This document shows positions 1 to 33,590 of a stretch of DNA of 33,590 nt, in pieces (the stretch's first letter is position 1; every line of letters starts with the position of its first letter). A model generated the notes under the pieces. The model did not search any database, was not told where the DNA came from, and worked only from the letters and a program-made list of their open reading frames with translations. Origin of the DNA: Saprospiraceae bacterium (GTDB lineage Bacteria; Bacteroidota; Bacteroidia; Chitinophagales; Saprospiraceae); NCBI GenBank assembly GCA_020630525.1, contig JAHDBF010000019.1, positions 1-33,590 on the forward strand. The letters are read 5' to 3'. A program made the translations under genes and the position numbers.

Positions 1-53
1 ACTAATCACTAAGAACTAATAAATAATCTGATGCTTCCGTTTATATAATTGAA

Positions 54-97
54 AAGTTGAAAATTGTTTTACACTTTAAACTGTAATCTTTCAACTT
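54..97 (+). promoter_or_regulatory. Inverted repeat / possible leader hairpin before the S41 protease gene
   Basis: A 9-base arm at 54-62 (AAGTTGAAA) is exactly complementary to 89-97 (TTTCAACTT). Inside it, 69-73 (TTACA) pairs with 82-86 (TGTAA). The structure ends 25 bases before the ATG. It could be a 5' leader hairpin or the terminator of a gene left of the window; no U-tract of useful length follows directly. The rest of 1-122 shows nothing I can name. Confidence 0.3.
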
Positions 98-122
98 AAA
101 AATTTTGTTTTAAAAATAAAAA

Positions 123-1763
123 ATGTTTCACGTGTCCAATAAATTGATCGCTTTCATAATTGTTATCATTGGTGCAATGTCGTTTACCATTGTAAATAAT
201 GACAAGCTTTATGAAATATCTAAAAACATAGAGATTTTTGTAAAGACCTATAAAGAGCTTAACAACAACTACGTTGACGACCTTGATCCTAGCCAATTGA
301 TGCGTACTGGTATCGATGCGATGGTCAAATCATTGGATCCATATACCAACTATATTTCTGAATCACAAGTGGAAAGTTATCGGATAAATAACGAAGGAAA
401 ATATCAAGGATTCGGAGCAGTAGTAAAAAAGATTGGCGACTATGTTACAATTGTAGAACCTTATAAAGACTCTCCATTAACAGAAGCTGGACTTAAGGCA
501 GGAGATGAAATCATAGAAATAAATGGACAAAGTACCAAAGGAAAAACGACTGATGAGGTAACTCAATTTGCTAGAGGTGTTGCAGGGACAGATTTAAATC
601 TAAAAATCAATAGAACATTAACAAATGAAACTTTTGATGCTGTTATAGAAAGAGGAAAAGTGGAAATTCCCAATGTGCCTTATTCAGGAATTATTAGAGA
701 CCACATTGGTTACATTTCTTTAACTACATTTACACCTAATGCTGGTAAGAATATTGCAAAGGCTATAAAGAAACTAAAAAGAGAAGATGAAGAATTGGCA
801 GGAATAATCTTAGACTTAAGGTTTAACGGTGGTGGATTATTAAGAGAAGCAATCAACATCGTAAACTTATTTATACCAAAAGATGAGCCTGCAGTTTTTA
901 CTCGAGGAAAAGTAAAAGATAGAGACGTAACTTTCTCTACAAAAGCAGAACCTATGGATTTAGACATTCCATTGGCTGTAATGATAAACAAGAGATCAGC
1001 CTCTGCCTCAGAGATTGTTTCTGGAGTAATCCAAGACTTAGATCGTGGTGTTGTTATCGGTCAACGTTCTTTTGGAAAAGGATTGGTGCAAAATACCTTT
1101 GATCTAGGTTATAACTCTAGAGTGAAAATCACTACTTCAAAATACTACATTCCTTCTGGAAGATGTATTCAGGGATTAAGATATGAAGACGGAGAACCAG
1201 TTGATATTCCAGATAGCGAAAGAACACCGTTTAAGACACGTAATGGAAGAGAAGTGTTAGATGGTGGTGGAGTAACTCCAGATATCAGGTTAGAAGCACC
1301 TGAAAATCCTGCACTACTAAAAGCACTTAAAGAAGATAATGTTATTTTCAAATATGTAAATAAATATGTGCACAATAATGCTGCACCAGATAGCCTGACT
1401 TCATTAATAAAATTTACAGACTATGAAGGATTCAAATCTTTTGTGGCTAACTCGGATTTTACTTACCAAAGTGAAACAGAAAAGAAAATCGAAGACTTAA
1501 AAGAAGCAATAGAAGAAGAAAAAATGGATGGATTGAACGTAGACTTATCTGCAATGGAAGCCAAAGTAGAAGCAGAAAAAAATACCGCTTTTACACGATA
1601 TGAAAGAATCATTGTAAATGCTATCCAAGAAGAAATCGCTACAAGATATTACCTACAAGAAGGAAAAGCTTTCCAAAGACTTTCTGATGATACAGAGGTA
1701 GAAACTGCCATCGATGTGTTAACAGATCCTGCAAAGTATGCTGGTATTTTAAGCAATAAATAA
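123..1763 (+). CDS. S41 family C-terminal processing peptidase (CtpA/Prc-like)
   Basis: Periplasmic serine protease of the tail-specific family, which cleaves proteins near their C-termini. The 546-residue product has a hydrophobic N-terminal signal/anchor (about 8-25), an N-terminal segment with the usual SLDPYT motif (70-75), a PDZ domain (about 90-170, with the GLKAGDEI stretch) and the S41 catalytic domain. The Ser/Lys dyad is visible: SASASEI places the nucleophile at S294, and SFGKGLVQ gives K319, the 25-residue spacing known for E. coli Prc. An acidic coiled segment follows at about 455-520, typical of Bacteroidota members. The ATG at 123 is preceded by A-rich DNA. pabB follows 45 bases later on the same strand, but nothing functional links them. 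The family is certain; the substrate is unknown. Confidence 0.93.
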   Translation: MFHVSNKLIAFIIVIIGAMSFTIVNNDKLYEISKNIEIFVKTYKELNNNYVDDLDPSQLMRTGIDAMVKSLDPYTNYISESQVESYRINNEGKYQGFGAVVKKIGDYVTIVEPYKDSPLTEAGLKAGDEIIEINGQSTKGKTTDEVTQFARGVAGTDLNLKINRTLTNETFDAVIERGKVEIPNVPYSGIIRDHIGYISLTTFTPNAGKNIAKAIKKLKREDEELAGIILDLRFNGGGLLREAINIVNLFIPKDEPAVFTRGKVKDRDVTFSTKAEPMDLDIPLAVMINKRSASASEIVSGVIQDLDRGVVIGQRSFGKGLVQNTFDLGYNSRVKITTSKYYIPSGRCIQGLRYEDGEPVDIPDSERTPFKTRNGREVLDGGGVTPDIRLEAPENPALLKALKEDNVIFKYVNKYVHNNAAPDSLTSLIKFTDYEGFKSFVANSDFTYQSETEKKIEDLKEAIEEEKMDGLNVDLSAMEAKVEAEKNTAFTRYERIIVNAIQEEIATRYYLQEGKAFQRLSDDTEVETAIDVLTDPAKYAGILSNK

Positions 1764-1808
1764 ATTCTAAGGAACTATTATCTATAAGATTGCATTTTAA
1801 CCCATAGA

Positions 1809-2825
1809 TTGGAAAAAAGTAAACATATATGGGCACAGTTAGATGAATGGAGTATACGTAAAATACCATTCGTCTTTTTGCTGGATTTTGAACTAAAAAA
1901 ACCACTTATTTATCGTTTGGATAGTTTGCCCAGTAGTCTAAAATTCGAGATAGATTCAAATAATAAAAACTTGTTTAATCCCAATATCTATTTAAACAAG
2001 TTTCCAATTCCAAAAGAAGTTTACTCGATAGGATTTAATAAAATAGTATCATCTATTAATCGAGGCGACTCTTTTTTATTAAACTATACTGCTCGCAATG
2101 AGATCACTACCAATGCAGACTTAGCTGAGATTTACAAATACAGTTTCGCAAAATTTAAGATTTTTCTAGAAGAAGAGTTTGTGTGTTTCTCTCCAGAAAG
2201 ATTTGTTGAGATTAAAGACAATATTATCTCTACTTATCCAATGAAAGGAACGATAGATGCTACTATTCCAAATGCAAAACACATCCTAATTAATGATCCA
2301 AAAGAAAAAGCAGAACATGCAACTATTGTCGATTTATTAAGAAATGACATTAGTCAAGTAGCTAGAAATGTTACTGTGGATAATTTTGGATTTATAGAAA
2401 AAATAAAAACCAATGGCAATGATATATACCAGATGAGTTCTAAGATTTCTGGTAAACTGATCAATCAAGAATTAAAAATTGGAACCATTTTTTCTAAACT
2501 GTTACCAGCGGGTAGTGTTTCTGGCGCTCCCAAAGAAAAAACTTTGGAGATAATAAAGGATGCTGAAAATATGGATCGTGGCTACTATACTGGTGTATTT
2601 GGCTATTTTGATGGAACAAACTTTGACTCTGCAGTGATGATTCGATATATAGAAAAAATTAAAAATAAACTATACTTTTATAGTGGAGGAGGCATTACGC
2701 ATCAAAGTAATTTAGATTCAGAATATCAAGAATTAATCAACAAAATTTATGTCCCAATTTATAGAAACCATTCGGATAGAAAACGGGCAGATTCCACTGT
2801 TGCATTACCACAACAAACGGTTTAA
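1809..2825 (+). CDS. pabB: Aminodeoxychorismate synthase component I (chorismate-binding enzyme)
   Basis: Converts chorismate and glutamine-derived ammonia to 4-amino-4-deoxychorismate for folate synthesis. The 338-residue protein is essentially the chorismate-binding domain. Visible motifs are SPERF (128-132), PMKGT with active-site K146, EHATIVDLLRND (169-180), the GSVSGAPK loop (235-242), RGYYTGVFG (257-265) and GGGITHQS (293-300). The first PMKGT lysine and the neighbouring pabC favour PabB over anthranilate synthase TrpE. The start is a TTG; an in-frame stop lies at 1785-1787 and no ATG is available. The last ~25 residues run past the normal family end because the frame stays open into pabC: 77 bases are shared (2749-2825). 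No PabA glutaminase gene is in the window. Confidence 0.88.
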   Translation: MEKSKHIWAQLDEWSIRKIPFVFLLDFELKKPLIYRLDSLPSSLKFEIDSNNKNLFNPNIYLNKFPIPKEVYSIGFNKIVSSINRGDSFLLNYTARNEITTNADLAEIYKYSFAKFKIFLEEEFVCFSPERFVEIKDNIISTYPMKGTIDATIPNAKHILINDPKEKAEHATIVDLLRNDISQVARNVTVDNFGFIEKIKTNGNDIYQMSSKISGKLINQELKIGTIFSKLLPAGSVSGAPKEKTLEIIKDAENMDRGYYTGVFGYFDGTNFDSAVMIRYIEKIKNKLYFYSGGGITHQSNLDSEYQELINKIYVPIYRNHSDRKRADSTVALPQQTV

Positions 2826-3339
2826 CGATACAAGAAAAATTCATTTTGACTCAAACCCAATTGACTTAAAAGATGAACTTACATTATCACCGTTATTTTT
2901 ACCTACAGTTATTAAATGTAGAATTGTTTACGATAATAACATTCAACATATAAGTTATACAAATTATAAAATCAAAGAAATCAATTCTCTCAAAATTATT
3001 TCATCCAATATTGACTACCAATATAAATACCTTAACCGATCAAAACTTAACGACCTCTTTAATCGGAGACAAAAGCATGATGACATTTTAATAATCAAAG
3101 ATGGAATGGTTACAGATAGTTACTATTGTAATGTCTCATTTCTCAAAGACGGAATGTGGTATACGCCAGCAACGCCTCTATTAAAAGGAACAATGAGAAG
3201 CAAACTCTTAGAAGAAAAACTAATTATAGAAAAAAGCATATTAGCAAAAGAGATGCATGAATTTGAAAAAATTTGTCTATTCAATGCAATGATAGATTTT
3301 GGAAAAATTACACTCAACATAGACCAAATATTTGCATAA
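2749..3339 (+). CDS. pabC: Aminodeoxychorismate lyase (PLP-dependent, aminotransferase class IV)
   Basis: Removes pyruvate from aminodeoxychorismate to give p-aminobenzoate, the step after PabB. The 196-residue protein has the class IV start motif (FIETIRIENG, 4-13), LLHYHNKRF (17-25), the PLP-binding lysine in YKYLNR (K93, aligned with the E. coli KHLNR motif), DGMVTDSYYCNVSF (117-130) and the C-terminal TPATPLLKGTMR cofactor segment. It is shorter than E. coli PabC (269), as is usual for compact Bacteroidota versions. The ATG at 2749 must be the start because FIETIRI lies right after it, so the gene truly overlaps the end of pabB by 77 bases in another frame. Translational coupling with pabB is likely. 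Confidence 0.87.
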   Translation: MSQFIETIRIENGQIPLLHYHNKRFNDTRKIHFDSNPIDLKDELTLSPLFLPTVIKCRIVYDNNIQHISYTNYKIKEINSLKIISSNIDYQYKYLNRSKLNDLFNRRQKHDDILIIKDGMVTDSYYCNVSFLKDGMWYTPATPLLKGTMRSKLLEEKLIIEKSILAKEMHEFEKICLFNAMIDFGKITLNIDQIFA

Positions 3340-3371
3340 AAAAAGGCTGCAATAAATTGCAGCCTTTTTTT
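3338..3371. terminator. Bidirectional intrinsic terminator between pabC and sprA
   Basis: Stem GGCTGCAA (45-52 of the 3300 block) pairs with TTGCAGCC (57-64) around a TAAA loop. Seven A's (3338-3344) and seven T's (3365-3371) flank it, so it has a U-tract on both strands. It starts inside the pabC stop codon and ends 19 bases from the sprA stop, so it serves both convergent transcripts. Confidence 0.93.
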
Positions 3372-3389
3372 CAAATTTATACTAAATTT

Positions 3390-6300
3390 TTAATTCAATT
3401 TAAATCTTAGTGTTATCCCAAACTGGAAAGTCGTAGTCGCAAAACTCGTACTAATTTTAGGAATAGACCTCCTATAATCTATGAAACTCCTTAAGGAGAA
3501 ATTTTTGTTCACTTCATATTCAACTGATGGATTTAATGAGATGGTTTCTTGTCCTCTTACTGCTGACGGATCAAATGTCTCATCTGGATTAACCGGATTA
3601 GGGTTAACTACAGGTTCTGACACAGTGTCATAATCGTGTGCATAAGTTACATCATCACGATAAGAAAATGCAAAATCAAAAACCAATGGATTACCACGTT
3701 TGTCTTTTACTCCACGCTTTCCTCCTTTATCATCTTCTTTATCCTTATCTTTTCCTTTACCTCCTATAGAGATTCCTTCTGCAATATCATCCAATGTAAC
3801 CTTAGGGTCTCTTTTCTTTCTCTTCTTTTTCTTTTTATTAAATAAGACTACGTTTTGGAAAGTATATCCAGCACCGATCTGAAAACCTGTAGACTTTGTT
3901 TCTTGTAGTTCGGCATTTGTTGTATTAAGCTGGAGCATTCTTGATTTGGTATATTCTCCATTAATTTCAAAATCGTTTTCTGTCTTCAATTGAATTCCAA
4001 TAAGAGGAGAAAACTGTTCATCTATAATCACAGATGGAATATCCAATCGAGAATAATAGTTACCATCAATTCCTTTTTCACCAAATGGATCAGCAAAATT
4101 ATAATCAGGATTTGTATTAAAACTACTTACCCTAAACATTGACTTATAACCATGCTCTAGTCTAAAACTCTTTATCTTGCCTTTAAACATCGGCAGCTTA
4201 CTCAATCCATCATAGATCAGATTCCAGTTAGGTCGTGGTATGTAGTTATTTCTCTTTACTTCTGACTCTAAATCCAATATAACTGCATCTGTATTAACAT
4301 TGGTATATGCTGCTAAGAATGCTGGGATAACAACTTGATTCGACAACAAACCATAACCATCTTCTGCTCCATCTTCATTATCATGAGGAATTGAAGGATT
4401 TCCGCTTAAAATACGTAATCTATCTGAGATTGCCTCTCTATTACTTTTAAACACTTCTAGTAACTCAAGAGGATCCGTTCCAAACAGCGTTTGCATATTT
4501 ATAAAAGACATCTCATAAGAACCCATTTCTACATATCCCAGTGAACCAAATTTCTCCATACCCGTAACCTCATCTGCCTTCTTCACAAACTGTTGGGTAC
4601 TGTTATTTTGGTAAGACTTAGTAAAGTCAACATCAATTTTAAAATCTTTCCATGGCTCTAAAATGATCGTTGCATCATAGTTCTGCTGTTTGGTTTGAGA
4701 GCTTTGCTGATTAAATACTGGACTATCATTTAACCATCCATTATCAGCATAATTTCTCAAATCATTTTGTGCAACTCTAGGATCAAGATTGGGTTGTAAC
4801 CCACTGACAAACTCCCAACCTGGTGCTGTCCAATTATTTGACAAACCAAATAGATTAGGAGTCTCCATAAATCCTGGCACTATGGTTCCTAAGTTTTCTT
4901 TATAAGAAAATTTAAAATTCCTAACAGATAAAAGTGGTCTTACAAACAGTTTTTCGAAGGTAGTTATTTCCCGCTCTTTCTTTCTTTTTTCTCTTTTTCC
5001 AGAGTCAGCAGTATCCTTATTCTTATCATCATCATTATTTCTAGAGCTACTTCCTCTTCTTCTTTTAGACTTGGCATTTCCATCCAATCGTTTAAAGTAT
5101 TTTACCTTCCTATATAACTGATCAAATTTAAATGTTGAGGTTAATGATCTGTTTTGGTTGTTTTGGATGACTGCACCAGGACCAATATCATCAGTTAGAT
5201 CTGCTGGATCTTTCTCATCAATAATTATCAACGCACCTGCTATCCAGCTATAATCACTTTTGTATTGCGCTCGTACATCTATCCAGTCTAAAATCGGAAT
5301 ATTTTTGGTCGGCAAAGTATAGTCTAATCCTAATTGATGATTATAATTGGCATTCCTACCAAAATCTCGCAGGTTATTCCTCCAGTAGTCTCTTACTAAA
5401 GATTCATTACCGATCACATCATCTCTTCTTCTACCGAATTCATCTCTCCATTCATTAGCACTTACTTGTCTTATTTCATCTACAACAGAAACGTTAGATG
5501 CTGCAAAAGTAAGTTTTAAATTTTTCATCAAATCCCACTGAAGATTATATCTTCTTTCCCAATCAAATTTTCGATCATCAAATTCAAAAAATGGCGCTTC
5601 ATCAGGAAGTCTAAATCTCGTTTTGGTGATAACCCTATTTAAGTTGGTATTAAATTTAAATGTATTCGGAACAGGATTAAAATTGATTTCCTTGATAAAT
5701 TTTAAACTTTTTGCTTTGACCAATTTTCCAAAAGGTTTTATTCCTTTTGTCTTTAGCGAATATCCATAGTCTAGACTTGCTGTATAATCTTTTCTATTAT
5801 TTATAGCCAAAAATGGATCTTGCCTATCTGTTTCTGTATAGCTATAGCTTACACTAAAATTAGATATGTCCCAAGGCATCGGTTTCTTATTCTTAGGTTT
5901 ATTGTCCTTTGGTTCTTCAGCAATTTCACCTTTAGCTCCTTTATCTTTTTTACCTGGTTTTGTTACAGAAGAAGGTTTGTCTTTTTTACTGCCAGTACTT
6001 TTTCCTTTCTTGACATTTACAAAATTAATTGTCTTTATTGTCGTAACATCTCTAGAACGATCTATCACTGGTTGTGTATCTTCTCCTAGTTTCCTTGCCT
6101 CATCAACTACTTCATCTACCGTAAGGTCAAGTGCAAATGGGTCATATTGCGGTGTACGGATACTCTTAGCATATTGCCCATAAAAAGGCACACTTAAGTT
6201 CCAGTTTTTAGGAAACAACTTACCCAATTCTAAATTACTCGCAATATCATAATCCAATACCTGCTCAAGACTACGCTCTTGTAGTTTCTGATCTATTGCA

Positions 6301-9300
6301 CCCCAACCTACACTATTGTAATTTCCCGATAAAGTTAAATTACCTAAATCTGCAATTTGCACATCCATCCGAGCTAAACCAGCAACACCACCACGCTCTT
6401 TAAATCCAGCTAATCTCAATTCATTAATCCATACCTCTCCACAATAATTTTCATTAAAACTATCATCAAAACTGTTTCTTACACCTACTTGGATTCCTTT
6501 TACAAATCCCAATGTAGGATTTCCTATTATGTGAATATTATGTTCAGGATTAAATCCTGCGAATGGACTATTGGGATCAGTTAGATCTAATCCCGGAATG
6601 CTATCTAATGAAAAACGTTCCAAAGGAGTACCGTCTAGATTTCTGGCTTTCTTTAATTCGGTAAGATATTTTAAAGCAAAATCTACCTTATTAATTTCAG
6701 GCCATACTACCTCGGCCAAATCCCTATCGGAAACTCCATTATTTCTCGACATTTTGAGTGGCACTTCATACTCATAATAGTTGTCTTTATAATCCTTTCC
6801 TAGTCTTATAAATAAGGACAATTCATCATCCGGAATATCTGTCCCAGGTTCTTCTTCGGCATGAACAAACATTTGGAGTTTTTCAAAAAATCGTAAATCT
6901 AGTTCTGCCAATTTTGCAACAGAGACTTCACAAGAATCGCTCAGTTGACAAAAATTCATCGCTAGAGAATTCTCGTCTTGTGTGACATTTTGGAAAGTAC
7001 CTTGTAGTCTTTCTAATACGATACCTTTAGGCAAGATATATCCAAATGGTGTCTTCTCACTATTTTCCTGCACACCTACAACATCAACTGAAAAATCTGG
7101 ATCAATAGGACTATCGGTAAGTCTACATACATTTTGTTGTCTAACCCACTGGCTTCTTACCAACTCGAATTCTGCAAGTCTAAAGGTCTTAGAAGTTTCA
7201 AAACCTGCAGTGATGATTCTCATAAATTGTATAAACCTAAAGTCTTCTATACCATTTATTGATCTACCGCTATTTAGTGGAATTCTGAAACGGTACCAAA
7301 CTTCTTCTTGCCCATTTGCTTCTACTACTTTAGATTGAGTAATGTATGGAATTTTAGACTCATCAATTATCGAAGGAAAAAATCTATCTTCTACAGTACC
7401 AGAAGTCCTTTCAATATTTAGTTCATATTGCCAGAAACTTTCTTTTTCATCTAGTGAAAGGTTATTATTTGGATCTTCTTTATCCGGATAAGGATTTCCT
7501 CTTTCAAAGCTTTGACCATCTGGTGCATTTGATTCTGGATTATTAAATCTCTTATACCTTTCTAAAATAGTTTCATTTTCAAAATCAGGAGAATTAAAAT
7601 ATACAAAGTCGTCATTGGAAGGATCCTGTCTTACATAAGTTGCACCCATTCCACTCATTTCAGAAACCCAATTTTGAAACAATACTTGCTCTCCGCTATT
7701 GTCTAGTCCATCATACCCTACGTCTTGTGCATCTCTATTATTTATATCAAAGGCATTATTATTAGGAGGATCTAATATTGGTACAGAACTTACATTTGTT
7801 CTTTCTAGTTGAACGGACGGATTATTAACTGGAATATTGTTTTCGTAAAACTGCTGACCATCTCTGATGATATCTTCTGACACATTACCAAAATGGAAAA
7901 TGATTTGTCCATTTTCTCCTACAGCATGTCCTCCATTATCTTCAGGACCTGAACCTTCTTTATCCATAAATGGATTCAACATCCAAAATTCTACAAACTC
8001 AAAGTTGGCTTCTTGAAAATCACTATTATTCAAAAATCTAGTAATACCAGCCCATCTAGTTTCTGGTTCTTTAAGTTTCAAAACCTGATCTGCTTGATCA
8101 TATTCTACTCCTGCAGAAATCCTTTCGCCATTTATGATATATCCATCCTGTGTATCAAAATTATATGGTCCTCTTTCTGTTGGATAATAGCTCAGATCAA
8201 ATGTAAATAAATCTGGCAATTGACCAGTCTGAACATCTCTCCTAGGGAAAAGATCGTTTTGGTCTACTATTCTTGAATATGGATGATCTCTTGTCCCTGT
8301 AGTTCCTCTATCTATAACATACCAGTTAAGTAGTGCCCTGTTTGCATTAGATGCCAAACTATTAAATAGGGTATCTTCTTTTAAATGAAAACTTTCAACA
8401 CCTATAGAATCTGGAATTCTCGGTACACTGGATAGCGTCCATCTATTGGGTTGAGAACTCAATGGCAAACTACTTACCGCACCTTCAAAATCATCGATAC
8501 TTACTACTCCACCATTATCATCAGTTAGATTTATTTGTCTATTGTGGCCTGGCTTTAAAGCTGCTACCTCAGCGGTAAAAGTCACATTAGATGGTTCTTT
8601 AGTACTATAGAATGGTAATTTATCTGCGGCTTTAGTAATCCAAGGTACTTCTTTGCTATAGTCAAAATCAATACCAAAAATCCGATTGTTTATTGGGTCA
8701 TCACCGTAATTTACTTTTTGGGTAAATGGTCGCTCAAACAATCTCATGTATGTGGCTCCGATATTCGCATGCTTGCTCAATGCATAATCTGCACGCAGCC
8801 CAAACATTGTTTTTTGTTGGAATGAGAATACCGAGTTATCTTCAAAAGAAACATCTATTGGAACACCCTGTTGCAAATAAGCACTGTTAATGATTCTTAC
8901 CCTTCCAATGCCATAATCTACTTCATAATCAATACCTTCTCTCAATATATTACTACCTGCCCTTACTTGGACTGATCCTCTTGGGATATTCCATGCACCT
9001 AGAGAAAACTCAGATGATACACTAGATTTTACTTCCCCGATCATTACAAATTTATTCCTTTCTAATACTTGACTTGCATTAAATAGTGATTCCGTATATA
9101 ACTCAGAATACATATACCTTTCTACCGCAGAAGAATCTTCAGATATAGAATATAATCCATCACCAAATGGTTCCAATACTGGGAAAATGATACTTCCTGT
9201 TCTCGGTATAACTGTTATCCCAGGAACAAAATCAAAAATACCATCAGGTTGTGGATCTCCTTGATTATTTAATCTATCAAGATTAAAAGCATTTAGTAAA

Positions 9301-11036
9301 GGTATTCTGTTTCCTAAATCTGGATCTGGGATATACTTTTTTAGTGATCCATCACCGCCATCATCCTCAAAGTAAATATCAAATTTAAACCCATCTTGTT
9401 GTAGTTGATTTGTTCTTAAAGAATATACATTCTTCATCATCAAATCATAAGTTGGACTGGCAATTTTTGCATCAGAAGGCCTCAAAAGTTTTACAATATG
9501 TGCTTGTCCAAATCCTTGCTCACCATTCTCATCTACTGAAGATAATTGAGTCTGTTGAGTAAGTTCTCCCACTTTATATAGGGTATCACAACGTTGCGCA
9601 TAATAATAATCATACGCCACACCCAAAACTTCACTTGGCCTTAATTGTACATTCAGGGATATGATACCTAGCTGAGGGTTAAAGCTATATTCGTTTTCAT
9701 TAAGCTTTCTTAATGTACCTGTAGAATAATCATCTTCTTCCAAATTTAACACACTTCTAACCAACTGAGCGTTTTCTCTTACTGCTTCGTTATCTAAGAT
9801 TCTTTGATATAAATCATTTGCAATATTGGAAGGTAATACTCTGTCTTTTTCTCTCAGGTAATTTGGAATTGGGTTAATAACATTGGTGTTATTAGAGTTT
9901 CCGAGCTTATCTACATTTCCTTCTGCTAAATCGGTCAATGCGATTACTCTTTTTCTATTTTGTTGGTATTGAGATCCATTGTTATCTCCTACCCATACTT
10001 CTATTCTATTTATGGTAAATGCATTTTGAACATATGGAAGATTACTTAATGCATGTTCAAAAGCCTCTCTGTGATAGTGTGATATAAAGAAGTGTCGATT
10101 TTCATCATATTCATCAGGTCTAATCTCAAATTTCTGGATTGTAGCACCATTTTGAATACTTAGATTATCTTGTTTAGATCTTTGTTGAGAAGCAATACCA
10201 GTAATTCTTAAATGTCCAAATTGTAATTCTGTTTTTAATCCGAATAAACTTTGTGCGCCTTGTATAAGTGAGCTTCTTAAGGGCAATGATACATCACCTG
10301 CTTCTATTTTTTTAATAATATCATCTTCACTAAATTGCTCAGAATCGTATGCCAATTTAATTTTTCTATCAAAATCAAAAGTAGCTTGTGTATTGTAGTT
10401 AAAACCCAAATCCAGTTTTTCTCCGATTCCACCATCGACATTCATATTTATCACAGGCTGAATATCAAAATTGAATCTACGTTGCGCCATTAATGGAATG
10501 TTTGGATTTGCTGTACGAGAGTAATCCGCTGGAATTATTGTCAAATCTATATTCCCCTGTGGTTTAATAGAAACCCCAGAACCACCAAAAAGTCTGTCTA
10601 TAAGTTCACCTCCGATATCGATTTTTGAGATAGGATCAATTATGCCTGATTTACTTTTATACTCGTCTCCGATTCCGCCTAATTTGTTAAAGTACTTTCT
10701 TTCTTCTTGTTTAGATCGGTACTCAAGATACTCTTCAAATGTTAAGGTAACTGGCGTTTTATAATATTCTTCACCGATTTTTTCAAATACAACATACGAG
10801 TTGGTCTCTGGATCGTATTCTACAACTTCCTCAATATTTTTAGGTTTTATATCGAATGGATTTTGATTGGGATCTGTAACAAAATCTCCATAGTTATCCA
10901 AAATCGGAATAGTATCTACAACTACATTTGCTTCCAGATGATCTGGAAGTGGCATTCCTGTAGAAAAACTGTAATTTGATGATACTACTACTGTGAAAAT
11001 TGTTAAAAGTAGTAAATTCTTAGTGATGATATTCAT
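3390..11036 (-). CDS. sprA: SprA, outer-membrane translocon of the type IX secretion system
   Basis: SprA forms the very large outer-membrane barrel through which type IX cargo is exported and, in gliding species, is needed for motility adhesin display. At 2548 residues this is of the expected size (about 2300-2550). It starts with a signal peptide (about 1-25). The conserved N-terminal SprA segment lies at about 145-300 (RRFNFDIQPVINMNVDG, then GFNYNTQATFDFDRK), long beta-rich stretches follow, and the protein ends in the aromatic barrel strand FQFGITLRFKLN. Three Lys/Arg-rich low-complexity insertions stand out at about 1672-1720, 1985-2022 and 2397-2450. It lies 74 bases after ruvA on the same strand, so cotranscription is likely. 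It ends at the strong terminator shared with pabC. Confidence 0.95.
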   Translation of the reverse strand: MNIITKNLLLLTIFTVVVSSNYSFSTGMPLPDHLEANVVVDTIPILDNYGDFVTDPNQNPFDIKPKNIEEVVEYDPETNSYVVFEKIGEEYYKTPVTLTFEEYLEYRSKQEERKYFNKLGGIGDEYKSKSGIIDPISKIDIGGELIDRLFGGSGVSIKPQGNIDLTIIPADYSRTANPNIPLMAQRRFNFDIQPVINMNVDGGIGEKLDLGFNYNTQATFDFDRKIKLAYDSEQFSEDDIIKKIEAGDVSLPLRSSLIQGAQSLFGLKTELQFGHLRITGIASQQRSKQDNLSIQNGATIQKFEIRPDEYDENRHFFISHYHREAFEHALSNLPYVQNAFTINRIEVWVGDNNGSQYQQNRKRVIALTDLAEGNVDKLGNSNNTNVINPIPNYLREKDRVLPSNIANDLYQRILDNEAVRENAQLVRSVLNLEEDDYSTGTLRKLNENEYSFNPQLGIISLNVQLRPSEVLGVAYDYYYAQRCDTLYKVGELTQQTQLSSVDENGEQGFGQAHIVKLLRPSDAKIASPTYDLMMKNVYSLRTNQLQQDGFKFDIYFEDDGGDGSLKKYIPDPDLGNRIPLLNAFNLDRLNNQGDPQPDGIFDFVPGITVIPRTGSIIFPVLEPFGDGLYSISEDSSAVERYMYSELYTESLFNASQVLERNKFVMIGEVKSSVSSEFSLGAWNIPRGSVQVRAGSNILREGIDYEVDYGIGRVRIINSAYLQQGVPIDVSFEDNSVFSFQQKTMFGLRADYALSKHANIGATYMRLFERPFTQKVNYGDDPINNRIFGIDFDYSKEVPWITKAADKLPFYSTKEPSNVTFTAEVAALKPGHNRQINLTDDNGGVVSIDDFEGAVSSLPLSSQPNRWTLSSVPRIPDSIGVESFHLKEDTLFNSLASNANRALLNWYVIDRGTTGTRDHPYSRIVDQNDLFPRRDVQTGQLPDLFTFDLSYYPTERGPYNFDTQDGYIINGERISAGVEYDQADQVLKLKEPETRWAGITRFLNNSDFQEANFEFVEFWMLNPFMDKEGSGPEDNGGHAVGENGQIIFHFGNVSEDIIRDGQQFYENNIPVNNPSVQLERTNVSSVPILDPPNNNAFDINNRDAQDVGYDGLDNSGEQVLFQNWVSEMSGMGATYVRQDPSNDDFVYFNSPDFENETILERYKRFNNPESNAPDGQSFERGNPYPDKEDPNNNLSLDEKESFWQYELNIERTSGTVEDRFFPSIIDESKIPYITQSKVVEANGQEEVWYRFRIPLNSGRSINGIEDFRFIQFMRIITAGFETSKTFRLAEFELVRSQWVRQQNVCRLTDSPIDPDFSVDVVGVQENSEKTPFGYILPKGIVLERLQGTFQNVTQDENSLAMNFCQLSDSCEVSVAKLAELDLRFFEKLQMFVHAEEEPGTDIPDDELSLFIRLGKDYKDNYYEYEVPLKMSRNNGVSDRDLAEVVWPEINKVDFALKYLTELKKARNLDGTPLERFSLDSIPGLDLTDPNSPFAGFNPEHNIHIIGNPTLGFVKGIQVGVRNSFDDSFNENYCGEVWINELRLAGFKERGGVAGLARMDVQIADLGNLTLSGNYNSVGWGAIDQKLQERSLEQVLDYDIASNLELGKLFPKNWNLSVPFYGQYAKSIRTPQYDPFALDLTVDEVVDEARKLGEDTQPVIDRSRDVTTIKTINFVNVKKGKSTGSKKDKPSSVTKPGKKDKGAKGEIAEEPKDNKPKNKKPMPWDISNFSVSYSYTETDRQDPFLAINNRKDYTASLDYGYSLKTKGIKPFGKLVKAKSLKFIKEINFNPVPNTFKFNTNLNRVITKTRFRLPDEAPFFEFDDRKFDWERRYNLQWDLMKNLKLTFAASNVSVVDEIRQVSANEWRDEFGRRRDDVIGNESLVRDYWRNNLRDFGRNANYNHQLGLDYTLPTKNIPILDWIDVRAQYKSDYSWIAGALIIIDEKDPADLTDDIGPGAVIQNNQNRSLTSTFKFDQLYRKVKYFKRLDGNAKSKRRRGSSSRNNDDDKNKDTADSGKREKRKKEREITTFEKLFVRPLLSVRNFKFSYKENLGTIVPGFMETPNLFGLSNNWTAPGWEFVSGLQPNLDPRVAQNDLRNYADNGWLNDSPVFNQQSSQTKQQNYDATIILEPWKDFKIDVDFTKSYQNNSTQQFVKKADEVTGMEKFGSLGYVEMGSYEMSFINMQTLFGTDPLELLEVFKSNREAISDRLRILSGNPSIPHDNEDGAEDGYGLLSNQVVIPAFLAAYTNVNTDAVILDLESEVKRNNYIPRPNWNLIYDGLSKLPMFKGKIKSFRLEHGYKSMFRVSSFNTNPDYNFADPFGEKGIDGNYYSRLDIPSVIIDEQFSPLIGIQLKTENDFEINGEYTKSRMLQLNTTNAELQETKSTGFQIGAGYTFQNVVLFNKKKKKRKKRDPKVTLDDIAEGISIGGKGKDKDKEDDKGGKRGVKDKRGNPLVFDFAFSYRDDVTYAHDYDTVSEPVVNPNPVNPDETFDPSAVRGQETISLNPSVEYEVNKNFSLRSFIDYRRSIPKISTSFATTTFQFGITLRFKLN

Positions 11037-11110
11037 TTCCTATTGAAAAGTAATTTCCTTATTTAATAGCTTCAGAGTATAACGGAGGATTATCCTGTAG
11101 ATTACATTTT

Positions 11111-11701
11111 TTAGGACATTTGTTTTAATACTTCCTTAATTATATCTTCTACTTGATTTATTTCTGGGTTTTGGGATAAAATTTGGTCGATTTTCTTCGA
11201 AACCTGTGCTTTATTAAATCCTAACGCTTGTAACGCTGAAACTGCTTCCATTTTATAATTTGATAATTCAAAATATACAGAACTACCTTGATCGATTTCT
11301 ATTTTTGCAATCTTATCCTTTAAATCTAAGATTAGCCTTTTTGCTGTTTTTGGTCCAATGCCTTTTACTTTATTAAAAGCAGCTGCATTGTCCTGCAAAA
11401 TAGCAGTACTTACCTCTTGCGGAGTCATAGAAGACAATACCACTCTTGCGGTGTTAGGACCTATGCCCGATACTGAAAGCAAATGCAAAAATATCTCTTT
11501 TTCGGATTCATTTTCAAATCCATATATGTCAAGAACGTCTTCACGTACATGCACGTAAGTAAATAACTTTACAGTATCAAAATTTTCTATTTTACTAAAA
11601 GTATTTAAGGTAATTAAGACATTATAGCCTACTCCATTAATATCAAGGTATACTTGAGTCGGACTTTTATAAGTCAAAGAACCTTTCAAATATGCATACA
11701 T
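11111..11701 (-). CDS. ruvA: Holliday junction branch migration protein RuvA
   Basis: RuvA tetramers bind four-way DNA junctions and load the RuvB motor during recombination repair. The 196-residue protein begins MYAYLKGSL, matching the family start. It shows the N-terminal OB-fold (about 1-62, with INGVGYNVL), two helix-hairpin-helix motifs (VSGIGPNTARVVLS at 77-90 and VKGIGPKTAKRLI at 112-124) and the C-terminal RuvB-contact domain (about 148-196). The frame is open 11 codons upstream to 11734, but that extension has no counterpart in the family, so the ATG at 11701 is chosen. sprA follows 74 bases downstream. ruvB is not in the window. Confidence 0.95.
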   Translation of the reverse strand: MYAYLKGSLTYKSPTQVYLDINGVGYNVLITLNTFSKIENFDTVKLFTYVHVREDVLDIYGFENESEKEIFLHLLSVSGIGPNTARVVLSSMTPQEVSTAILQDNAAAFNKVKGIGPKTAKRLILDLKDKIAKIEIDQGSSVYFELSNYKMEAVSALQALGFNKAQVSKKIDQILSQNPEINQVEDIIKEVLKQMS

Positions 11702-11794
11702 CTGAAAACATGATTTTAACCACGAAAGTAGCAATAAAATGGCAATACATATTATTATTATCTCTAATATGTGATTTCTTACCGCTTATCTACT

Positions 11795-11802
11795 TAAATT
11801 TG
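11795..11802 (+). promoter_or_regulatory. Candidate -7 box (TAAATTTG) for purD
   Basis: TAAATTTG fits the Bacteroidota primary-sigma -7 consensus TAnnTTTG and lies 18 bases before the purD ATG, implying a very short leader. I see no clear TTTG -33 element at the right spacing, so the call is tentative. The 119-base gap also separates purD from the divergent ruvA. Confidence 0.4.
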
Positions 11803-11820
11803 GGTCATAACTACTAAAAA

Positions 11821-13089
11821 ATGAACAATATTTTAATCATTGGTTCTGGAGGGAGAGAACATGCAATTTGTTGGAAAATAGCGCAGTCTAGTTCTATTAA
11901 TGAAATATTTATCGCACCTGGTAATGCTGGCACAGAAAAAATCGGCACTAACGTCTCGATTCCAATAGACGACTTTAACAGTTTAGCTGCTTTTTGCATT
12001 GAGAATGAGGTATTCTATATCATTGTAGGTCCAGAACAACCACTTGTCGACGGCATCTTTGATTTTTTTAAAGATAATTACCCTGATATTAATGTTTTAG
12101 GACCAAGTAAAGCTGCTGCCCAACTAGAAGGATCAAAAAAGTTTGCTAAAGAATTTATGGCAAGCAACAATATACCGACTGCAGCTTATCAAGCCTTTAG
12201 CAATAATCAAATTCCTGAAGCAAAAGCATTTATCAGTAATAATAATGGGCCGTATGTCTTAAAAGCCGATGGTCTTGCTGCTGGAAAAGGCGTATTAATC
12301 ATCGAAAATCAAGAAGAAGCATTAGTCGAGATAGAGTCAATGTTGGGTGGAAAATTTGGTAATGCATCAAAAACAGTTGTAATAGAAGCTTTTTTAAGTG
12401 GTATAGAATTTTCTGTATTCGTATTAACTGACGGCAACAATTATCAAATATTGCCAGTTGCAAAAGATTATAAAAGAATTGGCGAAGGCGATACTGGGTT
12501 AAATACTGGTGGAATGGGCGCTATCTCTCCAGTTCCATTTGTTGATGAAGTTATGATGAATAAGGTAGAAGACCGAATTATCAAACCAACTATCTCTGGC
12601 ATCCAAAAAGCTGATTTAGAATATAAAGGTTTTATCTTTTTAGGGTTGATTAATGTAGAGGGGGATCCATTTGTTATTGAATATAATTGCAGAATGGGGG
12701 ATCCAGAAACCGAAGTCGTCATTCCAAGAATAGAAAATGACCTTATGGATTTATTCAAATCTGTTTTCGATGGCAATCTTACCGATCATCCTATCAAACA
12801 ATCTGAAAACTTTGCCGCAGGAATGGTTTTGGTTTCTGGAGGATATCCCGAAAAATATGAAAAAGGAAAAACAATAAACATTCATAACTCATATGATGAT
12901 TCTGTAATTTTCCACGCTGGAACCAAAAGTCAAGATGAAAAAATCGTAACCAATGGAGGAAGAGTAATGTGCATTACCAGTTTTGGAAATGACATATTAT
13001 CAGCATTAGATAAATCTAAAACTCAAGCTGAAAACATTGACTTTGAAGGAAAATATTACCGTAAGGACATAGGATTAGACCTTATATAA
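11821..13089 (+). CDS. purD: Phosphoribosylamine-glycine ligase (GAR synthetase)
   Basis: ATP-dependent joining of phosphoribosylamine and glycine, the second step of de novo purine synthesis. The 422-residue length is typical. Residues 4-15 (ILIIGSGGREHA) form the N-terminal nucleotide-like fold. The ATP-grasp module follows: SKKFAKEFM near 102, YVLKADGLAAGKGV near 143-156, and the metal/ATP site FVIEYNCRMGDPETEVV at about 284-300. The C-terminal domain ends in HAGTK and NGGRVMCITSFG. The stop is only 3 bases before the murF-alr ATG, so the two are almost certainly cotranscribed although they belong to different pathways. Confidence 0.96.
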   Translation: MNNILIIGSGGREHAICWKIAQSSSINEIFIAPGNAGTEKIGTNVSIPIDDFNSLAAFCIENEVFYIIVGPEQPLVDGIFDFFKDNYPDINVLGPSKAAAQLEGSKKFAKEFMASNNIPTAAYQAFSNNQIPEAKAFISNNNGPYVLKADGLAAGKGVLIIENQEEALVEIESMLGGKFGNASKTVVIEAFLSGIEFSVFVLTDGNNYQILPVAKDYKRIGEGDTGLNTGGMGAISPVPFVDEVMMNKVEDRIIKPTISGIQKADLEYKGFIFLGLINVEGDPFVIEYNCRMGDPETEVVIPRIENDLMDLFKSVFDGNLTDHPIKQSENFAAGMVLVSGGYPEKYEKGKTINIHNSYDDSVIFHAGTKSQDEKIVTNGGRVMCITSFGNDILSALDKSKTQAENIDFEGKYYRKDIGLDLI

Positions 13090-13092
13090 TAT

Positions 13093-15519
13093 ATGGATTT
13101 TACGCCTTACGAGATAGCAGATATTTTAGGAATTGACAAAGGGTTAATTGTAGAATCTTCTCTTAATATTCATCATGTTTCCATAGATAGTCGAGATGCT
13201 AATATAGACAGCAGTACCTTGTTTTGCGCACTAGATGGCAGTAATTCTAATGGGCATCTTTATATTAAAAAATGTATTGATCGAGGCGTTAAAAATTTTT
13301 TAGTTAATAGAATCCCACCAGATGTATCTACCGAAAAAGCAAATTTTTTCTTAGTTGAAAATGTATTGTCCAGCTTACAAAAACTAGCTTCCGAGCATAG
13401 GCAAAAACTAGATTTAACAGTAATCGGAATCACTGGTTCTAATGGAAAAACCATCGTAAAAGAATGGCTTTATCAATGTATTTCTCCATATCGTAAAACA
13501 TACAAAAGTCCTGCTAGTTACAACTCTCAAATCGGAGTCGCATTATCAATTTTGGGAATAAAAAGTTGGCATGATATTGCCATAATAGAAGCCGGAATTT
13601 CTATGCCCAATGAAATGGATGCACTTCAAAAAATGATCCGTCCATCCATCGGAATATTCACAAATATTGGTGATTCTCATCAAAATAATTTTTCTACAAT
13701 AGATCAAAAAATAAATGAAAAAATAAAATTATTTAAAGAAACAAAATTCATCATTTGTAAAAATATTTATAAAAAAAATCTGCTTAATAGCAACGCAAAA
13801 GTTATAGATTGGGGACAAGATAACTCAGCTAAATACTCCATTTCTACCATCAATAAAATAGACAATTCTACCATCATCGCACTAAATATTGAGGGAGAAA
13901 AACATAGGCTTAACCTCCCATTTTCCATAGATTCTTCAATAGAAAATGCAATGAATTGCATCACCACAATGCTAGCATTAAATTTTAGTACTTCACACAT
14001 TCAGCAGTCGATAATAAAGCTTATAGATGTCCCTATGCGTATGGAATTAAAATCTGGAATAAATAACTGTATCATTATCGACGATAGTTACTCGTTTGAC
14101 ACAGACTCTTTACGGATTGCTGTTCAACGGCTCAAAGATTTTGGTGATGACTATGACAAATCAATAATATTAAGTGATTTTGATGCACAATCAATTTCGT
14201 CCACAGCATACCAAGAAGTTAGCACAATCATTAAGAATTTGAATCTAAAGAGAATTATAACAATTGGCACAAAACTGTCTGAATCATTTGGTAACATTCC
14301 TCATAAAAACTATATAAATACTGACGCTTTATTTTCAAGTTTTAATAAAAATGATTTTGCTAATGAAGTGATCTTAATCAAAGGAGCTAGAAAGTACCAA
14401 CTAGAAAAAATATCAATTGCATTAACCCAAGTTACGAATCGGACTTTTTTAGAAATAAATCTTTCTGCTTTAAGACACAACATTAATAGGTATAAATCCA
14501 ACATGGAAAATCATGTACTATTGATGGCTGTTGTCAAAGCTTCAGGTTATGGCAGTGGAACAAAATTAATGCATGCTTTTTTGCAAAATTCTCCAGTGGA
14601 TTATTTAGGTGTTGCTATCCTCCGTGAAGCTATAGATTTAAGAAATGGAGCAGTAAACAAACCAATATTAATTTTTAATCCTGCACCAGAAAATTTACAC
14701 AAAATCTATGAATACAATCTAGATTTAGAATTGTCAAATTTTAAAATGTTAGATCATATTCTGCAATTTTCAAATCATCAAGAATTACGCATCCAAATCA
14801 AGATTGATACTGGAATGAATAGAATGGGATTCAAAGAAAATGACATTGATCCATTATTGGAAAAACTATCAAATCTAAAACTACATATTACAGGAATATT
14901 CACCCATCTTTCTGCTAGTGAAGATGCTGGTAGCGATGATTTCTCTATTAAGCAATTGGAACTTTTTGATAAAATTTATGCAAGGATATGTAAGACTTTA
15001 CAGATTTCTCCTATTAAACATGCGCTCAACTCTTCAGGAACAATGCGGTTTAGAAATCACCATTATGATATGGTACGTATTGGCCTTGGTCTCTACGGAA
15101 TTAATGAATCATCCCATGAATTACAAAGCGAAGCTGTACACAAACTTGCAAGCAATATTCTACAAATAAAACAAATCCAAAAAGGAGAAAGAATAGGTTA
15201 CGGATCAAATACTATTGTCGACAAAAAAACAAAAATAGCAATGATCGGCCTAGGATATGCAGATGGACTCATCAGATTGGCAGGAAATGGAAATTTTTCT
15301 GTAAAAATAAATGGCGCATTAGCACCACTCATAGGGAATATTTGCATGGACATTTGTATGGCCGATGTTAGCCAAATTACTGACGTTTATGAAGGTCAAG
15401 AAGTAATAATATTCGATGATTATAAGTCCATATCTCGACTTGCCAATGCATGCCAAACCATCCCTTATGAGATTTTATCTAGAATATCAGAGAGAGTAGA
15501 TAGGCTGTATACTTACTAA
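13093..15519 (+). CDS. Bifunctional MurF ligase / alanine racemase
   Basis: One 808-residue chain carries two peptidoglycan-precursor activities. Residues 1-445 are MurF, which adds D-Ala-D-Ala to the UDP-MurNAc-tripeptide: P-loop GITGSNGKT (112-120), SYNSQIGVALS (142-152) and the Mur C-terminal region with DDSYSFDTDSLR (330-341) and IKGARKYQLE (429-438). From about 450 it is a fold-type III alanine racemase, which makes the D-Ala: the PLP lysine is K482 in AVVKASGYGSG, followed by IDTGMNRMGF, SSGTMRF, ERIGYGS and IGNICMDICMADVS. This fusion is a known feature of Bacteroidota; it couples D-Ala production to its use. It starts 3 bases after purD. Confidence 0.95.
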   Translation: MDFTPYEIADILGIDKGLIVESSLNIHHVSIDSRDANIDSSTLFCALDGSNSNGHLYIKKCIDRGVKNFLVNRIPPDVSTEKANFFLVENVLSSLQKLASEHRQKLDLTVIGITGSNGKTIVKEWLYQCISPYRKTYKSPASYNSQIGVALSILGIKSWHDIAIIEAGISMPNEMDALQKMIRPSIGIFTNIGDSHQNNFSTIDQKINEKIKLFKETKFIICKNIYKKNLLNSNAKVIDWGQDNSAKYSISTINKIDNSTIIALNIEGEKHRLNLPFSIDSSIENAMNCITTMLALNFSTSHIQQSIIKLIDVPMRMELKSGINNCIIIDDSYSFDTDSLRIAVQRLKDFGDDYDKSIILSDFDAQSISSTAYQEVSTIIKNLNLKRIITIGTKLSESFGNIPHKNYINTDALFSSFNKNDFANEVILIKGARKYQLEKISIALTQVTNRTFLEINLSALRHNINRYKSNMENHVLLMAVVKASGYGSGTKLMHAFLQNSPVDYLGVAILREAIDLRNGAVNKPILIFNPAPENLHKIYEYNLDLELSNFKMLDHILQFSNHQELRIQIKIDTGMNRMGFKENDIDPLLEKLSNLKLHITGIFTHLSASEDAGSDDFSIKQLELFDKIYARICKTLQISPIKHALNSSGTMRFRNHHYDMVRIGLGLYGINESSHELQSEAVHKLASNILQIKQIQKGERIGYGSNTIVDKKTKIAMIGLGYADGLIRLAGNGNFSVKINGALAPLIGNICMDICMADVSQITDVYEGQEVIIFDDYKSISRLANACQTIPYEILSRISERVDRLYTY

Positions 15520-15555
15520 TCCAATAAAAGGATATTTTCATTCGTTTGAATTTTC

Positions 15556-15563
15556 TATTTTTG
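15556..15563 (+). promoter_or_regulatory. Candidate promoter -7 box (TATTTTTG) for the parvulin operon
   Basis: TATTTTTG followed by CGGC matches the phylum-specific -7 element TAnnTTTG in a context common in Bacteroidota. It lies 115 bases before the ATG at 15678, giving a leader of roughly 105 bases. The leader contains a 7-bp inverted repeat (ATACAAA at 15613-15619, TTTGTAT at 15626-15632). No good -33 TTTG is visible at standard spacing. Confidence 0.5.
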
Positions 15564-15677
15564 CGGCACAATTCATACTTGATTTCGAGCCTAATTTGTT
15601 CATAATCAATTTATACAAAATAAGGTTTGTATCTTAAAATGATTTTGAAGCCAAACTATTTGACATAAATATTAAAC

Positions 15678-17636
15678 ATGATTCTTAGAAAAGCATCTTT
15701 ATTTTTTTTACTTGTATTTTTTAGTCTTTATGCCTTTGCTCAAGACGAACCCGTATTGTTTACCATAAACGACAATCCTGTTTACTTATCAGAATTTACA
15801 TACATCTATGAAAAAAACAACGGAGATAATGCAGATTACTCTAAAGAAAGTCTAGATGAATATATTGATCTATACAAAAAGTTTAAACTGAAAGTAGAGC
15901 AAGCAAAATATATGGGTTTAGACACCGTCAAAAGATTGCAAGCGGAACTAGAAGGATACAGAAAACAGTTGGCAAGTAACTATCTCGTTGACAAAGAAGT
16001 ATCAGAAAAACTGATTGCAGAAGTAATGGAAAGGGTGAAATATGATGTAAAATTAAGCCACATTTTTGTAGCTACTCCACCAAAGGCATCCAGTGCAACT
16101 AGAGCTACTGCTACTGATAAGATCAACAGATTGTACCAACAATTAGAATCTGGTGTTGACTTTGCAGAATTGGCAAAAAGAGAATCAGAAGACAAAGCTA
16201 CAGCAATAAAAGGTGGAGAATTGGGCTATCATACTGCCATGTTGCCTAATGGGTTTTATGAACTCGAAAATGCAATGTATAGTACAGCAGTTGGTAATTA
16301 CACAAAACCTTTTCAGTCAAAAATGGGTATGCATATTGTAAAAGTGCTAGACAAAAGAGAAGCTAGAGGCGAACTTGATGTATCCCACATTCTAATAAAA
16401 TCAAAAAAGGATAACGCACCAGTAAAAGGAGCAAAATTTAGGGCTGATAGCATTAAAATCAAATTAGATGCTGGTGCAGATTTTGCAGAAATAGCAAAAC
16501 AATATTCTGAAGATAAAAACACCAATAGCAAAGGTGGAAAAATCGGATATTTCAAGATAAATCAATTTGAATCTACATTTGAAGATGCTGCTCATGCGCT
16601 AAAAGATGGAGAATATTCTGATGTAATAGAAACAAGATTGGGATGGCACATTATCAAAAGACACAACAAAAAAGATGAATCTGATCCAGTCAAACTAAAA
16701 AGAAAAATCCAAGCTGGATTGGTAAAAGCGGATAGATTTGAAATTGCAAAAAAGAAATTGATCGAAAAAATAGAAAAAGAGGCTGGTGTTGCAGAAAATA
16801 GTGTTGCTTTAAATCAGTTTATCAGTTCTCAGAACGAAGATTTCTATTCTTACAAATGGCAGATACCAGAAAATCTTGCTGATACAGACTTAATGACCAT
16901 TGGTAAAACTGCAAATTTTTCTGTAGAAGATTTTGCAAAATTTTGCAAAAAAGATACCAAATCTAGATTACGATTCAATAAAAACAAACCAATTGCTGAT
17001 GCTGTAAATGAAATGTACGACAACTTTAAAGATGAAAAAATATTGGCATACGAAGAGTCTCAATTGGCAAATAAATATCCTGAATTTAAATCTTTAATGA
17101 GAGAATACGAAGAAGGAATTTTGCTTTTTGAAGCGACAAAAATGGAAGTTTGGGATAAAGCAAGTAGTGACACCGTTGGACTAAAAAAATTCCATGACAA
17201 ACACAAATCCAATTATAAATGGGAAGATAGAATTGAAGTAAATCATTACAGTATCAATACTACTGATGCTAAAACCTTAAAAGCAATTACTAAGGCAGCA
17301 AAGAAAAGTAGCACAGAAGATCTAATAAAAAAATACAATACTGACGCACTGCAATTAATCAGCTATGAATCTAGAACATTTGAAAAATCCTCAGAAGATG
17401 CTAACAACTATAACTGGAGCAAAGATTTCGTTTCTGACCTTGTTGTAAATGAAGAAGATGCGGCGTTTTACAAAGTAGTAAATATGATGCCTGCCCAAGA
17501 AAAAACGCTCAAAGAAGCTAGAGGATATATCATCGCAGATTACCAAGATTTCTTAGAAAAAGAATGGATTGAAGCTTTGAGAAAAAGATTTAAAATAAAA
17601 GTTAACGAGAAAGTACTCAAATCACTGATAAAATAA
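15678..17636 (+). CDS. Periplasmic peptidyl-prolyl isomerase with two parvulin domains (SurA/PpiD-like)
   Basis: Predicted exported foldase/chaperone for outer-membrane proteins. The 652-residue product has a signal peptide ending LYAFAQ (about 1-21) and a helical N-terminal chaperone-like segment (about 25-118). Two PpiC/parvulin domains follow: 123-228 (LSHIFVATP ... GELGYH ... MGMHIVKVLDKR) and 233-331 (VSHILIKSK ... GGKIGYF ... LGWHIIKRH). A long Lys-rich C-terminal region of no recognised fold (about 340-652) completes it. It heads a tight run with a lipoprotein (7-base gap) and SurA. The family is secure, but which copy does the SurA job cannot be told from sequence. Confidence 0.88.
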   Translation: MILRKASLFFLLVFFSLYAFAQDEPVLFTINDNPVYLSEFTYIYEKNNGDNADYSKESLDEYIDLYKKFKLKVEQAKYMGLDTVKRLQAELEGYRKQLASNYLVDKEVSEKLIAEVMERVKYDVKLSHIFVATPPKASSATRATATDKINRLYQQLESGVDFAELAKRESEDKATAIKGGELGYHTAMLPNGFYELENAMYSTAVGNYTKPFQSKMGMHIVKVLDKREARGELDVSHILIKSKKDNAPVKGAKFRADSIKIKLDAGADFAEIAKQYSEDKNTNSKGGKIGYFKINQFESTFEDAAHALKDGEYSDVIETRLGWHIIKRHNKKDESDPVKLKRKIQAGLVKADRFEIAKKKLIEKIEKEAGVAENSVALNQFISSQNEDFYSYKWQIPENLADTDLMTIGKTANFSVEDFAKFCKKDTKSRLRFNKNKPIADAVNEMYDNFKDEKILAYEESQLANKYPEFKSLMREYEEGILLFEATKMEVWDKASSDTVGLKKFHDKHKSNYKWEDRIEVNHYSINTTDAKTLKAITKAAKKSSTEDLIKKYNTDALQLISYESRTFEKSSEDANNYNWSKDFVSDLVVNEEDAAFYKVVNMMPAQEKTLKEARGYIIADYQDFLEKEWIEALRKRFKIKVNEKVLKSLIK

Positions 17637-17643
17637 ATTATAG

Positions 17644-18471
17644 CTGTTTAGATTCTTTACATATTTGACCGCACTTATTTTCTTGAGTTGTAATTCTCCA
17701 AAAGAAAATACGCAAGATGATGTTCTAGTTACTATAGGAAATGACCGATTTTTTGGTGAAGATTTACTGGAGTATATCCCTAAAAATGCCAGTCCAGAAG
17801 ACAGTCTCAAAATTTCCAATAAGGTTATAGACGAATGGGTAAAAGAGACATTATTTAAGCAAGTAGCAAAAAAACAATCTTACGATCAAAAGATCAAAGA
17901 GATGGTTAAATCTTACGAAGCTTCATTATTGGTCTATAATTACGAAAGCAAGCTTATCCAAGAAAAACTAGACTCAACAATTACAGAATCGGATATCGAT
18001 CTGATTTACGCAGAAAATAAAGGTAATTTTTTGTTAAACAGCAAGGCATATTTAATATTTACTGCCATTGTCGGTTCAAAATACAATAAAGAATTTGAAA
18101 AATTGTGGGATAAAAATAAGTGGGAAAAAGTAGAAGCTTTTTGTGATTCGCTAAATCTTGAGGCACAAATCCTAGATTCTATTTGGGTCAAAAAAGATAA
18201 AAAATTCGACATTCCTGAAAAAATTCGCCAAAATACCAAGCTAGAACGCGGATTTAATCTTAAGAAAAAGATAAATGATGACTACTATTATCTACAAGTG
18301 ATGAAAATCAAAGAAATTGGGGACTTAGCTCCCAAAAATATTCTTGTAGAAGATTTAAAGAAGCTAATTTTACACCGACGAAAAAAAGATATCATCGAGA
18401 AAGAAAAAACTTTACTTTACAAAGATGCTATCTCCAAAAAATCTGTGGTACATTACTCTGATAAGTTTTAA
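17644..18471 (+). CDS. Lipoprotein related to SurA N-terminal chaperone region; likely CTG start
   Basis: A small (275-residue) exported protein between two parvulin genes. From CTG at 17644 it reads MFRFFTYLTALIFLSC, a normal lipoprotein signal with the lipidated cysteine at C16. The first conventional start, TTG at 17665, would leave only 8 residues before the cysteine and no basic n-region. A TAG stop lies directly before the CTG, so no longer frame exists. The mature part (VTIGNDRFFGEDLLEYI, then helical Lys-rich sequence) resembles the SurA N-terminal chaperone domain, but I see no parvulin core. The gap to surA is 3 bases. It probably works with its neighbours in outer-membrane protein assembly; this is inferred from context. 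Confidence 0.72.
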   Translation: MFRFFTYLTALIFLSCNSPKENTQDDVLVTIGNDRFFGEDLLEYIPKNASPEDSLKISNKVIDEWVKETLFKQVAKKQSYDQKIKEMVKSYEASLLVYNYESKLIQEKLDSTITESDIDLIYAENKGNFLLNSKAYLIFTAIVGSKYNKEFEKLWDKNKWEKVEAFCDSLNLEAQILDSIWVKKDKKFDIPEKIRQNTKLERGFNLKKKINDDYYYLQVMKIKEIGDLAPKNILVEDLKKLILHRRKKDIIEKEKTLLYKDAISKKSVVHYSDKF

Positions 18472-18474
18472 ACT

Positions 18475-19836
18475 ATGAAAAATTCACATATAAAATTATT
18501 ACCGATCTTAATGTTTCTGATCGCCAATACATGTCTGGCACAAGATCAGTTTTTAATTGATAAGGTTATTGGTAAAATAGGTGGAGAAACCATTTTACTT
18601 TCAGATGTAGAATCTCAATATGCATATGCAGCCGCACAATCCAATGTAGAAATGGGTGATGAAGAAATGAAATGCCAACTATTAGAATCCCTGATTGGCC
18701 AAAAACTCATCGTTCACCATGCAAAATTAGATAGTGTAATTGTTTCTGATGATGAAGTAGAATCCCAATTGGATTTTAGAATAAATAGTGTCCTTAGACA
18801 AATGAATGGAGATGAAACACTGTTTGAGGAGTATTATGGAATGACCACAGCTCAAATGCGAGAAAATCTAAGAGAAGATATGGTGCAGCAATTACTCGCT
18901 GAAAGAAAACAAGCAGAATTAATCAGAGAAGTCAATATTACACCTAAGGAAGTTGAAGAATTTTATAATTCTATCCCAAAAGATAGTATGCCGTTTCTGA
19001 GTGCTGAAGTGGAATTATCAGAAATAGTTATGGTGCCTCAAGTCAACGAAATTCAACGATTAGAAGCATTACAAGAAGCATTAAGGATAAGAAAAAGTAT
19101 CGTTGAAGATGGAGAATCTTTTGAAGATCTAGCAAAAAAATACTCTGATGATACTGGTTCTGGATCTAGAGGTGGTGATCTAGGATTTGCTTCAAGAGGA
19201 ACTTTTGTTCCAGCTTTTGAAGCCGTAGCATATAATTTGGAAAAAGGAGAAATCTCCGAACCTACGGAAAGTCAATTTGGTTTTCATATCATAGAAATGC
19301 TCGAGCGTAGAGGAAACAAATTACACCTCAGACACATTCTCATCAAACCAGAAATTACACAAGCTGATATTGATAAAGTCATCGTAGACTTGGATACCCT
19401 GAAAGCCAAAATCGAAAGAGAGGAAATTACCTTCAATAAAGCTGTAGAAAAATACTCATCTGAAGACGCACAGAGCTATAACAACGGTGGAAGATTACAA
19501 AATCCAAACACTGGAAAATCGCAATTCGAAACCGCAGAATTACCTCCAGAAGTTTACTTTGCTACAGAAGAAATAGAAGTCGGAGAACTGTCAAATCCGC
19601 TAGAATATACAAGTCCATCAGGAGAAACTCAATATAGAATCATCAAATTAAATTCTAGAACAAAGCCTCATCAAGCGAGTCTAGAAACTGACTATGCCAA
19701 GATCCAAAACTTTGCTAAAGAGAGCAAAAAAAACCTATACTTCATGGAGTGGGTTAACGAAAAAATATTGGAAACTTATATTAAAATAGATAGCGAATAT
19801 TTGGATTGCCCAAATCTGGAGGAAATGTTAAGGTAA
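18475..19836 (+). CDS. surA: SurA-type periplasmic chaperone / peptidyl-prolyl isomerase
   Basis: Periplasmic chaperone escorting unfolded outer-membrane proteins to the assembly machinery. The 453-residue length is close to E. coli SurA (428). It has a signal peptide ending NTCLAQ (about 1-22) and a SurA-N region (about 26-175, beginning IDKVIGKIGGETILLSDVE). Two parvulin domains follow at about 178-283 (LSEIVMVP ... GGDLGFASRG ... FGFHIIEMLERRG) and about 286-395 (LRHILIKPE ... NNGGRLQNP ... YRIIKLNSR). It is the last gene of the three-gene run; the stop codon merges into a 9-A tract and a strong hairpin. Confidence 0.9.
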   Translation: MKNSHIKLLPILMFLIANTCLAQDQFLIDKVIGKIGGETILLSDVESQYAYAAAQSNVEMGDEEMKCQLLESLIGQKLIVHHAKLDSVIVSDDEVESQLDFRINSVLRQMNGDETLFEEYYGMTTAQMRENLREDMVQQLLAERKQAELIREVNITPKEVEEFYNSIPKDSMPFLSAEVELSEIVMVPQVNEIQRLEALQEALRIRKSIVEDGESFEDLAKKYSDDTGSGSRGGDLGFASRGTFVPAFEAVAYNLEKGEISEPTESQFGFHIIEMLERRGNKLHLRHILIKPEITQADIDKVIVDLDTLKAKIEREEITFNKAVEKYSSEDAQSYNNGGRLQNPNTGKSQFETAELPPEVYFATEEIEVGELSNPLEYTSPSGETQYRIIKLNSRTKPHQASLETDYAKIQNFAKESKKNLYFMEWVNEKILETYIKIDSEYLDCPNLEEMLR

Positions 19837-19874
19837 AAAAAAAGACCGGTTCGAACCCCCCGATGAACCGGTCT
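19835..19874 (-). terminator. Intrinsic terminator oriented leftward
   Basis: A perfect 10-bp stem, AGACCGGTTC (19843-19852) with GAACCGGTCT (19865-19874), encloses a 12-base loop. On the minus strand the stem is followed by nine T's (complement of A's 19835-19843): a textbook terminator. On the plus strand GAAAGAAGAAC follows, so there is no U-tract for surA. No minus-strand gene lies immediately to the right. The GGTTCGAAC in the stem resembles a tRNA T-arm but no tRNA fold exists here. Confidence 0.8.
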
Positions 19875-20024
19875 GAAAGAAGAACTTAATCACTTAAGCA
19901 CTCTCCTTCTGTAATCTGAACAAATAACAACTTGCGAATACCTTGCCAATTTTTTCGAAATGGGTGATTTTTAACAAAAAAATGTGTTAGTAAAGGATTG
20001 GTTTATTCTTTCGCAATTGATAAA

Positions 20025-20050
20025 AGCAATCATCAATAGCAATCATCAAT
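20025..20050. repeat. Perfect 13-bp tandem direct repeat (x2)
   Basis: AGCAATCATCAAT occurs twice with no gap (20025-20037 and 20038-20050), abutting a 14-bp palindrome, all within 75 bases upstream of the lipoprotein ATG at 20100. The arrangement suggests a regulator-binding region, but no regulator can be named. Confidence 0.75.
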
Positions 20051-20063
20051 AACTGATCAGTTA
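20050..20063. promoter_or_regulatory. 14-bp perfect palindrome, possible operator
   Basis: TAACTGATCAGTTA is its own reverse complement and lies 36 bases before the ATG at 20100, where a promoter would be expected. The core CTGATCAGTTA recurs at 33487-33497, just upstream of the OmpA-like gene. Confidence 0.45.
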
Positions 20064-20099
20064 ATAAATTTTTATTTGTATTTTTAATAAAACTTACAA

Positions 20100-20894
20100 A
20101 TGAAAAATAAATTCACACATCTTACTTTATTTTTACTTTTGTCAATATTGATATTTAGTTGTAAAAAAGAAGAGATAAACTCAAGAATTAAACTACAAGG
20201 AATAGTTCTACACACCGTTACTAAAGAACCTATTTCGCAAATGGATCTCAAGGTTCGTATCGCAAATTATTCAAGCTTAACTCTTATTAATCTTATAGAA
20301 AATGAGGACAATCCAGCTTCAATTGAAAATCCTCAATTTATACCTCAAGAAAGTTTTGGTGAAACTTTAACTGATGATGATGGAAAATTTTCATTTGACT
20401 TACCATTAAATAATGAAGTTTTTTACAGGTATTCAATTGCAAGTAATTACTTGAATGCGGATAAACTCAATTTAAGTCTAAACTATCCAATAGAAGAATC
20501 AGAAATTAATAATAATCAGTATTGTAATACTAAGCAAGACACTATTATGGTTTACAGTCGAGCCACAGTGAGAACTAATTTATTGCCAATTCTTGATACC
20601 TTATTATTTTGGGTAGATATAAGAGGGGTAAGGACTGGTGCGATAGATCCTTCAGATATACTTCGAACAAATAAATATGATGGAATTACCCACTCGGGGC
20701 AATTTAATGGAGAGTTTATATTTGTTGACAACTTATATTATGGGAAATACACATCTGCAAATATATATTGGGGAACACATAAAGAATCATATAATGAAAA
20801 ATATGATGTCTATAATTACTATTACGATACTTTGGGATTTAAAGAAATTGAATTAATAGAATTTGATACAGTGGATGTAGAAATCACTATATAA
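20100..20894 (+). CDS. Predicted surface-exposed lipoprotein with carboxypeptidase-regulatory-like domain
   Basis: 264 residues with a lipoprotein signal peptide (MKNKFTHLTL then a Leu/Ile-rich core) and lipidated C21. The residues after it, CKKEE, match the lipoprotein export signal C-x-K-(D/E)2 described in Capnocytophaga, which sends lipoproteins to the outside of the outer membrane. Residues about 30-110 (IKLQGIVLHTVTKEPISQMDLKVRI, later TDDDGKFSFDLPL) look like a carboxypeptidase-regulatory-like beta-sandwich. The rest is Tyr-rich and unassigned. It is monocistronic, convergent with the cargo gene at 20933, with a repeat/palindrome cluster upstream. The specific function is unknown. Confidence 0.75.
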   Translation: MKNKFTHLTLFLLLSILIFSCKKEEINSRIKLQGIVLHTVTKEPISQMDLKVRIANYSSLTLINLIENEDNPASIENPQFIPQESFGETLTDDDGKFSFDLPLNNEVFYRYSIASNYLNADKLNLSLNYPIEESEINNNQYCNTKQDTIMVYSRATVRTNLLPILDTLLFWVDIRGVRTGAIDPSDILRTNKYDGITHSGQFNGEFIFVDNLYYGKYTSANIYWGTHKESYNEKYDVYNYYYDTLGFKEIELIEFDTVDVEITI

Positions 20895-20932
20895 ACTTAT
20901 TGGAAAATTTTAAAATGTTACATTGATATTAA

Positions 20933-22612
20933 CTAGTACTTATATACTTTACCTGAAAAATTTTCGCTATTGATATCAGAAACGAAACTCAGAAAATACA
21001 TGCCTTGGCCTACATTTGAAATTTCAAAATTCATTTGATTAGAAAAGTCTTGTTTTACAAGTTGATCTATCAATATTCCATTAATATCATAAATTCTTAA
21101 TACACCAGTTACATCTTTTGAGAAAACGAGATTGACTTCTGAGTTTGTTGGATTTGGATAAGCGAATAAATTATTGATGGCTAGAGCAATTGGAGGACAT
21201 GCTATGTAATCTTCATCCAAAACGAAAACTTGAGCTTTATCCCAATCCATTGCTGTAAAAAATAGTTTGTCATTATATATAAAAAAGTTGTTTGGTTGAC
21301 TTATTTGTTCTCCATTTGAAATAGTATCAATATATGTACCATCACATTTATACATTCCGAATGGAGGATTCCAATCAGAATAATACATAGAGTTATTATA
21401 TATTATTCGATTAGGTTCATGATATTCATTTAAATATAAAAGTCTTGCTGATGAAGATGCGTCAGCTAAGGTTATTTTTTCTTTAGTTTCTAAATTAAAT
21501 GAAATAATTTTATCATCATATGGATATATTAAATAGCCATTTAACAATTGAAATGAAAATGGTAAAGGAAAATCTTCTAAATTGAAATTTTCAATTAGCT
21601 CCAATTCTTTATTATAAATATAAATATCAACTATTTCATTACTAAACATTATTGTTTGCGAAATTACGATATGATTATCATCTTGAATTACATTATAAGA
21701 ATGTTGGCCGTCTTTAGGATCAATTAGCTTTGTTATTTCATTTGTTTTTAAATCAAAACTATAAACAGAATCTGTTTTAAAAATTATAAAATCTTCATTT
21801 TGAAAAAGTTTAACAATAGATTTTTTATCAAATGATTCGTATAGTACTTGTTTATTACCAGATTCAATATCTAATTTTATTAGTTGGTTTGTATTCTCTT
21901 CAAAATCATGAAATTCATTTGCAGTTACAAAAAGACCATTACCACTCTTTACAGGTCTACTAAGGATAACAAATTCATCAAATTTATATCTTTGATCATT
22001 TTGCTTTGATAGTGGATCGATGTAAAAAAATTCATTATAATTATTGAATAATAAATAATCTTTTTCTTTTTCTAAATGTCCAAATACAAATTGATCTCCT
22101 ATAGATAATTTCCTGATTTTTCCACTTACAAAGTCAACTTCATAATAAAAGTAACTGCCATCAACATTTGATTGTGTGAAAAACAGCCTATCTCCTATAC
22201 TAAATATCCAAGTTATTCTTGCATAAATAGAGTGTATATCATATACGACGTGCGAAGTATTTGAATTCTCAGAATATTTTATAATTTCACTAATCATATG
22301 TACAGAACCTTCTTCTTTAATTCTCCTTAAAAGATAATAATCTCCACCAACAGAGGTGAAATTAATTAGGTTTTTGTCAAAGTGATTTTTAAACGCAGGT
22401 TTAAACTTACAATCAGAATACTCCCAAAATTTTGGTATATCACTTGGTAATACATTTATATGACCTGTTCTACAGAATAGATTATTATTTGACTCAATAA
22501 GATCTAATGTAAACGGATATTCAAAATCGCTAATAAGGACTTGGCTTCTTAACTCCTCGTAAAGAAGAATAAAAACAAGAAGAGAAAAAAGAATTCTACA
22601 TAACTTGATCAC
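20933..22612 (-). CDS. Type IX secretion cargo protein with C-terminal sorting domain, propeller-like
   Basis: 559 residues. A signal peptide (MIKLCRILFSLLVFILL) is followed by about 430 residues of beta-rich repeats without catalytic motifs. Units such as DRLFFTQS, NDKLFFTAMDWDKA and FGMYKCDGTYIDT resemble the ELWxxDGT/beta-propeller repeats of other Bacteroidota secreted proteins, though degenerate. The last ~77 residues are a type A sorting domain: AYPNPTNSEVNLVFS, VLRIYDINGILID, and GQGMYFLSFVSD, ending in the basic KVYKY. It should therefore be exported by the SprA-dependent system and attached to the surface or released. It stands alone on the minus strand; ligand or role unknown. Confidence 0.82.
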   Translation of the reverse strand: MIKLCRILFSLLVFILLYEELRSQVLISDFEYPFTLDLIESNNNLFCRTGHINVLPSDIPKFWEYSDCKFKPAFKNHFDKNLINFTSVGGDYYLLRRIKEEGSVHMISEIIKYSENSNTSHVVYDIHSIYARITWIFSIGDRLFFTQSNVDGSYFYYEVDFVSGKIRKLSIGDQFVFGHLEKEKDYLLFNNYNEFFYIDPLSKQNDQRYKFDEFVILSRPVKSGNGLFVTANEFHDFEENTNQLIKLDIESGNKQVLYESFDKKSIVKLFQNEDFIIFKTDSVYSFDLKTNEITKLIDPKDGQHSYNVIQDDNHIVISQTIMFSNEIVDIYIYNKELELIENFNLEDFPLPFSFQLLNGYLIYPYDDKIISFNLETKEKITLADASSSARLLYLNEYHEPNRIIYNNSMYYSDWNPPFGMYKCDGTYIDTISNGEQISQPNNFFIYNDKLFFTAMDWDKAQVFVLDEDYIACPPIALAINNLFAYPNPTNSEVNLVFSKDVTGVLRIYDINGILIDQLVKQDFSNQMNFEISNVGQGMYFLSFVSDINSENFSGKVYKY

Positions 22613-22729
22613 TTGGTTAGTTATTGTTTATTAGTAAAATAAAACATTCAAATATAGAGCACACGTCCCCACTACCCTTTCATGTAAATGAATGATTAAT
22701 AAACCTGTAAAAGCTTGTTTAAGATGAAA

Positions 22730-23173
22730 CTACCAGCTCAAGTCATCATCAACGCTAGGCGCTTCTGAATCTGGCTTTGGTGCTTCTGAAGTAGTCAATT
22801 CTGCTGCAGGAGTTTCTGTTGCCGTATTCGTTTCACCACTTGCTTCTGCGGCTTCCTCTTCAGCTGCTTTCGCATCCCACTCTGCCTGTCTTCTTACGTA
22901 CATATCGTAATCAAAATCAGGCATTAAGTCTTCTTTTACGTGATTAATTGTTTCATTTAGGCTGTTTAGAAACCTATTGAAATCTTCTTTGTAAAGGAAA
23001 ATTTTGTGCCTTTCATATCCGTTATCATCAAACTTTCTTGTGCTCTCAGTAACGGTTATGTAATAGTCATCTCCTTTTGTTTTACGTACATCAAAGAAAT
23101 ACGTCCTTCTTTTTCCAGCTCTTACTTTAGTTGAAAAAATGTTTTCTCGTTGGTTGAAATCGTCGTGTGCCAC
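22730..23173 (-). CDS. PUR-alpha-like nucleic-acid-binding protein (DUF3276)
   Basis: 147 residues. Residues 7-90 form the single PUR repeat of the DUF3276 family (NIFSTKVRAGKRRTYFFDVR, then GDDYYITVTESTRKF and RHKIFLYKEDFNRF), a fold that binds single-stranded DNA/RNA; the related Borrelia BpuR is an RNA/DNA-binding regulator. The C-terminal third (about 95-147) is an acidic, Ala/Glu/Thr-rich tail predicted to be disordered, ending DDDLSW. The gene is separated from the upstream ABC exporter by 126 bases holding a hairpin and a palindrome, so it probably has its own promoter. Targets in Bacteroidota are not known to me. Confidence 0.85.
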   Translation of the reverse strand: MAHDDFNQRENIFSTKVRAGKRRTYFFDVRKTKGDDYYITVTESTRKFDDNGYERHKIFLYKEDFNRFLNSLNETINHVKEDLMPDFDYDMYVRRQAEWDAKAAEEEAAEASGETNTATETPAAELTTSEAPKPDSEAPSVDDDLSW

Positions 23174-23207
23174 TAGCCTCGTATTTAAAATTATGGGTAA
23201 AATACAG

Positions 23208-23221
23208 TTAAATGCATTTAA
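23208..23221. promoter_or_regulatory. 14-bp perfect palindrome upstream of the PUR-domain gene
   Basis: TTAAATGCATTTAA is self-complementary and lies 35 bases upstream of the ATG at 23173 (minus strand). It could be an operator, but AT-rich palindromes of this size can arise by chance here. Confidence 0.3.
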
Positions 23222-23232
23222 AAATACAATTT

Positions 23233-23262
23233 ATTGGTGTTAAAAAAATCCTTTACACCAAT
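23233..23262 (-). terminator. Possible terminator hairpin after the ABC exporter gene
   Basis: ATTGGTGT (23233-23240) pairs with ACACCAAT (23255-23262), extendable by three A-T pairs past a one-base bulge. It sits 38 bases beyond the ABC stop codon on the minus strand. No long U-tract follows directly (AAATTGTATTTTT), so efficiency is doubtful. Confidence 0.35.
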
Positions 23263-23299
23263 TTCTTATTTCTAATTTACGGAAACCTGTCGCGAAATA

Positions 23300-25054
23300 C
23301 TAGCTTTTTTGCATTTGTTGCTCGTACTGCTCTGCATAAAATCCCTCTTTTTCTATCAATTCTTCATGTGTCCCTGATTGGACAATTTTACCGTTTTCCA
23401 ATACAATTATTTTATCAAAAGACAATAAATTATAGAATCTATGGGTAACTACTATAGTGGTTTTATCTTTTAAACTCGTATTAAGATGATTCAAAATTTT
23501 ATTTTCAGTATTCGCATCTACAGCGGATAGACTATCATCCAAAATAACAATTTCTGGATTTTTTATCAATGCTCGAGCGATAGATAATCGTTGCTTTTGA
23601 CCTCCAGAAAGGGTTACTCCTCGCTCTCCTATTTTAGTTTGCATTTTTTCTGGCAATTGCATAATATCTTCATAAATGGAAGCTTTCTCTGCATAGAAAT
23701 CTACTTCATCATCAGCAGCACTTTCATTACCAAATTTTATGTTATTTACCACCGAATCAGAAAACAAAAAAGAATCCTGAGGCACATATCCTATCTGATT
23801 TCTTAAGTTTTCGAGATTTACCTCTTTGATGTTTTTACCATCTATAAGGATCTCTCCTTCATCGGCTTCGTATAACCTCAATATTAAATCCGCAATAGTC
23901 GTTTTTCCAGAAGCTGTTTTTCCTATAATGGCCATTTTTTCACCAGGCGCAAGAGAGAAACTGATTTTATCCAATGCTTTTATCCCAGTATCAGCATAAG
24001 TAAAACTTACCTCTTTGAATGTTATATTTCCTTTTAGCAATCGTTCATCTTTATTCGTATTTACGATCGTCGGCATTTCATATAGGAATTCATTGATCCT
24101 TTTTTGAGAAGCATCAGCAGCTTGCATCATACTAGCCATCCATCCTATTGCCGTAAATGGCCAGGTCAGATAATTGATATAAATGATAAACTCTGCCAGA
24201 TTTCCTGGGGTGATTTCATCATTCATAACCATAGTTCCTCCAACATAAATAGTAATCAATGTGCTGAGACTGATTAAAATAATCATCAACGGTTGGAAAA
24301 AAGCATTTACCCGAGCAAGAGAGATATTCTTCTCCTTATAATCTTCACATTCTTCAAGAAAAAATTGCTGAAACTGAGATTCCTTAGCATAAGATTTTAT
24401 CACCCTAATCCCTGCATACACTTCTTGAGAAGTAGAATTTAATTTTGCCAATTGCTTTTGGATAATTTCACTACGCTTGTTGATAATCGAACTCACATAG
24501 TATATTGAAACAGACAAAAACGGCAATGGTAGTAAAGTATAAAAACTCAATGTCGGATTTACCTGGAACATCGCGTAAATCACCAGAAAGAAAATAGAAA
24601 AAAGATTCGCACCATAAAGGATAACAGGTCCAATGTACATCCGCACTTTGGATACATCTTCTGATATCCTTACCATTAAATCTCCTGTCTTATTTTTCTT
24701 AAAAAATGCAGTATCCAATGACTCGTATTTGGCAAATATCTCTTTCCTTAGATCATATTCTATAAGCCTAGACATCACGATAATCGTCTGTCTAGTATAA
24801 TACATAAAAAATCCCCTCAACAATGCAAAACCGATAACCATCCCGGCAAACACTATAATCTTAGCATTCAAGGTCGCTTTTTCGATATTCTCCGTACCAG
24901 CTTTTAAAATCTCGAATATATAATCTAGCGAATCTCTGATTGTCTGAGGAATCAATACCATAAAATAGTTGGACGCAAATACAAACATGAGACCCAAGAT
25001 TAGGTGCCATTTATATTTGACGAGATACTTATTTAGGTATAATAGATTTTTCAG
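23300..25054 (-). CDS. ABC exporter, fused permease and ATPase (MdlA/MdlB-like); likely CTG start
   Basis: 584 residues from the proposed start: six-helix exporter membrane domain (about 15-320) fused to an ATPase (about 340-584). ATPase motifs are Walker A GKTASGKTT (378-386), Q-loop VPQDSF, signature LSGGQKQR (482-489), Walker B VILDDSLSAVD and the THRF switch histidine. The catalytic glutamate after Walker B is aspartate (D507), as in the degenerate site of heterodimeric exporters. From CTG at 25054 the protein begins MKNLLYLNKYLVKYKWHLI, a normal family N-terminus. The TTG at 24997 would start inside the first membrane helix, and the frame closes at 25067-25069. No partner half is adjacent; the substrate is unknown. 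Confidence 0.85.
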   Translation of the reverse strand: MKNLLYLNKYLVKYKWHLILGLMFVFASNYFMVLIPQTIRDSLDYIFEILKAGTENIEKATLNAKIIVFAGMVIGFALLRGFFMYYTRQTIIVMSRLIEYDLRKEIFAKYESLDTAFFKKNKTGDLMVRISEDVSKVRMYIGPVILYGANLFSIFFLVIYAMFQVNPTLSFYTLLPLPFLSVSIYYVSSIINKRSEIIQKQLAKLNSTSQEVYAGIRVIKSYAKESQFQQFFLEECEDYKEKNISLARVNAFFQPLMIILISLSTLITIYVGGTMVMNDEITPGNLAEFIIYINYLTWPFTAIGWMASMMQAADASQKRINEFLYEMPTIVNTNKDERLLKGNITFKEVSFTYADTGIKALDKISFSLAPGEKMAIIGKTASGKTTIADLILRLYEADEGEILIDGKNIKEVNLENLRNQIGYVPQDSFLFSDSVVNNIKFGNESAADDEVDFYAEKASIYEDIMQLPEKMQTKIGERGVTLSGGQKQRLSIARALIKNPEIVILDDSLSAVDANTENKILNHLNTSLKDKTTIVVTHRFYNLLSFDKIIVLENGKIVQSGTHEELIEKEGFYAEQYEQQMQKS

Positions 25055-25132
25055 AAAATTGTCAATTTACTATGCTGATTCTACAATTTGTAGCAACTGA
25101 TATATAGTATAACAATTGAAATCAGAATTGTT

Positions 25133-26143
25133 TTACAAACTAAAATCCAAATATGGGACTATACTTTGTTTTTTGGCGGATGATATACCCATTAATTTTT
25201 CAAATTGTTCTTGATTTTCAAACGGACCATGTTGATTTCGATACGCAACGATAATTTTTGCTTCCTTGTAATTAAAATGATAGTTGTCGGCCAATTCTTG
25301 TTTTGAAGCAATATTGATTTTAATTTTTTCTAATGTTTCAGAAAATTGTAAGTACGGTTTAATTTTTTGAATCACGCTATCTGGCATACCATATACAGAT
25401 TCTAACTGATCAATAGAATGATAACCACCGATTATATCACGGTACTTAAGTATGCGAGTAGCGTAACTCGGACCAATCCCAGGAATCGCCTGCAATCCTT
25501 CTTTGTCAATCGTATTTATGTCTACGATCGGGATTTCTTTTTTCTCATCACGCTTAATTATTGGAGTTGGCTTCTCTGGATATTTAATGAAATTGTCCAA
25601 CGACATTACGAGGCTTGTATCAATACCATAAACAGAAAGTAAATCTTCTTTTTGGTAGTATTTCTTTCCAGTAGTTCTAAGTTTAAGCCAGTTATCAATC
25701 ACATAATTTTTAAATCCTAAATTCTCCAATGAATCCCTATTGATTGTATTTGGATCGAAGATAAATACTTGTCTTTTGGGTTTTGATTTTTTCTCCTTTT
25801 TAGATTTGTAAGTAGACTTATACTTCTTTTTATCAAAATTGTAATTTTCGTAATTAGAAGCATATTCTTTTTCATAATTGTTTTTCTTCTTATACTTAGG
25901 ATATTCTTTTTGTTTGTAATCGAATGTAGACTTTGCGTTATAAGCCTCCTTCTCCTTTTTATTAATATACAATAAGGTATCAGAAATAGAAACCAACTCA
26001 GCTAAATTATATCGAGGATGAATCTTCTGATCTTGCGGTAAAAAGCGGAATACATAAGCCACCAAAATCATAGTGCATAACATTAGTATAGCCCTCCGCT
26101 CAGGACGTGTAAAACTCAACCATTGCAAAATCCACGCTTGCAT
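25133..26143 (-). CDS. Membrane-anchored triple helix-hairpin-helix protein (ComEA-like)
   Basis: 336 residues: a short basic cytoplasmic start, one membrane helix (about 17-36), an extremely Lys/Tyr-rich linker (about 63-125), and three repeats of a helix-hairpin-helix DNA-binding module at about 128-187, 206-267 and 276-335. The middle copy is the most canonical (VDINTIDKEGLQAIPGIGPSYATRI), the first and third are weaker. The anchor plus HhH layout recalls ComEA, the periplasmic DNA receptor for uptake, but ComEA usually has only one such module. A role in DNA binding at the membrane is inferred, not shown. It is followed after 78 bases by the ABC exporter on the same strand. Confidence 0.75.
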   Translation of the reverse strand: MQAWILQWLSFTRPERRAILMLCTMILVAYVFRFLPQDQKIHPRYNLAELVSISDTLLYINKKEKEAYNAKSTFDYKQKEYPKYKKKNNYEKEYASNYENYNFDKKKYKSTYKSKKEKKSKPKRQVFIFDPNTINRDSLENLGFKNYVIDNWLKLRTTGKKYYQKEDLLSVYGIDTSLVMSLDNFIKYPEKPTPIIKRDEKKEIPIVDINTIDKEGLQAIPGIGPSYATRILKYRDIIGGYHSIDQLESVYGMPDSVIQKIKPYLQFSETLEKIKINIASKQELADNYHFNYKEAKIIVAYRNQHGPFENQEQFEKLMGISSAKKQSIVPYLDFSL

Positions 26144-26171
26144 TTTTTATTTATAGTGGAATATTTGCGGT

Positions 26172-26184
26172 TTCGGTAACCGAA
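26172..26184. promoter_or_regulatory. 13-bp inverted repeat TTCGGT-A-ACCGAA
   Basis: A 6-bp perfect inverted repeat around one central base. It lies 28 bases upstream of the HhH gene start and in the 155-base divergent region shared with the GNAT/HTH pair. It is the most GC-rich symmetric element there and a plausible operator. Nothing else is certain in this gap. Confidence 0.3.
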
Positions 26185-26241
26185 TTAAGTGTTAAAGCAT
26201 TTGTTAATTAAGGTTGGATGTAAACAACGTATAAATAGGCA

Positions 26242-26274
26242 AAATAATATTTATCATATTTATCAATATTATTT
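26242..26274. promoter_or_regulatory. 10-bp inverted repeat before the GNAT/HTH pair
   Basis: AAATAATATT (26242-26251) and AATATTATTT (26265-26274) are exact inverted copies separated by 13 bases, ending 24 bases before the ATG at 26299. This is where an autoregulating HTH protein would bind, but the low complexity makes chance possible. Confidence 0.35.
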
Positions 26275-26298
26275 ATAATTTTACGTTTATATCACTAA

Positions 26299-26769
26299 AT
26301 GAATCTAATTGATAGAAATACAGGTTTGGGGCTAAAGGGGAAGATTGAGAAAATGCGATTAAGTGATTTCGAAAGATTAAATATAGATTTGAATTTTTCA
26401 TTTAATTGGAAAAAAGAATCATTGAATGAATTGTATGCCATTAAGTTTGCGGAAGGTGAAGAAATACTTGGCTTAATGTCATTAATTGATCATCCTTCAG
26501 AATTTAGGATTCATATAAACTTATTAGAATCTGCGATAAGTCATAGAGGAAAAAATAAACAAATACTAAATATTCCTGGATGTTTGATTGCTTATGCATG
26601 TAAGTTGTCTTTTATGAATGGGTATAACGGATTTGTTTCATTAATTCCAAAAACGGAATTAATAGAATACTATATTAACACTTACGGATTCACTAAAGTA
26701 GGTCGTCAATTGGCAATTTTTGATGAAGATTCAGAATCATTAATCCAAAAATTTATTGGAAATGAATAA
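26299..26769 (+). CDS. GNAT-like protein, first gene of a possible toxin-antitoxin-type pair
   Basis: 156 residues with the look of a divergent GNAT acyltransferase fold: a central hairpin (NELYAIKFAEGEEILGLMSL, 43-62), a reduced acyl-CoA loop (NIPGC, 91-95), helix LIAYACKLSF (96-105), strand YNGFVSLIP (109-117), helix KTELIEYYINTYGF (118-131) and a final strand. The standard Q/R-x-x-G-x-G/A motif is not intact, so catalysis is uncertain. I recall similar AxACKLSF/GF-V/KT-LI-YY proteins in Bacteroidota next to HTH genes. The stop overlaps the next ATG by 8 bases (ATGAATAA), so the two are translationally coupled. A toxin role is an inference from gene order and from GNAT toxins in other systems. 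Confidence 0.6.
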   Translation: MNLIDRNTGLGLKGKIEKMRLSDFERLNIDLNFSFNWKKESLNELYAIKFAEGEEILGLMSLIDHPSEFRIHINLLESAISHRGKNKQILNIPGCLIAYACKLSFMNGYNGFVSLIPKTELIEYYINTYGFTKVGRQLAIFDEDSESLIQKFIGNE

Positions 26770-27301
26770 TTACGAAAAAATATATAATGACCTTAAAAAG
26801 AAATACTCCCCAGAAGAGATTGCTGATGCAATGATTTTTCCACAAAAATTATCTCCTGAAGACAAAAAAGATGCAGATAAAGATTTACTGGCATTTAGAT
26901 ATAAAATGTTAAGGGAACAAACAGAAGAGAAAAGGATTTATGGGGATTTACTTAGGTTTAAATACTTGATGGAAGATTATATCAACGAGAAAATATATGA
27001 TGATAATTATTCATTTGGAAATCATTTAGAAGAATACATAAGAATACTCAAAAAAACTAAAAAAAGTCTAGCAGAAGATTTAGACATTCATTACACGAGA
27101 TTAAGTAGGATCATCAATAACAAAGAAGAACCAAATATTGAATTGATTTATAGACTCGAAAAACATGCAGCAAATTTAATACCTGCAATATATTGGTGGA
27201 AACTAGTGATTAAAAAACAAGAATACAATATTCAACGAGACAATAAAATCCGAAAAAAAGAAAGAGCAAAAGTTAAAAATTCGATCAAATTTAGAGCCTA
27301 A
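26762..27301 (+). CDS. HigA/XRE-like helix-turn-helix protein paired with the GNAT-like gene
   Basis: 179 residues from the ATG at 26762; a TTG two codons upstream is also open. The N-terminal ~75 residues (YSPEEIADAMIFPQKLSPED ... LLRFKYLMEDYI) form a charged helical region. Residues about 88-155 are an XRE-type HTH: LAEDLDIHYTRLSRIINNKEEPN as the DNA-binding unit, then LIPAIYWWKLVIKKQEY, which parallels the W-x-x-L-Q-x-x-Y end of HigA antitoxins. The tail is strongly basic. It is the second gene of the pair, as in higBA, overlaps its partner by 8 bases and ends only 5 bases from the convergent OsmC gene. Likely antitoxin and/or autorepressor. Confidence 0.65.
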   Translation: MNNYEKIYNDLKKKYSPEEIADAMIFPQKLSPEDKKDADKDLLAFRYKMLREQTEEKRIYGDLLRFKYLMEDYINEKIYDDNYSFGNHLEEYIRILKKTKKSLAEDLDIHYTRLSRIINNKEEPNIELIYRLEKHAANLIPAIYWWKLVIKKQEYNIQRDNKIRKKERAKVKNSIKFRA

Positions 27302-27306
27302 ATTTT

Positions 27307-27711
27307 TTACTTAAAATCCAAACTAACCACCTGTTCAAGATCAAGATGTAATGACCTTCCTACCGGACAAGCTGCCGCTGCTCTTTCGAGAATTTTGATT
27401 TGCTTTGAGCTATACTCGTTTTTAGGCATATCTATATGTACGATTATTCGCTTAATGCGTCTTGGCTTATCTGCCATCACTTTTGTTACCGTTCCATAAG
27501 CACCTTTTATATCAATATTATGCTTATTGGCAGTAATGCCCATTATCGAAAAAATACAACTTGCCAAAGCGGTAGCTACCAAGTCTGTTGGAGAAAAAGC
27601 TTCTCCTTTTCCATTATTGTCGATTGGCGCATCGGTGATCAATTGATTTCCAGATCTGATGTGGGTGCCTATGGTTCTGAGATCACCTTTGTATACAACT
27701 ATTGAAGTCAT
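27307..27711 (-). CDS. OsmC-family protein (putative organic-hydroperoxide reductase-like)
   Basis: 134 residues of the OsmC/YhfA type. SPTDLVATALASC (40-52) supplies the first redox cysteine, C52, in the long central helix, and AAACPVGRSLH the second, C115. Paired cysteines like these reduce peroxides in characterised OsmC/Ohr proteins; the YhfA-like branch is less well understood, so the substrate is open. The start codon overlaps the phoH stop by 4 bases (ATGA on the minus strand), so it is cotranscribed with phoH and probably translationally coupled. It ends 5 bases from the convergent HTH gene; no terminator is visible between them. Confidence 0.85.
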   Translation of the reverse strand: MTSIVVYKGDLRTIGTHIRSGNQLITDAPIDNNGKGEAFSPTDLVATALASCIFSIMGITANKHNIDIKGAYGTVTKVMADKPRRIKRIIVHIDMPKNEYSSKQIKILERAAAACPVGRSLHLDLEQVVSLDFK

Positions 27712-28706
27712 TCTTCTTCGTTTTTATGTTTTCTATTATTGTCATTTTTATAGCTATTCTGCTCGTACCGCTCTATTATTTTCTTTACTAGTCGATGTCT
27801 TACGACGTCATCCGATGTCAAATTCATCATCCCAATACCTTCTACTCCTCTTAAAATTTTCAAGGCACTATACAGTCCTGATCGTTGGTTTCTTGGCAAA
27901 TCTACTTGAGACATATCACCAGTAATGATACATTTTGCAGTCGGTCCCAATCTCGTCAAAAACATCTTTATCTGCATAGAAGTGGCATTCTGTGCCTCAT
28001 CCAAAATCACAAAAGCATTGTCAAGTGTACGCCCTCTCATAAATGCCAATGGAGCAACTTCAATGATCCGATTAGTCATAAAATAGTTTAACTTATCTGG
28101 CGTGATCATATCATCGAGCGCATCGTATAATGGCCTTAAATATGGGTCAATTTTATCCTTAAGGTCTCCTGGCAAAAACCCTAGATTTTCTCCTGCTTCT
28201 ACAGCTGGTCTTGTCAAAATAATCTTCCTTACCAATCTATTCTTAAGAGCACGCACGCCCAACGCTACGGCAGTATATGTTTTCCCTGTACCCGCTGGAC
28301 CTGTAGCGAAAACAATGTCGTTGTCCTCAACCATCTCCACGAGACGTTTTTGGTTTCTAGTTTTTGCTTTTATTGGTTGACCACTTCGGCCATATAGAAT
28401 AACATTTCCATTTCCAGCAGAGGTAAAAAAATTGGCTTTATCATCTGCTTTATGGTTACCATTGAGCAATTCCTTAATATTTTCTTGGGACAAGCTGTTT
28501 GTACTCTTAAGCAATCGTAGCATAGATTCGATTTTGGCTTTGAGTGCTTGGGTTTGTTTTTTTTCGCCTTTTATCTTTATTATATTACCTCTAGATGTGA
28601 TACTTACTTCAGGAAAAGCATTTTTTAGTAAGTTTATTTTGGAATTTTTCTCACCATAGAACTCCACTGGATCCACTCCGTCAATGCTTAAATTAATTTC
28701 GCTCAA
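27708..28706 (-). CDS. PhoH family P-loop protein (PhoH/YbeZ-like)
   Basis: Cytoplasmic ATPase of the PhoH/YbeZ type, associated in other bacteria with RNA metabolism and the endonuclease YbeY. 332 residues: an N-terminal nucleic-acid-binding-like segment (about 20-66, INLLKNAFPEVSITSRG), a linker, then the PhoH core with Walker A GPAGTGKT (136-143), LTRPAVEAGENLGFLPGD (164-181), Walker B FVILDEAQN (232-240), TGDMSQVDLP (262-271) and VRHRLV (302-307). The C-terminus is a short basic tail. It is divergent from the DUF62 gene, with 235 bases between. That gap is AT-rich with only a 5-bp hairpin (CGAAA/TTTCG near 28905) and no clear -7 box. Confidence 0.93.
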   Translation of the reverse strand: MSEINLSIDGVDPVEFYGEKNSKINLLKNAFPEVSITSRGNIIKIKGEKKQTQALKAKIESMLRLLKSTNSLSQENIKELLNGNHKADDKANFFTSAGNGNVILYGRSGQPIKAKTRNQKRLVEMVEDNDIVFATGPAGTGKTYTAVALGVRALKNRLVRKIILTRPAVEAGENLGFLPGDLKDKIDPYLRPLYDALDDMITPDKLNYFMTNRIIEVAPLAFMRGRTLDNAFVILDEAQNATSMQIKMFLTRLGPTAKCIITGDMSQVDLPRNQRSGLYSALKILRGVEGIGMMNLTSDDVVRHRLVKKIIERYEQNSYKNDNNRKHKNEEE

Positions 28707-28941
28707 TAACTATATTTTTCTTGTTTCTAATAGGTTTTCAATGTGTCGATACACTGCTTATACAATATTTTATACTATAAAAGTACATAATTCTTTAATG
28801 TAGTGCTTTTATCTAAAACTTAAAGTTTTTTAAAAATTCTAAATACTGACATTTAAAGATTAGTATCAATTATTAAATAAAATGATAATATATGCTTAAT
28901 TCCGAAATCATTTTCGAAATTTGTTAGCTCAAGATTATTGA

Positions 28942-29712
28942 ATGCCCATAATTACGTTAACTACAGACTTAGGATATACCGATTTTTATGTCGCTAAGTT
29001 GAAGTCCGCTATATTAAAAAGAGTGAGAGAGGTTACCTTCTTAGATGTCTCACACGCTATTGCTTCGCATGACATTCAGCAAGCTGCTTTTTCATTGATG
29101 AATATTTGGAATGAATTGCCAGAAGGCAGTATTCACCTTATTAGTGTATATAACCATTATTCTTCCAGAAATCAATATGTCGTTTTTGAACATCAAGGAC
29201 ATTACTTTGTCGGTCCTAACAATGGTGTATTTAGCTTACTGCATGAAAACATTGCGGCTAAACCTGCGACCATAATAGATATGCCATCAGGTGCTAAGAG
29301 TTTGTTTGATCTATTTGCGCATGGAATAGCGTGTATTTCTACTGGAATTCCTATAAACGAGATTGGTGATACAGAAACAACATTAAACGAGAAACTGAGC
29401 ATACTCCCTGTGCATACTTCTGATGAAATCAGAGCAACCATTATCCATGTGGATCACTTTGGCAATGTTGTATTGAACGTAAAAAAAGAATTTTTTGAAA
29501 AAATAAGACAAGATCGAGCTTTCGAGATATATTTTAAACATTCCGAACCCATCCAAAAAATCAGCCATGGTTACAGCCAAGTTCCTGTCGGAGAAGTTGT
29601 TGCATTATTTAATGTATTGGGCAATATGGAATTGGCAATAAATATGGGAAATGCCAGCTCTATGCTGGACTTATATAAAAACGAAACCATTCAAATTCAC
29701 TTTAAAAATTGA
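28942..29712 (+). CDS. DUF62 / SAM hydroxide adenosyltransferase family protein lacking the usual triad
   Basis: 256 residues with the two-domain fold of SAM hydrolases and SAM halogenases: TTDLGYTDFYVAKLKS (7-22), LDVSHAIASHDIQQAAF (34-50), FVGPNNGVFSLL (89-100), TGIP (134-137) and IIHVDHFGNVVLN (167-179). Typical hydrolases split SAM to adenosine and methionine with an Asp-Arg-His triad in VIDPGVGTERR and TFHGRD. Here the equivalent stretches read SVYNHYSSRNQ (68-78) and KSLFDLF (119-125), so by my alignment all three are replaced (Y70, N77, S120). The reaction is therefore uncertain. It overlaps the next gene by 4 bases (TTGA) and lies in a tight operon with aroB. Confidence 0.85.
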   Translation: MPIITLTTDLGYTDFYVAKLKSAILKRVREVTFLDVSHAIASHDIQQAAFSLMNIWNELPEGSIHLISVYNHYSSRNQYVVFEHQGHYFVGPNNGVFSLLHENIAAKPATIIDMPSGAKSLFDLFAHGIACISTGIPINEIGDTETTLNEKLSILPVHTSDEIRATIIHVDHFGNVVLNVKKEFFEKIRQDRAFEIYFKHSEPIQKISHGYSQVPVGEVVALFNVLGNMELAINMGNASSMLDLYKNETIQIHFKN

Positions 29713-29996
29713 GCATAACAAGAATAGTAAAATTGTGTTTTGAACCAGAGCATCTTGATGCTTTTAAGCAAATATTTGTTGAGAAAAAAGCAAAAATTGA
29801 AGCATTCCAAGGATGTCATTCTGTAATAATGCTACAAGACATTCATGATCCTACCATATGTTTTACTTATAGCCATTGGGACTCAGAAGAGGCATTAAAT
29901 GCCTATAGAAACTCAGATTTTTTTGGCGAAACATGGGCCAGAACAAAGAAATTATTTAGAGATAAACCAGAAGCTTGGTCTGTACAAAATGTATAA
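29709..29996 (+). CDS. Small ABM-fold (antibiotic biosynthesis monooxygenase) protein
   Basis: 95-residue dimeric alpha-beta-barrel type protein: VKLCFEPEHLDAFKQIF (7-23), FQGCHSVIMLQD (33-44), ICFTYSHWDSEEALNAYRNS (50-69) and a C-terminal RDKPEAWSVQNV. Family members include heme-degrading and quinol monooxygenases, but many have no known activity, and no catalytic residue can be assigned here. The start is TTG sharing bases with the stop of the DUF62 gene (TTGA); no other start is available before the conserved first strand. aroB begins 3 bases after its stop. The DUF62-ABM coupling suggests a joint job. Confidence 0.8.
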   Translation: MSITRIVKLCFEPEHLDAFKQIFVEKKAKIEAFQGCHSVIMLQDIHDPTICFTYSHWDSEEALNAYRNSDFFGETWARTKKLFRDKPEAWSVQNV

Positions 29997-29999
29997 CTC

Positions 30000-31040
30000 A
30001 TGCCAATAATCAATAGCAATAATTACGAAGTCTTAGTAGATGAACACATTGATAAACTAAAATCTCTAATCAGCAATTATCAAAAAATTGCAGTCATTGT
30101 TGACGAAAACACCATATCACATTGCTACCCTATTGTCAAAGATCATTTTGGCAATCACGAATTAATAGAAATATCATCAGGAGAAAAAAATAAAAATCTA
30201 GACACTTGCAATTTCATCTGGTCTCAACTCATAGAAAAATCTTTCGATAGAAAAAGTTTAGTAATAAATCTTGGTGGTGGAGTTATCGGAGATATGGGTG
30301 GATTTTGTGCAAGTAGTTATATGCGAGGCATAGATTTTTTGCAAATGCCTACCACATTACTGAGTCAGGTAGATGCTTCAGTGGGCGGGAAACTTGGCGT
30401 AGATTATCAGGGATTAAAAAATATTGTCGGTACGTTTAATAATCCGATAGCAGTATGGATAAATACGGACTTTCTGCACACACTTCCTAAAAAAGAGCTT
30501 ATCAGCGGTTTTGCAGAAATGATAAAGCACAGCTTGATTTCAAGTAAAGATATTTTCTACAAACTGTCCAAAATTGATTTAAACCAAAAAATTGATTGGA
30601 CAACACTTGTCCATGAATCTGTTGGCATCAAAAATAAAGTAGTCTTAGAAGATCCTTTTGAAAAAGGATTAAGAAAAATATTGAATTTTGGGCATAGTCT
30701 TGGTCATGCTATTGAGACCGAAAGTCTTAAAACAGATGATCCACTTCCACATGGATACGCCATAGCAATCGGTATGATCTTAGAAAGCAATATTGCAGTA
30801 GAAAAGGGATTATTGTCATTGGAAGAATCCAATCAGATATCAGAATTTATCACAAAAATCTATGGAAGATTCGATCTAAGTGACTACGATATGGATGCCA
30901 TTATTTCTAATCTTAAACACGATAAGAAAAATGAAGATACTAAGTTCCTATTCTCTTTAGTCGGTCCAATCGGCCATTGTAATTACAACGTAGAAGTAAA
31001 GCTTTCAGAAATCGAAAATGCCTTTAATAGCTATCAGTAA
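30000..31040 (+). CDS. aroB: 3-dehydroquinate synthase
   Basis: Converts DAHP to 3-dehydroquinate, the second step of the shikimate pathway; it uses NAD and a divalent metal. The 346-residue length is normal. The NAD-binding LGGGVIGDMGGF (91-102), the substrate/cofactor segment MPTTLLSQVDASVGGK (116-131) and the metal ligands E173 (FAEMIKH), H232 (NFGHSLGHAIE) and H251 (LPHGYAIAIGM) are all present. It is the last gene of the operon, and its product ultimately feeds chorismate to the pabB/pabC enzymes encoded at the left end. It converges on the OmpA-like gene with only 10 bases between stops. Confidence 0.96.
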   Translation: MPIINSNNYEVLVDEHIDKLKSLISNYQKIAVIVDENTISHCYPIVKDHFGNHELIEISSGEKNKNLDTCNFIWSQLIEKSFDRKSLVINLGGGVIGDMGGFCASSYMRGIDFLQMPTTLLSQVDASVGGKLGVDYQGLKNIVGTFNNPIAVWINTDFLHTLPKKELISGFAEMIKHSLISSKDIFYKLSKIDLNQKIDWTTLVHESVGIKNKVVLEDPFEKGLRKILNFGHSLGHAIETESLKTDDPLPHGYAIAIGMILESNIAVEKGLLSLEESNQISEFITKIYGRFDLSDYDMDAIISNLKHDKKNEDTKFLFSLVGPIGHCNYNVEVKLSEIENAFNSYQ

Positions 31041-31055
31041 GAAAATATTCTTACT
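31036..31055. terminator. Weak hairpin containing both convergent stop codons
   Basis: AGTAAGAA (31036-31043) pairs exactly with TTCTTACT (31048-31055) around an AATA loop. The aroB stop (31038-31040) and the stop of the OmpA-like gene (31051-31053 on the minus strand) both lie in the stem. It is AT-rich with no U-tract, so termination strength is doubtful, but no other terminator is visible. Confidence 0.4.
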
Positions 31056-33474
31056 CTACTACATTCACGTCAAAAAATAATTCTGTAACCAATGGTTCTG
31101 TATTAGCAACCATTACAACTACTTTCTCCAATTCACCAGGATCAGAAGTTGTACTATCATAAACCACAGAGACTGCACCTTGACCACCTGGAGGAATCGG
31201 CTCTCTAGTCCAATTTAATTCCGCGCACTTGCATGCCGTTACTATTTCTACCAATAAATCAGCGTTACCCGTATTGGTAAAAATATATTCCAATTTACGT
31301 TTCTCACCTTTTTTTACATCTCCTAAATCAAAACGATCTTGTGAAACTTCGATTGCAGGCATTGAATCATTCACAGGTTTAGGCGTAGGTGTCAATAAGC
31401 TAGAATGATCTATAAAGTTTTGTTTTCCACCTTGGTATTCACCATTATTTTTTAATACTGACTTTTTAATCTCTATTGACTTAGGACCAGCGATAATTTT
31501 AAACTCTGTTCTTCTGTTTATTCTATGTTCATCATCAGAACATTTAACTCCATTTTTACAGTGATTGATAATTCTCGATTCTCCATAACCAACAGCTTTT
31601 ATTCTGTCTTTAGAGATTTTCTTTCGTGTCAACCACTTCTTTGCAGACTCCGATCTCCTTTGCGAAAGGTCATTATTATATCTCGTTGCACCTTGCGAAT
31701 CTGTATGAGAGGACAACTCAATAACCATATCTGGATATTGGATCATTAAATCATACAATACTTTTAAATCTTGCTCTGCATCCTTCAAAATTTTATCATC
31801 ATCCAGATCATAGTAAATACTGTTTAATCGGAAACTCTGATTGATCGTTACGATCTCATATTCTGGATCTTCTACTTCGATAACTTCTGGTGCTTTTTCT
31901 AATGCTACAGTTTTCTCAACAGTAAAATTATCTATAATTCCTATCGTATTAAACTTGATAGAATCTCTTTTGTATCCTTTTTTGGTAACCAATAATTCGT
32001 ATTCATAATCTTGATCTAAGGAAAACTGAAATTCATGATTTTCTGGCAAATTCTTACTGTCTGGTGAAAATAAATTTGGCGCTGTTAAGTTTCTTAATGT
32101 CAAAGAAGCACCGTTTAATGGATTTCCTTCCATATCTGTAATCGTCGCTAACAGATCAATAATCACTTGTCTAATCGAGAATAAGTATATATCATCACAA
32201 CAAGTTTTTGATTGTAATTTTCTCTTATTTTCATCAGGTCTATTAGATACGATGTATCCAGCATTTCCATCCGCAGAATAAGATAAGTACAAATCATCAT
32301 TTGCTGAGTTATAACCAAATCCCATGTTTTTTGGCTTACTCCAGTTAGAGCCATCCCAAGCTGTTTGGAAAATATCGAATCCTCCTATAGTTGGTAATCC
32401 ATTTGTACTATAGTACAGATTTCCATCTTGGTAAAATGGCGTAACATCATCGCCAGCGGTGTTAATAGATTCTCCAAGATTTATTGGAGAAGAAAAAGAA
32501 CCATCTCCTTTTGCCGTAGCATAGTAAATGTCAAATCCACCATATCCACCATCCATATCAGAAACAAAAAACAACACATCATTACCGAACAATTCTCCTG
32601 CAGCAGGTTGCTTTGTAATATAATCCCCATTGATGCCTTCGACCTCAACTGCAGGACTCCATGTTTCATTCTTACTATAGCTTGCAAAAATTTTACTAAA
32701 AGTCGTATTCGTACCTTCTAGCTGAACTCTATTAAAATACATTACTCTGCCATCATCAGAAAAGCTCACATTGGCATTGTGGTATTCTTTTCTATTTACT
32801 TGCTCACCGATGGCTTTTGGTTTCTGGAATCCTCCATCACTTTTAGCTGCATAATAAATTTTAGAGTGATAATCTTCATCTTCTACTACATCAATTTTTG
32901 TTCTTCTGTTAAAAGAAGAAAAATATAAATTTCCATCTCTATATTGTCTTGGTGAAGCTTCTCCTGACGCATTGTTTATCTTATCTCCACCAAACATAAA
33001 TCCTACATCAATATTTTGCTCCAATGCATTTAAAAGATCTATTCCTTCTAACTCAAATTGGGCTTTCTTTCTCATTTCCTCACTGTCCGTATCAGCAATA
33101 AAAATATTGAATGCATCTACCGCCTCTTCGTATCTGCCCAATGCTTTTAGCGACATGGCATGCATATATCTTTGCTCTTTGTATTTTTCTTCTTTATCTC
33201 TTTTTAGTACACGATCCAAGTCTTTTTCTGCACGGGTATAATCTCTCAACAAGTAATACATCTCTGCTTTCTTGATGGATAAATCTTTATCCTTACTTTC
33301 TTTATATGCTTGGTCGTACCAATCTAATGCATTGTAGTAGTCACCAATGGCTTCTGCCTCTGCGGCTACTTCAAGCATTTGTTCGTACTTAGGCACAGTT
33401 AACGGTTGTGCTAGTAAACTCGAGAAACTTAAAATTGATATGATTATAGCGAATGATAGCTGTCTTGCTTTCAT
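31051..33474 (-). CDS. PorE-like OmpA family protein with TPR, propeller, regulatory and DUF1573 domains
   Basis: 807-residue exported protein. In order: signal peptide ending SLLAQ (1-23); TPR-like helices (about 28-150); PD40/propeller repeats (about 165-435, e.g. GNLYFSSFNRR, GRVMYFNRV, DVLFFVSDMDGGYGG, GNLYYSTNGL); a carboxypeptidase-regulatory-like domain (about 437-525); an OmpA peptidoglycan-binding domain (about 545-662, with D592 and R607 in the expected positions and NRRTEF); and a C-terminal DUF1573 domain (about 708-807, with CKC at 748-750). The first four parts match the type IX component PorE, but PorE is a lipoprotein and this has a plain signal peptide; similar paralogues exist, so the T9SS role is inferred. 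The ATG at 33474 is chosen because the extension to 33519 spoils the signal peptide. Confidence 0.85.
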   Translation of the reverse strand: MKARQLSFAIIISILSFSSLLAQPLTVPKYEQMLEVAAEAEAIGDYYNALDWYDQAYKESKDKDLSIKKAEMYYLLRDYTRAEKDLDRVLKRDKEEKYKEQRYMHAMSLKALGRYEEAVDAFNIFIADTDSEEMRKKAQFELEGIDLLNALEQNIDVGFMFGGDKINNASGEASPRQYRDGNLYFSSFNRRTKIDVVEDEDYHSKIYYAAKSDGGFQKPKAIGEQVNRKEYHNANVSFSDDGRVMYFNRVQLEGTNTTFSKIFASYSKNETWSPAVEVEGINGDYITKQPAAGELFGNDVLFFVSDMDGGYGGFDIYYATAKGDGSFSSPINLGESINTAGDDVTPFYQDGNLYYSTNGLPTIGGFDIFQTAWDGSNWSKPKNMGFGYNSANDDLYLSYSADGNAGYIVSNRPDENKRKLQSKTCCDDIYLFSIRQVIIDLLATITDMEGNPLNGASLTLRNLTAPNLFSPDSKNLPENHEFQFSLDQDYEYELLVTKKGYKRDSIKFNTIGIIDNFTVEKTVALEKAPEVIEVEDPEYEIVTINQSFRLNSIYYDLDDDKILKDAEQDLKVLYDLMIQYPDMVIELSSHTDSQGATRYNNDLSQRRSESAKKWLTRKKISKDRIKAVGYGESRIINHCKNGVKCSDDEHRINRRTEFKIIAGPKSIEIKKSVLKNNGEYQGGKQNFIDHSSLLTPTPKPVNDSMPAIEVSQDRFDLGDVKKGEKRKLEYIFTNTGNADLLVEIVTACKCAELNWTREPIPPGGQGAVSVVYDSTTSDPGELEKVVVMVANTEPLVTELFFDVNVVE

Positions 33475-33590
33475 CTGAATTTTTTTCTGATCAGTTATAA
33501 AAATTAAAGTCTTGGGCATAAAAGTATTGGCGTAACCTTAGGTTTTTTGTAGATTTTTCCTGTGTAGATTGCACCTAGCTCGAAACCACC

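Follow-up and report, generated by a model that had tools for sequence, protein, structure and literature searches.

The window, a stretch of 33,590 nucleotides from a Saprospiraceae bacterium (contig JAHDBF010000019.1), encodes a DUF62 protein that retains the two-domain fold of the SAM hydrolases and is devoid of their Asp-Arg-His triad. Judging from the sequences, the protein belongs to a triad-less clade that most likely descends, by a single event near the base of the window's class, from a DUF62 SAM hydrolase of the ordinary kind; the class is here taken as Bacteroidia as GTDB defines it. With a probability of about one half, the clade would represent non-hydrolytic, adenosyl-ligand-binding descendants of the hydrolases that work with an ABM-fold protein encoded next to them.

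The DUF62 protein of the window comprises an N-terminal PF01887 domain (residues 4-142, E 1.6e-32, 112.7 bits vs. a gathering threshold of 26.3) and a C-terminal PF20257 domain (residues 166-250, E 9.8e-24, 83.9 bits vs. 25.5), and its gene gives the single PF01887 match in the genome (Table 1). As stated in the original prediction, the VDPGVG-R and FHGRD motifs are missing. The triad positions were analyzed in 64 realignments, combining eight intact DUF62 proteins, four MAFFT modes and the presence or absence of ten clade members. Absence of the triad was confirmed, and the proposed counterparts of D68 and R75 of the Pyrococcus enzyme PH0463, Y70 and N77, were aligned in all 64; the third counterpart, S120 for H127, was found in 23, and the position fell into a gap in 41. 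Recovery of the triad from other residues was rejected, as none of the 64 sequence realignments placed Asp, Arg and His elsewhere.

Table 1. Features of the window
Feature	Position	Strand	Basis
phoH (PhoH-like ATPase), head-to-head with the DUF62 gene, 235 nt between	27708..28706	-	gene order
Triad-less DUF62 protein (SAM_HAT_N + SAM_HAT_C), 256 aa	28942..29712	+	Pfam domains, alignment, model, fold matches
D9 codon (= fluorinase D16, ribose hydroxyls; 177/177)	28966..28968	+	register from coordinates, role PMC1282579 (part available)
Y70 codon = catalytic D68 (PH0463) position	29149..29151	+	alignment
N77 codon = catalytic R75 position; most variable column of the clade, entropy rank 256/256	29170..29172	+	alignment
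S120 codon = catalytic H127 position in 23/64 realignments, gap in 41	29299..29301	+	alignment
D171-N175 codons, DHFGN (= fluorinase D210 and N215 by motif; both 177/177)	29452..29466	+	roles PMC1282579 (part available)
ABM-fold protein, TTG start; 4-nt overlap with the DUF62 stop	29709..29996	+	Pfam, model, gene order
aroB (3-dehydroquinate synthase), directly after the ABM gene	30000..31040	+	gene order

The AF2 model of the DUF62 protein (pLDDT 94.4) bears out the expectation that the fold motifs are kept. Structural comparisons of the model with solved DUF62 proteins, chlorinases and fluorinases showed near-full-length matches with Z scores of 22.7-26.5, given as aligned ranges rather than residue pairs. 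The DUF62 SAM hydrolases (PH0463 and MJ1651) and the solved relatives 2zbu from Thermotoga and 2cw5 from Thermus share the same two domains and the near-full-length fold in these comparisons, with an r.m.s.d. of 2.5-3.0, and differ from the window protein in possessing the triad, VDPGVG and FHGRD. A Foldseek search returned 40 matches at E <= 0.001, all of them DUF62, chlorinase or fluorinase structures (TM over the query of 0.69-0.89). The predicted structure thus preserves the two-domain DUF62 fold, and by the sequence alignments the triad has been lost. The NCBIfam SAM hydrolase equivalog scores of 90.2 vs. 470 and 85.0 vs. 350 bits come from models that look narrow and are weak evidence.

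A protein search found PF01887-type proteins in 51 of 60 near relatives; in the class they are present in 218 of 247 genomes, and in a phylum sample in 110 of 148. The DUF62 set contained 212 proteins, which after removal of nine recognised copies left 177 triad-less proteins, 25 intact ones and, set apart, the protein of locus L260; further duplicates may persist in this set between the whole-genome loci and the named loci, the latter being the 80 loci that best matched the alignment of the clade itself and so picked for likeness. Among the 177 triad-less Bacteroidota proteins, R75 is kept in nine and H127 in one, whereas Asp occupies position 68 in 62. The predicted loss of the triad holds clade-wide, with a single origin on the tree, for Arg and His, but not throughout for Asp. 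Because the triad itself served to define a protein as intact, its conservation in the 26 intact rows carries no weight; independent evidence comes from other classes of the phylum, where 17 of the 18 DUF62 proteins sampled have all three residues. Beyond these 18, five further loci from other classes (L263, L264, L266, L267 and L270) carry both motifs, and a sixth, L265, has DPGVG-R, with HGRD absent from its open frame, which runs up to the end of the contig. Intact DUF62 also occurs in nine (L032-L040) among 30 loci listed for the class, and in one of these nine genomes, G299, the only PF01887 match is an intact protein, which means that not all DUF62-bearing genomes of the class have the triad-less form.

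In an 85-row tree, built with the triad columns included, the triad-less proteins form one clade (support 100/95) nested among intact proteins, and the triad state changes once in 100% of 200 bootstrap trees. Beside it stand nine proteins from other classes, eight intact and that of L260 (support 98/91). A quick tree calculated without both motif loops still showed one change, with a support of 95. Recent or local decay in the window's genome was rejected, as the one clade spans the class. The earliest branch, f22 (L103, L105 and L113), keeps VDP (as VDPG, VDPD and VDPE) and has FRSA, FMAA or FRAA in place of FHGR; from these motifs, the f22 sequences look like an intermediate stage of decay. 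Intact and triad-less copies occur together in seven genomes (G264, G143, G060, G066, G260, G172 and G406), which suggests that the two forms are not redundant. Three of these genomes (G264, G143 and G060) hold the f22 pairs L102/L103, L104/L105 and L112/L113, each an intact DUF62 gene plus an early-branching triad-less copy adjoining phoH. The L260 protein (L260:6018-6833, +), from another class, retains Asp and Arg, has Ala at the His position (DRA) and VDPQV, and lacks FHGRD; on its sequence it is a separate, partial triad loss. L268 is the same gene as L260 and is not among the 18.

D9, G95, D171 and N175 are invariant in all 177 triad-less proteins, K21, D35, H65 and N179 are present in 99%, and D14, N94 and A238 in 93%, 97% and 92%, respectively. 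Over the 256 window columns, the R75 column has the highest entropy, and columns 70 and 120 rank 155 and 131. The part available of a study by Kozbial and Mushegian (PMC1282579) describes, for fluorinase, contacts of Asp16 with the ribose hydroxyls, of Asp21 and Asp210 with the methionine amino group, of Asn215 and Ala279 with adenine and of Ser269/Arg270 with the methionine carboxylate. For the N-terminal part, the register (window n = fluorinase n+7) was taken from the coordinates of the structural comparison, and the equivalence of the C-terminal contacts was set by motif. On that reading, the ribose, adenine and amino-group contacts, which the clade would share with the DUF62 SAM hydrolases, appear to be kept, water activation erased and the carboxylate contact relaxed. 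The methionine-carboxylate position (V225 column) is Ser in 96% of the intact proteins vs. 49% of the clade, so the ligand may not be SAM. Further residues are conserved in the clade and mostly absent from intact proteins (H65 99%, F185 98%, R192 90%, F194 93%, F223 98% and F254 94%), for which reason the clade seems to be under its own constraint and not simply decaying. Four of these, H65, F185, R192 and F223, together with a head-to-head phoH gene, set the clade apart from the DUF62 SAM hydrolases.

The gene following that of the DUF62 protein encodes an ABM protein (PF03992, 45.5 bits vs. a gathering threshold of 23.1; model pLDDT 97.2). The ABM proteins of these loci align as one group, in which PF03992 is found in 28 of 28 members and Foldseek TM values reach 0.95 to solved ABM proteins. 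The ABM protein of the window has the typical fold of LsrG, YgiN, IsdI and others, whereas its group gives weak sequence matches to the solved proteins and has invariant residues of its own (R5, V7, F19, T53, S55, W57, L63, Y66, R67, F72 and W76 in 40 rows). In strict neighbour counts, limited to loci with enough flank, the ABM gene directly follows the triad-less DUF62 gene in 63 of 97 whole-genome and 22 of 74 named loci and does not adjoin it in 34 and 52, respectively; behind intact DUF62 it was counted in 0 of 8 loci of the class and 2 of 17 from other classes. The ABM gene, named in the original prediction as translationally coupled and a possible partner, is a recurrent neighbour, but it does not always follow, and its presence does not depend on the loss of the triad. 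For the two genes of the window we infer translational coupling from their 4-nt overlap, which is also the commonest arrangement in 64 whole-genome pairs with a Met start (32 pairs).

Co-occurrence of the two proteins, obtained by subtraction of genome lists, showed ABM (E <= 1e-8) in 181 of 218 DUF62-positive vs. 12 of 29 DUF62-negative genomes of the class, uncorrected for kinship; seven of these 12 belong to one family (f63) and have weaker ABM scores. In two other families intact DUF62 has ABM directly behind it: this holds for each of the four sampled f88 genomes and for the f96 genome G359 (DPGVG-R, FHGRD), and the other sampled f96 genome with DUF62, G317, gave no ABM match. An origin of the ABM partner together with the triad loss was rejected because ABM adjoins intact DUF62 in f88 and f96, and the ABM link is for the same reason probably older than the triad loss. 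Where further genomes of other classes have ABM (e.g. G307, G313 and G425), the ABM gene listed lies on another contig or kilobases off. In the f88 loci with intact DUF62 and ABM, L257:4799-5581 (-) and L259:7539-8297 (+), the next gene is alike by eye, and the gene after ABM in L257 encodes a class I SAM methyltransferase according to Pfam.

Two open reading frames fuse ABM to AroB, L187:8013-9404 (+) and L262:4777-6264 (-), with lengths of 464 and 496 aa between stops, a hint that the ABM protein and 3-dehydroquinate synthase are functionally tied in these relatives. The genome of the second fusion, G032, is of the same family as the window and has no PF01887 match; its phoH gene faces the ABM-AroB fusion directly. 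G032 apparently represents a natural loss of DUF62 from the phoH/DUF62/ABM trio, and with phoH facing ABM-AroB kept, DUF62 would be dispensable there.

phoH, absent from the original prediction, is a more constant neighbour of triad-less DUF62 than ABM. The two genes stand head-to-head in 84 of 98 whole-genome loci and in 62 of the 72 named ones, and none of 25 intact copies shows this arrangement with phoH (class 0/8, other classes 0/17). Both phoH and ABM adjoin the triad-less gene in 54 of 94 whole-genome and 19 of 70 named loci, and neither does in 7 and 8, respectively. An earlier, looser neighbour clustering had picked up antisense shadow ORFs and histidine kinases, included one phoH call at L260 and is superseded by the strict count. 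The phoH-like neighbours of intact DUF62 from other classes in that clustering (two f88 loci, L250) were rejected as histidine-kinase-like ORFs, and that of the intact L108 as a distant same-strand PhoH-type gene that is not head-to-head. A search with a promoter consensus gave only weak matches between phoH and DUF62, under relaxed settings. The part available of a study of Escherichia coli (PMC5101352) describes an interaction between YbeZ, a PhoH-type protein, and YbeY, a nuclease of rRNA maturation, the function of YbeZ itself being unknown. A link of DUF62 to RNA maturation via phoH is speculation resting on gene order.

One old loss, the variable Arg column, the invariant ligand residues, the newly conserved residues and the recurrent neighbours are together best fitted by a non-hydrolytic adenosyl binder acting with ABM. 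The ancestor of the clade, a DUF62 SAM hydrolase, would have lost Arg and His, and Asp in about two thirds of the members, while retaining the fold and the residues gripping the ribose, adenine and amino group of SAM. The protein, presumably a trimer as in its relatives, would hold SAM, or an adenosyl ligand close to it, between its subunits and leave it unhydrolysed, and could serve as the ligand-binding or sensing component alongside the co-translated ABM protein. Binding of SAM or an analogue, non-hydrolysis and action through ABM are all three inferred. An extension in which a Bacteroidia pseudo-enzyme acts as a sensor, reporting the SAM or adenosyl level via ABM while phoH ties the signal to PhoH-linked RNA or ribosome maturation, is a long shot. 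Of the functions offered in the original prediction, binding of SAM or adenosine only and another reaction both fit these data, whereas another nucleophile has found no positive support, the old site being variable.

Another reaction is a tentative alternative: the protein could be an enzyme that acts on an adenosyl substrate in the kept pocket, its chemistry coming from clade residues (e.g. H65, R192, F185, F194 and F223), the substrate or ABM. The clade-specific conserved residues, mostly missing in intact relatives, agree with this, as do the fluorinases and chlorinases, which carry out other chemistry in the same fold without the triad (PMC10491745 and PMC3999930, parts available); however, columns 70, 77 and 120 vary, and a conserved residue that could replace the nucleophile was not located there. 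The same kept fold and putative ligand residues, with Asp at position 68 in 62 of the 177 proteins, would suit a remaining SAM hydrolase, perhaps slow or selective for a SAM epimer, in which water is positioned without Arg and His. We regard this as unlikely because all three residues are kept in 17 of 18 proteins from other classes, the triad is held to activate water (PMC10491745, part available), the clade's Arg column is now its most variable and a separate intact copy persists in seven genomes. A ligand-free structural or regulatory scaffold, with the synteny arising from a promoter region shared with phoH, is similarly improbable; divergent promoters alone can keep neighbours together and the carboxylate contact is relaxed, but it is difficult to see why D9, D171 and N175 should be invariant if no ligand were bound. 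Least credible is an enzyme resembling the SAM-dependent halogenases. Of these, fluorinase FlA and chlorinase SalL share the fold (Z 24.7-25.7) and likewise have no hydrolase triad (PMC10491745, part available), and in the coordinate register Y70 of the window falls at the position of fluorinase Y77. However, Tyr is found there in just 11 of the 177 clade members, the window protein is ~20% identical to FlA and SalL and scores 31.4 bits against the fluorinase family TIGR04507, far below the cut-off of 400, and the occurrence of PF01887 in 218 of 247 genomes of the class is in our judgement an unlikely spread for a halogenase.

The part available of a review (PMC10491745) describes the His-Arg-Asp triad as strictly conserved in DUF62 and as activating water. 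The usual DUF62 protein of the sampled Bacteroidota lacks it, and annotation of these genes as SAM hydrolases or halogenases from homology is therefore probably wrong. A study of 2025 (PMC12120602, part available) calls into doubt (R,S)-SAM hydrolysis as the physiological function even of an intact DUF62 protein. Our literature search, which reached few subscription papers and in part only the best-ranked matches, yielded no account of triad-less Bacteroidota DUF62, and the form is likely previously undescribed. A clade with a putative pocket kept, the water-activating residues lost and recurrent partners offers a clean test of the purpose of the pocket.

Other genes also lie around these loci. 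On the minus strand of the window, an OsmC-like gene (27307-27711) overlaps the end of phoH, and a match to it lies near DUF62 in 6 of 112 loci, the window included, and in 8 of 80 named loci. A SAICAR synthetase gene is next after phoH in L222 (3822-4883, -). Two neighbour clusters (46 and 41 loci), located on the phoH strand at medians of 2.2 and 2.6 kb upstream of DUF62, are labelled STAS-domain and tRNase Z-like from the Pfam matches of one member each (L091, where both lie on the other side of DUF62).
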